Part shown: one piece after another, positions 1-64,000 of the stretch
Layout of the letters: the number at the start of each line of letters is the position of its first letter
Position numbering within the stretch: the stretch's first letter is position 1
Assembly: GCA_947498935.1 (NCBI GenBank)
Contig: CANMMM010000007.1
Span: forward strand, 124,001 to 188,000
Length of the DNA stretch: 64,000 nucleotides
From: an uncultured Aquimarina sp.
GTDB taxonomy: Bacteria > Bacteroidota > Bacteroidia > Flavobacteriales > Flavobacteriaceae
Reading direction: 5' to 3'
Translations under genes and position numbers: made by a program
Notes under the pieces: generated by a model
Told to the model about the DNA's origin: nothing
Seen by the model: only the letters and a program-made list of their open reading frames with translations
Databases searched by the model: none

Positions 1-183
1 AATACAGTTTTATTTAGAAATGTTTCTCTCATAATATGTGGTACTATTTACTATATGTGTCTTAGTAGGGCAAAATGTTACCCTGTTTTCGACAAAAACT
101 TTGTATTGGTTACTAACTTTAACTTTCCACAAGCATTGCGCCTTACCAAAAATACAACAACCATTCGATTGATCACTCAGCTA

Positions 184-687
184 CTATGACATCATATATT
201 GCATTGTACCTCGTTTTTTCAGCTTTTTAATTCCAATTACCCCTGCTAACTTATTCAATCCGCTTTTTAACATTAGTCTAAATGCTATTTCCGTGAAAAT
301 AAACCTAAAGACTATTAAACTCATTAGAGTCGGAACTATTAGCGAAAGAATAATCTTTTTTCCTTTTGTAAATAAAGCTATTAAAAAACCAATTAATGGA
401 AACAGATATACAATCGATAACATTACTCGAAATGCTTTATGAATTCGAATTTCTAGTATTCCATTTTGCGATTTTAATTTCCCTTCAAGAATACAAAATG
501 CGCCGCGACCTCGTTTAGATGAGATAATTTTAAAACCGTTTTCATTCACCTGTCCGATAAACGCTTTTTTGGTCCATTGAGATGTAAGCGAGTCCGTAAT
601 ATAAGTGTTCTTTTGTAGTTCTGATATAGCATGTGTCTTGCCTTTTGTCAGTTCAAACTCGTAATTATTTTTCGGAAATACTTTCAT
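184..687 (-). CDS. hypothetical membrane protein
   Basis: ORF track; two hydrophobic segments near the C-terminal half; no family recognised. Confidence 0.6.
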   Translation of the reverse strand: MKVFPKNNYEFELTKGKTHAISELQKNTYITDSLTSQWTKKAFIGQVNENGFKIISSKRGRGAFCILEGKLKSQNGILEIRIHKAFRVMLSIVYLFPLIGFLIALFTKGKKIILSLIVPTLMSLIVFRFIFTEIAFRLMLKSGLNKLAGVIGIKKLKKRGTMQYMMS

Positions 688-746
688 TCAGCGTTCAGTT
701 ATGGAATAAGGTACAACAATTATATATGTATCTAAAAGTAGCTAGT

Positions 747-900
747 GAAGTGGTTAAAACTTCTTAGATTTTAGCGAACATCACAAGATTTTGCGACCAA
801 ATGCAGTAATTCTTTGTCCATTAGGAGCGCTACAAAATCTAAAAATTACAAAACTTGAGTATAAAAGATCTTTCTTATAGCAAAAAAATTAAACCACTTC
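747..900. repeat. family B palindromic repeat copy
   Basis: gaagtggttaaaact...attaaaccacttc termini; internal match to other B copies. Confidence 0.8.
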
Positions 901-907
901 CTTACAT

Positions 908-1069
908 AAAACTCATCTTGATTTTTTCTTTTCCCTAAAAAAAAACCTAAAATTCACCTGTATTTCGTTACTTTCTTTATCTATAGTGCTGCTATGAATT
1001 TCAAAAGCACCTTATCCAGTCAAATTTCCTCTCATTTTCGGTCAAAAACAAAAAGTCAAGATGAGTTCA
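908..1069. repeat. family C palindromic repeat copy
   Basis: aactcatcttgattttttcttttccc...cggtcaaaaacaaaaagtcaagatgagttca; matches copies at 22292 and 30156. Confidence 0.85.
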
Positions 1070-1073
1070 TGAT

Positions 1074-2549
1074 TTAAAATTTAAAAATGGTTAATTTTTT
1101 TTCTTTAACTCCTCTGCCAGCTAGTGTAATTTCTCTTATAAATATATTGTCTTTACTAAAATTAGCCTTATACAACACTTTTTTCATTTTAGAAGATCTA
1201 TTTAACATGAATTCTTTTATCTCAGGCTCTAAAATCATTGCGGCTAATACATCAGAAGTTATATGGTTTTTATTTGTTTTTTTATCTTTAAAAACAATAT
1301 TTGACTTCAAAAAATAATTTTCTTTTAATATTTTATTGTTATCAAAAAAATCTACAAGAGTACTACTATTGCTTGAAAACTCACCTGTATTCAAATCGAT
1401 TTTAAAAAAACCTTTCAAATCATCCAAATAACAATGAATTACAGCTAGATTATCATAAGTCGTAATTCCAATTTTCCTATTGATTAAATATCCATTAATT
1501 GTTTTCTTAAAAGGAAAATATGATTTCCAAATAAGCTCACCTCCTTTTTTAAATTGATAAGCATAAATACCATCTGCATTACCTACTCTATGTTGCTTTC
1601 CTTTTTTATTAGAATAATAACCATATACTAAAATCGTATTAGTTTCATTATTGATATATGTTGCACCATATCCAAAACCACCTCCATAAACAGAATCTAC
1701 ATAATTTACTATACCATTAGAATTAGAATTAGAAGGTAAAAAATATTCCCCTTCTTCTAAATTAACCTCTAATTTAGAATGAGAAGGCAAAAAATATTTT
1801 CCTCCTTCTAGATTAACCTCTAATTTAGAATAAGAAGCTATTTCTCCGTTATAAGTATTTTCAACTATATGATACACCTCTTTAGTAAAATCATTACTAA
1901 TCTCGTCTTTACTACCAAGAAAAAATGAGTTCTTATAATTTTGATTCATTAATTGCCAAGAAACACTTTTTTTATTGGTAATAATTTCTGGAGTTTTTAA
2001 AACAAAAGTTTCGCCTTTTAGATCTTCATTTCTTAAATTAAAAAGAAATATATCGTCATGATCATATTTCTTTTTTAGATTCTCCCTACCAGCTTTAGGA
2101 CCAATTATAGACCATCCATAATCATTAAAAAAATGAAAAACAGGGGTTAAACCAGATTTTTTATTCAATCTATTTAAAGTATTTTTTTCTCCGATAGGAT
2201 ATTCTTTTATGCTACCTTTTCTATCTATTAATTGATCTGAATTAATTGTATAGTCTAAATCTGTGGATAATCCTAAAAAACCTTTTGGAAACGTATTAGC
2301 TACTTTAATTTCAAAATTTGTGTCAAGATTTTTATCTAAAGATAATAGTCTATTTTCTTTAAAAGTTCTATAAACAACACCGTATACTTCTTTATTAATT
2401 TTTAATAATATTGTACCATCATTAGCGACTTTAAAAAAGTTTAAGTTTTCTTTTTGATCTAATTTTATCTCTTTTACTTTTTCTTGCGAAAAAATAAACG
2501 TTGAACTTATTATAAATAGAAAAGTAATTATTTTTTTGAAATTCTTCAT
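1074..2549 (-). CDS. hypothetical secreted protein with internal 17-aa tandem duplication
   Basis: ORF with N-terminal signal peptide (MKNFKKIITFLFIISSTFIFSQ). Confidence 0.65.
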   Translation of the reverse strand: MKNFKKIITFLFIISSTFIFSQEKVKEIKLDQKENLNFFKVANDGTILLKINKEVYGVVYRTFKENRLLSLDKNLDTNFEIKVANTFPKGFLGLSTDLDYTINSDQLIDRKGSIKEYPIGEKNTLNRLNKKSGLTPVFHFFNDYGWSIIGPKAGRENLKKKYDHDDIFLFNLRNEDLKGETFVLKTPEIITNKKSVSWQLMNQNYKNSFFLGSKDEISNDFTKEVYHIVENTYNGEIASYSKLEVNLEGGKYFLPSHSKLEVNLEEGEYFLPSNSNSNGIVNYVDSVYGGGFGYGATYINNETNTILVYGYYSNKKGKQHRVGNADGIYAYQFKKGGELIWKSYFPFKKTINGYLINRKIGITTYDNLAVIHCYLDDLKGFFKIDLNTGEFSSNSSTLVDFFDNNKILKENYFLKSNIVFKDKKTNKNHITSDVLAAMILEPEIKEFMLNRSSKMKKVLYKANFSKDNIFIREITLAGRGVKEKKLTIFKF

Positions 2550-2552
2550 TTT

Positions 2553-3173
2553 TTACATTTGTGAATTAAAAAGGTAAGTTAAATTTATAGAGAAATAACT
2601 AATACTTGCATTCAGCTCTCTACCGTTAGTAAATGCGCTAGTCGTATCTGTTCGATCTTCTATATAAGTTCCGGAAAGCATATTCCCAAAATTCTTATTG
2701 TAGCGTAAAGCTATTCTAAAGCTTTCAAAACCAATGCTTGTACCAAGAACATAAAATAGTTTAAAGGGGTCTGCAGTTTCAAGAGCCGAACTTAGATCAG
2801 GGTCATCCGAAGTCCATGAATTATAAACAGTAGTTCCTAAACCTGCTTGAGCTGTTAAATAAAAATTATTGTCTTCTGGTGTTAAGATAAAATAATTGTA
2901 AAGTGAAGTTAGAGCAATATTATTAATCCCTATAGGATTATTTATAACTGTTTCCTTATTTTCAAAATTATAATAACTAGAGGTAGATAAAGATTTATAT
3001 TCGTACCCAAATTCTATAATAAAGTCTGATTTTTGTGTTAAAAGTACTGCTGATGAAACACCAATTCCTAAACCTATGGCTCCTGAATCGGTAAAATCTT
3101 CAGAATTTATATTTGAGAAACTAGTGCCAGCATATAGGCTAAACTGGGTTTGTGAAGTTACTATGTTAGCCAT
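2553..3173 (-). CDS. outer membrane beta-barrel-like protein (5' end uncertain)
   Basis: ORF rich in alternating aromatic beta-strand patterns, terminal ...NLTYLF; signal peptide appears to extend upstream of the called ATG. Confidence 0.55.
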   Translation of the reverse strand: MANIVTSQTQFSLYAGTSFSNINSEDFTDSGAIGLGIGVSSAVLLTQKSDFIIEFGYEYKSLSTSSYYNFENKETVINNPIGINNIALTSLYNYFILTPEDNNFYLTAQAGLGTTVYNSWTSDDPDLSSALETADPFKLFYVLGTSIGFESFRIALRYNKNFGNMLSGTYIEDRTDTTSAFTNGRELNASISYFSINLTYLFNSQM

Positions 3174-3467
3174 GAGTATGGCAATTACAATACTAATTTT
3201 TTTTTCAAAATATTTTTTTTAGTTAATACATTTTTTGAGGCAGCAATATTAGTAATAAATATTCAACTTTATTTTCTTTATAAAAGAAAATTTTTAAAAA
3301 TTTGATTTAACTATTATTGGCTTAAAGTTTAACAATTACAATGCACAACAAAAGCACACATATCACTGATTTACAATCAGTTAACCAATGAAATTTCAAT
3401 TATTTGTAATTAATTACCATTCAAAACTAAAACCATAGCTAATGACACGGGATGCTGAACAGCGTAT

Positions 3468-3974
3468 TTACTTTTCATATCCGTGCTTCTTTCTCCAATT
3501 AGATAATTCGATTTCGTCTTCTGGAGAAAGTTTTAACCTTTCCTTTTCAGATAAATGAGATGAGTACATAAAGACCCCTATCCAAAATAGGGTTCCTGTT
3601 AAAAGTAAAACAAATCGTTGCTTAAATTTTAATGTAAAATTTTCATTATATAACTCAATAAGATCTTTTCCTACCGTCCATTTGCCAACAAGAATAAAAG
3701 GTGCAACTGCAAAAATGTACAACATTCTTAATTTAGTACAACTTTCGAGCTTATTTTGCTCTAATGTGCTAGCTAATTCCGTAAAATATTCATCCGTTTC
3801 TTTCTCCCACTTAGCAATACACTTTTCTTGTGTTTTTTTAGAAACATTTCTTTTTTTAAGCTCTCGCTCGGATTGCTTAATTACTTCTTCATTCCAATGA
3901 TCTTTTCCCAAGTAAATAATTTTGATTAGTTCCTCAGTTTTGCGTTCGGATATTGGTGGAGTGAATTCAGTCAT
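3468..3974 (-). CDS. hypothetical membrane protein
   Basis: ORF, C-terminal hydrophobic segments. Confidence 0.55.
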   Translation of the reverse strand: MTEFTPPISERKTEELIKIIYLGKDHWNEEVIKQSERELKKRNVSKKTQEKCIAKWEKETDEYFTELASTLEQNKLESCTKLRMLYIFAVAPFILVGKWTVGKDLIELYNENFTLKFKQRFVLLLTGTLFWIGVFMYSSHLSEKERLKLSPEDEIELSNWRKKHGYEK

Positions 3975-4191
3975 TTATAATCGTACCGTATAATAGCTTA
4001 CAAACTATCCCTATCTTATTTTGTTTATTACAAATATAAAAAGAATAGTCTGCCTGTCCCCCATTCACCAAACCGTATGTAAACTTTTCGCTTAGCGTTC
4101 TTTATTACGTTTACATGAGTGTTTTCAAACATGCATACTTCCTATGGTTTATACGCTATAACATTTTTATGAATACCCAACTTGTATTTCT

Positions 4192-4279
4192 GCGTTAGGG
4201 ATAGCAGCGGCATCCTTTTTTGGTTTTCTGAAAAACCAAAAAAGATATAGCGTATAGCCCGACCCTTGTGGTAACGCCC
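4192..4279 (+). repeat. family A hairpin repeat (AT-rich core subtype)
   Basis: gcgttagggatagcagcggcatccttttttggtttt...aaaaccaaaaaagatatagcgtatagcccgacccttgtggtaacgccc. Confidence 0.9.
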
Positions 4280-4342
4280 AAAAAATAAATACCAATATTG
4301 ATGAAATACAATACGTCTACCCCCTTTTTAGTTCGTACTTAC

Positions 4343-4462
4343 TGAAGTCATCTTGATTTTTTATTTTTGAAATTCATAGCAGTGCTACGGATAAAAAAAG
4401 TAACGAAATACAGGTAAATTTCGGTCATTTTTTAGGGAAAAGAAAAAGTCAAGATGAGTTCA
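4343..4462. repeat. family C repeat, internally deleted, reverse orientation
   Basis: tgaagtcatcttgattttttatttttgaaattcatagcagtgctacggataaaaaaagtaacg...aaaagtcaagatgagttca. Confidence 0.85.
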
Positions 4463-4592
4463 CAAAAAAATCAATTTGATATGACTCGGAATATTAATAA
4501 TTTTACCGACTGATTTTTACAATAAAAAAAGTACACTTTGTTTGTGGGGTAGCTTATATCATTTCACAAACAAGGTTAAAGGTTCTACATTC

Positions 4593-5216
4593 ATGACTAC
4601 AGCCCTATTCCACCCTGCTTATTTTGGTTCTATTGCTCAATATATACATATGGCACAATCCGATGCAATGATGTTCGAGGATTGTGATAATTACCAAAAA
4701 CAAACGTATCGCAATAGAATGTATATCTACGGGGCAAATGGAAAGCTATTACTGACCATTCCTATAAAGCATACGGGCACTAAAGAAAGACAACTGTACA
4801 AAGAGGTGCGCATCGAAAATGAATTTAGATGGCAATTGCTGCATTGGCGTTCGCTAGAAACGGCTTACCGCACTTCTCCTTTCTTTGAGTTTTATGAGGA
4901 TGAATTCGCTCCTCTTTTTGAGAAAAAGAAAGATTTTTTGATCGATTTTAATTATGAGTGTATGCAAACCGTATGGGATTGCCTACAACTGGATATTCCA
5001 TATAGCAAAACGACTCGTTTTGAAAAAGATCCTACGGGATTAAAAGATTACAGATCGTTGATCAATGCTAAAAAAGAGCATATTTCTTCTATGCCTTCTT
5101 ATATTCAGGTGTTTTCGGATAAGTTTGGTTTTGTGCCTAATCTGTCTATCCTAGACTTGCTGTTTAATGAAGGGACTAATGCGCTTACCTATCTAGAAAG
5201 TCAAACTACGCTCTAA
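4593..5216 (+). CDS. WbqC family protein
   Basis: MTTALFHPAYFGSIAQYIHMAQSD...; start moved from 4542 to the internal ATG that begins the family-like N-terminus. Confidence 0.8.
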   Translation: MTTALFHPAYFGSIAQYIHMAQSDAMMFEDCDNYQKQTYRNRMYIYGANGKLLLTIPIKHTGTKERQLYKEVRIENEFRWQLLHWRSLETAYRTSPFFEFYEDEFAPLFEKKKDFLIDFNYECMQTVWDCLQLDIPYSKTTRFEKDPTGLKDYRSLINAKKEHISSMPSYIQVFSDKFGFVPNLSILDLLFNEGTNALTYLESQTTL

Positions 5217-5533
5217 TGCTTCGTTTTGGAATTCACTACGGGTGTCATTTTATTGTACCATTAGTCATTGCATTGTTATTTTTTCCGAAGCAATGGGTCA
5301 GAATATACCTAATCGGACTTGCTGTTATGTGTATTGATCTAGATCACTTATTGGCTGATCCTATTTTTGATCCTAATCGCTGTAGTGTGGGTTTTCATGT
5401 ATTGCATAATACCTATGCAATTATCGGCTACTGTATCCTAAGTATATTTCCGAAAACTCGATACATTGGTATCGCGCTATTATGGCATATCTGTACCGAT
5501 CTAATCGATTGCTGGCTACACACAGTCATGTAA
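5216..5533 (+). CDS. DUF6122-like small membrane protein
   Basis: MLRFGIHYGCHFIVPL...CIDLDHLLADPIFDPNRCSVGFHVLH; overlaps the WbqC gene stop. Confidence 0.65.
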   Translation: MLRFGIHYGCHFIVPLVIALLFFPKQWVRIYLIGLAVMCIDLDHLLADPIFDPNRCSVGFHVLHNTYAIIGYCILSIFPKTRYIGIALLWHICTDLIDCWLHTVM

Positions 5534-5590
5534 TGCATCAATAATCGCTTTTAGCAAGTTCCCTATTTTTCTGCATTTAGCAATTAACTG

Positions 5591-5683
5591 CTTTAGGGAT
5601 CGTATATGAGCATCTAGCAGTACGACCTAAGTAATGTGAGGAATTGTAATGGATAGCCCGACCTCCGAATAAAGGTTACGCCC
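5591..5683 (+). repeat. family A repeat, degenerate, second core subtype
   Basis: tttagggatcgt...gaggaattgtaatggatagcccgacc...ggttacgccc. Confidence 0.7.
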
Positions 5684-5694
5684 AAAAAAACAGC

Positions 5695-6102
5695 TTATAC
5701 TTTATCTGTTGTACAACAATGATCTGTCTTACACTGACAGTAATTTAAGTTATATAAATGCAATACAATCAATACAATAGTAACAGCATATATAACCACC
5801 TCGGGTATGGGAAATAATTCTAGTTTTTCGTTGAGTATCGTTGCCGCCAATGCACTCCAACTACTCCACAAAGCAACTTTCATGTATTTTTTAGAAGAAA
5901 CATGCGTAGCACGATATACTGCAAAAAACGAAATCGCTAAAAACACATAATCTAAACTACGCCACCAAGAGAGTGCCATCGTATTAGTATGTGCTACTCC
6001 TGCCTGTGCTATAAAAAGTAATGGCGTCGCTATACAATGTAGCACACATAAGGTACTGGCCAATACCCCTATAGTATCTGGTTTATATTCTGTGAATTTC
6101 AT
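5695..6102 (-). CDS. MerC domain protein
   Basis: four-TM protein with CVLHCIATPLLF motif; divergent from a Fur-family gene. Confidence 0.75.
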   Translation of the reverse strand: MKFTEYKPDTIGVLASTLCVLHCIATPLLFIAQAGVAHTNTMALSWWRSLDYVFLAISFFAVYRATHVSSKKYMKVALWSSWSALAATILNEKLELFPIPEVVIYAVTIVLIVLHLYNLNYCQCKTDHCCTTDKV

Positions 6103-6133
6103 TGGTAATGATTACTAATTACAATTTGGGGTG

Positions 6134-6163
6134 CAAATATACAGATATCCTTTGTTACTGCAA
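6134..6163 (-). promoter_or_regulatory. predicted promoter of merC-like gene, TTG-N19-TATATTTG
   Basis: Bacteroidota consensus -33 TTG and -7 TAnnTTTG read on the minus strand with 19-nt spacer. Confidence 0.55.
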
Positions 6164-6186
6164 CTTAGTTGTAATAAATTTGTAAT

Positions 6187-6579
6187 ATGGGAATTATACG
6201 AAAAACACAGTCTATCACGATTTTACTTAATGAGTTTGCCGATGACACTGTTGCCATTGCTGCTACTGAGTTAGCTAAGCGTCTCAAAACCCAATTAAAC
6301 AAAACTACGATTTATCGACTGCTGAGCAAATTAGAAGATGATGGCATTGTACATTCTTTTTTAGACCGTAACGGTACGAAATGGTATGCAAAATGTACTG
6401 GATGTACTACGGCAAAGCATGCCGATATTCACCCCCATTTTCAATGTACGGATTGCGGAAAAGTAGATTGCCTATCGATAGAAATCCCTATTCCTAATAT
6501 CCCCAATAGAAAGGTTACCATTTCCCAGATGTTACTACAGGGTAAATGTGAGCACTGCCTAGCACAATCTTCTGACTAA
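6187..6579 (+). CDS. Fur family transcriptional regulator
   Basis: winged-helix N-terminus plus HPHFQCTDCGKVDCL and C-terminal CEHC metal-binding pattern. Confidence 0.85.
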   Translation: MGIIRKTQSITILLNEFADDTVAIAATELAKRLKTQLNKTTIYRLLSKLEDDGIVHSFLDRNGTKWYAKCTGCTTAKHADIHPHFQCTDCGKVDCLSIEIPIPNIPNRKVTISQMLLQGKCEHCLAQSSD

Positions 6580-6746
6580 TGCACATATTATATTAAGAAT
6601 TACAGCATTAAAAACAAACCAACTTCAAATCCTTAACAAAAATCTCACAAAATTAACAAAAAATTAGTAGTACATTTATAGTGTTAACGACAGCTTTTTC
6701 AGACAAAAAAGCAAACCACACACTCTAACAAAACTTAATACTACCT

Positions 6747-9700
6747 ATGAAAACTACTTTTCTTACACTCTCCCTATGCCTTATTCAGACATTTTTATGG
6801 GCACAATCTCCCTGCGAGTATCGAAACATTCGAGAGATTTTAGCAAATCCGTATACGAATGGCAAAGGCCAAAAAACTACTTTTAACGATATCACCCAAG
6901 AGGCGGATCATTTTTTTAGTATCAAATGTCCAAACCTAACTCGCAAAGAAATGGCCAGTGGCGCCTTTAAAGATGATGATTTTGTAAAATACGAACGTTG
7001 GAAACACTTTTGGAAATACCGCCTCAATGCAGATGGTACACTTGGAGATATTACTACTCATAAAAAAAACAAACAGCATAGATCCAGCAAAACAGCATCG
7101 TGTAGTAATGCGAATTACCAAACCAATTGGTCTGAGGTGAATTATAATGGAAATTTCGGGTACCAAATAGATATGGGACGTGTAAGTAGTATCGGGTTTC
7201 ACCCGACTGCTCCGAATACGTTTTGGGTAGGAGCTGCTTTTGGTGGTTTATGGAAAACGACTGATGGAGGACAAACGTATAGCATTGTAAATGATGACTT
7301 GCCACATACAGCTGTAGCAGACATTATCGTAGACAGTACGAATCCAGATCGATTATTTATTGCGCTTAGTGATATTGTATGGTATGGACCTGCAGGTATC
7401 GGGATTTATGAATCTACAGATGGAGGGGTTACGTTTGCTCCGACGAGCCTTACCTTTACTCTCCCACAAAATATTCGGATATACGAAATAGATGTAAACC
7501 CTAATGATCCTTCAGAATTACTCGTAGCTACTTCTGATGGGTTATACAGAACAGACGACTATTTTGCTACTCATACAAAGATATACAGTGGCGATTTTAG
7601 AGCGGTTAGGTACAGCTTACATTCAAATGATGCATATGCTGGGGGCGCTAGCGGAGAGTTCTACAAAAGTACTGATAATGGAGTAACTTTTACCTTCGAT
7701 AGGGATTTTGGAAATGGCCAAGTAAGAATTAGCGTCTCTAACAAACAAGCATCGGGTTATGTAGCCCTGACCAATGATACCAATCTGGCGGTATCTAGTG
7801 ATTTTGGACAGACATTCTATCAGCGTACGATACCTGAAACCAACAGTGTCGTTGCATTTGCCAATGGATCGGATACTAATATCGCTATTGGTAATTTCGA
7901 GTGTTATCGATCTTCTAATGGCGGAAACAGCTTCCAAGCTACTACACATTGGTTGGGCGAACAGGGATTGCCTTTTGTACACGTAGACCAAAGAAATATC
8001 TATACCAATCCACTACAGAATGATTATATCTACTATTGTAATGACGGTGGAGTTTTTAGATATAGTGTGAGTTCCAATAGCTTCGAAAATCTATCCCGTG
8101 ATTTATATATCACTCAATATTACGACATCGCTGTATCTCAAACTGCAGCTAATGTCCTTGGGGCAGGATCACAAGATAATGGAAATGTAACTCGAAATGC
8201 GAATGGACAGTGGCAAAGCTATGAGCCGACAGCAGATGGTATGGGACAAGAGATTGATTTTACCAATCCTGCAATCCGATATTATTCGATTCAGTTAGGT
8301 GCATTGCGCAGATGGAACAACGGATCACTAAGTTACATATCCCCTCCTAACCAGAATGGTAAAGGTGCTTGGGAAACTCCTTTTAAACTAGACCCTACTA
8401 ATGCGAGCCGTATCATTATTGGGTATAAAAGTGTATATGCATCGGATAATAGAGGAAACTCCTGGACCAATATTGGCGCTAATATCAGTGCTAATAACCT
8501 AGAGCAGATAGCCATCGCACAGTCAAACAGTAATCGTATCTACGCCTCTCAATACAATACTGTCTATGCAAAAAATCCTGCTAATACTTCTTGGACTTCG
8601 TATACGACTCCTGTGTATCAATATATTTCGGATTTAGAGGTGCATCCTACACAAGAGAATACCCTATACATCTCCTACGGAGGATTTACTGATAGTGGCA
8701 AAGTATATCGCTCTACCGATGGAGGCGTTAATTGGGTAAATATCTCTTATAACCTACCCAATACTCCTATATTATCGCTAGAAACGTATAATACGATAGA
8801 GGGATCGATTTTTGTAGGTACCTACAATGGCGTATATTATTTAAAAAATGGCGGTACTGCTTGGGAAAAATATGGTTGCTTGCCTAACACCTCGGTTAAT
8901 GATATTGAAATCCAATACCTGAATGGCGATAAGATATTTGTAGGTACGCATGGACGAGGTATCTTCGAAGCCCCACTGACCAATCTAGAATGTGATAATA
9001 ATGTCATTGCCTATGTAAATGATGGTACGAATTGGTTACAACAAAACACACTTACTAGCTGTATAGGAGACAATATCTATTTAGGAATGCAAAACATCGG
9101 TACACAGAATGTACAAATACAGTATCCAGATGGTACTATCGATACGACTCCGGACTTATCTACAGCATGGGCGTTCAATAATATCCAAGCAGCAGATGCG
9201 GGGGTATATGTCGTATCGTATGATAATGGAAGCTGCATCGGACAAACAAGCATTACACTCAATATCCCTGAACCACTCGCACTAATTCCGTATGTAAATG
9301 ATGGAAATTCTTGGTTACAACAAGGAGAACTAGCGGTATGTAGCGGCACAAATATTTATATAGGTGTGCAGAATGCTGGTGTACAAAATTTCGAAATCAC
9401 CTACCCAGATGGCACTACCGACACCACTCCTGATCTCTCTACAGCGTGGGCTTTGAACAATGTACAACCCGAAGATTCGGGCATCTATACCGTTCGCTAT
9501 GATAATCAAGCGGACTGTTCTAATAACATCAGTACACAAACAATCAATCTCACCGTACATGCCGATAATCCTGATCTTTCAAATGCTGTAACTGCTGATA
9601 TCAATCAAAATGGCTATAATGCGTTTGCTAATTTTACTACTTTAGAAATTGACGAGGGATCGCAACTAGCACTAGCACTACCTGCCTCTTTATTCGAAGG

Positions 9701-10142
9701 AACAGTACGCTGGACCGCTCCTAACGGCACTATATATGAGACGCATGAGATTAGTTTTGATAATGCTACCACTACTAATGTAGAAGGAGATTGGTCTGTG
9801 ACAGCTTACTTTACTAATGATTGTCCTTCTGGAAGCACAGACACGCAAACAATGAACTTTTCTATAGATCTCAATAGAATTCTATCAACACCTGAAACTA
9901 CTGCTACAGCATTAGAAATATATCCTATTCCTGCAGATAAAACGGTCTTTATAAAAGGGATGATACCGATCGATCAGAGCACCGTGTACCTATTAGACCT
10001 TAGAGGAAAACGAATACAAACTAAAACAATGTTCCAAAACAGTACAGTAGCCATTGATGTATCGGACATTCCAAAAGGGATTTATATGCTATTGATCACG
10101 CAAGAAAATAGTACTAGCATACAGAAATTGATTAAAGATTAA
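6747..10142 (+). CDS. secreted BNR/VPS10-like beta-propeller protein with T9SS type A C-terminal sorting domain
   Basis: repeated STDGG/TTDGG propeller motifs; C-terminus ALEIYPIPADKTVFIKG...DLRGKRI...DVSDIPKGIYMLLI...QKLIKD. Confidence 0.85.
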   Translation: MKTTFLTLSLCLIQTFLWAQSPCEYRNIREILANPYTNGKGQKTTFNDITQEADHFFSIKCPNLTRKEMASGAFKDDDFVKYERWKHFWKYRLNADGTLGDITTHKKNKQHRSSKTASCSNANYQTNWSEVNYNGNFGYQIDMGRVSSIGFHPTAPNTFWVGAAFGGLWKTTDGGQTYSIVNDDLPHTAVADIIVDSTNPDRLFIALSDIVWYGPAGIGIYESTDGGVTFAPTSLTFTLPQNIRIYEIDVNPNDPSELLVATSDGLYRTDDYFATHTKIYSGDFRAVRYSLHSNDAYAGGASGEFYKSTDNGVTFTFDRDFGNGQVRISVSNKQASGYVALTNDTNLAVSSDFGQTFYQRTIPETNSVVAFANGSDTNIAIGNFECYRSSNGGNSFQATTHWLGEQGLPFVHVDQRNIYTNPLQNDYIYYCNDGGVFRYSVSSNSFENLSRDLYITQYYDIAVSQTAANVLGAGSQDNGNVTRNANGQWQSYEPTADGMGQEIDFTNPAIRYYSIQLGALRRWNNGSLSYISPPNQNGKGAWETPFKLDPTNASRIIIGYKSVYASDNRGNSWTNIGANISANNLEQIAIAQSNSNRIYASQYNTVYAKNPANTSWTSYTTPVYQYISDLEVHPTQENTLYISYGGFTDSGKVYRSTDGGVNWVNISYNLPNTPILSLETYNTIEGSIFVGTYNGVYYLKNGGTAWEKYGCLPNTSVNDIEIQYLNGDKIFVGTHGRGIFEAPLTNLECDNNVIAYVNDGTNWLQQNTLTSCIGDNIYLGMQNIGTQNVQIQYPDGTIDTTPDLSTAWAFNNIQAADAGVYVVSYDNGSCIGQTSITLNIPEPLALIPYVNDGNSWLQQGELAVCSGTNIYIGVQNAGVQNFEITYPDGTTDTTPDLSTAWALNNVQPEDSGIYTVRYDNQADCSNNISTQTINLTVHADNPDLSNAVTADINQNGYNAFANFTTLEIDEGSQLALALPASLFEGTVRWTAPNGTIYETHEISFDNATTTNVEGDWSVTAYFTNDCPSGSTDTQTMNFSIDLNRILSTPETTATALEIYPIPADKTVFIKGMIPIDQSTVYLLDLRGKRIQTKTMFQNSTVAIDVSDIPKGIYMLLITQENSTSIQKLIKD

Positions 10143-10147
10143 TTGAT

Positions 10148-10165
10148 AAAAGTGTAAACCACTTC
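10148..10165. repeat. family B terminal fragment
   Basis: aaaagtgtaaaccacttc. Confidence 0.5.
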
Positions 10166-10245
10166 AATACACAGTGCTATTTGCACTGGGTCAATTTGCT
10201 AAATTTAGTATGGGTCCTTTGGTTAGAAATCAAAGGATTCATAAT

Positions 10246-10406
10246 GAAGTGGTTTACACTTGTTTTGATTTCAGCGAAAAACCAAGATTTTGTGATCAAA
10301 TACAGTGATTTTTTAGTTGCATAGCAGCGCTCGAAAACTCAAAAATTACAAAATTTGAGTGCAAAAGATCGTTTTTATAACAAATTGAAAAAAGTTTAAA
10401 CCACTT
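10246..10406. repeat. family B palindromic repeat copy
   Basis: gaagtggtttacact...gaaaaaagtttaaaccactt. Confidence 0.9.
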
Positions 10407-10418
10407 TTATTAATAAGC

Positions 10419-11435
10419 TTACGGTTTAAACTTAGCACAAATAGGATAGTGATCTGAATATCTGTGTTCATAATTGGTAAAACCTACCACTTCTGTAGTC
10501 GTGGGTACTAGGATAAAATCGATCCGTGCAGGAAATAATCTAAATTCGAAGGTTTTTCCAAAACCACTTCCTGCTTCTTTAAAAGCGTCTTGTAGCCCCT
10601 GAGACTTAATCTTATCATACACATATGAATAGGCAGAATTATTAAAATCTCCCATCACTATATTCTTATAAGGAGAAGTCTGCATATGAGCAATGAGCTG
10701 TTCTGCCTGTAATTGTTGTTTTTTAAAAGAGACTTGTATGCGTTTTAAGAGCTTCTGAGAATCGGTTTTGGCCAATTTATCTGTCATACTCCCGATTTTA
10801 TGAGATTGCAAGTGTACATTATAAATTCGTAAAGTATCGGTAGCTGTTACGATGTCTGCAAAAATTACATTATTGGCTGTATCCTCAAAATTTAAAGACC
10901 CTTTCTGTAGAAAAGGGTAATTCGAAAAAATCACTAAAGCCAACTCCCTACTATTATGGTTAAAATACTCGTACTTATGCTTAAACTGACTAAAGTCTAT
11001 CGATGGATTGTTATAAAATTCCTGTGCACAAAAAACATCAGGCTGCTGTTCTTTTACAAAAGCCGAAATATCCTGTGGTATTCGATCAGAATCTATCCAA
11101 TCAAAACGATTAAAACTATGCACATTATAACTGAGCATCGATAACACATCTGTATGCGTCTCTACTGATTTACCCCGAATCTTGTACAAAGAGGTAACAT
11201 GCGAAATCCCTAGTAATAATACAATCAAGGATAACAACATTTTCCGTTTGAATTGTAGTACCCAATACACCAGAAAAAATACATTGACTAGGATCAATAC
11301 AGGTACTGCTAGACTAAGCACCGACAATAATGGAAACATTCTGGGCGATACATACGGCAACAAATACGATAACAACAAAGCAAACGCAACCAGCGAATTC
11401 AATAAGAATGCTATTTTGTGCAATATCTTTATCAT
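10419..11435 (-). CDS. endonuclease/exonuclease/phosphatase family protein
   Basis: N-terminal TM segments, then SYNVHSFNR, NIVMGDFNNSAYS, YSDHYPICAKF catalytic motifs. Confidence 0.85.
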   Translation of the reverse strand: MIKILHKIAFLLNSLVAFALLLSYLLPYVSPRMFPLLSVLSLAVPVLILVNVFFLVYWVLQFKRKMLLSLIVLLLGISHVTSLYKIRGKSVETHTDVLSMLSYNVHSFNRFDWIDSDRIPQDISAFVKEQQPDVFCAQEFYNNPSIDFSQFKHKYEYFNHNSRELALVIFSNYPFLQKGSLNFEDTANNVIFADIVTATDTLRIYNVHLQSHKIGSMTDKLAKTDSQKLLKRIQVSFKKQQLQAEQLIAHMQTSPYKNIVMGDFNNSAYSYVYDKIKSQGLQDAFKEAGSGFGKTFEFRLFPARIDFILVPTTTEVVGFTNYEHRYSDHYPICAKFKP

Positions 11436-11438
11436 CCC

Positions 11439-12356
11439 TTACTCTCTCCCTGCTTTGAATAAAAAATCTTTTTCTTGTTGTGTCAAACTCTCATACCCAC
11501 TCTTACTAATTTTATCGAGGATCGCATCGATCTGTGCCTGATTGGGATTCGCATTTTTAGGAGTAGTGTTGCTATGCTGCTTGGTTGTAGCGCTTGTCTT
11601 TTTTTTCTTAGTAGACTTATATACTGTTTTTAGAGGTGCTTTGTTACGCGGAGCAAACCAACTTGCGATGGTATCCATGATTTTTTCGAATCCCGCTCCT
11701 ATATCATTCCCTTTTTTAAACTGTGTCGTATACAAATACCCAAACAATGCCCCACCTAAATGTGCAATATGACCTCCTGCATTGCCAAAAGGGATTTGAA
11801 TCATATCTAAGACTACAAAAAATACAGCAATCCACCAGAATTTTACACTGCCTACAAGCATCAGACGTACTGCCATATTGGGTATGTAGGTAGCAATTGC
11901 TACTAAAATAGCCATTACAGAAGCAGACGCCCCTACTAAGACGGCATCACCTATTCCCGAAAAAGCAGGAAATAAATTATAGGATAGCATATAGAACAAT
12001 GCGCCAAAAATAGCTCCTAAAAAATATACCGTGAGCACTTTCTTACCTGTAAAATAATTGATAAAATAGCTACCAGAAAAATACAGGATAATCATATTAG
12101 AAAGAATATGAAAAATACCACTGTGCAAAAACGCATAGGTCACAATCGACCAAGGTTTCATTAGATACGCTCCTATTTCTTTGGGAAAAGTAAAGAAATC
12201 CATCACGGAGTTGGCTGGTAACTTTAGTAAAAAAGTGATTGTACCTATCAGATAGAAGGAAACAAATACCAGTACATTGAACGCTATTAATTTTTCTACA
12301 ATAGAAAAATTCTTGAATTTTAGCTTTACATCATCTATCAGTGCCATTAACTCCAA
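11439..12356 (-). CDS. rhomboid family intramembrane serine protease
   Basis: HSGIFHILSNMIILYFSG, GASASVMAI, HIAHLGGALFGYLY. Confidence 0.88.
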   Translation of the reverse strand: MELMALIDDVKLKFKNFSIVEKLIAFNVLVFVSFYLIGTITFLLKLPANSVMDFFTFPKEIGAYLMKPWSIVTYAFLHSGIFHILSNMIILYFSGSYFINYFTGKKVLTVYFLGAIFGALFYMLSYNLFPAFSGIGDAVLVGASASVMAILVAIATYIPNMAVRLMLVGSVKFWWIAVFFVVLDMIQIPFGNAGGHIAHLGGALFGYLYTTQFKKGNDIGAGFEKIMDTIASWFAPRNKAPLKTVYKSTKKKKTSATTKQHSNTTPKNANPNQAQIDAILDKISKSGYESLTQQEKDFLFKAGRE

Positions 12357-13099
12357 CGATTTTGATTAAACGAATTCTTTTTCCAATACCACATCGTGAT
12401 AAAACCAATTACTGCACCCCCGATGTGCGCCCAGTGGGCTACATTACTAGTTCCTATAATAGATTGCCCTGTGATTCCACCGAATAAGTCGATAATAAAA
12501 TAGAAACCTACCATATATTTGGCTTTTATAGGAATCGGCACAAACATCAGGTACAAGGGTAAATTAGGATATAAGACAGCAAAGGCTACAATTACTCCTG
12601 AAATCGCTCCCGAAGCCCCTACCATAAGACTACGATATGCACCAAATGTATTCGCTATAGACTCTTCTGATACGAATTCCAATACAGCTGTATTGTAACG
12701 CCCTTCTTTAAGGAAACCAATGATTTCATTATCCGTAAAACCTGCTGCTATAAACCCTTCATACCCTGGCTGAAAATTATAATAGTAATATAATAATTGT
12801 AACCCCATCGCACCTAGACCTGCGGAGAAATATAAAAACAAAAACTTCTTCTGTCCTATAGAGTTTTCTAAATGGCTTCCAAACATATACAACATAAACA
12901 TATTGAAAAAAATATGTGTAATCGAAGATTGGCTATGCATAAACATATGCGTCACCAACTGCCATATTTGGAAATTCTCATTTTTTGGAAACCATAGCGC
13001 AAACAATTTATAGGCTGCATCACCCAGCGTCTGTGACCCTATAAAAAAGAGCACATTGATGATTAATAATGTTTTTACAGTATCTGTAATTCTCCCCAT
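12347..13099 (-). CDS. rhomboid family intramembrane serine protease
   Basis: THIFFNMFMLYMFG, GASGAISGV, NVAHWAHIGGAVIGF. Confidence 0.88.
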   Translation of the reverse strand: MGRITDTVKTLLIINVLFFIGSQTLGDAAYKLFALWFPKNENFQIWQLVTHMFMHSQSSITHIFFNMFMLYMFGSHLENSIGQKKFLFLYFSAGLGAMGLQLLYYYYNFQPGYEGFIAAGFTDNEIIGFLKEGRYNTAVLEFVSEESIANTFGAYRSLMVGASGAISGVIVAFAVLYPNLPLYLMFVPIPIKAKYMVGFYFIIDLFGGITGQSIIGTSNVAHWAHIGGAVIGFITMWYWKKNSFNQNRWS

Positions 13100-13107
13100 G
13101 ACTGTAT

Positions 13108-15009
13108 TTAAAATTTCTTATCTATTTCGTCTATCGTAAAGGTAATAAACGTAGGTTTATTATCAGGTGTAACCGTCGGTTCTGTACATGCAAAAAGGCT
13201 ATTTACAATATGTTGTTGCTGTTCTGTAGCCAATTCTATACCTGTACGTACCGCTACACTACTAGCAATCGACCGTGCTAATAAGTCGGTCTGCGAAAAA
13301 CCATGATCAGGTACTTCGTGTTCTATATCACTAATGAGTTTCTCTAATAATAGCGATACCTCACTCTCTGTAACCACAGTAGGAATTCCTGAAATTGACA
13401 CCTCCTCACCTGCTACACTATCGAATATAAATCCAGTATTTTCTAATTGTTCTTTTACCGAACTCAGTAAGGCTACTTCTTGCGTAGAAAAAGTGAGTTT
13501 CAGCGGAAACAACAGCTGCTGACTTACAGCACTTGCCATCGTTATATTACGCAGTACTTCTTCATACAATACACGCTGATGTGCACGATGCTGATGGACA
13601 ATAACCATACCGCTCTTAATGGTCGTTACGATGTATTTTCGTTTTAACTGATACGTAGTATGATGCGCTAAAGCGGCCTGCTCGGATGCGTCGAACAAAG
13701 CACCCGTGACCTCTTCGCTTTCAAACTGTACCGTAGAAAAGGTTTTTTCTTCTGGTACTGCCTTCGTATCTGCCCCTTCTAATCCTACATAGAGATTTTC
13801 CCAATCTGCTGTAGGTGCTTTTTTAAAGGATGTATGCTTCGCAGATGGTGCAGAAGAAAACGAACTAGTAGAGGTTGAAGGAGTAGCAGCCTTGCTTTCT
13901 TCCTTAAAAGGATTAAAACTACGATCCACCTCTATCGTAGGTGTTTTCACTGCTTTTCCTTTATACTCATAGGGCGTATCCATAGAAGAATCTCTATTAA
14001 AATCTAATAACGGCGCTACATTAAATTGCCCTAGACTATGCTTAATCGTAGCCCGTAGCATTGCATAGAGCGAATGCTCATCATCGAATTTAATCTCCGT
14101 CTTGGTAGGATGGATATTAATATCAATGGTCTTGGGGTCTACCTCTAAATAAATAAAATAGCTCGGATGTGTTTTTTCTTTTAGCAATCCATCAAAAGCT
14201 GCATTGACTGCGTGGTTTAAATACGCACTTTTAATAAATCGCTGATTTACAAAAAAGAACTGCTCGCCACGTGTCCGTTTTGCATATTCAGGTTTTCCTA
14301 CAAAGCCTGTAATCGTTACCAGATCTGTTTCTTCCTGTATGGGCACTAGTTTTTCGTTCGTTTTACCTCCAAAAATATGGGTGATTCGTTGTCTACAATT
14401 AGAAATCGGTAGTCCGAACACCTCGCTACCATTATGATACATATCGAATTTTATATCGGTATGTACCATCGACACACGCTGAAATTCATCAATGATATGC
14501 CGTAGTTCTACCGCATTAGATTTTAAGAAATTGCGTCGTGCAGGAATATTATAAAATAAGTTTTTTACGCTGATAGCAGTTCCTGTAGGCGTTACACATG
14601 CTTCTTGCGAAACCATTTCACTTCCTTCCATTTTCAACTCTGTTCCTACCTCATCACTTTCTTGCTTTGTTTTCAACTCTACATGTGCGATAGCAGCGAT
14701 CGAAGCCAAGGCTTCTCCTCTAAATCCTTTGGTCTTTAATTGAAATAAATCTTCTGCCGCCTTGATCTTAGAAGTAGCATGTCGCTCGAAACTAAGTCGT
14801 GCATCCGTAACACTCATCCCCGTACCATTATCAATCACCTGTACCAGCGTTTTTCCTGCTTCTTTGATAATAAGTTTAATGTGTGTGGCTTGGGCATCAA
14901 TGGCATTCTCTAGTAATTCCTTGACTACCGAAGCGGGTCGTTGCACCACTTCACCCGCAGCAATTTGGTTTGCTACATGGTCTGGTAATAATTGAATGAT
15001 ATCTGACAT
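13108..15009 (-). CDS. mutL: DNA mismatch repair protein MutL
   Basis: MSDIIQLLPDHVANQIAAGEVVQRPASVVKELLENAIDA...GFRGEALASI; C-terminal dimerisation domain. Confidence 0.95.
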   Translation of the reverse strand: MSDIIQLLPDHVANQIAAGEVVQRPASVVKELLENAIDAQATHIKLIIKEAGKTLVQVIDNGTGMSVTDARLSFERHATSKIKAAEDLFQLKTKGFRGEALASIAAIAHVELKTKQESDEVGTELKMEGSEMVSQEACVTPTGTAISVKNLFYNIPARRNFLKSNAVELRHIIDEFQRVSMVHTDIKFDMYHNGSEVFGLPISNCRQRITHIFGGKTNEKLVPIQEETDLVTITGFVGKPEYAKRTRGEQFFFVNQRFIKSAYLNHAVNAAFDGLLKEKTHPSYFIYLEVDPKTIDINIHPTKTEIKFDDEHSLYAMLRATIKHSLGQFNVAPLLDFNRDSSMDTPYEYKGKAVKTPTIEVDRSFNPFKEESKAATPSTSTSSFSSAPSAKHTSFKKAPTADWENLYVGLEGADTKAVPEEKTFSTVQFESEEVTGALFDASEQAALAHHTTYQLKRKYIVTTIKSGMVIVHQHRAHQRVLYEEVLRNITMASAVSQQLLFPLKLTFSTQEVALLSSVKEQLENTGFIFDSVAGEEVSISGIPTVVTESEVSLLLEKLISDIEHEVPDHGFSQTDLLARSIASSVAVRTGIELATEQQQHIVNSLFACTEPTVTPDNKPTFITFTIDEIDKKF

Positions 15010-15303
15010 TTAGTCTGTGGCAGTAAATATTGATAAATCGAAATCTATAAAATAAAGAAAAAGAAATACTAGCAGTAGTGCTATCATCACTACTCTTTTA
15101 TTGATTTCTCTGTTTCCACGATGTCGACTTGATTTTCTAGCTTCGCTCCAATGCGCTCCAAAATCAATAGCATTGGTAGTATCTCGATATTTAGTAATTC
15201 TATTTTCAAAATCATAGATATTACCATCACTCTTTCCTTTGTAATACCTAGGAGTGTAGTTATACCGTCTGTTTACTTTTCTTTTAGGGATACTTAATTT
15301 CAC
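15010..15303 (-). CDS. hypothetical small membrane protein
   Basis: basic N-terminus and single C-terminal TM; between ribH and mutL. Confidence 0.6.
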   Translation of the reverse strand: MKLSIPKRKVNRRYNYTPRYYKGKSDGNIYDFENRITKYRDTTNAIDFGAHWSEARKSSRHRGNREINKRVVMIALLLVFLFLYFIDFDLSIFTATD

Positions 15304-15331
15304 GAGTTGCTCCTTTCTTTTCTTAATTATC

Positions 15332-15493
15332 GAAGTGATTTAAACTTTTTTGATTTCAGCGAAAAACCAAGATTTTGTGATCAAATACAGTGATTTTTTA
15401 GTTGCATAGCAGCGCTACGAAACTCAAAAATTGCAAAAATTTGAGTACAAAAGATCGTTTTTATAGCAAATTGAAAAAAGTTTAAATCACTTC
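15332..15493. repeat. family B palindromic repeat copy (complete)
   Basis: gaagtgatttaaacttttttgatttcagcg...gaaaaaagtttaaatcacttc. Confidence 0.92.
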
Positions 15494-15639
15494 ATCAAAT
15501 ATACTCAAAAATGCACTCTAATAGAAAGCTTTTTACATTAGAATAACATCCGATACTCATACTACAAGGATAGTGCCGTTTTCATAAATCATAGCTCTCA
15601 CAGTACGTTTGCATCTCCCCAAAAACAGATAATGATATT

Positions 15640-15769
15640 GAAGTGGTGTACATTTTTTCGATTTTCAGTGAAAATCGAAAAAATTGTGATCAAATGCCTT
15701 AATTTTTTATGGAACTCACTGCATAGCAGTACTCGAAAACTCAAAAATTAAAAAAAGTGCAAATCACTT
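15640..15769. repeat. family B repeat copy, diverged/internally deleted
   Basis: gaagtggtgtacattttttcgattttcag...aaaaaaagtgcaaatcactt. Confidence 0.8.
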
Positions 15770-15772
15770 TTA

Positions 15773-16273
15773 TTAGTAAAACGTTGCGTCTTTGCGTAAT
15801 TGCGCCATTTTAATTGCAGCGATGGCAGCCTCTGTACCTTTATTTCCATGTTTTCCACCAGAACGATCTATAGATTGTTGCATATTCGTATCCGTTAGCA
15901 CACAAAAGATAACAGGAATATCACTCTGTACATTCAAATCTTTGATTCCCTGTGTGACTCCCTCACATACAAAATCAAAATGCTTGGTCTCACCTTCTAT
16001 CACACTTCCTATAGCGATCACCGCATCAAGCATATCATAGGATTGTTGCATTTTTTTACAACCATAGATCAGCTCAAAGCTCCCTGGTACATTCCAGCGC
16101 ACTATATTCTCTTTTAGCGCTCCACAATCAATTAATGCATCAAATGCTCCCTGAAACAAGCCTTCGGTAATGGTGTCATTCCATTCTGAAACAACAATCC
16201 CAAACCGAAAGTTTTTCGAGTTTGGGATTGTTGTTTTATCGTACTGTGATAAATTTTTATTTTCTGTAGCCAT
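15773..16273 (-). CDS. ribH: 6,7-dimethyl-8-ribityllumazine synthase
   Basis: VSEWNDTITEGLFQGAFDAL, VPGSFELIYGCKK, AIGSVIEGETKHFDFVCEGV, GNKGTEAA. Confidence 0.93.
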   Translation of the reverse strand: MATENKNLSQYDKTTIPNSKNFRFGIVVSEWNDTITEGLFQGAFDALIDCGALKENIVRWNVPGSFELIYGCKKMQQSYDMLDAVIAIGSVIEGETKHFDFVCEGVTQGIKDLNVQSDIPVIFCVLTDTNMQQSIDRSGGKHGNKGTEAAIAAIKMAQLRKDATFY

Positions 16274-16318
16274 TTATAAACGAGTTAGTATGTTCACATC
16301 TGCTAGTGTAGCCGATGG

Positions 16319-17101
16319 CTACAACATTGCTTTTGCTTTTCCTAAATGTACATCTACCTGATTTGCCTCTATACTTTTGGCAAACTCTTCTTTGATACGT
16401 TCTAAATACGTAATCGCTACTTGTGGTTTACCCACTGAAATGGCTGTTATTGCAGATTTCAATAAAAATCTAGGTGTTGTAAATTCGTTATTCTTAGCCT
16501 TGAATGCTTTTTCGTAGTATCCTAGTGCTGTTTCTGCTTGCTTTAGTTGTGCAAATGCATCACCAATACCACCCAATGCTAAAGGACCTAACATCTGATC
16601 ATCACTAGAAAATTTATCTAAGTGATCGATTGCTTCTTGGTACTTCTTCATATTTAGATATGAGAATCCGGCATAATAGTTCGCTAGATTAGCCGCTTTA
16701 GTTCCTCCGTAATTGTCAATAATTTCTAAGAAACCATATTTTCCTTCTCCACCATTTAATGCTAATGAATATAATGAATCACGAAGTGTCGTATTTCCAT
16801 TCACTGCATCATCAAAGTACTGCTGTGCTTTATACATCTCATTAGACGCCTCTAATTCCTTTGGCTCTTGTATAAACTTCTGATATCCTAACCATGCCAA
16901 AACCACTAGAGCGATACCTCCAACTACTCCGAAAATATATTTCTGATTCGCAGCGACCCATTCTTCAGTTTTAGAAGCTCCTTCATCTAACGTATTAAAT
17001 ACCTCAGCAGTCGTAGACGCTTCATCATGTATCGGTTGCTCATCTAATACTTCCTCTACCTGTTTCTTGGGTTTGTATCCTCTTTTCTTATAAGTTGCCA
17101 T
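16319..17101 (-). CDS. tetratricopeptide-repeat membrane protein (YfgM-like)
   Basis: single N-terminal TM followed by TPR repeats (YYAGFSYLNMKKYQEAIDHL, ALGYYEKAFKAK). Confidence 0.75.
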   Translation of the reverse strand: MATYKKRGYKPKKQVEEVLDEQPIHDEASTTAEVFNTLDEGASKTEEWVAANQKYIFGVVGGIALVVLAWLGYQKFIQEPKELEASNEMYKAQQYFDDAVNGNTTLRDSLYSLALNGGEGKYGFLEIIDNYGGTKAANLANYYAGFSYLNMKKYQEAIDHLDKFSSDDQMLGPLALGGIGDAFAQLKQAETALGYYEKAFKAKNNEFTTPRFLLKSAITAISVGKPQVAITYLERIKEEFAKSIEANQVDVHLGKAKAML

Positions 17102-17221
17102 AAGTTTTGTTTAATGATGCGCAAAAATAAAATTTTTATTCATAATTAAAAGCGAAAATATTTGATATTTTTCAATAATTTGCACCCCTTTATGAGACTT
17201 TTTTATAGAATTTATCTCTAA

Positions 17222-17369
17222 TTTTTGTTTTTGACCGAAAATGTGAAGAAATTTAACTGAACAAAGCACTTTATAAAATTCATAGCAGCGCTATGGATAA
17301 AAAAAGTAACGAAATACAGGTGAATTTCAGTCATTTTTTAAGTAAAGGAAAAAGTCAGAATGAGTTCAT
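17222..17369. repeat. family C repeat copy, reverse orientation, immediately upstream of recF
   Basis: tttttgtttttgaccgaaaatg...aaattcatagcagcgctatggataaaaaaagtaacgaaatacaggtgaatttcagtcattttttaag...gagttca. Confidence 0.88.
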
Positions 17370-17400
17370 AGCTCTACGAAACACTGATCCGCAGTATTTT

Positions 17401-18483
17401 ATGATTTTAAAATCAATCTCTTTAATAAATTACAAGAATTTTGATGCTATCAATTTTGACTTTGATGATAAGGTTAATTGCTTTGTAGGCAACAATGGAG
17501 TAGGCAAAACCAACATACTCGATGCCATCTATCATCTATCCTTTGGCAAAAGCTATTTCAATCCCATCACCAGTCAGAATATCAAGCATGGCGCCAGTTT
17601 TTTTGTCGTAGATGGAGTGTACCAAAAAGAAGGACGCGAAGAAAAAGTAATTGTCAGTGCCAAGCGACAACAAAAAAAAGTCATCAAACGCAATGGAAAA
17701 GTATACGACACCCTCAGCCAGCATATTGGCTTTTTGCCCTTAGTCATCATCTCCCCTGCCGATCGCGATCTTATTATCAATGGAAGTGCCGTACGCCGTA
17801 AATTTATCGATGGAGTCATTGCCCAGAGCGATGCTGCCTATCTCACGGACCTGCTACATTATAACAAAGTAGTGACGCAGCGCAATTCTTTGCTCAAATA
17901 TTTTGCAGCCAATAACACCTTTGATGCCACTACCCTAGACATCTACAACCAACAATTAGACACACTAGGCACCAAGATCCACCAAAAGCGAAAACTATTT
18001 CTAGACACCTTTGTTCCTATTTTTATAGCACGCTACCAAGCTATTAGCTCAGGCGAAGAAACCGTAGCATTACAATACGACAGTAAGCTACACACCCAAT
18101 CACTCATACAACTATTAGAGGAGCAATTACCCAAAGACCGCATACTCCAATACACCAGTGTAGGCACCCACAAAGACGATCTTATATTCGAAATCAACGG
18201 ATATCCTATCAAGAAATTCGGTAGTCAAGGACAACAAAAATCCTTTTTGATCGCGCTTAAACTCGCTCAGTTCGATTTTATCAAAAAACAAAACAACGTA
18301 TATCCCATCCTACTCCTAGACGATATTTTCGATAAACTCGATGAAAAGCGAGTCGAATACATTATCCAATTAGTAGATGACCACAACTTTGGACAATTAT
18401 TCATTAGCGACACCCATCCAGACCGCACCGAACAAGTGGTCAAAAAAATCTCGCAATCCTATAAAATGATACCTTTGCAGTAA
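17401..18483 (+). CDS. recF: DNA replication/repair protein RecF
   Basis: [52 protein letters not shown]; start moved from 17293 because the N-terminal extension is encoded by a family C repeat. Confidence 0.92.
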
Positions 18484-18494
18484 ACCCTACCATC

Positions 18495-18932
18495 ATGCGT
18501 TTTTCTATTCTATACCTCATCACCTGTCTTCTCTTGGTCTCCTGTAACCAATCCGATCCCAAAAATAACATCCCGCTACTCAATGGATATTGGCAGATCA
18601 AAAAAGTACAGACCACACAAGGCACCCAAAAAGAATACAACTTTAGCCAAACCATCGATTACATTGCGATCACTAACACCAAAGGCATTCGCAAAAAAGT
18701 GCAACCTAGATTAGACGGCACCTTTATCAGTTCGGATCACGCAGCGCCATTCGAGATTAAAATCGAGCAAGACAGCCTACGACTATATTACACCACCTCC
18801 ATAGATACTTGGAAAGAAACCATCATTTCATTAAAAGAAGATGAAATGATCGTACGGAATCAAACTGGAAATCTGTATTTTTACACCCCGTACCAAAAGA
18901 TCTCGATTACCAATGGCGAAACGACTCAATGA
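18495..18932 (+). CDS. small lipoprotein, lipocalin-like
   Basis: lipobox LLLVSC; GYWQIKKV and beta-rich pattern. Confidence 0.6.
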   Translation: MRFSILYLITCLLLVSCNQSDPKNNIPLLNGYWQIKKVQTTQGTQKEYNFSQTIDYIAITNTKGIRKKVQPRLDGTFISSDHAAPFEIKIEQDSLRLYYTTSIDTWKETIISLKEDEMIVRNQTGNLYFYTPYQKISITNGETTQ

Positions 18933-19209
18933 ACACCAACACCTTAGCGATGTACTCAAAGAATTTGTATCCGAAAACCGCTTACAAAAAGGACTCGACA
19001 AAGTAGAAGTGCGTGACATATGGGAACAAGTCATGGGCCCCGCCATCTTCAAATACACAGATCAAATCAAACTAGAGCGCGACACCCTCTATGTACAACT
19101 ATCCTCCTCTGTTCTCAGAGAAGAACTCAGTTATGGAACCGACAAAATCGTTAGAAACCTAAACGAAGCCTTGCAGCGAGATTTGATCAAAAAACTAGTC
19201 CTTCGATAA
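18913..19209 (+). CDS. DUF721 (DciA-like) protein
   Basis: LSDVLKEFVSENRLQKGLDKVEVRDIWEQVMGPAI...LYVQLSSSVLREELSYGTDKIVRNLNE. Confidence 0.82.
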   Translation: MAKRLNEHQHLSDVLKEFVSENRLQKGLDKVEVRDIWEQVMGPAIFKYTDQIKLERDTLYVQLSSSVLREELSYGTDKIVRNLNEALQRDLIKKLVLR

Positions 19210-19243
19210 TCTGCATACAGCTGATGTTACGACTTATAATAAC

Positions 19244-19332
19244 GGCGTTACCACAAGGGTCGGGCTATCCGCTGTATCTTTTTTGGTTTTTTAAAGGAAA
19301 CCAAAAAAGGATGCCGCTCCTATCCCTAACGC
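19244..19332 (-). repeat. family A hairpin repeat (AT-rich core subtype)
   Basis: ggcgttaccacaagggtcgggctatccgctgtatcttttttggttt...aaaccaaaaaaggatgccgctcctatccctaacgc. Confidence 0.9.
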
Positions 19333-19584
19333 GCATAACATAGCTAAAAAAGTACATTTCTATTTCCCAAAATAAAAAGTATTCTACACATCATCAATAC
19401 CGCTACTACTCCTCAATTCACCCCTGCCAAAATCCTGTATATCAATAATTTTTAAAAAAATAACCAATTAGGGGGTAACATTTTCATGCTTTTTGACACT
19501 TTATAGAGAATAGACTAAAGAAATGAGCATTCTTTTATACCAACTCTTTAGCTACCAAACAACAACCTATTTAATTTTAAAAAA

Positions 19585-20054
19585 ATGAAAAAAGCTTATT
19601 AGTGTTACCTCTATTGCTATTTGTAATCGCCTGCTCTAAAGATGATGACGGTGGCACTACTATCACGGATACCGTGTCTATTGACGAAAAAACATATGAC
19701 ATTACAAAGGCCGTAATCGTAGATGTAGGAGTTACAGAAAATAATTTTTATGACTATGAATTTTACCTAGAAGGTAAGACTGAAACAGAAGAGTTTGAAG
19801 TATATCTAGACGTATACTCCAAAATTGTAGATGGAAAAGAAGAATTTACCCCAGGTACTTTTAAAGTAGGAGGCTCTGACAAACTTTTGTTAGGTGGATT
19901 AGAATTCACTGAACGTGTCAATGACTATACAGAAGGAACTGTAACTATAGAAGGTAAAGGCACTAACTTTTCTATCGCTGGAACAACTACATTAGAAGGT
20001 GGTGAAAAACTTGTATTTTCATACGATGGAAACTTTATACTAGAAGAAGACTAA
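19585..20054 (+). CDS. small lipoprotein; reading frame interrupted at an A6 tract next to the start codon (ORF track begins at 19602 GTG)
   Basis: ATG AAAAAA GCTTATTAG vs in-frame downstream LVLPLLLFVIACSKDDD lipobox; one extra A restores MKKSLLVLPLLLFVIAC. Confidence 0.65.
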
Positions 20055-20080
20055 ACCAATCCTTTGAACAAACATCCTAA

Positions 20081-20120
20081 CAAAAGCTTCCTAATACTAC
20101 GATCATTTAGGAAGCTTTTG
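20081..20120 (+). terminator. rho-independent terminator
   Basis: caaaagcttcctaa-N12-ttaggaagcttttg followed by tttt. Confidence 0.8.
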
Positions 20121-20194
20121 TTTTAATAAGAAACTTTGCATTACATATAACATCTACCTCCATATTATATAATTCTTACCACAAACATAACACT

Positions 20195-20533
20195 GTGAAA
20201 CTATACACGCATTGCACATCCTGTAAAAAAGAAATTAGCATACAATCCAATGCTACTACAAGGCCTAATTTACAAATGGAAAAAGGAGACGAATTCAACA
20301 TCCAATGTCGAAATTGTGCAAGGGTACAAAAGAGACATGTAAATGAGATTAGAGCCGAAGTAAATACAAACGTCATTCTTATAGGGATAGGCATCAGTGC
20401 TATCGCTACAATTGTATTATGGATGATGTATGGCGCAATTGGCACCATCAGCATCAGCATTCCTTTGATTTTATGGTACCAACAAATGGATAACGTAAAA
20501 AGCTTTAATTCTTATCGGATTCGACGTAGATAA
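20195..20533 (+). CDS. small membrane protein with N-terminal Cys4 zinc-ribbon-like motif
   Basis: CTSCKK...CRNCARVQ; GTG start; two hydrophobic segments. Confidence 0.55.
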   Translation: MKLYTHCTSCKKEISIQSNATTRPNLQMEKGDEFNIQCRNCARVQKRHVNEIRAEVNTNVILIGIGISAIATIVLWMMYGAIGTISISIPLILWYQQMDNVKSFNSYRIRRR

Positions 20534-20580
20534 AAATATAGAATAACGATCATTAGCCAACACTAACCCAATTCACCTAC

Positions 20581-22080
20581 TTAATCTACTATAATCTGCT
20601 CACAAAATTCAGCTCCTTCTGGGCAATCAGCAGTTTCTGCTTTTATACAAATTTCGTATTCTCCTGAGGCAAATTGAAATAAGAATTTATTATCACCATT
20701 CGCCCCTCCATCTTGTTCTATAGGATCTCCATCTACAGTCCACGAATACATTGTTTCTTCAATCCCTACAAAGCTAGCTGTAAAGACATACGAATCATTT
20801 CCATTAGGGTCTAATTCCTTGCTAAAAAACAAATCTGGACATAACGGATTGTATACAATCTCTTTACAGAATTCTACGCCTTGTGGACAGGAAGCAACCG
20901 TAGTTGCTTTTATACATACCGTATGTGTTCCTGCTTCTAATACCCTCTCAAATATATTACCCATATCAGCACCTCCATTTGCTATAAATTCTCCATCGAT
21001 AAGCAACTGGTATATAATTTCATCATCGCCTTCGAAATCTGCTGTAAACACAAAAGGAACCGTACCTGGTTTACGCACCGCCTCAAAAAATAACTCTGGA
21101 CATACTTCTTCCACTTCAACCATTTTACAAAACTCTGCCCCTGTAGCACAATCCGCTGTTGTAGTTTGGATACATACCTCATAGGTAGCTGGTGCTTCAA
21201 AAGAGTGTACCAATATATGATCACCTTGGTTGGTTACTCCATCTTCTTTTACCAACTCTCCATCGATAAACCAACTGTACGTATCCAAAACATCAATGGT
21301 AGGAAAATCAGCTTCGAACGTATATTCTAGTTCGAATGGACTACTATCTTCTATCGTAAATGCTAATTGTGGGCATGCACGACCACAGGTATCCATCACT
21401 TCATACAATTCGAAATAAGTGCTTACTGTCTTTACCTCTCCTGCTGCTATCTCTACACGAATCGGAAATACAAAATCGGGTTGGTAAGTATCATTCTGAT
21501 TATCTATAAAGCCCTCTAATGCTTGCTCAGATGCAATGGATTGCTCTCTACCCACTTCTGAACGCAGTGTGATCGGGAACACAAACTCAAAACAGTCTTC
21601 AGAAAAATCTTCTATATCTTCTCTAAGAGAAGTAAAATCGCAATCATCTATGATGCGAAATAAATCATTTTCATCTGTTAAAGTCTGTAAACTATCACTA
21701 TCCTTAAAAGTGACTTCTACAGGAAAGGACAACCCTGTGATATTAAAATTGGCTTGTTGGTTTTCTATAACAGCTACCAATCCCTCATAATCGTCGATCC
21801 GAATACTAGAATCAGTGTTATATCCTAATGTGATAGGGTATTGAAACTGGATGCACTGAAGTTCTTCAGCTGCTAATAAACCATTACGACCTAAATTACT
21901 CAAAATAGTAACTACCGAAGGACTAAACTCAATGGGGGTATCATTTTCTTCTGGAAAAGGGGTTTCGTCTTCTACACAACCATAGCATACTGCCATGATC
22001 AGCAACATACTGATTACAAAATGGTATCTATGTACATTTTCTTTTTTCAATGGAAACTTCTGTTTATATATAAAACGCAT
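20581..22080 (-). CDS. lipoprotein with N-terminal repeats and four C-terminal 4-Cys PKD-like repeats
   Basis: lipobox AVCYGC; repeated CPxLFF...YEVCIKAxTADCPxGAEFC units. Confidence 0.7.
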   Translation of the reverse strand: MRFIYKQKFPLKKENVHRYHFVISMLLIMAVCYGCVEDETPFPEENDTPIEFSPSVVTILSNLGRNGLLAAEELQCIQFQYPITLGYNTDSSIRIDDYEGLVAVIENQQANFNITGLSFPVEVTFKDSDSLQTLTDENDLFRIIDDCDFTSLREDIEDFSEDCFEFVFPITLRSEVGREQSIASEQALEGFIDNQNDTYQPDFVFPIRVEIAAGEVKTVSTYFELYEVMDTCGRACPQLAFTIEDSSPFELEYTFEADFPTIDVLDTYSWFIDGELVKEDGVTNQGDHILVHSFEAPATYEVCIQTTTADCATGAEFCKMVEVEEVCPELFFEAVRKPGTVPFVFTADFEGDDEIIYQLLIDGEFIANGGADMGNIFERVLEAGTHTVCIKATTVASCPQGVEFCKEIVYNPLCPDLFFSKELDPNGNDSYVFTASFVGIEETMYSWTVDGDPIEQDGGANGDNKFLFQFASGEYEICIKAETADCPEGAEFCEQIIVD

Positions 22081-22156
22081 AATGACAGTGCTACCCTACC
22101 CCTATTACTAAGAATTAAATGTACAGTATTTTTTAGTGTTCCACTAATTTATTCTA

Positions 22157-22259
22157 CGAAGTTTTGAGTTCCGTAGCGCTGCTATGCAACTAAAAAATCA
22201 CTGTATTTGATCACAAAATCTTGGTTTTTCGCTGAAACCAAAAAAGTGAAAACCATTTC
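22157..22259. repeat. family B repeat, truncated, reverse orientation
   Basis: gagttccgtagcgctgctatgcaactaaaaaatcactgtatttgatcacaaaatcttggtttttcgctgaaa. Confidence 0.85.
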
Positions 22260-22291
22260 GATAAATACGTTTTTTTTAGCCTGAAATACAA

Positions 22292-22452
22292 TGAACTCAT
22301 CTTGACTTTTCTTTTCCCTAAAAAATGACTAAAATTCACCTGTATTTCGTTACTTTCTTTATCCGTAGCGCTACTATGAATTTCAAAAAGTGCCTTATTC
22401 AGTCAAATTTTCTCTCATCTTCGGTCAAAAACAAAAAGTCAAGATGAGTTCA
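22292..22452. repeat. family C palindromic repeat copy (complete)
   Basis: tgaactcatcttgactttt...aaaaagtcaagatgagttca. Confidence 0.92.
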
Positions 22453-22509
22453 ATCTGTAAAATCACTAATAAAATTTTTCTTTTAGAAGAACATTCATTA
22501 TTTATTAGT

Positions 22510-23829
22510 TTACTGAATTCGTTTTTCTATTTGTTTTTTATGTTCTATAACTTCTGTTTTCACAAGAGCTAACACCTCCTCATCTGTTAATGATTCTTTG
22601 TATAATTTAACGAATTGCAGCTGTTTTTTTGAATCTGTTACAGTATAACTAGTTGTGTCAAAATGAAACTCAATCGAGGAATCATGTGCTGACTTCTGAG
22701 ATTTATCATATCTAAAATCAACGTATGAGAACGTTCCTTTTATTAAGTAGGTTTCATTTTTGATATTTTCTTTCACCCTACTTAAAGATTGTATAGATGC
22801 TATTTTTTCATAATTAGTATCAACCCAGAAATGAAAGGTATTTGTAACATAAAAGGTTTCGAATTTTTTAGCTTTAGTTATAAAGCTATCAAACAATAAC
22901 ATTACAGAAGTATCAAACACATTTTTAATGACATCCGCACTTTTGATTATTGTAACTGGTTTTTCTATCGTATCTAGTTTTTGTTTCAATAAAGCAATCT
23001 CTTTATCGATATCATCTAGATCATCGATACTTTCCCCTTTAGCACCCTTAATCATTATTTCTAATGAGGTTACCAAATTTTCCGCAATATATTCTATAAA
23101 AGGTTCAAATCTACCTATATCAGCCTGTTGTAAAGCATTAAAATAATTAACTTTATCTTCTGTTTTAATAATCACAGGAGGAAACCCATATTTCATAAGA
23201 ACAAAATTCATTAATATCCTTACAGTCCTACCATTACCATCATCAAACGGATGCGTCCTTATAAATTTATAATGAAACATCACCGCTACGATAATTGGAT
23301 TAAAATCTATTTTTTTTGTTTCATTTCGATACCATTCCAATAAATCTTTCATGAGAGCGGGAGTTTCCTCTGGACTAGCAAATCTGAAAATCTCTCCTGT
23401 TTTAGTTTTCACATGGTTAGGAATTGATTTATACTTACCTATTTCTATTTTTTTTGTAGTATACTTTCCATCTGGGGTTATAGCATCCACTTCATAAGGC
23501 TCTTTAAGTATCAGTTTATGCAATTCTCTAATGAAATTTTCTGTTAATGGACGGTCTTGCTTCACAATATCCATAACCCACTTAATAGCATCATTATGAC
23601 CATCAATTTCAAAATGATCTCTCAATGGTTTGCCTTCAGCAGTAATTCCAAATAAAATTAATGCTTTAGTTTCTCCATATGTTAGAGAATTACCTTCTAT
23701 ATGATTAGAATGGTAATTCCAATCCAGTTGAAACTTTTGCATAACTCGTAGCTCATCTTCTTTACTTAGAGGTCTATAATCATCCAACTCAGATTTTAAT
23801 CGCATTGCTTTTTTAACATTCTTCATCAC
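22510..23829 (-). CDS. Fic family protein (predicted AMPylase)
   Basis: catalytic HPFDDGNGRTVR; N-terminal NHIEGNSLT inhibitory-like motif. Confidence 0.88.
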   Translation of the reverse strand: MMKNVKKAMRLKSELDDYRPLSKEDELRVMQKFQLDWNYHSNHIEGNSLTYGETKALILFGITAEGKPLRDHFEIDGHNDAIKWVMDIVKQDRPLTENFIRELHKLILKEPYEVDAITPDGKYTTKKIEIGKYKSIPNHVKTKTGEIFRFASPEETPALMKDLLEWYRNETKKIDFNPIIVAVMFHYKFIRTHPFDDGNGRTVRILMNFVLMKYGFPPVIIKTEDKVNYFNALQQADIGRFEPFIEYIAENLVTSLEIMIKGAKGESIDDLDDIDKEIALLKQKLDTIEKPVTIIKSADVIKNVFDTSVMLLFDSFITKAKKFETFYVTNTFHFWVDTNYEKIASIQSLSRVKENIKNETYLIKGTFSYVDFRYDKSQKSAHDSSIEFHFDTTSYTVTDSKKQLQFVKLYKESLTDEEVLALVKTEVIEHKKQIEKRIQ

Positions 23830-23935
23830 GCACTTTCTTAAAAGAATAAACTTTTGGTTAAAACAATATTAGCTAAAAAAGTAATACTATACACAAACCG
23901 TAATAAAAAACTCGTAACCTATTTTGCGTTAGGGA

Positions 23936-24013
23936 TCGTAGTGGAAATCCCGCAGCTCGACCTTAGGAGAGTGAGGAATTGTATCGGAGAGCCCGACCCT
24001 TGTGGTAACGCCC
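23936..24013 (+). repeat. family A repeat, second core subtype
   Basis: gcgttagggatcgtagtggaaatcccgcag...gaggaattgtatcggagagcccgacccttgtggtaacgccc. Confidence 0.88.
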
Positions 24014-24022
24014 AAATCTAAA

Positions 24023-24051
24023 AACCCTCTGAATGATACACTCAGAGGGTT
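24023..24051 (-). terminator. hairpin terminator downstream of the 24.1 kb lipoprotein gene
   Basis: aaccctctga-N9-tcagagggtt. Confidence 0.6.
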
Positions 24052-24110
24052 GGGGCTGCTGCTACATACTACAAACATAAAGTTACATAGACACAATTGT
24101 AGATTAAGAT

Positions 24111-25289
24111 TTATTGTATTTCGATCGTCTTACAGAAACTAGCTCCGTACGGACACTCAGGGGTTTCTACTAATACACAGATTTCATAGGTCCCCTTATC
24201 AAACTGATAGTAAAAAGTAGGATCATTAGCCGTGGTGCTCTGCACATAATCATCATTTACAGTCCAATCTAGCACAACATCACTACTTACTGTATCCGAA
24301 AGTTCTGGATGGAAATAATAGGCTAAATTATCACCGTCTTGCTCAGCTTCGAATACGAGTTCAGGGCATCCGTCAGTATCTTCGTCTTCTACTTCAATCT
24401 CTTTGCAATACACCACTCCTTCTTTGCAATCTTCTGTAAACACCTTTAGGCATACTTCGTGTACTCCTTCTTCGAATTGGTAGGTCAATGTTTCATCTGA
24501 TCCTATGAACTGATCATTTATATACCACGCTATTTCATAAACTTCAGCGTCTTCGACTACTGCTTCGAACTCATAAGTTGCGTCTGTATCTATGATTTCT
24601 TTTTCGATGTACACTTCTGGACACATCGCATCTACTTCTTCTATTTCGATGACTTCGCAATAGGATACTCCCTCTGGACAGGTTTCCGTTTCTGCCTTGA
24701 TACATACTTCATAACGCCCTGCTTCCTCGAATTGCCATATTAAATAATGTTCATCATCTGGTTCAGATTCTTTGTTGGACTCCTTATTTGATTTCCAATC
24801 GCCATCTTCATCCACGAGTTCTCCATTGATATACCAGTCGTAGTCTACTGTTTCTATTCCTTCGAAATCAGCTATAAACTTATACTGTGATTCACTCTCA
24901 TAAGTTCTAGACTCAAAGAAAAGATCTGGACATGCGGCTGTATCATCTCTTTTTACGTCAATATCTTTACATACCTGTACTGGACAGTTCGTATCTGCTA
25001 ACTTTACACATACCGTATGTTTTCCTTCTTCGAATTGATAATTGAGTAATCGCCCTGTAATGGCACCTAGATTGGTTGTATCGATAGCTACTCCATCTAC
25101 ACTCCATATAAACGCTGTTTCTTGGATACTATCTAATTGTGCTGTAAATCGATATACTAGACTCCCTGGCTCATTATCTATTGTAATATCTACGGTTGGA
25201 CACGTATCAATATCTTCTGTCTCTTCACAAGAATTAAATCCGAATACTAGTGTTAAAAGAATTACACTCCAAATACTTAATTTTTTCAT
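24111..25289 (-). CDS. lipoprotein made of four 4-Cys PKD-like repeats
   Basis: signal peptide with lipobox VFGFNSC; four units CPxxxxxx...FxAxxxxxxxxxYxWxxxxxxx...G..xVCxKxxTxxCPxG..xCK. Confidence 0.72.
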   Translation of the reverse strand: MKKLSIWSVILLTLVFGFNSCEETEDIDTCPTVDITIDNEPGSLVYRFTAQLDSIQETAFIWSVDGVAIDTTNLGAITGRLLNYQFEEGKHTVCVKLADTNCPVQVCKDIDVKRDDTAACPDLFFESRTYESESQYKFIADFEGIETVDYDWYINGELVDEDGDWKSNKESNKESEPDDEHYLIWQFEEAGRYEVCIKAETETCPEGVSYCEVIEIEEVDAMCPEVYIEKEIIDTDATYEFEAVVEDAEVYEIAWYINDQFIGSDETLTYQFEEGVHEVCLKVFTEDCKEGVVYCKEIEVEDEDTDGCPELVFEAEQDGDNLAYYFHPELSDTVSSDVVLDWTVNDDYVQSTTANDPTFYYQFDKGTYEICVLVETPECPYGASFCKTIEIQ

Positions 25290-25474
25290 TTTTTCAATTT
25301 TTAAATGGTTTATTACTTATTAAATGTCTGTCTGATATTTGAATGTAGAAAAGGACTCCCTACACTTATGGAACGCAACACAAAAGAATCCCCCTACCCC
25401 CCTCTATGGGAATTTTTATTTTTCTGGTTTCATTCAAAAAAAAAATATAGATTTGAAGTGCTAATGAATGTCGT

Positions 25475-25996
25475 ATGCCAGAGAGTACCCAATCCACTTG
25501 TAACGAAAAAGTATTTGACGATTTTTTTAGAAGCCATTCTAGGCAGCTAAGAAGTTATTTATATTATAAATTCGGTGACTTAGAACAGGCTGAAGACATG
25601 GTACAAGAAGCGTTTATTAAACTCTGGAATCACTGTGCCAAAGTACCGATTGAAAAAGCAAAAAGTTTTCTATATACTACTGCTACCAATATCGGAATCA
25701 GTCATAAAAGACACGAAACTGTAAAGTTTAAACACAAAAACTACATTAAACAGCGCAAGAGTGACACTACGAATGAGTCGCCAGAATTCGTAATGCTAGA
25801 AAAAGAATATATGGAAAAACTAAAAGAAGCTATTGCGGCACTGCCCGATAGACAGCGAGAGGTTTTTCTACTAAGTAGAATCGACAAAAAAACGTATAAA
25901 GAGATTGCTGCCTTATCCAATGTTTCTGTAAAGGCTATTGAGAAATTAATGCATAAAGCGCTCGTCTCATTACGAAAAAAAATAGGGAATATATAA
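25475..25996 (+). CDS. ECF-type RNA polymerase sigma factor
   Basis: LYYKFGDLEQAEDMVQEAFIKLWNH; LPDRQREVFLLSRIDKKTYKEIAALSNVSVKAIEKLMHKAL. Confidence 0.92.
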   Translation: MPESTQSTCNEKVFDDFFRSHSRQLRSYLYYKFGDLEQAEDMVQEAFIKLWNHCAKVPIEKAKSFLYTTATNIGISHKRHETVKFKHKNYIKQRKSDTTNESPEFVMLEKEYMEKLKEAIAALPDRQREVFLLSRIDKKTYKEIAALSNVSVKAIEKLMHKALVSLRKKIGNI

Positions 25997-26061
25997 TCAC
26001 TAAACTGCTAGGGGTAGGGTATCTTATGATCCAAGCGTTTGTATAGTATAGAAGTTACATT

Positions 26062-26973
26062 ATGTTAGATGATAGAGAAGAAAATATATTTTTATCCAGG
26101 TGGCTCAATAATGAGCTTACGGATGAAGAGTTAGCGGATTTTAAAGCAGATCCAGAATATAAGCATTACCAAAAATTGGTAACCGCTACAGATACATTGG
26201 AGTTAACATCCTATAATATGGATACTGCATTACACACTATCAAATCTTCTAAAAAAACTGTAGCTAAGTCACCAAAGGTGATCAAATTATGGTCTTTTGC
26301 TGCCATAGCAGCTTCGATAGCGATTCTGATTGGTGTTTTTATGTGGCATCCGCAAGAAAATTTTACGACTGTTGTGGGACAACAGATGGCTGTCAAACTT
26401 CCTGATGGATCTGAAATGATGCTGAATGCTACATCTACTGCGAGTTTTGACAAAAAAGACTGGGAAAACAATAGGACTGTTACCTTAGAGGGTGAAGCCT
26501 ATTTTAAGGTAAAAAAAGGAAGTACATTTACAGTAGTAACTCCTCAGGGAGAAGTACGTGTATTGGGCACGCAGTTTACCGTACAGGCCTACCCTACTCT
26601 ATTTGAAGCCATATGCTATGAAGGAAAAGTACAAGTGAGCAATCGCAATCAGCAAACCATCCTAACCGCTGGAAATGCCTATAGAAATATAAATGATCAA
26701 ATTATAGAACAGTGGGATGTATTGGACACCACTCCTTCTTGGATTCATCAGGCAAGTACTTTTAGAAGTATTCCAGTACAGTATGTTTTCGATACATTAG
26801 AAAAACAATACCATATTACTATCGATGCAAAACAGCTAGATAGCGATCTACGCTACACAGGTACATTCCCCAATAACGCACTAGACATCGCATTGAAAAC
26901 GGTGTGTAGCACCTTGGGAATGCAATACACGATCAGTGCTGATGGAAAAACAGTAGTCGTAGAAAAACAATAA
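26062..26973 (+). CDS. FecR family anti-sigma regulator
   Basis: single TM; VGQQMAVKLPDGSEMMLNATSTASFD, GEAYFKVKKGSTFTVVTPQGEVRVLGTQFTV. Confidence 0.92.
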   Translation: MLDDREENIFLSRWLNNELTDEELADFKADPEYKHYQKLVTATDTLELTSYNMDTALHTIKSSKKTVAKSPKVIKLWSFAAIAASIAILIGVFMWHPQENFTTVVGQQMAVKLPDGSEMMLNATSTASFDKKDWENNRTVTLEGEAYFKVKKGSTFTVVTPQGEVRVLGTQFTVQAYPTLFEAICYEGKVQVSNRNQQTILTAGNAYRNINDQIIEQWDVLDTTPSWIHQASTFRSIPVQYVFDTLEKQYHITIDAKQLDSDLRYTGTFPNNALDIALKTVCSTLGMQYTISADGKTVVVEKQ

Positions 26974-26974
26974 T

Positions 26975-29521
26975 ATGGCTAAAATCTGCTGGATTTGTAT
27001 TCTATTGAGTGGTATCACTGTTTTTGCGCAAGAAAAAACAGCCACACTACAGATTATAGATACCGCACTACCAAAAGTACTTACTACCTTAGAACAGCAA
27101 TTCGGCGTTAAATTCTCATACATTGATGCTACGATACAACAACAGTTTGTATCGCTAAACGCTACGAACAGCGATCTTAGTACGATACTACAGCGATTAG
27201 AAAAGCAAACACAGCTAAAATTCGAGCAAGTTTCAACTAATTTTATCGCTATCCGCCCCTATAATGATCGAGATCACATAGGAGTCTGCGGTTACATCTA
27301 CGATGCCTATGGACAACCACTATCGGCTATTCGGATTTTCTTTAAGGCCTCGAAAACACATCGTATTACTGATGCCAATGGGTATTTCGAAAATAACACA
27401 GCACTATATAACGCTCCGATCTTAATCAGTGCCCCAGGATTTAGACAGCGAGTGATCAATAGCGCTACTTTATTACACCGAGATTGTATCAACATAGAAC
27501 TATCACATACCATCGAAACCTTAGACGAGGTCCTTATCGAAGAATATATCACCAAAGGGGTTACTTTAGAAAAAAAAGTGGTGGCAATGGATCTAGCTAA
27601 TCTAGACATCTTACCTAATAATACCTCTTCTGATATATTACAAAGCATACAGCTAACTCCGGGAGTGAATAGCCCCTTCGAAACAGCATCGGGATTGCAT
27701 GTACGCGGCAGTACACCGCATCAGAATCTAGTATTATGGAATGGTATCAAAACCTATCATCAGGGGCATTTTTTTGGAATGCTTTCTGCTTTTAATCCCT
27801 ATGCATCTAAGGAAGTTCGATTTTCTAAAAGCGGGGTAAGTGCACAATATGGAGACCGCATCGCTAGCGTAATCGATATTACGACCGATACTGAGATCGC
27901 TAATCGGTTTCGTGGTGGAGCGGGGTTTACGATGATGGATGCCGATGTGGTGCTATATACACCGATCCTAAAAGATAAAATATCTGCTCAGGTATCTGCT
28001 AGGAGGTCTTTTACTGATGTATGGAAAACAATTACCTACGATCAATTTGCAGATAGAGTCTTTCAGAACACCAATATTGCGGCTGCTTCGCCACTCGCCA
28101 ATGCTACGAATGATTTTTATTACACGGACTATAATGCAACTGTTAATGCACAGCTTTCTGATGCTCATAAGATAGAAGCCAATGCGTTGTATAGTAAAAA
28201 TGAATTGGATTTTAAACGAGTGAATACCGAAAGTACATTTAATGACCTACTCCGCACAGAAAATGAAGGGTATAACATCAAATGGAAGTATCAATGGAAT
28301 ACGAAACTAATACAAAAAAGTAGCTTCTATTATTCGAAGTATTTACTCGATTATCAGTTCATCAGTACTGCTATTGATGAAGATACGACGGTAGAACATA
28401 AAAAAAATAGTGTGCAAGACATCGGTGCTGAGATCGACCTTACTTACCAACTCACTGATGCACAAACACTGCAAGGCGGGTATCATTTTTCTAAAAACAA
28501 GATACGATACGCATTTTTTACGACGACTCCTTCGTATGAACTGGTACTCGATCAAGATGATCGATCCCTAAACACGCATTCGCTGTATACCGAATACAAA
28601 TACAACATCCCGAATACGCTATATATCACTGCTGGTGCTCGTTTTAATTACTACACCTCTCTCAATAAAGCATTGGTAGAACCTAGGCTTTTTGTAGAAA
28701 AAAACCTCAATCAGTATTGGAAAATCAATGTGACAGGTGAATACCGTAGCCAAGCAGTCAGTCAGATCAAAGAATCTATTGTAAGTGATCTGTCCTTAGA
28801 AAATCAAGTGTGGACGATCGCTAATAATGAACAGTTTCCTATCATCACCAGTTATCAGTTTACGATAGGGGGTAATTTTAAAAAAAGAAGTTGGTATGTA
28901 GATATTGACTCCTATTATAAGCAGATTCATGACATCACCTCGCTAACTGCTGGATTTCTAAATCCTGTAGACAACTCTTATAATATTGGGCAGAGTACTA
29001 TACACGGTATGGATGTATTCGTAAAAAGGCGGTTCCACAAGTACAAAACTTGGGTTAGCTATTCATACATCAATGCCCGAAATAAATTCGAGGCTGTGAA
29101 TGACAATAATTCTTTTCCTGGAAATTGGAATATCGAACACACCCTAAAATGGTCTCATTTCTACACCATTGATGCCTTTCAATTTTCGTTAGGATGGTTA
29201 TGGCACACAGGAAAGGCTTTTACAAACGTGACTAGCATCGAGGAAGACGAGGGATTGGTAACACTCAATTTCGAGGGTATAAATAGTAACAACCTTCCTG
29301 TCTATCACCGATTGGATGCTGCTGCTATCTATGAATTTGCTCCCCACAGAAACGAGTCTATAAAATACCGAATCGGTCTATCGGTACAGAATGTATATAA
29401 CCAAAAAAACATACTCAATCGCGAGTTTAGAACGACCAATGCACTCGACAATCGGTTTATCAGTGCAGATATTATTTCGTTAGGGATAACTCCCAATCTA
29501 AGCTTTCGGATTTTTTGGTAA
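26975..29521 (+). CDS. TonB-dependent receptor/transducer with STN and carboxypeptidase-regulatory-like domains
   Basis: STN domain (TALPKVLTTLEQQFGVKFSYID), plug LRGSTPHQNLVLWNGIKTY-type motif, terminal aromatic F-W. Confidence 0.88.
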   Translation: MAKICWICILLSGITVFAQEKTATLQIIDTALPKVLTTLEQQFGVKFSYIDATIQQQFVSLNATNSDLSTILQRLEKQTQLKFEQVSTNFIAIRPYNDRDHIGVCGYIYDAYGQPLSAIRIFFKASKTHRITDANGYFENNTALYNAPILISAPGFRQRVINSATLLHRDCINIELSHTIETLDEVLIEEYITKGVTLEKKVVAMDLANLDILPNNTSSDILQSIQLTPGVNSPFETASGLHVRGSTPHQNLVLWNGIKTYHQGHFFGMLSAFNPYASKEVRFSKSGVSAQYGDRIASVIDITTDTEIANRFRGGAGFTMMDADVVLYTPILKDKISAQVSARRSFTDVWKTITYDQFADRVFQNTNIAAASPLANATNDFYYTDYNATVNAQLSDAHKIEANALYSKNELDFKRVNTESTFNDLLRTENEGYNIKWKYQWNTKLIQKSSFYYSKYLLDYQFISTAIDEDTTVEHKKNSVQDIGAEIDLTYQLTDAQTLQGGYHFSKNKIRYAFFTTTPSYELVLDQDDRSLNTHSLYTEYKYNIPNTLYITAGARFNYYTSLNKALVEPRLFVEKNLNQYWKINVTGEYRSQAVSQIKESIVSDLSLENQVWTIANNEQFPIITSYQFTIGGNFKKRSWYVDIDSYYKQIHDITSLTAGFLNPVDNSYNIGQSTIHGMDVFVKRRFHKYKTWVSYSYINARNKFEAVNDNNSFPGNWNIEHTLKWSHFYTIDAFQFSLGWLWHTGKAFTNVTSIEEDEGLVTLNFEGINSNNLPVYHRLDAAAIYEFAPHRNESIKYRIGLSVQNVYNQKNILNREFRTTNALDNRFISADIISLGITPNLSFRIFW

Positions 29522-29538
29522 TTCCAATACTGCTGTAT

Positions 29539-29590
29539 TGAAGTCATCTTGGCTTTTGTAATTTTTGACCTCTATAACGTGCTACTATTC
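29539..29590. repeat. family C terminal fragment
   Basis: tgaagtcatcttggcttttgtaatttttgacc, similar to C terminus. Confidence 0.5.
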
Positions 29591-29597
29591 CATAAAA

Positions 29598-29625
29598 AAA
29601 CCACCTCTGGAAGGAGGTGGCTTGT
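29598..29625 (-). terminator. terminator of ndk
   Basis: minus strand GCCACCTCCTTCCAGAGGTGGTTTTTTT. Confidence 0.8.
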
Positions 29626-29655
29626 GTATAATGTATAGAAGCGATTCGTCGCTTA

Positions 29656-30075
29656 TTAGAATTGCTCTCTTCCAGAAAAGTGAAAAGCACCTTCGATAGC
29701 TGCATTCTCATCGCTATCACTACCATGGATTGCATTTTCGCTAATAGAAGTTGCATATTTCTTACGTATCGTTCCTTCTGCAGCATCCTCTGGGTTTGTA
29801 GCCCCGATTAAGGATCTAAAATCTTCTACTGCATTTTCTTTTTCTAAAATTGCTGCCACAATCGGACCGCTCGTCATATACTCTACCAATTCTCCATAAA
29901 AAGGACGCTCACTGTGTACTGCATAAAACGCTTTGGCATCGTCTGTAGTCAATTGCGTTAGCTTCATAGCTACAATTCTAAATCCCGAAGCTGTGATTTG
30001 TTCTAAAATTGCACCGATATACCCCTTGCGTACTGCATCAGGTTTTAACATGGTAAAAGTTCTGTTTGTTGCCAT
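29656..30075 (-). CDS. ndk: nucleoside diphosphate kinase
   Basis: [40 protein letters not shown]. Confidence 0.95.
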
Positions 30076-30131
30076 TATGAATATGTATTTTTTATTCTAT
30101 AAAAATTGTATGTTGCCTTCTAACATTCAAT

Positions 30132-30358
30132 GAAGTGATGTAACCATTTTATGAATGAACTCATATTGACTTTTTCTTTTCCCTAAAAAATGCCTGAAAT
30201 TAGCCTGTATTTCGTTACTTTCTTTATCCGTAGCGCTGCTATGAATTTCAAAAAGTGCCTTATCCAGTCTAATTTCCTCTCATTTTCGGTCAAAAACAAG
30301 AAATCAAGATGAATTCATTGGCTCTAAAGCTGAAATTAAAAAAGTGCAAACCACTTCA
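30132..30358. repeat. family B repeat interrupted by a family C copy
   Basis: gaagtgatgtaacc ... aattaaaaaagtgcaaaccacttc flanking the C copy at 30156-30317. Confidence 0.65.
30156..30317. repeat. family C palindromic repeat copy (complete)
   Basis: tgaactcatattgactttttcttttccc...cggtcaaaaacaagaaatcaagatgaattca. Confidence 0.92.
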
Positions 30359-30568
30359 CTGCAAAAGTATAGATAAAACTATCAAAAGCAAGAAATAATC
30401 ATAGATGTTCCCTAATTTTAACCTAACCACTCATTCCGACATCAGACCATACACCACGCTATACCTATTATTAAGAAGTCTGCATACACATGTTTTATTA
30501 CTCCAAAAATCCAAAATTAAGATTTCTTATATTATCATATTATTAATAATATAGTATATTCGTGTCCT

Positions 30569-31585
30569 ATGGACAGTACAGCATTTAACGCTTTAAAGGA
30601 GGAGTTAACCACTCCAAAAAAAATTGTAATCATTCCGCACAAAAACCCTGATGGCGATGCTATTGGCTCTACATTGGGGCTGTACCACTTTCTGAAAGGA
30701 TTGGGGCACGCTGCTGTAGTGATTACCCCTAATGACTACCCTAATTTCTTGAAATGGATTCCAGGAGAAAAAGAGATCATTAAGTATGATACACAAACGC
30801 AATTGGCTACTGCTACTATAGAAGCTGCAGAACTCATTTTCACCTTAGACTTTAATCATTTTTCGAGGGTAGGACATGTAGAACCCTTATTAGCTAAAAG
30901 TACAGCCACCTTTGTGATGATTGATCATCATCAGCAACCTGATACGTATGCTGCCTATACCTATAGTGATACGAGCATGAGTTCTACCTGCCAGATGGTG
31001 TATCATTTTATAGAAAGATTAGATGCGCTAGATGCGATTTCAGCTGATATTGCTACCTGCCTATATGTAGGTATCATGACAGATACTGGATCCTTTAGGT
31101 TCAGATCGACTACGCAGGTTACCCACCGAGTACTCGCACACCTGATAGAATGTGGTGCCGATAATACGACGATTCACGAAAATGTATACGATGCCAATTC
31201 CTATTCTAGATTACAGCTACAAGGGGTGGCGCTAAAAAATCTAAAAATCATTCCAGAATACAGAACCGCCTACATTACCTTATCCCAAAAAGAATTAGAC
31301 GATCATTCGTTTAAGAAAGGAGATACAGAAGGGTTCGTAAATTTAGGACTCTCGGTATCTGGAATCATATTTGCTGCTATTTTTATAGAAAACAAAGGGG
31401 ATAAAATCATTAAAATATCATTGCGTTCCAAAGGAGATTTCTCTGTCAATGAGTTCTCTAGAAATCATTTCAGCGGTGGTGGACATCATAACGCTGCCGG
31501 AGGTAAGAGCGAGGTATCACTCGATGATACGGTTGAAAAATTTATTAGTATCTTACCATCTTATAAAAACGCCTTGCACCCATGA
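30569..31585 (+). CDS. nrnA: bifunctional oligoribonuclease/PAP phosphatase NrnA (DHH family)
   Basis: HKNPDGDAIGSTLGL, LDFNHFSRVG, MIDHHQQP, GGGHHNAAGG. Confidence 0.9.
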   Translation: MDSTAFNALKEELTTPKKIVIIPHKNPDGDAIGSTLGLYHFLKGLGHAAVVITPNDYPNFLKWIPGEKEIIKYDTQTQLATATIEAAELIFTLDFNHFSRVGHVEPLLAKSTATFVMIDHHQQPDTYAAYTYSDTSMSSTCQMVYHFIERLDALDAISADIATCLYVGIMTDTGSFRFRSTTQVTHRVLAHLIECGADNTTIHENVYDANSYSRLQLQGVALKNLKIIPEYRTAYITLSQKELDDHSFKKGDTEGFVNLGLSVSGIIFAAIFIENKGDKIIKISLRSKGDFSVNEFSRNHFSGGGHHNAAGGKSEVSLDDTVEKFISILPSYKNALHP

Positions 31586-32121
31586 CACGAATTGCCCTTA
31601 CACTCAGTATTCTATTGCTTTTGATCGCTTGCAAAACTCCCGAGGCCAGAAAACCTGTTCGTAAGCTATCGGGTTCTTTCATCAATGAATCTATTAGTCG
31701 TAATAAAAAATTGGCGGCTTATGAAGAAGCCAAAATCCAACGAATCATAGATACTGATTCTACGCATCAGTATATCTCCTCTACTAACGGATTCTGGTAC
31801 TATTACACAAAAAAAGACACTATATCTACAGTAACTCCTAAATTTGGCGATGTTGTAAACTTTAATTACGATGTTTCTAAACTCGATGGCACCATTATTT
31901 ATCACCAGTCAGAAATCGATACGATTACGTATGCTATTGATAAAGAGGAACTGTTCTTTGGACTACGAGAGGGATTAAAACTCATGAAAGCGGGCGAAGT
32001 AGTCACTTTTTTATTTCCATCCTACCAAGCCTATGGATATTATGGCGATGATCATAAGATTGGCACCAATGTTCCGTTAATAACAGAAGTAACTTTACAT
32101 AGAATCACAAAAGAAAATTAA
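31582..32121 (+). CDS. gldI: gliding motility-associated FKBP-type PPIase lipoprotein GldI
   Basis: lipobox LLLLIAC; FKBP-like core; adjacent to nrnA and a cyclophilin gene. Confidence 0.8.
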   Translation: MTRIALTLSILLLLIACKTPEARKPVRKLSGSFINESISRNKKLAAYEEAKIQRIIDTDSTHQYISSTNGFWYYYTKKDTISTVTPKFGDVVNFNYDVSKLDGTIIYHQSEIDTITYAIDKEELFFGLREGLKLMKAGEVVTFLFPSYQAYGYYGDDHKIGTNVPLITEVTLHRITKEN

Positions 32122-32136
32122 ACTTTAATACCAAAA

Positions 32137-33318
32137 ATGAAAAAACTAAGTATTTTATTACTAGCACTTGTCGCACTGACTATCAGTAGCTGCGAAGAGA
32201 AATATCCAGATCTAACTGATGGAATGTATGCAGAAATCATAACCAATAAGGGGACGGCTATCGCTAAATTGTACTACAAAGCCACACCTATGACAGTGGC
32301 TAACTTCGTATCACTGGCAGAAGGAACCAATACCATGGTAGATAGCTCCTACCAAAACAAAAAATTCTACGACGGCATTATTTTTCACCGAGTGATCAAA
32401 GATTTTATGATCCAAACAGGAGACCCATTAGGTACTGGTGCTGGAGATCCAGGCTATAAATTTCCTGATGAATTCGTAGATTCATTAACACACAAGTCTA
32501 AAGGAATTCTATCGATGGCTAACTCTGGACCAGCCACTAATGGAAGTCAATTTTTTATCACGCTTAAAGAAACTCCTTGGCTAAATGGTAAGCATACTGT
32601 TTTTGGAGAGATCGTTTCAGGACAAGAGGTCGTAGATAGTATTGGTACTGCACCTGTAGATGGTTCTAAACCAAAATCAGAAATCAAGATGACTTCTGTA
32701 AATATTATTCGCAAAGGAAAGGAAGCTAAGTCTTTTGACACTAAAGTTGCTTTTGAAGAAAAACTAAAAGTACTAGAAGAAGAAAAAGCTGAAAAAGAGC
32801 GTCTAGAAAAAGAAAAGCAAGCAGAAATCGCTAAGAAATTCCCCACTATTGCTGCTGAGTTTACGGAGTTAAGAAAAAAGGCTAAGAAATTAGAAAGTGG
32901 TTTAGAGATTTTGTTTTTAGAACAAGGAAATGGCCCTAAGCCAAAGCCTACAGATGTTGTAAACGTGAATTACGCAGGTTCTTTTACCAACGGAAAAATG
33001 TTTGACACCAATATCTTAGAAACATCAAAGGAAATGGGACTTTTCGACGAGCGTCGTGCTGCACACCCACAAGGATATGCACCGATCGCTATGCCGTATT
33101 CTCCAGATGCGCGAATGATCCCAGGATTTAAAGAAGGTGTACAAAGCATGAAAGTAGGTGATAAAGCCCTTATTTTCATCCCACCACATCTTGGATACGG
33201 AGAAAAAGGAGCAGGTCCTATTCCACCAAATTCTGAATTGGTATTCGAAATTACATTAGTAAGCATCCAAGACCAAGCTCCAGCAGGACACTCTGCAGAC
33301 GACGGACACGGACACTAA
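32137..33318 (+). CDS. dual-domain immunophilin: cyclophilin (N) plus FKBP (C)
   Basis: FHRVIKDFMIQTGDPLGTGAGDPGYKFPDE, NGSQFFITL; then VNYAGSFTNGKMFDTN...GFKEGVQSMKVGDKALIFIPPHLGYG. Confidence 0.9.
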   Translation: MKKLSILLLALVALTISSCEEKYPDLTDGMYAEIITNKGTAIAKLYYKATPMTVANFVSLAEGTNTMVDSSYQNKKFYDGIIFHRVIKDFMIQTGDPLGTGAGDPGYKFPDEFVDSLTHKSKGILSMANSGPATNGSQFFITLKETPWLNGKHTVFGEIVSGQEVVDSIGTAPVDGSKPKSEIKMTSVNIIRKGKEAKSFDTKVAFEEKLKVLEEEKAEKERLEKEKQAEIAKKFPTIAAEFTELRKKAKKLESGLEILFLEQGNGPKPKPTDVVNVNYAGSFTNGKMFDTNILETSKEMGLFDERRAAHPQGYAPIAMPYSPDARMIPGFKEGVQSMKVGDKALIFIPPHLGYGEKGAGPIPPNSELVFEITLVSIQDQAPAGHSADDGHGH

Positions 33319-33341
33319 TCCATTGCCCAAAATAGTATATT

Positions 33342-33378
33342 AAAAAAGCTATCAAATAGATTATTTGATAGCTTTTTT
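33342..33378 (+). terminator. terminator (possibly bidirectional)
   Basis: aaaaaagctatcaaat-agatt-atttgatagctttttt. Confidence 0.85.
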
Positions 33379-33405
33379 AATATACTAAGGTTGTACCCTA
33401 TTTTT

Positions 33406-33492
33406 GGGCGTTCCCCAAGGGTCGGGCTATCCGCTGTATCTTTTGGCAGCACTACCGTGCTACCAAAAGGATGCCGCTCCTATCCCTAACGC
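33406..33492 (-). repeat. family A hairpin repeat with compensated GC inner stem
   Basis: gggcgttccccaagggtcgggctatccgctgtatcttttggcagcactaccgtgctaccaaaaggatgccgctcctatccctaacgc. Confidence 0.92.
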
Positions 33493-33532
33493 AGGCATAC
33501 ATTATTATCATATCATAACAGCTGAGTCTTAC

Positions 33533-34996
33533 TTATTTTGCTGGGATATTAGCTAAGATTTCTTGTACAAACTTCCAGAACTTTTGAGCCGATGAAATAC
33601 TTGCTCGCTCATCTGGAGAATGTGCCCCCTGAATCGTAGGACCAAAAGAAATCATATCTAAATTAGGATAATACTGCCCTAAAATACCACATTCTAATCC
33701 TGCATGACAGGCTGCGATATGTGCTTTCTCTCCATTGAGCTCTTGGTATATCGTATCCAATACCTGTAGAATCTCTGACTCCATATTCGGTGCCCATCCT
33801 GGGTAGGCTCCATCCATCACTACTTCGCATCCTATGAGGTCAAAGGTAGCACGTAATTTATTCATCAAATCTTGCTTAGAAGATTCCACACTACTGCGTG
33901 TTAGACACTCTATCTTTACAGCTCCTTCTCCAATGGTAATTTTAGAGATATTATTAGATGTTTCTACGAGATCTGGCATCGCGGCACTCATCGTATACAC
34001 TCCATTATGTGTGGCATATAACGCCTTTAGCACTTGCTCTTGTGCAGCAACTTCCATCACCTTTGCAGGCATTGCTGTAGGCTGTATCGTGATGCTCAGT
34101 TCTGGTTCTAGGAGCTTTAATTCTTGTTGTATCGTTTTGGCTAATAAAGCAGTCGCTGACTCAAAATCGCCCGTGTATTCTGCTGTTACTACTACAGTAG
34201 CAAAGCTTTCTCTAGGGATCGCATTACGCAGGCTACCTCCCTTAATCTCTGAAACTTGCAGACCGAATTGCTGATAAGCATCGAACAGCAATCGAGTAAT
34301 AATGGTATTAGCATTGCCCAATCCTTTATGGATATCCATCCCTGAATGTCCTCCTGTAAGCCCTGTAACTGTAAGTGTATATGCTTTCTTTGCTGCAGGA
34401 GTAGTTATTTCTGTATAAGTAGTGGTAGCTGTTACATCGATTCCTCCTGCACAGCCTACTCCTATTTCGTCATCTTCTTCGGTATCTAGATTCAGAAGGA
34501 TTTCTCCTTGCAGCCAATTGGGAGCTAACCCCATGGCACCTGTCATACCCGTTTCTTCGTCTATGGTAAACAATGCTTCGATAGCTGGATGTGCTATGGT
34601 GGTAGATTCTAAAATAGCCATGATCGTAGCCACCCCTAAACCATTATCGGCACCTAGAGTCGTTCCTTTGGCTTTTACCCAATCTCCATCTACATACATT
34701 TCGATGCCTTGGGTATCGAAATCAAATACAGTGGTTGCATTTTTTTGATGCACCATGTCTAGGTGTGATTGTAATATGATGGTTTTTCGATCTTCCATTC
34801 CAGCTGTTGCTGGTTTTTTAACCAACACGTTTCCTACATTATCTGTTTCGTATGTTAATCCTAATGATGTTGCAAATGCTTCTATAAAGGCGATTACTTT
34901 TTCTTCTTTTTTAGAAGCTCTAGGGATTGCATTTAGGTCTGCAAATTTATTCCATAGCACTTTGGGTTCTAAGTTACGTACCGTTGAGTTACTCAT
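33533..34996 (-). CDS. pepD: aminoacyl-histidine dipeptidase
   Basis: LQSHLDMVHQKN, GTTLGADNGLGVA, LFTIDEETGMTGA, GGHSGMDIH; start set at MSNSTVRN. Confidence 0.9.
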   Translation of the reverse strand: MSNSTVRNLEPKVLWNKFADLNAIPRASKKEEKVIAFIEAFATSLGLTYETDNVGNVLVKKPATAGMEDRKTIILQSHLDMVHQKNATTVFDFDTQGIEMYVDGDWVKAKGTTLGADNGLGVATIMAILESTTIAHPAIEALFTIDEETGMTGAMGLAPNWLQGEILLNLDTEEDDEIGVGCAGGIDVTATTTYTEITTPAAKKAYTLTVTGLTGGHSGMDIHKGLGNANTIITRLLFDAYQQFGLQVSEIKGGSLRNAIPRESFATVVVTAEYTGDFESATALLAKTIQQELKLLEPELSITIQPTAMPAKVMEVAAQEQVLKALYATHNGVYTMSAAMPDLVETSNNISKITIGEGAVKIECLTRSSVESSKQDLMNKLRATFDLIGCEVVMDGAYPGWAPNMESEILQVLDTIYQELNGEKAHIAACHAGLECGILGQYYPNLDMISFGPTIQGAHSPDERASISSAQKFWKFVQEILANIPAK

Positions 34997-35232
34997 ATAG
35001 ATGTTATTTTTTAAACAAATGTACAAGAAGCAATACCATTATCAAACAATTCGTAGCATACACCCATGATCGTCGGAGATACATTCTTATTTTTAGCAAA
35101 CTTATAACATACTGATAGCAGTGTTCTATAGTACCGATTAGGGAATTGTTTGTAGCTTTACCCCTATGTCTATTAGATACTATTGAGTGTAGCACTATAT
35201 CTATTCTATTAATGAATAACCGATATTGCTAC

Positions 35233-35319
35233 GCGTTAGGGATAGCAGCGGCATCCTTTTTTGTTTTTTTGGAAAAACAAAAAAGATATAGCGGATAGCC
35301 CGACCCTTGGGGAACGCCC
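35233..35319 (+). repeat. family A hairpin repeat (AT-rich core subtype)
   Basis: gcgttagggatagcagcggcatccttttttgtttttttggaaaaacaaaaaagatatagcggatagcccgacccttggggaacgccc. Confidence 0.92.
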
Positions 35320-35387
35320 AAAAACTGTGTACCACTACTATAGATATACAACGTGCCTATTATGGCGGTTTAAACTTTATACAATTT

Positions 35388-36446
35388 ATGCGATCTAAGA
35401 GTAAATTATACATCACATTAGCACTGCCTGTACAGATACTATGTATCAAAATCCTTTCGCTTTTTCCATCTTTTATAGAACAATTTTACAGCAATGGGCT
35501 GTATGTATATATTGCGAATGCTTTTCGGTATGCACTGGGTTGGATTCCGTTTTCGTTTGGAGATATGATGTATACTGTACTCATTATACTTCTCATACGA
35601 TTTCTGATACAGAAGGTATTAAAACGCGACATCGCATGGAAAGAGGTGTTATTAGACATAGGAGCTACCCTATCGATTGTATATGCTTGTTTTCATATCC
35701 TATGGGGTATTAATTATTATCGATTACCACTGCATGAAATCCTAGCAATAGATGATCAATATACACAGGCAGAACTAGAACAGGTGTGCAAACAATTGAT
35801 TGAGCAGGCGAATACATTACATGAGCAATTAGAAAGTAATGATACTTTAGCCATACGTATGCCATATACCAAAGTCGAAATTTATAATCGAATACCTGAT
35901 GCTTACGAACAAGTACAGTCTATTGTTCCATCGCTGAATTATACACCTAAGAGTATCAAGAATTCGATCCTGAGCTTGCCCCTAACCTATATGGGATTCA
36001 GTGGCTATATCAATCCGATTACGCTCGAAGCGCAGGTAAACGCATTGATCCCTGATTATAAATCACCTACGACCAGCTGCCATGAGGCTGCGCATCAAAT
36101 AGGATTTGCTAAGGAAAATGAAGCTAATTTTATCGCTGCATTAACGACTATGCATTATGAGGACCCCTATTTTAGATATAGTGGTACTACCTTTGCGCTA
36201 AAATTCTGCATCAATGATTTATACAGACGAGATGAACAAAAGGCGATCTGCATGATAGAACAACAGCTCCGACCGGGTATTCGAAAAAACTACAGAGAGG
36301 TCAATGAGTTCTGGACGAGCTATGAAAATCCATTAGAACCTATTTTTAAAAGTACTTATGATAGCTACTTAAAGGCCAATAACCAACCCAAAGGTATCGA
36401 TACCTATAGTTATGTAGTAGCGCTTTTGGTCAATTACTACAAATAA
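35388..36446 (+). CDS. DUF3810 domain protein (putative Zn-protease-like membrane protein)
   Basis: N-terminal TMs, CHEAAHQIGFAKENEANFIA; start moved from 35307. Confidence 0.8.
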   Translation: MRSKSKLYITLALPVQILCIKILSLFPSFIEQFYSNGLYVYIANAFRYALGWIPFSFGDMMYTVLIILLIRFLIQKVLKRDIAWKEVLLDIGATLSIVYACFHILWGINYYRLPLHEILAIDDQYTQAELEQVCKQLIEQANTLHEQLESNDTLAIRMPYTKVEIYNRIPDAYEQVQSIVPSLNYTPKSIKNSILSLPLTYMGFSGYINPITLEAQVNALIPDYKSPTTSCHEAAHQIGFAKENEANFIAALTTMHYEDPYFRYSGTTFALKFCINDLYRRDEQKAICMIEQQLRPGIRKNYREVNEFWTSYENPLEPIFKSTYDSYLKANNQPKGIDTYSYVVALLVNYYK

Positions 36447-36490
36447 AGTGGTTTACACTTTTTATAATCTGCTAAAAAACGATCTTTTGT
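36444..36490. repeat. family B terminal fragment overlapping the upstream stop codon
   Basis: taaagtggtttacactttttataatctgctaaaaaacgatcttttgt. Confidence 0.55.
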
Positions 36491-36610
36491 ATTCACATAA
36501 CACGAATAAAAAATTAACGAATAATTAGCTTTTTTACGCACAAAAACACCTTTTTTGCCATGAATTCTTATTAAAAAAGTTAACTAAATGTAAAAATAAG
36601 CACTTATTTT

Positions 36611-36627
36611 TTACGGAAAAACCGTAA
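36611..36627. promoter_or_regulatory. palindrome TTACGG-aaaaa-CCGTAA in conserved leader of small secreted protein 1
   Basis: perfect 6-5-6 inverted repeat followed by conserved gtgtagttcaacgagattaaaaa. Confidence 0.6.
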
Positions 36628-36750
36628 AAATTGTGTAGTTCAACGAGATTAAAAAACGCTTTATCTAAAAGTTTTGCAATTGTTTTTTCTGCTAATCCTT
36701 TCGTTTTAAATTTGTTACAGATAAACAAGTAATCTTTAAGCCCCAAAGTT

Positions 36751-37101
36751 ATGAAAGCTATCATCCTTATAACATTCGTTTTATTTTCTTTTTTTCATAC
36801 ACAAGCCCAAGAAGCTAGCATGCCTACTAAAAAAGCGTTGGATATCAAGAATACACAAAACAGTAAAATTGATTATTACAAAGCGCTTATTGCTATTGGT
36901 GACTTTGATGTTGCGATCAAAAACACAAACCAAGCTTCAAAAACTCGTACGAAGTCAGCATTTTACAATTTATTATTAGAAAAAAACAATTTTATGTTTG
37001 TTTGCTTAACCGCTACTGACTCATTAACTACGAGACATCCAAAAGAAAATAAAACGATTTATAAGTCGAATGCTCATAGCACTAGTGCTTTGGTGCCATA
37101 A
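36751..37101 (+). CDS. small secreted protein, paralog 1
   Basis: signal peptide MKAIILITFVLFSFFHTQAQ; aligned to 37550 ORF. Confidence 0.65.
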   Translation: MKAIILITFVLFSFFHTQAQEASMPTKKALDIKNTQNSKIDYYKALIAIGDFDVAIKNTNQASKTRTKSAFYNLLLEKNNFMFVCLTATDSLTTRHPKENKTIYKSNAHSTSALVP

Positions 37102-37137
37102 TGATTATAAGTTAGTTAAGGATTGATTAGTGAGGGA

Positions 37138-37161
37138 GAGGTTGTCTGAAAAGACAGCCTC
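37138..37161 (+). terminator. terminator
   Basis: gaggttgtct-gaaa-agacagcctc followed by T7. Confidence 0.85.
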
Positions 37162-37409
37162 TTTTTTTGTTTCTGCTACAATCATACGTTGTTACAAAAA
37201 CACTCAAATGATCCGTGCCATCCACAGGATACAACACCTAGTACAACACGCTGCTATTATTAGTGATCAATCACCAGACATGCATCTCTGCACAAAAAAA
37301 CATTAACACTTATTAACTTTTATTCTTACAAAACTGACGTAAATGACTGAAAATTGAGTGCAAAAACTTAAAATTCTTACACAAAACACTAAAAACAAGC
37401 ATAAAAAAG

Positions 37410-37424
37410 TACGGTTTTTCCGTA
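37410..37424. promoter_or_regulatory. palindrome TACGG-ttttt-CCGTA in conserved leader of small secreted protein 2
   Basis: perfect 5-5-5 inverted repeat followed by ctgtgtagttcaacgagattaaaaa. Confidence 0.6.
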
Positions 37425-37549
37425 AAAACTGTGTAGTTCAACGAGATTAAAAACCACTTTGTCCAAAAATTCCCTTTTTGCTTTTTTCTATAACTCTTTC
37501 GTTTTAAATTTGTTACAGAATCAATTAGTAATCATTAAAGCCCCTAATT

Positions 37550-37885
37550 ATGAAAGCTATTACCCTTATAATCATCGTTTTATTTTCTTCTTCATTTATC
37601 CAAGCACAGGAAAATACTTTTCCTACTAAAAATGCGATAGATATTAAGAAAACACAAAATAGTAAAACTGATTTTTATAAGGAATTAATTGCTACTCATA
37701 ATTTACAGATTACAATCGCTGATACCCATACAGCTTCTGTAACTCGCACAAAAGCGGAGTTCTACAATGAATTGATCTCTAAAAACACTCTAAAACCTAC
37801 AACGGCTTTAGCACATACAACTACTGAGAGAAATACAAATATATACACAGTAAACACCGAAGCTGCTATCAGTTTGGTGCCGTAA
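37550..37885 (+). CDS. small secreted protein, paralog 2
   Basis: signal peptide MKAITLIIIVLFSSSFIQAQ; shared TKxAxDIKxTQNSKxDxYKxLIA and C-terminal LVP. Confidence 0.65.
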   Translation: MKAITLIIIVLFSSSFIQAQENTFPTKNAIDIKKTQNSKTDFYKELIATHNLQITIADTHTASVTRTKAEFYNELISKNTLKPTTALAHTTTERNTNIYTVNTEAAISLVP

Positions 37886-38122
37886 TTAGATTACAAATTA
37901 ATAAGGGTTAATTAGTGAGAGAAGATGTCTATTTATAGGCATCTTTTTTTTTGTGTACTACTAGCTTTGCTTGCATTACATAAGGATGAAGTGGTTTTAG
38001 ATTTTTATGAGTTTATAAAACTTCAGAAACAGCAGGGTTGTTAAAAAACTATTAATTAAAAAATTCTTTTCGTGTGCAAAAAGTATCTTTAAACACTTAT
38101 CAACTAAACTATACTAACTCAA

Positions 38123-41098
38123 ATGAAAAAGATTTTGGTATCTCTATGTTTGCTGTGCATAACCATCAGCATACATGCGCAAGAATATTTTCCAAAAAAT
38201 GATGGGGTAAAAACGTCAAATACCAATTATACGGTTTTTAAAAACGCGACTATCCATACGTCTCCTACTACCACTATAGCTAATGGTACATTGATCATCC
38301 AACAAGGAAAAATCACAGCAGTCGGAACTACAGTTTCTATTCCTCCTAATAGTACGATCATAGATTTAAAAGGGAAACATATCTATGCTTCTTTTATAGA
38401 TTTATATACAAGCTTTGGGATCACTCTCCCTAAAAACAAGTTTTCTAACCCCTATGGTGGCAACCCACAATACCACGCTAGTAGAGAGGGGTATTACTGG
38501 AATGATCATATACGACCAGAAACAGACGCTTTAACTGATTTTAAATACAATACTAAAAAAGCAGATGCTCTGATCAAAGAAGGCTTTGGGGTAGTGAATA
38601 CACATGTACCAGATGGCATAGCCAGAGGTACTGGATTATTAGTAGCGCTCAATAATAAAGGGACTCGTGGAGATCGCTTAATTAGTGAACAGTCTGGACA
38701 GTTTTTTTCCTTTACTAAAAGTTCAAAAAGCAAGCAATTATACCCTACTTCACTCATGGGATCCATTGCACTTCTGCGCCAAATGCATTATGATGCAGAC
38801 TGGTATGCACAAGGGAATGCTAGCACGAAAGACCTATCACTAGAAGCATTGAATGCCCACAAAAAATTGCCTCAATTCTTTGAGGCTGGAAGTAGGATCG
38901 ATGGATTTAGAGCTGATAAAATTGGAGATGAGTTTGGCATTCAATATACTATTATTGGTGGAGGTGATGAATACGCACGAATGGAGCAAGTAGTTGCTAC
39001 CAATGCTACATATATCCTACCGATTCACTTTCCTGCAGCATATGATATGACAGATCCTTATATGGCTAATTTGGTATCACTCGCAGATATGAGGCATTGG
39101 AACCAAGCACCTAGTAATCCTGCTACACTTGCAAAAAAAAATGTAGCATTCGCGCTAACTACGCATCAATTAAAAAAAGTGAGTGATTTCACAACCCATC
39201 TAAAAAAAGCAATTCGATACGGACTTTCTACAGCCGATGCTTTAGCTGCTCTGACGACCATTCCTGCCAAAATCCTAAAAAAAGAAGCATTACTAGGTCG
39301 CTTACAAAAAGGAGCGTATGCTAATTTTTTGATCACTAGCGATGAGTTGTTTAAAGAAGGGACTATCCTATATGAAAATTGGGTACAAGGACATAAAAAC
39401 AGTATCCATGAACTTGATCAAACAGCCATTAATGGCACCTATGATTTAACGATTGGAGATACTACATACCAGCTGTCTATTACTGGAAAACCTACCAAAC
39501 CTGTAGCTACAATAAAACTAGGAGACACTACTATCGGCAATACGCTTAGTTATAAAAATGATTGGGTTTCTATGATTCTTAGGGATCCAGATACTACTAA
39601 AACTACGTATACTAGAATTGTAACTTCTATAGCTGATAATGCTAAAAATTGGAAAGGTACTGCTACACTCTCTGATGGTTCTACAACAGGTTTTACTGCT
39701 ACTTTTAAAAAAGGTAACGACACCAAGAAACAAGAAGAAAAAGAAAAAAAACAAACTGTCGTTTACCCTGTTACGTATCCTAATATCGCTTATGGTACCA
39801 CTCAATTACCAACAGCTACACATACGCTTTTTAAAAATGCTACTGTTTGGACGAATGAATCCTCAGGGATTTTAGAAGCCATGGATGTACGTGTTAAAGC
39901 TGGAAAAATAGTAGAAATTGGCAAAAACCTAGCGACCAGCAATGCTACTGTTATCGATGCTACAGGAAAACATCTTACAGCCGGTATTATTGATGAACAT
40001 TCACATATCGCCGCAGCAGCTATTAATGAAGCAGGGCACAACTCTTCTGCCGAGGTAACGATCGAAGATGTAATCACACCAGATGATATTAACATCTATC
40101 GCAACCTTGCCGGTGGTGTTACTTCTATACAGATACTACATGGGTCTGCTAATCCAATAGGAGGACGTTCTGCAATCCTAAAATTAAAATGGGGAGAAAG
40201 TGCTGATCAGTTACTCTACCCCAACAGTCCTAAGTTTATCAAGTTTGCCTTAGGAGAAAATGTAAAACAAAGTAACTGGCCTAGTTATTCGCGATTTCCA
40301 CAATCGCGAATGGGAGTAGAACAAGTATATGTCGATTACTTTACACGTGCGCAAGCGTATGAAAAATTGAAAAAAAGTGGCAAACCCTATCGAAAAGATA
40401 CCGAAATGGAAACACTGGTAGAGGTGCTCAATAACGAACGCTACATTAGCTGTCACTCCTATGTACAGAGTGAGATTAATATGCTCATGAAACTTACGGA
40501 GCGTTTCGGTTTTAGAGTCAACACCTTTACACATATATTAGAGGGGTATAAAGTAGCTGATAAAATGGCGGCTCACGGCGTTGGTGGCTCTACTTTTTCT
40601 GATTGGTGGGCGTATAAGTATGAGGTAAATGATGCAATCCCTTATAATGCTGCAATTATGCATAGACAAGGGGTAACTGTAGCTATTAATAGTGATGATA
40701 ATGAAATGGCTAGAAGACTGAACCAAGAAGCTGCAAAATCTGTAAAATACGGAAATATTAGCGAAGAAGAAGCTTGGAAATTCGTAACACTGAACCCTGC
40801 TAAACTGCTGCATATCGATGATCGTGTAGGAAGTATTAAAGAAGGTAAAGACGCTGATCTTGTATTGTGGTCCACCCACCCGCTTTCGATCTATGCCAAG
40901 GCCGAAAAAACGATGATCGATGGCGCTATATATTTTGATATAGTCAAAGACAAAGCTGCTAGAAAAGCGATTCAAAAGGAGAAAAATGAACTCATACAGT
41001 TAATGATTCAAGATAAAAATAAAGGCCTCAAAACACAGACACCTAAGAAAAAAGAAAAACAACACTTTCACTGCGATACCGTAGAAAGTATTCATTAA
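38123..41098 (+). CDS. amidohydrolase family protein (two amidohydrolase-like halves)
   Basis: FKNATIHTSPTTTIANGTLIIQQGKI..., FKNATVWTNESSGILEAMDVRVKAGKI...GIIDEHSH, GKDADLVLWS. Confidence 0.85.
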   Translation: MKKILVSLCLLCITISIHAQEYFPKNDGVKTSNTNYTVFKNATIHTSPTTTIANGTLIIQQGKITAVGTTVSIPPNSTIIDLKGKHIYASFIDLYTSFGITLPKNKFSNPYGGNPQYHASREGYYWNDHIRPETDALTDFKYNTKKADALIKEGFGVVNTHVPDGIARGTGLLVALNNKGTRGDRLISEQSGQFFSFTKSSKSKQLYPTSLMGSIALLRQMHYDADWYAQGNASTKDLSLEALNAHKKLPQFFEAGSRIDGFRADKIGDEFGIQYTIIGGGDEYARMEQVVATNATYILPIHFPAAYDMTDPYMANLVSLADMRHWNQAPSNPATLAKKNVAFALTTHQLKKVSDFTTHLKKAIRYGLSTADALAALTTIPAKILKKEALLGRLQKGAYANFLITSDELFKEGTILYENWVQGHKNSIHELDQTAINGTYDLTIGDTTYQLSITGKPTKPVATIKLGDTTIGNTLSYKNDWVSMILRDPDTTKTTYTRIVTSIADNAKNWKGTATLSDGSTTGFTATFKKGNDTKKQEEKEKKQTVVYPVTYPNIAYGTTQLPTATHTLFKNATVWTNESSGILEAMDVRVKAGKIVEIGKNLATSNATVIDATGKHLTAGIIDEHSHIAAAAINEAGHNSSAEVTIEDVITPDDINIYRNLAGGVTSIQILHGSANPIGGRSAILKLKWGESADQLLYPNSPKFIKFALGENVKQSNWPSYSRFPQSRMGVEQVYVDYFTRAQAYEKLKKSGKPYRKDTEMETLVEVLNNERYISCHSYVQSEINMLMKLTERFGFRVNTFTHILEGYKVADKMAAHGVGGSTFSDWWAYKYEVNDAIPYNAAIMHRQGVTVAINSDDNEMARRLNQEAAKSVKYGNISEEEAWKFVTLNPAKLLHIDDRVGSIKEGKDADLVLWSTHPLSIYAKAEKTMIDGAIYFDIVKDKAARKAIQKEKNELIQLMIQDKNKGLKTQTPKKKEKQHFHCDTVESIH

Positions 41099-41162
41099 TC
41101 CATACCATTACTAGTCGTAAGTGTTCGGCCTAATCATACACTTACTTATAATTTATAAACAC

Positions 41163-42482
41163 ATGAAAAAAAGGAATTCTATATATAGCATATTGGTGTT
41201 ATTTTGTTGCCTATATCTCAATGCGCAACAGACACCCGCTCCTAATCAAACAACTGCTATTACTATCACAGGGGCTACTGCCCATATTGGTGATGGTAGC
41301 ATCATAGCAAACAGCGTCTTAATTTTTGAAAATGGAAAAATTACGACCATAGCATCGGCAGATGCTACAATTACTCCAAAAGGCACTCATATTGATGCTA
41401 CAGGGAAACATATATATCCTGGTTTTATAGCACCTAACACAACATTAGGCTTAGTAGAGATCGAAGCTGTACGTGCTACAGATGACGATAGCGAAATCGG
41501 AATGTACAATCCGCATATCCGTAGTATCATAGCCTATAATACCGAAAGTAAAATCGTAGAAAGTATGCGCCCTAATGGGGTATTGATCGCTCAAATAACC
41601 CCTAGAGGTGGACGCATCTCTGGAACTTCATCTATCGTACAGTTAGATGCTTGGAATTGGGAAGATGCTGCTCTAAGAATAGATGATGGCATTCATATCA
41701 ATTGGCCTAGCCCCTTTAAGCAAGGGCATTGGTGGATGGGAGAGGCTCCTGGCTTTACTCCTAATAAGGAATACAGCAAACAAGTAACTGCTCTTAAAGA
41801 ATATATTACACAAGCCAAGGCATCTATAGCTAGCAAAAAAGACCCAAAACATATTCCGCATATGGCTATGAAAGGACTTTTTGACCAATCACAAACACTC
41901 TTTATACAGGTAGCTAGTGAAAAAGCAATTGTGGATGTTGTATCTTTTGTAAAAGAAAACACATTTCAAAAAGTAGTTCTGATAGGTGCTTATGAAGGCT
42001 ATAAAGTAGCTGATTTGCTACAAAAAAATCATATCGCAGTTTTAACAGATAGAACACATTCCACTCCTTTTAATGAAGATGATGATTACGATCAACCGTA
42101 TAAAAACGCAAAACTTCTGGTAGAAGCTGGGGTACTTGTAGGGCTACAAAACAGCGGGCAAATGGAACGTGCTAATACACGAAACCTTCCTTTTCAAGCA
42201 GGTACAGTAGCTGCACAAGGTATGGACACAGAAAAAGCATTACAGCTTATTACAGGAAACAACGCAAAGATTCTAGGAATAGACAATCTTACAGGAACGC
42301 TAGCTGTAGGCAAGGATGCTACTTTATTTATTAGCATCGGAGATGCATTAGATATGCGTACCAACCAATTAGAACATGCCTTTATACAAGGACGTGCTAT
42401 TAGTTTAAAAAGTCATCAAACTAAACTATGGAAGCGCTACGCTAAAAAGTATACACAACACACAGGTACTCCTAAACAATAG
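41163..42482 (+). CDS. amidohydrolase family protein
   Basis: signal peptide MKKRNSIYSILVLFCCLYLNAQ; ITGATAHIGDGSIIANSVLIFENGKI; GTLAVGKDATLFIS; start moved from 41121. Confidence 0.82.
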   Translation: MKKRNSIYSILVLFCCLYLNAQQTPAPNQTTAITITGATAHIGDGSIIANSVLIFENGKITTIASADATITPKGTHIDATGKHIYPGFIAPNTTLGLVEIEAVRATDDDSEIGMYNPHIRSIIAYNTESKIVESMRPNGVLIAQITPRGGRISGTSSIVQLDAWNWEDAALRIDDGIHINWPSPFKQGHWWMGEAPGFTPNKEYSKQVTALKEYITQAKASIASKKDPKHIPHMAMKGLFDQSQTLFIQVASEKAIVDVVSFVKENTFQKVVLIGAYEGYKVADLLQKNHIAVLTDRTHSTPFNEDDDYDQPYKNAKLLVEAGVLVGLQNSGQMERANTRNLPFQAGTVAAQGMDTEKALQLITGNNAKILGIDNLTGTLAVGKDATLFISIGDALDMRTNQLEHAFIQGRAISLKSHQTKLWKRYAKKYTQHTGTPKQ

Positions 42483-42601
42483 CATCTTCTGACAGTAACA
42501 TTAAATCCATCAAAACGCAGCGTACAATACCGATAAAAACAATAATTGGTTTATGCTGCGTTTAGGATATAATATCATAGAAGATAAACTTCTTAACTTT
42601 A

Positions 42602-42650
42602 AAATAGTTTACACTTTTTCGATTTTAGCGAAAAACAAGGATTTTGTAAT
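42602..42650. repeat. left fragment of an older family B copy
   Basis: aaatagtttacactttttcgattttagcgaaaaacaaggattttgtaat. Confidence 0.75.
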
Positions 42651-42651
42651 T

Positions 42652-42812
42652 GAAGTGGTTTAAACTTTTTTGATTTCAGCGAAAAACCAAGATTTTGTGA
42701 TCAAATACAGTGATTTTTTAGTTGCATAGCAGCGCTACGGAACTCAAAAACCGCAAAATTTGAGTGCAAAAGATCGTTTTTATAGCAAATTGAAAAAAGT
42801 TTAAACCACTTC
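42652..42812. repeat. family B palindromic repeat copy (complete), nested in older B copy
   Basis: gaagtggtttaaacttttttgatttcagcg...gaaaaaagtttaaaccacttc. Confidence 0.95.
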
Positions 42813-42813
42813 A

Positions 42814-42831
42814 TTGCATAGCAACGCTATA
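42814..42831. repeat. core fragment of older family B copy
   Basis: ttgcatagcaacgctata vs B core ttgcatagcagcgctacg. Confidence 0.6.
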
Positions 42832-43498
42832 TCTTGGTAATTCCTATGTTTACATAACGTGCACTTAATGCATTTCCATTATTATTCAACACATATCGTA
42901 TTGTAACCACATCGTTTGCTTGTAGATTATACATCAATGTACCACTACCTCCCCACCAATCTGTACCAGGCAATGTAGCAAAACCTCTAGTGAGATACCC
43001 GATTAGTCCACCATTAACGAATGCCCCTAAGATATACTTCGTGGTTCCCGATGGCATATTATTGGTAGATAAACTTGCTGATATCATATATACCCCATCC
43101 GTCAGAACACGAATAGCGCCATTGCTCACCACCGTAAATGTACTTCCTGTATTAACTTGTGTATGAGAAGCATTTAGTGGAAAATCAAAATAGGTATTTG
43201 TAGCATTAGGTAATAAGGTGTTATTACCTGTCCCAAGCCTATTGAGTACTATAGTCCTACTGATATCTACTGATAATTTTTGCCAAATCGTTCCATCAAA
43301 TTGATACATTGCTAGCTCATCAGTATCGTACACAATAGAACCTTGTTCTATAGTAGCGACAGGAATAGCATTTCTCTCGACTGTAGTGATTTTTGGCACG
43401 CCCATCAATGCATCTGCATCTACCTGAGTATACCCAAAAGAATACAACAGCACTATACATACACTACACAATAGATAGTCTCGGATCACAATACTCAT
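42827..43498 (-). CDS. secreted protein with C-terminal jelly-roll/C1q-like domain
   Basis: signal peptide; GSIVYDTDELAMYQFDGTIWQKL surface-protein linker; beta-rich C-terminus. Confidence 0.5.
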   Translation of the reverse strand: MSIVIRDYLLCSVCIVLLYSFGYTQVDADALMGVPKITTVERNAIPVATIEQGSIVYDTDELAMYQFDGTIWQKLSVDISRTIVLNRLGTGNNTLLPNATNTYFDFPLNASHTQVNTGSTFTVVSNGAIRVLTDGVYMISASLSTNNMPSGTTKYILGAFVNGGLIGYLTRGFATLPGTDWWGGSGTLMYNLQANDVVTIRYVLNNNGNALSARYVNIGITKI

Positions 43499-43918
43499 AA
43501 TTTTTTCTCTTTTATACTTTTATATTAAATATAAACTAAAATTTAGTATTCTATGTACTAAAAATGAATGCATCAAAAAAAACGCAAACGTATAGTATAT
43601 TCAAAAACAAAAGATTAGCAACAGTATTCTTTTTTTTGTTGCTAGAAACTTCCTATATTGTATACTTTAAAACCATCGTATCCATTTGTTATGATTCCTT
43701 CGTTTGTCTGAAGTACACGCTTTTATCTGTGAAGAATTTATATTTCAAAAAATAATAAAACACTATCACAATATAACCACTACTTATCATACATACATTG
43801 AATACTACATATAGTTATCCGATACAATCAATGGATGAAACAACCTATAACACGCTTTAAAATTACATTTAAAGTAATGCTATAGCGAGTTTCATGTGAA
43901 TACTAAAACAACACACAC

Positions 43919-44560
43919 ATGAAACACTTACTCTTATTACTACTTTTTGGGGTTTCTGTAGCTTTCGCACAGCAGAAAACAACAAATTACATGAATGAAA
44001 ATCTACAACCAATATCTAAAACGGAATTTGATCAAGCATCACAATTTAGTGGAGAATACTTAAAACTACAGTTCGAAGAAGATACGATAATTACTTGTAT
44101 TCGTATTAAAAGAAAGGAAACTGGCACCATTAGTAAATCACAAGTCAATGCGATTAAATCAGGGCTTGCTCAACAAGGTGATATTAGCTTTAAAGACAAT
44201 GCGATTCTAGTCATTAACTACGTACCAGGACTCAACCCCTATGATAAATCTGAGGAAATTAATTACTACCAAAGTACGCATTTTAAGAAGTACTTTCGAT
44301 CCTTAAAAAAGTTCAATAACGTACAACAGTTTTTTGTGCATAAGTTACACGAAGATAGTGTACAGAAAGAAAGTGATCTTATTTGGCACAGTGATTACAA
44401 TAGATTGCTAGAGCATACTTTTTTTAAAGCACCACTCTACCAAGGTAGTTTTGTAATTATAGATGCTGCTGGGCATTATTATTGTTACAGAGGTGAGTAC
44501 GCTAATAGTGATATTATCAATGTATTACAGAACAAGGAAGTTTTCTTTAAAGCACTGTAA
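43919..44560 (+). CDS. hypothetical secreted protein
   Basis: signal peptide MKHLLLLLLFGVSVAFAQQ. Confidence 0.55.
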   Translation: MKHLLLLLLFGVSVAFAQQKTTNYMNENLQPISKTEFDQASQFSGEYLKLQFEEDTIITCIRIKRKETGTISKSQVNAIKSGLAQQGDISFKDNAILVINYVPGLNPYDKSEEINYYQSTHFKKYFRSLKKFNNVQQFFVHKLHEDSVQKESDLIWHSDYNRLLEHTFFKAPLYQGSFVIIDAAGHYYCYRGEYANSDIINVLQNKEVFFKAL

Positions 44561-44749
44561 AATTTAAACTGCAATTAAGAACACCTTTAAAACATGTAAA
44601 ACACTCTTACACAGCTTGTAAGTTAGAACAATTATCTGGCTAAATACTTCCTATATTGTGCTGTGCTGTCTCTTAAAAAGCAATAGTAGGATTTTGCTAT
44701 TTATTATTTGAGGGATTTTCTAAAAATAGAATAACCACATAAAACATTC

Positions 44750-46042
44750 TTATGTTTTTTGCTTCTTCTTTTTAGCAGCTGGAAACAAAACATTGTTTAA
44801 TATCAGTCGATATCCTGGCGAATTAGGATGTAGTTCTAATTCTGTCTTAGGATCACCTACTCTGTGCTGATAATCTTCAGGATCATGCCCTCCATAAAAC
44901 GTAAAAAAACCTTTTCCTTTAATCCCATGGATATACCGAGCTTCACTATTTGTTTTGTTTTCTCCTAACACAAGTACGTTAGACTTGATATTCCTAGGGT
45001 CATATGCCGTAGTTTGTCCCATAAATCCTTTGACTAAAGCAGTATGATTCTGGCAAAGCATCGTAGGTATTGGATCCCATTTTGCCGAAAAATCCATCAG
45101 TGTAAAATAATCTGTAGTTTTAGGAATACGACGCTTTCGAGTCATGTCTATCGAAGAAAATTCGTATACATTGGGACTGCGTTCTAAAATAAAATCTGTA
45201 AACGCAAATGTTTTATTAAAATCGATTTTAGATTGATACCCAGGCTCACTAGGATCTCCATCAAACATAGGCTCACAGATATCTACATGTTCTGCAGAGA
45301 GTGCTATTTCGAAGCTATCGGTAGCACTGCACATAGCGAACATAAATCCTCCTCCCACTACATAATCTCGGATCTTAAGCGCCACTGCTAATTTTTCATC
45401 AGATACTTTATCATACCCTAATTCCTTTGCTCTTTTTTCGGCATTGGCTTTTTCTGCTATATACCAAGGTGTTGCCCTATACGAAGAATAAAATTTACCA
45501 TACTGCCCTGTAAAATCTTCGTGGTGTAAATGCAGCCAATCATACAGAATGAGGTTATCTTCTAGCACTTCCTTATCATACACGGTTTCGTAGGGAATCT
45601 CAGCAAAGGTAAGTACCATCGTTACAGCATCGTCCCAAGGTTGATTTCCCTTAGGAGAGTATACCGCTATTTTGGGTGCTTTTTCGAGCACTACCGCCTC
45701 CATATTTTTGGAAGGACTACTGATTTCTGCCAATATCTCATTGGCTTGTGTATCATTCAGCACTTCATAATCTACCCCTCTGATAGTGCATTCTTTTTTG
45801 ATTTCCTCAAGGTCTGGCATCAAAAAAGAACCTCCTCTGTAATTCAAAAGCCATTTTACTTTTAAATCTTTGCGCAATGTCCAATAGGTAATACCATACG
45901 CCTTTAAATGGTTTTGCTGAGACTCCGCATCCATCGGAATAAGGATATACGCCCCAAAAGAGCTATACATTGTACCTAAAAACAGTAGATATATTAAAAA
46001 ATGTCGACTACATAAAAAGGTCGATCGTTTAGAACGGAACAT
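44750..46042 (-). CDS. large conserved flavobacterial protein (annotated in relatives as asparagine synthetase B-like)
   Basis: YILIPMDAESQQNHLKAYGITYWTL...; start moved to internal ATG to limit overlap with dnaB. Confidence 0.7.
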   Translation of the reverse strand: MFRSKRSTFLCSRHFLIYLLFLGTMYSSFGAYILIPMDAESQQNHLKAYGITYWTLRKDLKVKWLLNYRGGSFLMPDLEEIKKECTIRGVDYEVLNDTQANEILAEISSPSKNMEAVVLEKAPKIAVYSPKGNQPWDDAVTMVLTFAEIPYETVYDKEVLEDNLILYDWLHLHHEDFTGQYGKFYSSYRATPWYIAEKANAEKRAKELGYDKVSDEKLAVALKIRDYVVGGGFMFAMCSATDSFEIALSAEHVDICEPMFDGDPSEPGYQSKIDFNKTFAFTDFILERSPNVYEFSSIDMTRKRRIPKTTDYFTLMDFSAKWDPIPTMLCQNHTALVKGFMGQTTAYDPRNIKSNVLVLGENKTNSEARYIHGIKGKGFFTFYGGHDPEDYQHRVGDPKTELELHPNSPGYRLILNNVLFPAAKKKKQKT

Positions 46043-47585
46043 CATCATCACTAGGAGCATTAGAATCATTGATACTACTCCCGAAAGCTTCATCTGCACT
46101 TGGAAGATGATTCGTGCTAAAAGGCGTTTCACCTTCTTCACTACCATCATTCATCTTAGAATGAAACTCATAAGGAGCGCTAAAGTCATCTAAGTTATCA
46201 AATTTACCTAAATGTCCAATGAATTTTAACCTGATATTTTCCAAACCTCCATTACGGTGCTTCGCTACGATAAACTCTCCTTGTCCTTGTGTCGATGATC
46301 TTTCCTCATCATCCCACTCATCAATTTTATAATACTCTGGTCTAAAAATAAACGCTACAATATCCGCATCCTGCTCGATTGCTCCAGATTCCCTCAGGTC
46401 ACTCAATAAAGGTCGTTTACTTCCTCCCCTCGTTTCTACAGCACGGGATAACTGCGATAAGGCAATCACAGGAATATTCAATTCTTTGGCCAGTGCTTTC
46501 AGGTTACGCGAAATGGTAGAAATTTCTTGTTCACGGTTTCCATTCTTACCACTTCCACCCGCTGTCATTAATTGCAGGTAATCGATGACAATCATTTTAA
46601 TACCATGCTGAGAAGACAGACGTCTGGCCTTTGCCCGTAAGTCAAAAATCGATAAAGAAGGCGTATCATCAATAAACAGTGGTGCTTTTTCTAGGTCTTT
46701 CACCTTTACATTCAGTTGCTCCCACTCGTGTTTTTCTAACTTACCTGTTCTTAGTTTTTCAGAAGACAAACCAGTTTCTGAAGAAATCAAACGGGTAATT
46801 AACTGTACTGATGACATCTCCAGCGAAAAGAATGCTACTGGGATATTAGCACCTACAGCCATATTTCGTGCCATAGACAGTGTTAATGCCGTCTTACCCA
46901 TACCCGGACGTGCTGCGACAATGATTAAATCACTCGGTTGCCATCCTGAAGTAAGCTTATCTAATTTATCGAATCCAGACGGAACTCCACTCATCCCTTC
47001 TTTATTCGATATTTCCTGAATCTTCTTTTTTGCTTGTATTACCAAACTCTGTGCAGACTCTGTAGATCTTTTAATATTCCCCTGAGTTACTTCATACAAT
47101 CTAGATTCAGCCATATCCAGCAGATCAAAAACATCTGTGGTTTCATCATACGATTCCTCTATAATTTCATTCGAAATCTTAATCAAGCTTCGCTGTATAT
47201 ATTTTTGCAAAATAATACGTGCATGAAACTCTATATGTGCCGAAGATGCTACCTTTTGGGTCAGTTGAATCAAATTAAATTCCCCTCCTGCTAGCTCTAG
47301 TTTCCCATCTTTTTTTAATTGCGTAGAAACCGTTAATAAGTCAATTGGTTCTGAGTTTTCGAAGAGTTTAAAGATAGCCTCAAAAATATATTTGTGCGAG
47401 TCTTTATAGAATACATCAGGATTTAGAATATCGATAATTTCATCGACTCCCTTTTTATCAATCATCATTGCCCCTAACACAACCTCCTCTAAATCAGTTG
47501 CTTGAGGCGGTATTTTCCCTTTTTCAAGCGCAATTACGTTACCCCCTTCGTAATTAACCTTCTTAGTTTGTTGTACTTTTTCCAT
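46029..47585 (-). CDS. dnaB: replicative DNA helicase
   Basis: LEEVVLGAMM, IVAARPGMGKTALTLSMARN, IDYLQLM, LSQLSRAVETR. Confidence 0.95.
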   Translation of the reverse strand: MEKVQQTKKVNYEGGNVIALEKGKIPPQATDLEEVVLGAMMIDKKGVDEIIDILNPDVFYKDSHKYIFEAIFKLFENSEPIDLLTVSTQLKKDGKLELAGGEFNLIQLTQKVASSAHIEFHARIILQKYIQRSLIKISNEIIEESYDETTDVFDLLDMAESRLYEVTQGNIKRSTESAQSLVIQAKKKIQEISNKEGMSGVPSGFDKLDKLTSGWQPSDLIIVAARPGMGKTALTLSMARNMAVGANIPVAFFSLEMSSVQLITRLISSETGLSSEKLRTGKLEKHEWEQLNVKVKDLEKAPLFIDDTPSLSIFDLRAKARRLSSQHGIKMIVIDYLQLMTAGGSGKNGNREQEISTISRNLKALAKELNIPVIALSQLSRAVETRGGSKRPLLSDLRESGAIEQDADIVAFIFRPEYYKIDEWDDEERSSTQGQGEFIVAKHRNGGLENIRLKFIGHLGKFDNLDDFSAPYEFHSKMNDGSEEGETPFSTNHLPSADEAFGSSINDSNAPSDDDVPF

Positions 47586-47700
47586 AGCTACGAATGTAAA
47601 AAAATTGTAAAGAGATGAAGCTTCTCTATTGGTAATGAATGTTCACTAGTCATTAACAAATTGATTGTTAATAACTTAATTTTACTGTTAATAAGCATAA

Positions 47701-47731
47701 AAAAATCTGGAGCTATCGACTCCAGATTTTC
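47701..47731 (-). terminator. terminator downstream of accA
   Basis: aaaatctggag-ctatcga-ctccagatttt. Confidence 0.75.
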
Positions 47732-47753
47732 GTAACAAGTGATTTTTGGGGGA

Positions 47754-48707
47754 CTATCCTTTATAGACTCCCATATTTGCATATTTATCCATACGTTTTT
47801 CGATCAAATCGGATGGTGATAAGTTTTTCAGCGATTCAAAAGATGTTAAAATTTTGTCTCGTACTGTTTTGAAAGTTTGCTCACGATCGCTGTGTGCTCC
47901 TCCTAGAGGTTCACCTACAATTTCATCGATGAGTTTTTGTTTTTTCATATCAGTAGCCGTCAATTTTAGCGCTTCTGCTGCTTGTTCTTTATATTCCCAG
48001 CTTCTCCATAAGATAGAAGAACATGATTCTGGTGAGATTACGGAGTACCATGTATTTTCTAACATCAATACTTTATCACCTACACCTATACCTAATGCAC
48101 CACCACTAGCGCCTTCACCAATAATCACTACGATGACAGGCACCTTTAGACGGGTCATTTCCATAATATTTTTGGCGATGGCTTCTCCTTGTCCTCTTTC
48201 TTCTGCTTCTAATCCCGGATACGCTCCTGGAGTATCTACAAAACAAACGACAGGGATATTGAATTTCTCTGCACTCTTCATCAATCGCAGTGCTTTTCGG
48301 TATCCTTCTGGATTGGCCATACCAAAATTACGATACTGTCTTGTTTTTGTATTGTATCCTTTTTGTTGTCCTACGAACATAAAGCTTTGGTCACCTATTT
48401 TACCCAGTCCACCAATCATCGCTTTATCATCCTTAACAGTACGATCTCCGTGTAACTCTAAAAACGAATCTCCACAGAGCGCCTTTATGTAATCTAGCGT
48501 ATATGGCCTCGAAGGATGCCTTGATAGTTGTACTTTCTGCCATGCAGTAAGATTGCCGTAGATTTCTTTTTTAGTCTCTTTGAGCTTTTTGTCTATTTGC
48601 TTACATGTATCAGAAACATCAACATCACTCTCGTGTCCAATAGCGCATGCTTTATTGAATTGCTCTTCTAGCTCTTTGATCGGGAGTTCAAATTCTAAAT
48701 ACTCCAT
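47754..48707 (-). CDS. accA: acetyl-CoA carboxylase carboxyltransferase subunit alpha
   Basis: [58 protein letters not shown]. Confidence 0.95.
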
Positions 48708-48776
48708 AGTAAGAATACGTTTAATTTTTTAACTAATGTTAGCTCGCAAATATAAAAACTTTACGCTGTTAATGTA

Positions 48777-49694
48777 CTATGAAGTACTGGGTCTTTTTAT
48801 TTTTTTTGCATTTTTAAATATCCCATTTAGTAACACCGTTCCTAAAATTAGTACTGCTCCATAATAAAAACCTGTATTCATTTTCTCTGTCTCTCCAAAA
48901 ATCAAATACGCAAGTACAATACCATACACAGGCTCTAAATTAGTAGTTAACATCACTGTATACGGGCTTAAATATCGCATTACATGTACAGAGCCAATAA
49001 ACGCATAGGCCGTACAAATAATCGCTAAAACCAATAAATATCCCCAATCCATAAGGGTTAGTTCAAAAAAAGTACGTGTAAATCCGCTAGCTGTCTCTCC
49101 AAAAAATGTATATGCTACTAAATACAGTGTCACAAAACCTGCACCACTCGCTAATTCATAAAACGAAATCACTATCGACGACCGTTTTTTGGCTATTTTC
49201 CCATTAATTAATGAAAAAACAGCTGATAAAAATGCTGCGATTAATCCGTATACGATTCCTGTACTATATTCCGAAGATGCCTCGAAGATAACATACAATC
49301 CTATGACCACTAACACCCCGAATACCAATTCATAGAGTATTAGTTTTCGTTTATAGAAAATAGGCTCTAAAATAGCTGTAAAAAAAGCACCTGTAGATAG
49401 TGTGGCTAATGCGATCGACACGTTTGCTGCTTTAATAGCAGCAAAAAATGCAATCCAATGCAATGCTATGATTACCCCAGAGAGTGCCAGCACTCCAAAC
49501 AACTGCCGATTGACATGTAATGGTATTTTTCGGATCTTCAGATACCCCCAAACACATACGGTAGCCAGTACCATGCGATACCAAACCAAGGGGATGGCTG
49601 CGATAGAAATCAATTCTCCTAAAATAGCAGTAAATCCCCAAACAAAAACAATAAAGTGCAGGTGCAGGTAGTTCGTTACCTTAGCGCTTGGCAT
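48777..49694 (-). CDS. EamA/DMT family transporter
   Basis: about ten TM segments, VWGFTAILGELISI, NLEPVYGIVLAYLIFGE. Confidence 0.85.
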   Translation of the reverse strand: MPSAKVTNYLHLHFIVFVWGFTAILGELISIAAIPLVWYRMVLATVCVWGYLKIRKIPLHVNRQLFGVLALSGVIIALHWIAFFAAIKAANVSIALATLSTGAFFTAILEPIFYKRKLILYELVFGVLVVIGLYVIFEASSEYSTGIVYGLIAAFLSAVFSLINGKIAKKRSSIVISFYELASGAGFVTLYLVAYTFFGETASGFTRTFFELTLMDWGYLLVLAIICTAYAFIGSVHVMRYLSPYTVMLTTNLEPVYGIVLAYLIFGETEKMNTGFYYGAVLILGTVLLNGIFKNAKKIKRPSTS

Positions 49695-50757
49695 TGTACA
49701 GCAGATAAATAGCCAGTAAACCAAAAGCTATATTCGGAAACCACACAGCCAAGACTGGCGGAAAATCGGACTGCTTAGCCATCGTACCCAACACCTTGTC
49801 AAAAAAGATAAAAATAAAGGCTAACGAAATACCGATTGCTAGATTTACCCCCATACCTCCTCTACGCTTCATAGAAGATACTGCCACACCGATAACGGTT
49901 AGAATAAATGCAGAAATAGGAATACTCCATCGTTTATAAGCCACCACCTTATACCTATTGATATCAGAAGAACCTCGTTTACTTTCCTTTTCAATAAACT
50001 TACTTAGCTCTACATAATTCAATGTTTCTGCTACATAAGATACAGGCGTAAACTCATCGATATTAAATGGCAATACTGTATCTTTTTTTCGTGTACTTTC
50101 TATAATATCTTCATTTTCCAGTACCCTGCGTTTTACAAAATCAGTGAGTGTATAGGTAGTATCCTTCTCGTTAAATACAATTTTTCGAGCAGCGATTTTA
50201 GTGACCAATGTATTGCCATTAAAATACTCTAGTGTAAAATTGTTAGCTGATTTCTTAAGGGGTTTAAAATCATTCGCGTACAAGAAAATACTATCACTCA
50301 ATTGGCGATATACATTTCTAGTAGCCTTAATTTTTTTTCCTTTCTTTAGATACGAGTATTTAAACTCATTAAACCCTTGACTGGCTTTAGGCGCTAAAAA
50401 CAGTCCCATAGCCAATGCACCGATACAGATCAAGACTGCTCCAATCATATAAGGTCTCAGAAAACGCCAAAAAGACACCCCAGAACTCAAAAAAGCAATA
50501 ATCTCTGTCTTATTCGCTAATTTAGAAGTAAACCATATCACTGACAGGAATACAAACAGCGGAAATAACAAATTAGCAAAATATATCGTAAAATCTAAGT
50601 AGTACGCTACTACAGCTGGAAATGGAACTTCATGTTCTAAAATATTATCGATCTTTTCGGAAAGATCTACAATAATACCAATAGGAATAAATAACAGGAT
50701 CATCGTAAAGAATGTTCCTAAATATCGTTTTAAAATATACCAATCCAGTATTTTCAT
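49681..50757 (-). CDS. LptF/LptG family permease
   Basis: MKILDWYILKRYLGTFF; YKRWSIPISAFILTVIGVAVSS. Confidence 0.87.
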   Translation of the reverse strand: MKILDWYILKRYLGTFFTMILLFIPIGIIVDLSEKIDNILEHEVPFPAVVAYYLDFTIYFANLLFPLFVFLSVIWFTSKLANKTEIIAFLSSGVSFWRFLRPYMIGAVLICIGALAMGLFLAPKASQGFNEFKYSYLKKGKKIKATRNVYRQLSDSIFLYANDFKPLKKSANNFTLEYFNGNTLVTKIAARKIVFNEKDTTYTLTDFVKRRVLENEDIIESTRKKDTVLPFNIDEFTPVSYVAETLNYVELSKFIEKESKRGSSDINRYKVVAYKRWSIPISAFILTVIGVAVSSMKRRGGMGVNLAIGISLAFIFIFFDKVLGTMAKQSDFPPVLAVWFPNIAFGLLAIYLLYNAKR

Positions 50758-50803
50758 GATCACTGATTAACTAATTGTTCTTCTTTGTATTTAGTTGAGT
50801 ACC

Positions 50804-51934
50804 TTATAATCTTTTATCCATCTGTTTCACCATCATCGTTTTCCATGTATAAAAATCTCCGGCTATTATATGTCTTCTTGCCTCACGAACCAACCATAGG
50901 TAAAATCCTAAATTATGAATCGTAGCGATTTGTTTTCCTAACAATTCATTCACAGAAAAAAGATGTTTTAAATACGCCTTAGAGTACTCTGTATCTACAT
51001 ACGTAATTCCCATTTCATCGATAGGAGAAAAATCATCTTCCCATTTTTTATTTTTGATATTGATCGTTCCATGTGCTGTAAACAACATCCCATTCCTCGC
51101 ATTTCGCGTAGGCATCACACAGTCAAACATATCGATTCCCAGTGCGATATTCTCTAAAATATTAATAGGAGTACCCACACCCATCAGATATCTAGGCTTT
51201 TCTTCTGGCAGAATCGCTGTCACTACCTCTGTCATCGCATACATTTCCTCCGCTGGCTCTCCTACTGATAGCCCTCCGATCGCATTTCCTTGTGCCCCTG
51301 CATTAGCGATGTATTCTGCCGACTGTCTTCTCAGGTCTTTATACGTACTCCCCTGCACAATCGGAAAGAATGTTTGCTCATACCCATATTTAACAGGTAT
51401 TTTTTCTAAATGTTGCATACAGCGATCCAACCACCTATGCGTCATATGCATACTGCGCTTTGCATAATTATAATCACACGGATACGGCGTACACTCATCA
51501 AAAGCCATGATAATATCTGCCCCAATAGTACGCTGTATTTCCATTACATTTTCGGGGGTAAACGTATGATACGAACCATCTATATGCGATTTAAACTTCA
51601 CTCCCTCTTCTTTAATCTTTCGATTCGCCGATAATGAATATACCTGATAGCCCCCACTATCCGTGAGTATATTCCGATCCCAATTCATAAATTTATGCAA
51701 TCCCCCCGCTTTTTCTAAAATGGGAGTCTGCGGACGCAAATACAAATGATAGGTATTCCCCAAAATAATATCAGGGTTGATATCATTCTTTAACTCTCTC
51801 TGGTGCACCCCCTTTACAGTAGCCACCGTACCAACTGGCATAAAAATCGGAGTTTCGATCACACCGTGATCAGTAGTCATTTTTCCAGCCCTGGCTTTAC
51901 TCTGCGGATCTGTAGCTAATAAATCAAATTGCAT
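50804..51934 (-). CDS. tgt: tRNA-guanine(34) transglycosylase
   Basis: ILGNTYHLYLRPQ, HKFMNWDRNILTDSGGYQVYSL, GGLSVGEP, YLMGVGTP, FDCVMPTRNARNG. Confidence 0.94.
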   Translation of the reverse strand: MQFDLLATDPQSKARAGKMTTDHGVIETPIFMPVGTVATVKGVHQRELKNDINPDIILGNTYHLYLRPQTPILEKAGGLHKFMNWDRNILTDSGGYQVYSLSANRKIKEEGVKFKSHIDGSYHTFTPENVMEIQRTIGADIIMAFDECTPYPCDYNYAKRSMHMTHRWLDRCMQHLEKIPVKYGYEQTFFPIVQGSTYKDLRRQSAEYIANAGAQGNAIGGLSVGEPAEEMYAMTEVVTAILPEEKPRYLMGVGTPINILENIALGIDMFDCVMPTRNARNGMLFTAHGTINIKNKKWEDDFSPIDEMGITYVDTEYSKAYLKHLFSVNELLGKQIATIHNLGFYLWLVREARRHIIAGDFYTWKTMMVKQMDKRL

Positions 51935-52233
51935 ATCTTCTATTTCGTAGTGCGCAAAGATACTCAATTAATACACTTTGCATCACGATCTAATTTTAAA
52001 AAAAGTGCAAAAGTAACTACCTCACTCCCTTAAAGCAAAGAAGGCACAATTATTGCTATAGTTATGCACAAACAACTAATTTCACAAACACCACAATATA
52101 TCATTAACATACTCATCACTTTCTTTTAAGAAATGGGATCAGAATAAAAAAACATTTTACTCGTTATACACACACTAACCGCACACTAACAAACATTTTA
52201 ACTAGTACTCATCAATTAAAAATCATTTATAAA

Positions 52234-52851
52234 ATGAAACATTTATTTTTATTTCTAAGCATCGCATTGACCATCAATAGCTATGCACAGGACAAAAGTG
52301 TTGTTTTTGGGGTTAAAGCAGGACTGAATTACGGAGATAATGGCTCCATCGAAATTGCCGATATCACCAATGCAGGACAAAATCTACTCTCAGAAGACGC
52401 TAGTGATCGCGTAGGGTATCACCTCGGAATATTTTTACGAAAACGCCTTACCGATAACCTATATCTAAGACCTGAATTACAGTACACCAAAAACAGTAGT
52501 TCTTTTGACATAGCCTCTGATGAATTGACATATGATGTCCAGAAAATAGACGCTCCTATACTATTAGGCGCATTCATATTTAAGCCTATCCATATTTTTG
52601 GAGGCCCTTCGCTACAATATCTGATCGAAAATGATCTCGAAGACGTACGATTAGGAGATGTAAAAAATGAGTTTACAGTAGGCGTTCAATTCGGTGTAGG
52701 CGTTAAACTAGGGCGTATCAATGCAGATGTACGATATGAGCGTGGACTATCCGAAAACCAAGCTCAAAACATAGACGACACCATCGGACAAACCATCCGA
52801 GTAGACTCCAGACCCAATCAACTGATCCTAAGTGTATCCTTAGACCTATAA
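52234..52851 (+). CDS. outer membrane beta-barrel protein (PorT-like)
   Basis: signal peptide; GVKAGLNYGD; YLRPELQYTKN; terminal LSVSLDL. Confidence 0.72.
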   Translation: MKHLFLFLSIALTINSYAQDKSVVFGVKAGLNYGDNGSIEIADITNAGQNLLSEDASDRVGYHLGIFLRKRLTDNLYLRPELQYTKNSSSFDIASDELTYDVQKIDAPILLGAFIFKPIHIFGGPSLQYLIENDLEDVRLGDVKNEFTVGVQFGVGVKLGRINADVRYERGLSENQAQNIDDTIGQTIRVDSRPNQLILSVSLDL

Positions 52852-52921
52852 ACCCGCCTCATTATCAATCTTTATATATAAACACTAACAGCCCAGATAC
52901 ATGCATTCGTGTAATGTATTT

Positions 52922-53012
52922 GGGCGTTACCACAAGGGTCGGGCTATCCGTTCCAATTCCTCGCCCCTCCTAAAGGTCGGTACTGCGGGATTTCCACTGC
53001 TATCCCTAACGC
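52922..53012 (-). repeat. family A repeat, second core subtype
   Basis: gggcgttaccacaagggtcgggctatccgttccaattcctcgcccctcctaaaggtcggtactgcgggatttccactgctatccctaacgc. Confidence 0.92.
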
Positions 53013-53618
53013 GGAATAAACATCGCTTACTATTTTAGTTTAGTTGTACAAAGACGAATTATATTAAACTAAGTCACAATTCCTATATTCATCTATAGCC
53101 TAAAACCAGTAGCATAGCGAAAAATAAAACGAAAGCAGGATTGTTAACAATTAAGAGTACTTATAAGTCTCTCCCCAGCCCCCACCCTCTTTCATCATTA
53201 TAAACATTTATTTTATTGAATATTCTGTCCTAAACATAGGGGGAATTATAATTAATAGCCAAAGAATGCGTCAACACCGTATTCAGATATAGTTACTACG
53301 CAACATCCGAATACTTAATTATTCTAATGCGTTATCATATTGACTTATTCATTGTATCACAACTACTTTCTTCAATTAAAAGCTAATTGTAGTGCCAATG
53401 TCAAATTTTAAGTCTACATTTGCATTGTTCAAGTGAAACACCTCTTTAATTTTAGAGTAGTATTTTAGTATTTAGTTTTTTTGAGTCTTACTCGTCTTTC
53501 CTTTTTATTTCATCATTACTTTATTTTTTTAGTGTTTAGAAAACATCGTGTTTAGTTTTTTACTATCACAAGGTTTCTTCTTAAACAGTATTATTAACAA
53601 TTTAAAAATTCATTAAAG

Positions 53619-53810
53619 ATGCAAGAAGGTACAGTAAAATTTTTCAACAATTCAAAAGGATTCGGATTTATTAAATCATCTGAAACAGGTGAAGACATTT
53701 TTGTTCACAACTCTGGTTTAATCGATGAGATTAGAGAAGATGACAAAGTTAAATATCAAACCGAGCAAGGTCGTAAAGGTTTAAGCGCAATTAATGTAGA
53801 AGTTATTTAA
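53619..53810 (+). CDS. cold shock domain protein
   Basis: GTVKFFNNSKGFGFIKSSETGEDIFVHNSGL. Confidence 0.95.
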   Translation: MQEGTVKFFNNSKGFGFIKSSETGEDIFVHNSGLIDEIREDDKVKYQTEQGRKGLSAINVEVI

Positions 53811-53819
53811 TAACACACT

Positions 53820-53940
53820 GAGCTGGTTTAAACTTTTTTGATTTCAGCGAAAATCGAAGATTTTGCAATCAAATGCAATATTTTTTTGCTACATAGCAGT
53901 GCTACGGAACTCAAAAATTGCAAAAAGTTAAAACCACTTC
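53820..53940. repeat. family B repeat copy in the 3'UTR of the cold-shock gene
   Basis: ctggtttaaacttttttgatttcagcgaaaatcgaagattttgc...gcaaaaagttaaaaccacttc. Confidence 0.88.
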
Positions 53941-53956
53941 ACTATATAAATATTGA

Positions 53957-53985
53957 AAAGGATTGTTAGAAATAGCAATCCTTTT
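53957..53985 (+). terminator. terminator downstream of the cold-shock gene
   Basis: aaaggattg-ttagaaatag-caatcctttttt. Confidence 0.8.
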
Positions 53986-54004
53986 TTATTTTCCTTTTAA
54001 AAAA

Positions 54005-54047
54005 AAGATACAGCGAGCGGATAGCCTAACCCCTTGTAGGTACGCCC
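54005..54047 (+). repeat. family A partial copy
   Basis: aagatacagcgagcggatagcctaaccccttgtaggtacgccc. Confidence 0.7.
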
Positions 54048-54063
54048 TTCATCATCAGGCAAC

Positions 54064-54094
54064 AAAAAAGTCCTGCTATACAAACAGGACTTTT
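54064..54094 (-). terminator. terminator downstream of the FKBP-like lipoprotein gene
   Basis: aaaaagtcctg-ctatacaaa-caggactttt. Confidence 0.75.
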
Positions 54095-54122
54095 CTAGAA
54101 TAGTATACACTTACACTATTTA

Positions 54123-55325
54123 TTAATTCTTTACCTCGGTATCATCGGTATCTAAATGATTAAATATCCCATCTCCATCATCATCATAAAATATAATTTC
54201 GCTTAGTGATGGATCTTCATTGTATTCGATAATCCCATTACCATCTCGATCATTCACCGTAATCTCATCACTGGTAGGTACTCCGTCTTGATCATCATCC
54301 GTATCATCAAAATCCGCTGCGACATCACTATCGGTATTATCATTGATCACAAAGGTGTCTTTATCTATATCCTCTAAAAACGAAGGAATCCCATCTTGAT
54401 CATGATCTGCCTGAACCGCTTTATATAATTGGATATGAAAGATCAACGATTTATAAGCTCCAATCCCCGATCCTGTAGGTGGCGAATTAAAATATGCCAG
54501 TCCAGAAGGCATAAATACTACGATATTTCCAAAATCCATTGTATATCTAGTAGTGCCATCGTCATTCAAGTCCTGACCAGAAGCGCCTCTAAGTTCACTG
54601 ACTGCTTCTCTCCATCCTTGGATAACACTGATCTGATTAAACCACTGTGGTCGTACAGCACTATCAAACACACGCCTTGCTGAATTGGTATTATCTACAT
54701 CGTCCTCGTCATCTATAATTCCATCTCCATCTGAATCTAATTTATCCTTATTCGCTTCTGTATCTACATCTGCAAAATCTGCAATTCCATCATTATCTGC
54801 ATCTGTTCTAGTAACTGAATTGTTATCTATTGTATCTGTTTCTGGCACTCCATCTCCATCTGAATCTACATCTGCCCCATCAGGAATCCCGTCTCCATCT
54901 TTGTCTCTATTATCATAAAACTGCTCTCCTCTATAGGTAACTAATGTAGAATCTGCAAAGGTAGGTTGGTATTCTGTGGCAGTACCTTCATTAAACTTCA
55001 GAAAATACAATTTGTAATCCACCTCGTCTAATGTGATCGTTTTAGAGGTGATCTGACCCGAATCCCACATCGATGTTTTCCCACTATTGTTGCCTGCGAT
55101 GGTATCAAAAACCACTGTTTCATAATCTGAATTCGCAGTGTTTTCTATTGAGGTATAAAAATGTGTTTTTAAATATTCGACAATTAATGGATCTTCATTC
55201 GCCTGCTGCTCTGCTCTATCCCTTGGAGGCACAATTTCTATATCATTATTATCATCATCATCTCCACAGCTGTATAAGGCAGCTACACAGAGGGCTGTTG
55301 CTAAAACATACTTTCTTACATTCAT
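54123..55325 (-). CDS. FKBP-like lipoprotein with inserted and C-terminal DxDxDG (thrombospondin type 3-like) Ca-binding repeats
   Basis: lipobox VAALYSC; VTYRGEQFYDNRDKDGDGIPDGADVDSDGDGVPE...; GWREAVSEL, FMPSGLAYFNSP; start set at MNVRKYVL. Confidence 0.75.
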   Translation of the reverse strand: MNVRKYVLATALCVAALYSCGDDDDNNDIEIVPPRDRAEQQANEDPLIVEYLKTHFYTSIENTANSDYETVVFDTIAGNNSGKTSMWDSGQITSKTITLDEVDYKLYFLKFNEGTATEYQPTFADSTLVTYRGEQFYDNRDKDGDGIPDGADVDSDGDGVPETDTIDNNSVTRTDADNDGIADFADVDTEANKDKLDSDGDGIIDDEDDVDNTNSARRVFDSAVRPQWFNQISVIQGWREAVSELRGASGQDLNDDGTTRYTMDFGNIVVFMPSGLAYFNSPPTGSGIGAYKSLIFHIQLYKAVQADHDQDGIPSFLEDIDKDTFVINDNTDSDVAADFDDTDDDQDGVPTSDEITVNDRDGNGIIEYNEDPSLSEIIFYDDDGDGIFNHLDTDDTEVKN

Positions 55326-55417
55326 CTGTTTTATTTTTTTTGAAGGTGCAAGATACAATTTTCTTGTACTTTTGCTTCATTATTCATTTAGATTCAAACG
55401 CATTTTATATTTTTTGT

Positions 55418-55813
55418 ATGCGAGTAGACAAATATTTATGGTGCATCCGATACTTTAAAACCAGAAGCATCGCTACCAAAGCTTGTAAAGAAGGAAAAGT
55501 CCGAGTAAACGGCGATCTCATCAAACCTTCGCGTGAGGTATACCCTATGGACAAGATCACAGTCCGAAAAAACCAAGTAAACTACGAACTCATCGTACTC
55601 GATACGCCCAAGAGCCGTCTGGGGGCTAAACTGGTAGATATCTATCGTAAAGACACAACTCCTGCGGAAGCGTTGCAAAAACTAGACTTACTCAACTACT
55701 CTAAAGACTATTACCGAAAAAAAGGAACGGGACGTCCGACCAAAAAAGACCGAAGAGACATCGACGATTGGTTTGAAGAGCCAAACAAGCAGCATGATGA
55801 CAGCGAAGAATAA
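55418..55813 (+). CDS. S4 domain RNA-binding protein (Hsp15/HslR-like)
   Basis: MRVDKYLWCIRYFKTRSIATKACKEGKVRVNGDLIKPSREV; start moved from 55073. Confidence 0.88.
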   Translation: MRVDKYLWCIRYFKTRSIATKACKEGKVRVNGDLIKPSREVYPMDKITVRKNQVNYELIVLDTPKSRLGAKLVDIYRKDTTPAEALQKLDLLNYSKDYYRKKGTGRPTKKDRRDIDDWFEEPNKQHDDSEE

Positions 55814-55948
55814 GCAGTATGGTATTGAAACAGTTAGTAACCAACAGCAATGGCCGCTTAGTAGTTCTCTGCTATTAATTTTGGTAATTTCTAAACCTGA
55901 TCATCGAACTCTTTTATATATTTGAACTTCTAATAACGAACATATCCA

Positions 55949-56449
55949 ATGCAAGCAAAAGACCATATCATTCTTACGCACGAGCAAATCCAACATAAGA
56001 TCAAACGCATCGCTTATCAGATTTATGAAACAAATGTCGATGAAGAGGAAATTATCATTGCTGGGATTGCAGACAATGGATACATCTTTGCACAGCGCTT
56101 ACAAGAGACGCTACAGGCTATTTCTGACCTACGCGTTACACTCTGTAAAGTAAGCATGGATAAAAACGCTCCTCAAAAAACAGTGAGCACTTCTTTAGCT
56201 GCTTCGGAATACCAAAACAAAGCGATCATACTAGCTGATGATGTACTCAACTCTGGAACGGCACTGATTTATGGTGTCAAACACTTTCTGGAAGTGCCCC
56301 TTAGACGTTTTAAAACGGCTGTTTTGGTGAATAGAAACCATAAGAAATACCCCATCAAAGCTGATTTTAAGGGAATTTCTTTATCTACATCCTTACAAGA
56401 GCATGTAACGGTACGTTTTGGCACAGAAGACATCGCTATTCTAGAATAA
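55949..56449 (+). CDS. phosphoribosyltransferase family protein (PyrR-like)
   Basis: IIAGIADNGYIFAQRL, AIILADDVLNSGTAL. Confidence 0.85.
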   Translation: MQAKDHIILTHEQIQHKIKRIAYQIYETNVDEEEIIIAGIADNGYIFAQRLQETLQAISDLRVTLCKVSMDKNAPQKTVSTSLAASEYQNKAIILADDVLNSGTALIYGVKHFLEVPLRRFKTAVLVNRNHKKYPIKADFKGISLSTSLQEHVTVRFGTEDIAILE

Positions 56450-56959
56450 ACGCTCCTGAATTTCATCTACGATGGTAGCGATTGTTTTTTGATCTGTCGT
56501 AACCGTATGTGCTGCTTGACTGTAATAGAAGGATCGCTCAAATAAATGTTTGCGTACAAAGTCTGCTAGCAACTCCTCAGAAGCGATATGCGCTATTAGA
56601 GGGCGCTGTTCTTTTTCTACATACAATCGCTTCACCAATTCCTCTATAGAGGTTTTAAGATAGATACTGTGTACTGGAGCGGCTTTGATACGCTCTATAT
56701 TTCCAGAGAAGCACGGTGTACCCCCGCCTAGTGACAAAATAGTTTGCTGAGCCGTTTCTAATAGCTGCTGTAGGTATTGAGTTTCGATTTTCCTGAAATA
56801 GATTTCACCTTTCGTTTCAAAAATCTGTTTGATTGATTTTTTTTCTTGTTTTTCTATATACGCATCTAAATCTACGTACTCCAATTCTAGCTTTTCAGCT
56901 AATCCTCTGCCTATCGAAGACTTACCACAGCCCATATATCCCATTAAAACAATATTCAT
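56441..56959 (-). CDS. aroK: shikimate kinase
   Basis: MNIVLMGYMGCGKSSIGRGLAEKL; YFRKIETQ; LSLGGGTPC. Confidence 0.93.
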   Translation of the reverse strand: MNIVLMGYMGCGKSSIGRGLAEKLELEYVDLDAYIEKQEKKSIKQIFETKGEIYFRKIETQYLQQLLETAQQTILSLGGGTPCFSGNIERIKAAPVHSIYLKTSIEELVKRLYVEKEQRPLIAHIASEELLADFVRKHLFERSFYYSQAAHTVTTDQKTIATIVDEIQERLF

Positions 56960-57035
56960 ACTCGAAATTAATTAGTTGTTCGACCCCAAAAAAACAGGGT
57001 TTTAAAAAAAAATACAAATTTATAGGATTTTCTTC

Positions 57036-57065
57036 TTGCATAATAAATTTTTGGTAGTATATTTG
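57036..57065 (+). promoter_or_regulatory. predicted promoter for tRNA-Lys, TTG-N19-TATATTTG
   Basis: Bacteroidota -33/-7 consensus with 19-nt spacer. Confidence 0.6.
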
Positions 57066-57097
57066 CACCCGCATTCAAGGAAAAACAAACAATGCAA

Positions 57098-57170
57098 GAC
57101 CGGGTAGCTCAGTTGGTAGAGCATCTCCCTTTTAAGGAGAGGGTCCTGGGTTCGAGCCCCAGCCCGGTCA
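57098..57170 (+). tRNA. tRNA-Lys(TTT)
   Basis: cloverleaf gaccggg...tctcc-cttttaa-ggaga...cctgg gttcgag...cccggtc a. Confidence 0.96.
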
Positions 57171-57297
57171 CAAAGAACCGATAGACTAGTATAAGTTCTA
57201 TGAAATATTGACAATATTAGTAATGCAAAAATAAAGTATTGTCATATTGAAATAATAGTATTTGATTCACTTCTTAATCCATAAGAAAGAATCATCA

Positions 57298-57370
57298 GAC
57301 CGGGTAGCTCAGTTGGTAGAGCATCTCCCTTTTAAGGAGAGGGTCCTGGGTTCGAGCCCCAGCCCGGTCA
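57298..57370 (+). tRNA. tRNA-Lys(TTT), identical second copy
   Basis: same 73-nt sequence as 57098-57170. Confidence 0.96.
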
Positions 57371-57429
57371 CTAAAGTATCACAATCGTAATTGTGGTACT
57401 TTTTTTGTTTCTTACAAAAGCATCTATCT

Positions 57430-57513
57430 GCTCAGGTGCTGGAATTGGTAGACAGGCATGGTTGAGGGCCATGTGTCCATTAGGGCGTGTGGGTTCGACT
57501 CCCATCCTGAGCA
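57430..57513 (+). tRNA. tRNA-Leu(GAG)
   Basis: gctcagg acceptor, catgg-ttgaggg-ccatg anticodon arm, long variable arm, cctgagc a. Confidence 0.94.
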
Positions 57514-57753
57514 CAAAATACACCCCCAAACTTTCTTATTTATTTTTATAATTGACACAGCAGTCTATTAGATCTAGTAGCGATATTTAGTTTTACATTA
57601 TACACCTGCAAGACTTTCATTCATTTTTAATTTACAATAATCATGGATTTTTCAGGAAATCACTGGATTACCCTAGCACTCTTTTCTAAAAAAGTTAATC
57701 TACTTATCAATTGTTTATCAATAAATCAGTAAATTACATCAATATTCATAAAA

Positions 57754-58014
57754 TTGGTTCAAATGGGAATTGTAAGAAAATCCATCACATTTACAGAACA
57801 GCAAGACACTTATATAAAAAGCTTGATAAAAAAAGGACTATATACTAACGATAGTGAATACGTAAGAGATATTATTCGTAAAGACCAAGAAAACAGAAAA
57901 AATGATATTGACTTATATGACGCTTTACTAGATGGTATAGATAGCGGAGCTTCCGAAGACACTGTAGATAGCATATGGGAACAAGCTATAAAAGAGAATG
58001 AAGAAAAAAAATAA
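57754..58014 (+). CDS. ParD-like type II antitoxin (CopG family)
   Basis: KSITFTEQQDTYIKSLIKKGLYTNDSEYVRDIIRKDQE. Confidence 0.88.
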   Translation: MVQMGIVRKSITFTEQQDTYIKSLIKKGLYTNDSEYVRDIIRKDQENRKNDIDLYDALLDGIDSGASEDTVDSIWEQAIKENEEKK

Positions 58015-58309
58015 TTACACACTAAGTGTAAAAGCTTCTACTGATCTTAAAGAAATTGCAGTTTTTAGTATCAAAAAGTTTGGCATACAGCAATCAGAAA
58101 TTTACCGAGATAGTTTAGTAGCAATCCTAAATAAATTAGGAAAACATCCTGAAATAGGCAGAGAATATATCGCTATCAAAGACAAAATGGTTTCTCGTTA
58201 TAGATTTAAAGCACACACCATATTCTTTTACCCCATGGAAGAAAAAATATTTGTAGTACGTATTTTAGGCAATACTATGAGCTTTATAAAACACTTAAAA
58301 TCTAAATAA
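57998..58309 (+). CDS. ParE/RelE-family toxin
   Basis: YTLSVKASTDLKEIAVFSIKKFG...GREY...YRFKAHTIFFYPMEEKIFVVRILGNTMSF; overlaps antitoxin by 17 nt. Confidence 0.88.
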   Translation: MKKKNNYTLSVKASTDLKEIAVFSIKKFGIQQSEIYRDSLVAILNKLGKHPEIGREYIAIKDKMVSRYRFKAHTIFFYPMEEKIFVVRILGNTMSFIKHLKSK

Positions 58310-58403
58310 ATCTGATTAAATATAAATTTCTTAAACTATCAATATCTGGATTTTTAACAATCATCATAGTTGATTTCTTTATACCTAAACACACGTTTTA
58401 CTC

Positions 58404-58496
58404 GCGTTAGGGATAGTAGTGGAAATCCCGCAGTACCGACCTTTAGGAGGGGCGAGGAATTGTAGCGGATAGCCCGACCCCTTGTGGGTAACGCCC
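58404..58496 (+). repeat. family A repeat, second core subtype
   Basis: gcgttagggatagtagtggaaatcccgcagtaccgacctttaggaggggcgaggaattgtagcggatagcccgaccccttgtgggtaacgccc. Confidence 0.92.
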
Positions 58497-58570
58497 AAAA
58501 GAAAACAATACCTATACATTAGATTTTCTTTTTTTTAACAGATTACATCTTACATCCTTCACTTATTTTA

Positions 58571-58586
58571 GTTAAATTTGTTTAAC
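58571..58586. promoter_or_regulatory. palindrome GTTAAA-tttg-TTTAAC overlapping a TAAATTTG -7-like box upstream of merR/crt genes
   Basis: perfect 6-4-6 inverted repeat ending 15 bp before the GTG start. Confidence 0.55.
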
Positions 58587-58601
58587 CTTTATTTATAAAA
58601 A

Positions 58602-59498
58602 GTGAACAATATTAAACAAAACTTTAGTATTAAGGATCTTGAGAATCTGTGTGGCGTAAAAGCACATACGATTAGAATCTGGGAAAAACGCTATAATTTA
58701 TTAGCGCCTGAACGCACAGAGACTAATATAAGAACCTATAATTTAGAGAGCTTGCAAAAGCTGCTCAATGTCACTTATTTGGTAAATAGCGGGTACAAAA
58801 TATCGAGAGTTTCGAAATTAAATGACAATGAAATCAATGAGTACGTACGAAGAATTGTCTCTGATAATAGCACTAAGAGTCAGGCGATCAATTCTTTTAA
58901 AATATCGATGCTTAATTATGATCTTGAGTTGTTTTTAGGCACTTTCGAGATGCTATCGGAAAAACGAACGTTTCGACAGATATTTGCAGAAGTATTTATT
59001 CCATTACTTACTGAGATTGGTCTGTTATGGCAGACGAATACGATTAGTCCCTCTCATGAACATTTTGTTACTAATTTGATCAAGCAAAAATTAATGATCA
59101 ATATAGAACGACTGCAATATGTAAAGGCTTCTAAAAATGATAAAGCGTTTATCCTCTACTTACCAGAGAACGAGATTCACGAACTAGGTCTCTTATATAT
59201 AAATTATGAGATTCTACTCAATGGATACAAGGCGATTTATTTAGGGTCTAGTATCCCGCTAGACAGCTTACCAAACATGCTTACGTTTCATGAAAATACT
59301 GTGTTTGTATCCTATTTTACAATTAAACCCGAAAAGGAAAGAATTACAGAATACTTACACGATTTTGATACACATATCTGCAAAACGAGAGAAAGTGAAT
59401 TATGGGTACTGGGTAAACAGGTGATGCACGCACCACCTCCTACATCGAGTAAACATCGATTTTTTTCATCAATTGCTGATCTACTCAAAGAACTTTAA
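58602..59498 (+). CDS. MerR family regulator with CarH/LitR-like cobalamin-binding architecture
   Basis: MerR HTH GVKAHTIRIWEKRYNLLAPERTETNIRTY; W-x9-EH at 59028-59063; ExHxxG at 59172-59189; immediately precedes crt genes. Confidence 0.85.
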   Translation: MNNIKQNFSIKDLENLCGVKAHTIRIWEKRYNLLAPERTETNIRTYNLESLQKLLNVTYLVNSGYKISRVSKLNDNEINEYVRRIVSDNSTKSQAINSFKISMLNYDLELFLGTFEMLSEKRTFRQIFAEVFIPLLTEIGLLWQTNTISPSHEHFVTNLIKQKLMINIERLQYVKASKNDKAFILYLPENEIHELGLLYINYEILLNGYKAIYLGSSIPLDSLPNMLTFHENTVFVSYFTIKPEKERITEYLHDFDTHICKTRESELWVLGKQVMHAPPPTSSKHRFFSSIADLLKEL

Positions 59499-59527
59499 TA
59501 ACTTTATATAATCCATTAATTAGTCGT

Positions 59528-61021
59528 ATGCAAACACATGTTATCATTATTGGCTCTGGCTTCTCATCTCTGGCTGCTTCTTGCTATCTAGCACAGGCAG
59601 GCTACAAAGTAACGATTTATGAAAAGAATGATACGGTGGGTGGAAGAGCGCGACAATTGACGAAGGATGGATTTACCTTTGATATAGGTCCTTCTTGGTA
59701 TTGGATGCCGGATGTATTCGAAAAGTTCTTTCAGGACTTCGGAGTTTCTACTGTGGATTATTACACATTGACCAAGCTAAATCCAGCTTATAAAATATTT
59801 TTTGAAAACAATGAAAGTATCACGATCGAGGATACGTTAGAAAAAATATGTATTGCTTTTGAAGCAGAAGAAAAAGGCAGTGCTGCAAAACTAAAAGAAT
59901 TTATCGCGGCAGCGAAGCATAATTACGACATCGCTATCAAGGAGCTTGTATACCGCCCGGGGGTATCACCACTAGAACTGGTAACTCCTGCTACGATTAA
60001 AAAAATAGGACAATTCTTTAGTACGATCTCTAAAGAGGTACGTAAGGAGTTTACGAATCCTAAATTGATTCAGATTCTAGAATTTCCTGTGTTATTCCTC
60101 GGTGCTAAACCTAGTGATACTCCTGCTTTTTATAGTTTTATGAATTATGCTGATTTTGGATTGGGCACTTGGCACCCAAAAGGAGGCATGTATCAGGTGA
60201 TTTTAGGCATCGAAAAGCTAGCTCGATCTCTTGGGGTGGAAATTCATACAAACGCTCCTGTATCTGAAATTTCTGTATCGAAAGGCATCGCTACTGGTGT
60301 AGTCGTAAATGCTACAGCAATTACGGCTGATGTAGTACTATGCGGTGCTGATTACCATCATGGAGAATCGTTATTACCCGCAGCCTATAGACAGTACTCT
60401 GAGCAATATTGGAAACGAAAAACATTTGCTCCTTCTTCCCTACTCTTTTATGTAGGTTTTGACAAAAAACTACAAAATATAGAACATCACAATCTATTTT
60501 TTGACACGGACTTTGATCTGCATGCGCGAGAGATTTATGACGATCCAAAATGGCCTGAAGAACCCTTGTTTTATGCTAACTTCACCTCTGTTACAGATGC
60601 TGGTACTGCTCCTGAGGGATGTGAAAATGGGTTTTTCTTAATCCCATTAGCTCCTGGATTAGAGGATACACCAACCTTACGAGCTAATTACTTTAAAAAA
60701 ATTATCCGTAGATTCGAAGCACTAACTGACCAAAATGTTAGCGACCATATTATTTTTAAAGAGTCATTCTGTGTTACGGATTTTATAAAAGCATACAACT
60801 CTTATAAAGGAAATGCGTATGGCATGGCCAATACATTGCTACAAACTGCTTTTCTAAGACCTAAGCTAAAAAGTAAAAAAGTGACCAACTTATTTTTTAC
60901 GGGACAATTGACTGTACCTGGCCCAGGAGTCCCTCCTTCTTTGATTTCTGGTAAGCTCGTAGCTGGAATGATCGAATCACACTATAAAAAATCCAATATG
61001 TCTAACCTGCAAGCTGTATAA
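59528..61021 (+). CDS. crtI: phytoene desaturase
   Basis: VIIIGSGFSSLAASCYLAQAGYKVTIYEKNDTVGGRARQL; C-terminal FFTGQLTVPGPGVPPSLISGKLVAGMI. Confidence 0.93.
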   Translation: MQTHVIIIGSGFSSLAASCYLAQAGYKVTIYEKNDTVGGRARQLTKDGFTFDIGPSWYWMPDVFEKFFQDFGVSTVDYYTLTKLNPAYKIFFENNESITIEDTLEKICIAFEAEEKGSAAKLKEFIAAAKHNYDIAIKELVYRPGVSPLELVTPATIKKIGQFFSTISKEVRKEFTNPKLIQILEFPVLFLGAKPSDTPAFYSFMNYADFGLGTWHPKGGMYQVILGIEKLARSLGVEIHTNAPVSEISVSKGIATGVVVNATAITADVVLCGADYHHGESLLPAAYRQYSEQYWKRKTFAPSSLLFYVGFDKKLQNIEHHNLFFDTDFDLHAREIYDDPKWPEEPLFYANFTSVTDAGTAPEGCENGFFLIPLAPGLEDTPTLRANYFKKIIRRFEALTDQNVSDHIIFKESFCVTDFIKAYNSYKGNAYGMANTLLQTAFLRPKLKSKKVTNLFFTGQLTVPGPGVPPSLISGKLVAGMIESHYKKSNMSNLQAV

Positions 61022-61048
61022 CATAGCTGCACTAAAAAACCTGTATTT

Positions 61049-61888
61049 ATGAAAACTATTTTTGATACTGTTTCTTACTCCTGTAGTAAAATCGTTACCA
61101 CCTCTTACAGTACTTCTTTCTCATTAGCATCTAGGATGCTAGCGGATTCTATACGCCAAGATATTTATAACATCTATGGTTTTGTCCGTTTTGCAGATGA
61201 GATCGTAGATAGTTTTCATGACTATGACAAGGCTACTTTATTTACTGATTTCGAACAGGAGATGTATAAGGCGATCGATCAAAAGATAAGTTTAAATCCT
61301 ATTTTAAACTCGTTTCAGCATACGGTACACAAATATGGTATAGAAGCAGAATTATACGAAGCTTTTATGAAAAGTATGCGATTGGACCTTTCTAAAACCA
61401 CCTACCTAACGGATCAGGAATACAAAGAATACATTTATGGTTCGGCAGATGTAGTAGGATTGATGTGCTTAAAAGTTTTTGTGAATGGGGATCAAGAAAA
61501 ATACGACGCACTAAAGCAAAGTGCGATGCATCTAGGATCTGCTTTTCAGAAAGTGAATTTCTTACGAGATCTAAAAGCAGACTTCGAGGACCTGAGTCGT
61601 ACGTACTTCCCAAATACAGACCTCAGCCGACTGGATGAAGTATCGAAACAAAAAATCATCGCAGATATCGAGTATGATTTTAAAAAAGGGTACGAAGGCA
61701 TTGCTCAACTACCCGTAGAGGCTAAATTCGGAGTGCATACTGCATATATCTATTACAAAAAGCTATTAAACAAACTAAAAGATACGCCTTCTGTAGAGAT
61801 CAAGAATACTCGTATTCGTGTACCCAATTATCAGAAATTTGGATTGCTAGCCAAATCCTACTTTGATTGCAGAATTAACACCATTTAA
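61049..61888 (+). CDS. crtB: phytoene/squalene synthase family protein
   Basis: YGFVRFADEIVDSF; GSAFQKVNFLRDLKADFEDLSRTYFP. Confidence 0.93.
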   Translation: MKTIFDTVSYSCSKIVTTSYSTSFSLASRMLADSIRQDIYNIYGFVRFADEIVDSFHDYDKATLFTDFEQEMYKAIDQKISLNPILNSFQHTVHKYGIEAELYEAFMKSMRLDLSKTTYLTDQEYKEYIYGSADVVGLMCLKVFVNGDQEKYDALKQSAMHLGSAFQKVNFLRDLKADFEDLSRTYFPNTDLSRLDEVSKQKIIADIEYDFKKGYEGIAQLPVEAKFGVHTAYIYYKKLLNKLKDTPSVEIKNTRIRVPNYQKFGLLAKSYFDCRINTI

Positions 61889-61922
61889 TTGTATTTTTGA
61901 TACACATATATCAATAAGACTT

Positions 61923-62372
61923 ATGAATACTGTGATTTGGATTGCTATCTTCTGTGCCACCTTTGTGATGATGGAATTTATGGCTTGGTTTACGCATAAA
62001 TATGTAATGCATGGTTTTTTATGGTCTTTGCACAAAGATCACCACCATAAAGATCACGATAGCTGGTGGGAGCGCAATGATGCTTTTTTCCTTTTTTACG
62101 CTGTCATTAGCATGTCATGCATTATGCTACACGATCCAAACAGTTTTTGGTTTGGTAGACCTATAGGATTTGGAATTTTAGCCTATGGTATTGCCTACTT
62201 TATAGTGCATGATATTTTTATCCACCAACGCTTTAAATTGCTTCGCAATGCAAACCATTGGTATGCAAAAGGAGTACGCAGAGCACATAAAATGCATCAC
62301 AAACATCTAGGAAAAAATAAAGGAGAATGCTTCGGTATGCTATGGGTACCTTTTAAATATTTTAAACGATAG
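61923..62372 (+). CDS. crtZ: beta-carotene hydroxylase family protein
   Basis: FMAWFTHKYVMHGFLWSLHKDHHHKDHDSWWERND; HKMHHKHLGKNKGECFGML; start moved from 61863. Confidence 0.9.
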   Translation: MNTVIWIAIFCATFVMMEFMAWFTHKYVMHGFLWSLHKDHHHKDHDSWWERNDAFFLFYAVISMSCIMLHDPNSFWFGRPIGFGILAYGIAYFIVHDIFIHQRFKLLRNANHWYAKGVRRAHKMHHKHLGKNKGECFGMLWVPFKYFKR

Positions 62373-62380
62373 ACTTTCGT

Positions 62381-62941
62381 TTATTCGGCAATCAATTGAT
62401 CTAACGTAGCTCTTACTGAATCACTATTCCAATTGGCAGCCCCTACTTTGTGTATCACAATACTACCTTTCTTATCTATTACATAGGTACCTGGTATAGG
62501 CTTGTGTACAAAAGGCTTGGGATGCGGTGATAAGGAACGATATATCGGAAAGTTATAGTCCTTATCGCTCATAAATTTATGAAGTTCCGGATCATCATCT
62601 TCTGTAAGAAATACAAAGACTACCTTATCTTTATAATCAGTATACAAATCTTGTAAAGATGGCATTTCTGCTATACAGGGCGGACACCAAGTTGCCCAAT
62701 AATTAAGGACTACTACTTTGCCTTCTGCTGTAGCAAAATTCATAGCATCCGTATTCACTCCATGTAATTTCCAGTCATAATTAGCTACAGACATACGTTC
62801 TTCTGTATCCACTACACTTGGACTAAAAGAAAAAATTCTAGTCAGAAAAATTTGCATCATCCCTCTGGTATTAGGAATGAAGAACAACAATAAAATAATG
62901 ACAAAAATAAGATTGGATATTTTTTTCTGATCGAATTTCAT
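62381..62941 (-). CDS. TlpA family thioredoxin-like protein
   Basis: VVVLNYWATWCPPCIAEMPSLQDLY; start set at MKFDQKKI. Confidence 0.87.
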   Translation of the reverse strand: MKFDQKKISNLIFVIILLLFFIPNTRGMMQIFLTRIFSFSPSVVDTEERMSVANYDWKLHGVNTDAMNFATAEGKVVVLNYWATWCPPCIAEMPSLQDLYTDYKDKVVFVFLTEDDDPELHKFMSDKDYNFPIYRSLSPHPKPFVHKPIPGTYVIDKKGSIVIHKVGAANWNSDSVRATLDQLIAE

Positions 62942-63485
62942 ACAGCTTGCTTTTTTGACACCATGAAGTACCCATGTGTCACAAATGTATCGCAAAATTA
63001 TGATGATGATACCATATTTTGCTAGTATTTAACCCTTTTAATGCTATAGATTATCTAGTACGTCTTAACACTGTTGCAAACCTAAGACTGCGTTCTGTTT
63101 TATAGGTAAGCACTTTTACTTAAAAATGGGCTATAAAACTACATTCAGCAGCATATTATGTTATAAAAAATACCATTTGTACAGTTCTAGAAACGTCTGA
63201 GACTTTGGCATCGATTAGTACTTGAACCTACTACTATAAGTGATGTATATTGCTATAGGGGCATCTAAAGACGTACTCAAAAAATCACTTTTTTGACTCC
63301 AACTGACAAATGGTATCGTAGATTTGGGGCGAAAATCGATCGTGACCACCATACTAAGAATGAAATTACTACAACTTGGGGCGTTTTATCGGTATATACG
63401 TATCTGCTTTGGGGCTAGCAATACTGGATATACAGAAGGCATTCCTATTCTGGAAATCACGATCTACTAAACAAGGGAACTAAAA

Positions 63486-64000
63486 CTATCTCGTTACACT
63501 TCCAGTAGGAAATGACACTTCGTTTAGTTCAAAATTATAACTCGTAGGTGCAGTTTCAGTACCAGCGGTTCCTACTAATGGCTTTAATAAGAAAGGTGCT
63601 GGAGAATTATCTGGATCTGGCTCTACAGAAATCACTACTCTTCTATTTCGTATATCTAAAGGAAATGTTACGCCTTCTGGTGCATTTCTAAAGAAATCTT
63701 CTCCTGGTAATGGTGGGCCATCAAAAGCGGTTTCGCTAAATCCATCGGCAGCTCCTGTATTATCATCGAACGTATCTACTGCCGTAAATGTACCTGTAGA
63801 TAACGGTCCATTATCACTGATTACCCATCCTTCGTATTTCCATCCTGCATTTAATGTAGGTAGCGTTAGGTTTGCTGTTGGTGGCATTCCTGGTAGTCCA
63901 AACCATACTCCATTTTCATCATTTCCATTATTAGGAGAACCTGGTGCCTCATCGGTTGGCGCTCGCAAGAAGAATGAACCTGCTGCTTCCGTAAAATCTC
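63486..64000 (-). CDS. partial secreted/lipoprotein ORF running off the window (5' end outside)
   Basis: open frame continues upstream of the TTG at 63968 (DFTEAAGSFFLRAPTDEAPGS...); YEGWVISDNGPLSTGTFTAVDTFD...VVISVEPDPDNSPAPF. Confidence 0.55.
   Translation of the reverse strand, partial: DFTEAAGSFFLRAPTDEAPGSPNNGNDENGVWFGLPGMPPTANLTLPTLNAGWKYEGWVISDNGPLSTGTFTAVDTFDDNTGAADGFSETAFDGPPLPGEDFFRNAPEGVTFPLDIRNRRVVISVEPDPDNSPAPFLLKPLVGTAGTETAPTSYNFELNEVSFPTGSVTR

Follow-up and report, generated by a model that had tools for sequence, protein, structure and literature searches.

A hairpin-forming MITE family of Aquimarina whose ends point to mobilisation in trans by an IS5-family transposase

A long imperfect palindrome that recurs between the genes of a bacterium raises the question of whether it is a mobile element, a structure that the host keeps for its own use, or both, and, if it is mobile, which enzyme moves it. 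We address this question for the repeats called here family B, found in the window, a 64,000-nucleotide stretch of one contig of an uncultured Aquimarina sp. The initial annotation had seen in them either a MITE or fold-back element mobilised in trans or a structured RNA element. The type copy, at 42652..42812 on the plus strand, is a full-length element of 161 bp flanked by an exact 3-bp target site duplication (TSD), ATT. Its two halves of 80 nt, separated by 3 nt, show 71% complementarity, and the element is indeed an imperfect palindrome over its full length, as had been proposed. Its terminal inverted repeat (TIR) of about 20 bp, GAAGTGRTTTAAACTTTTTT, also holds up, as the 19-base tip has 16 matches in the window with at most 3 mismatches, versus 0.09 expected from shuffles. 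At 161 bp, the type copy has room for at most 53 codons, in agreement with the earlier statement that no protein is encoded, and the element sits between ORFs of at least 100 aa.

With the type copy as query, nhmmer recovered the copies previously listed, and the repeat family is therefore real. E-values were 2e-43 for the copy at 42652 itself, 1.6e-36 at 15332, 1e-34 at 10246, 9e-23 at 22258-22161, 4e-17 at 53821, 9e-17 at 747 and 1.5e-7 at 15640. The fragments at 36447, 42606 and 30226-30356 scored about 3e-3 to 5e-3 and were raised to 1e-7 or better by the iterated model, while 10130-10165 stayed at E=0.1 and owes its assignment to family B to its exact tip. The window contains a handful of full-length copies along with shortened, interrupted and fragmentary ones. 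Besides the type copy, the full-length elements, all on the plus strand, are 747..900 (154 bp, diverged, with no exact TSD left), 10246..10407 (found by nhmmer, its right tip mutated) and 15332..15493, whose TSD is ATC (GAT on the other strand). The copy at 15640..15772 (plus strand), directly after ribH, is shortened and diverged. Two further entries of the earlier copy list turned out to be incomplete: 22159..22259 (minus strand, nhmmer) is truncated and retains one terminal repeat, and 53820..53940 (plus strand, 121 bp, nhmmer and tip match) is internally deleted with both terminal repeats in place. A terminal fragment lies at 36445..36497 (minus strand, nhmmer and tip match), and a single terminal repeat, a right end recognised by its tip match, at 10147..10165 (minus strand). 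Outside family B, an inverted repeat at 33333-33387 pairs perfectly over 26 bp around a loop of 3 nt.

That these elements have moved is supported by their flanks, by nested insertions and by empty sites. Exact 3-bp flanking repeats (ATT, TAT, AAT, ATA and others) were seen on most of 30 full copies; in a 400-kb sample of the genome taken together with the window, 9 of 11 full copies carried a 3-bp TSD, and most elements read in other species carried one too. The type copy itself lies inside an older family B copy, whose left part is found at 42602..42651 (plus strand, nhmmer and joined flanks) and whose remainder, at 42813..42831 (plus strand), consists of the TSD ATT and the apex GCATAGCAACGCTA, the right arm being missing. 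Once the type copy and one ATT are removed, the flanks can be joined into a sequence that aligns to positions 5-86 of the B model (E=1.4e-9) and lacks 21 nt relative to it. The sequence at 42602 had been called a fragment, and it is in fact an older copy that the type copy entered and that resumes after it. Likewise, the copy at 30131..30357 (minus strand, nhmmer) had rightly been described as interrupted; the interrupting DNA, 30157-30316, is not random sequence and belongs to a second MITE family, here family A.

The spacer between ribH and mutL, which holds two copies here (15332 and 15640), provided an orthologous comparison, and in none of the 29 same-genus relatives aligned is either copy present. 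The empty site of the 15332 copy in relatives reads TATATTTG-GATAAT. In our genome the copy at 15332-15493 was inserted about 2 bp behind this TATATTTG motif, a -7-like motif of the small gene that comes before mutL. An AGGAGC upstream of this gene follows about 20 bp after the insertion, and the copy probably forms the 5' leader of the gene's transcript. Because it lies directly behind a promoter-like motif, effects on host expression can be tested at this site.

Family B is by no means confined to the window. Throughout the 4.77 Mb of the genome (286 contigs), the 20-base tip has 318 matches with at most 2 mismatches, compared to 0 with a reversed control. Copy number was estimated from this tip count and from an unbiased 400-kb sample of twenty 20-kb stretches, which contained 32 family B matches, 9 of them of at least 146 bp, although a few of the weakest may belong to family A. 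Scaled to the genome, this sample corresponds to about 380 copies and fragments, about 107 of them full length. Of about 41 full-length matches, all except one share 93-100% identity with the type copy. The 40 candidates scored gave at least 40 full-length copies in this range, of which one besides the type copy is 100% identical. Short (<500 bp) and devoid of a transposase or any other gene, bounded by TIRs, flanked on most full copies by a TSD with a constant length of 3 bp, and dispersed in many copies with presence/absence differences, family B has the features by which prokaryotic MITEs are recognised.

A partner for these ends was traced through unpaired tip variants in relatives. Aquimarina longa (genome G019) has two identical 931-bp insertion sequences (IS) with the TIR GAAGTGATTTAAACTTTTTW, the TSD ATA and a single ORF, which scores 119.2 bits against the IS5-family model NF033580 (cut-off 110) and exceeds the cut-offs of PF13586, PF01609 and PF13340; a curated transposase model above its cut-off and a DDE domain thus place this IS in the IS5 family. 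The ends of family B match autonomous IS5-family IS in G019, G010, G015 and others, and pieces of such an element are found in the genome of the window as well. There, transposase pieces on contigs C20, C132, C30 and C133 are 87-93% identical, with the same TIRs at both ends, and the flanks on C20 and C30 share the triplet AAT; we infer that C20, C132 and C30 represent one IS copy. The assembly of this genome has no intact copy of the IS, whose ends coincide with contig breaks, and a DDE_Tnp_1 search of the genome returned partial contigs only, none with complete ends. IS of the same IS5 branch that have such ends are found across Bacteroidota, several of them with 3-bp TSDs. In a comparison of 56 genomes from the genus, 11 of the 14 with a transposase match had at least 4 tips, versus 8 of the 42 without (Fisher p=1e-4), and IS and tips were associated with a Spearman coefficient of 0.55, in counts to which each IS copy itself adds up to two tips. 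Eight genomes had at least 4 tips and no transposase match. Beyond the genus, of a further 299 genomes drawn from the wider family only 19 had any tip match, among them G181, which carries several 161-bp family B copies.

Beyond the 20-bp repeat, no significant similarity was found between the MITE interior and the ends of the IS (best shuffle p = 0.07). Derivation of family B from this IS by simple internal deletion, which would make it a type I MITE, was accordingly discarded, as the interior is not shared beyond the TIR. By its sequence, family B would be a type II MITE, related to its partner through the TIR only.

Dispersed intergenic palindromes in many copies could also be REP or REPIN elements spread by a RAYT, and a REP-associated tyrosine transposase had indeed been suggested as a partner to look for. 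The genome does contain two weak matches to the Y1 transposase model PF01797 (L031 and L032), one of them with an internal stop codon. At neither locus, however, does an element end occur within 1.5 kb, so that no Y1 transposase flanked by the repeat was found, and Y1 HUH transposition would not be expected to go with 20-bp TIRs and 3-bp TSDs. The TSDs, together with an IS5 partner with identical ends, largely refute dispersal by a RAYT, which we regard as extremely improbable.

The IS and the MITE share their ends, both carry 3-bp TSDs, copies are found inserted into other MITEs, sites are empty in relatives, and IS and MITE co-occur across the genus. We are thus highly confident that, as in the first of the two original proposals, these repeats are MITEs mobilised in trans, and that the enzyme moving these non-autonomous DNA transposons is a transposase of the IS5 family. 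The DDE transposase of the one-ORF IS of about 930 bp would recognise the TIRs of family B and insert the element into AT-rich intergenic sites, duplicating 3 bp of the target. That this transposase actually moves family B is suggested by these shared ends and by the co-occurrence.

It remains to account for the hairpin. When 21 elements from Aquimarina and three further genera were aligned, with those from other genomes 71-86% identical to the type copy, the alignment supported a hairpin of 60 pairs, in which 95.4% of the cells are paired, versus a mean of 90.0 in shuffles and at most 63 in slid versions. Changes on both sides affect 17 of the pairs, versus 10.2 in shuffles, a difference that overstates the strength of covariation because the alignment tested also served to derive the structure and the shuffles keep shared ancestry; the slid controls are nonetheless far below the observed pairing. 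In all 21 variants folding is better on the forward than on the reverse strand, and the length is nearly constant at 160-162 bp. Such conservation is what one might expect of a structured RNA or DNA that benefits the host, such as a terminator, an mRNA stabiliser or an sRNA, under host selection at each copy, and to this extent the structured-RNA alternative was well founded, the hairpin being kept across genera by compensatory changes. Individual copies, however, decay neutrally and show no sign of host selection. Single-sided changes within the genome give G-U and A-C equally often (37 each), copies are oriented with transcription in 16 cases and against it in 17, and their positions are proportional to intergenic space, with none in coding sequence and no bias towards convergent genes. 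Moreover, no Rfam covariance model matched 42500-42900 at E<=1, and copies are missing from relatives at the one spacer tested. A benefit to the host at individual sites is therefore improbable as the reason for the hairpin, which seems instead to be maintained in the mobile lineage, either by selection on transposition or by correction between the arms.

The second of these possibilities concerns the conservation of the hairpin only and leaves the identity of family B as a MITE untouched. Replication template-switching or arm-to-arm correction could keep a palindrome with no selection at all, and some data are in line with it: a variant found in one terminal repeat of a copy often recurs in the other, as with GAAGTGA at the two ends of the 15332 copy and with pair 7-161, changed from GC to AU, and relatives carry shortened palindromes of 50, 57, 76, 85 and 129-135 bp. 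Correction should nevertheless have erased the mismatches that make the left arm (AGCGAAAAAT) differ from the right (GCTATAAAAAT), an asymmetry conserved across genera, and we consider correction a possible explanation, short of a probable one. Other variants depart from the standard length as well. The short palindromic elements L203 (50 bp), L217 (76 bp), L229 (85 bp) and L235 (57 bp) have both ends and 3-bp TSDs, and B elements of 168-194 bp (L232 and L233 in G023, L216 in G004, L218 and L221 in G020) contain extra internal pieces, a ACCGACCGATAGGAAGGTGCC.. stretch and a TCCCGAGTACTCGGGA palindrome, which probably come from other repeats.

Family A bears on the same issue. Its copies in the window, at 910-1068, 4364-4461, 17209-17367, 22293-22451 and 30157-30316, have the TIR GAACTCATCTTGAC; the family measures about 160 bp, with TIR GAACTCATCTTGACTTTT and 3-bp TSDs on several copies, and 13 copies were found in 464 kb. 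It has the length and the central apex of family B, and its interior is more similar to that of B than shuffles are. Its ends correspond to those of Zunongwangia IS5 elements (TGAATTCATCTTGACTTTTCTTTT; L137, L138), relatives of the B partner in a sister IS5 clade; a family-A type IS sought in our own genome was not found, the query re-finding B-type pieces only. Our tentative suggestion, to which we give a rather low probability, is that the hairpin of 160-162 bp, whose apex is fixed (CATAGCAGCGCTACG or its complement), forms a portable module of these elements that is itself under selection, was maintained by compensatory change in several genera of Flavobacteriaceae and became joined to the ends of two different IS5 clades. 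Such a hairpin may act in transposition, for instance through cruciform extrusion or strand-specific folding, or shield the element from the host. For family B itself, we take the internal hairpin to be kept for the persistence of the mobile lineage or through arm-to-arm correction, and not for the host.

MITEs linked to IS5, MITEs in high copy number and MITEs forming stem-loops are all known already, and family B adds to a known type. In Porphyromonas gingivalis, the TIRs of BrickBuilt, MITE239/MITE700 and MITE464/PgRS match IS5-family elements of the same genome (PMC4596501), so that both there and here MITEs of Bacteroidota have IS5-family ends. The P. gingivalis elements, however, begin with GAGACC.. 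or ACGTCA.., number about 10-20 copies and have irregular TSDs, and the interior of BrickBuilt is a tandem repeat (PMC4596501), whereas in family B the ends are different, the hairpin extends over the full length, the TSDs are regularly 3 bp long, and copies and fragments run into the hundreds. MITECca01 of Cardinium cOegib, another high-copy MITE of Bacteroidota, is present in 169 copies that are intergenic or within other mobile elements (PMC9769881); it is derived from IS982, measures 240 bp and is found in one strain only (PMC9769881), while family B has IS5 ends and is common to many species. The Correia/NEMIS, ERIC, QMITE2 and Chunjie-type MITEs are likewise short, AT-rich or intergenic, non-coding elements with a stable stem-loop (PMC10969869), a form that family B shares, with different ends and partner transposases and with no sequence relation claimed. 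The IS5-family IS (NF033580, transpos_IS5_3), the autonomous partner, has the TIR and 3-bp TSD of family B, which in turn lacks a transposase and has an unrelated interior. No published MITE of Aquimarina was found in our literature search, and what is new is this abundant Aquimarina family, set apart from the others by their published descriptions. Its well-conserved full-length hairpin and the one apex common to two families are what distinguish it most.

With these results, a repeat that is very abundant in an Aquimarina genome can be assigned its likely source of mobility, and one MITE family of a single length and hairpin is seen to span a large marine genus and beyond. As covariation between species is combined with neutral decay of single copies, this system can separate selection in the mobile lineage from use by the host. 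If the portable hairpin is under selection, it could have a role in transposition or in the protection of the element.
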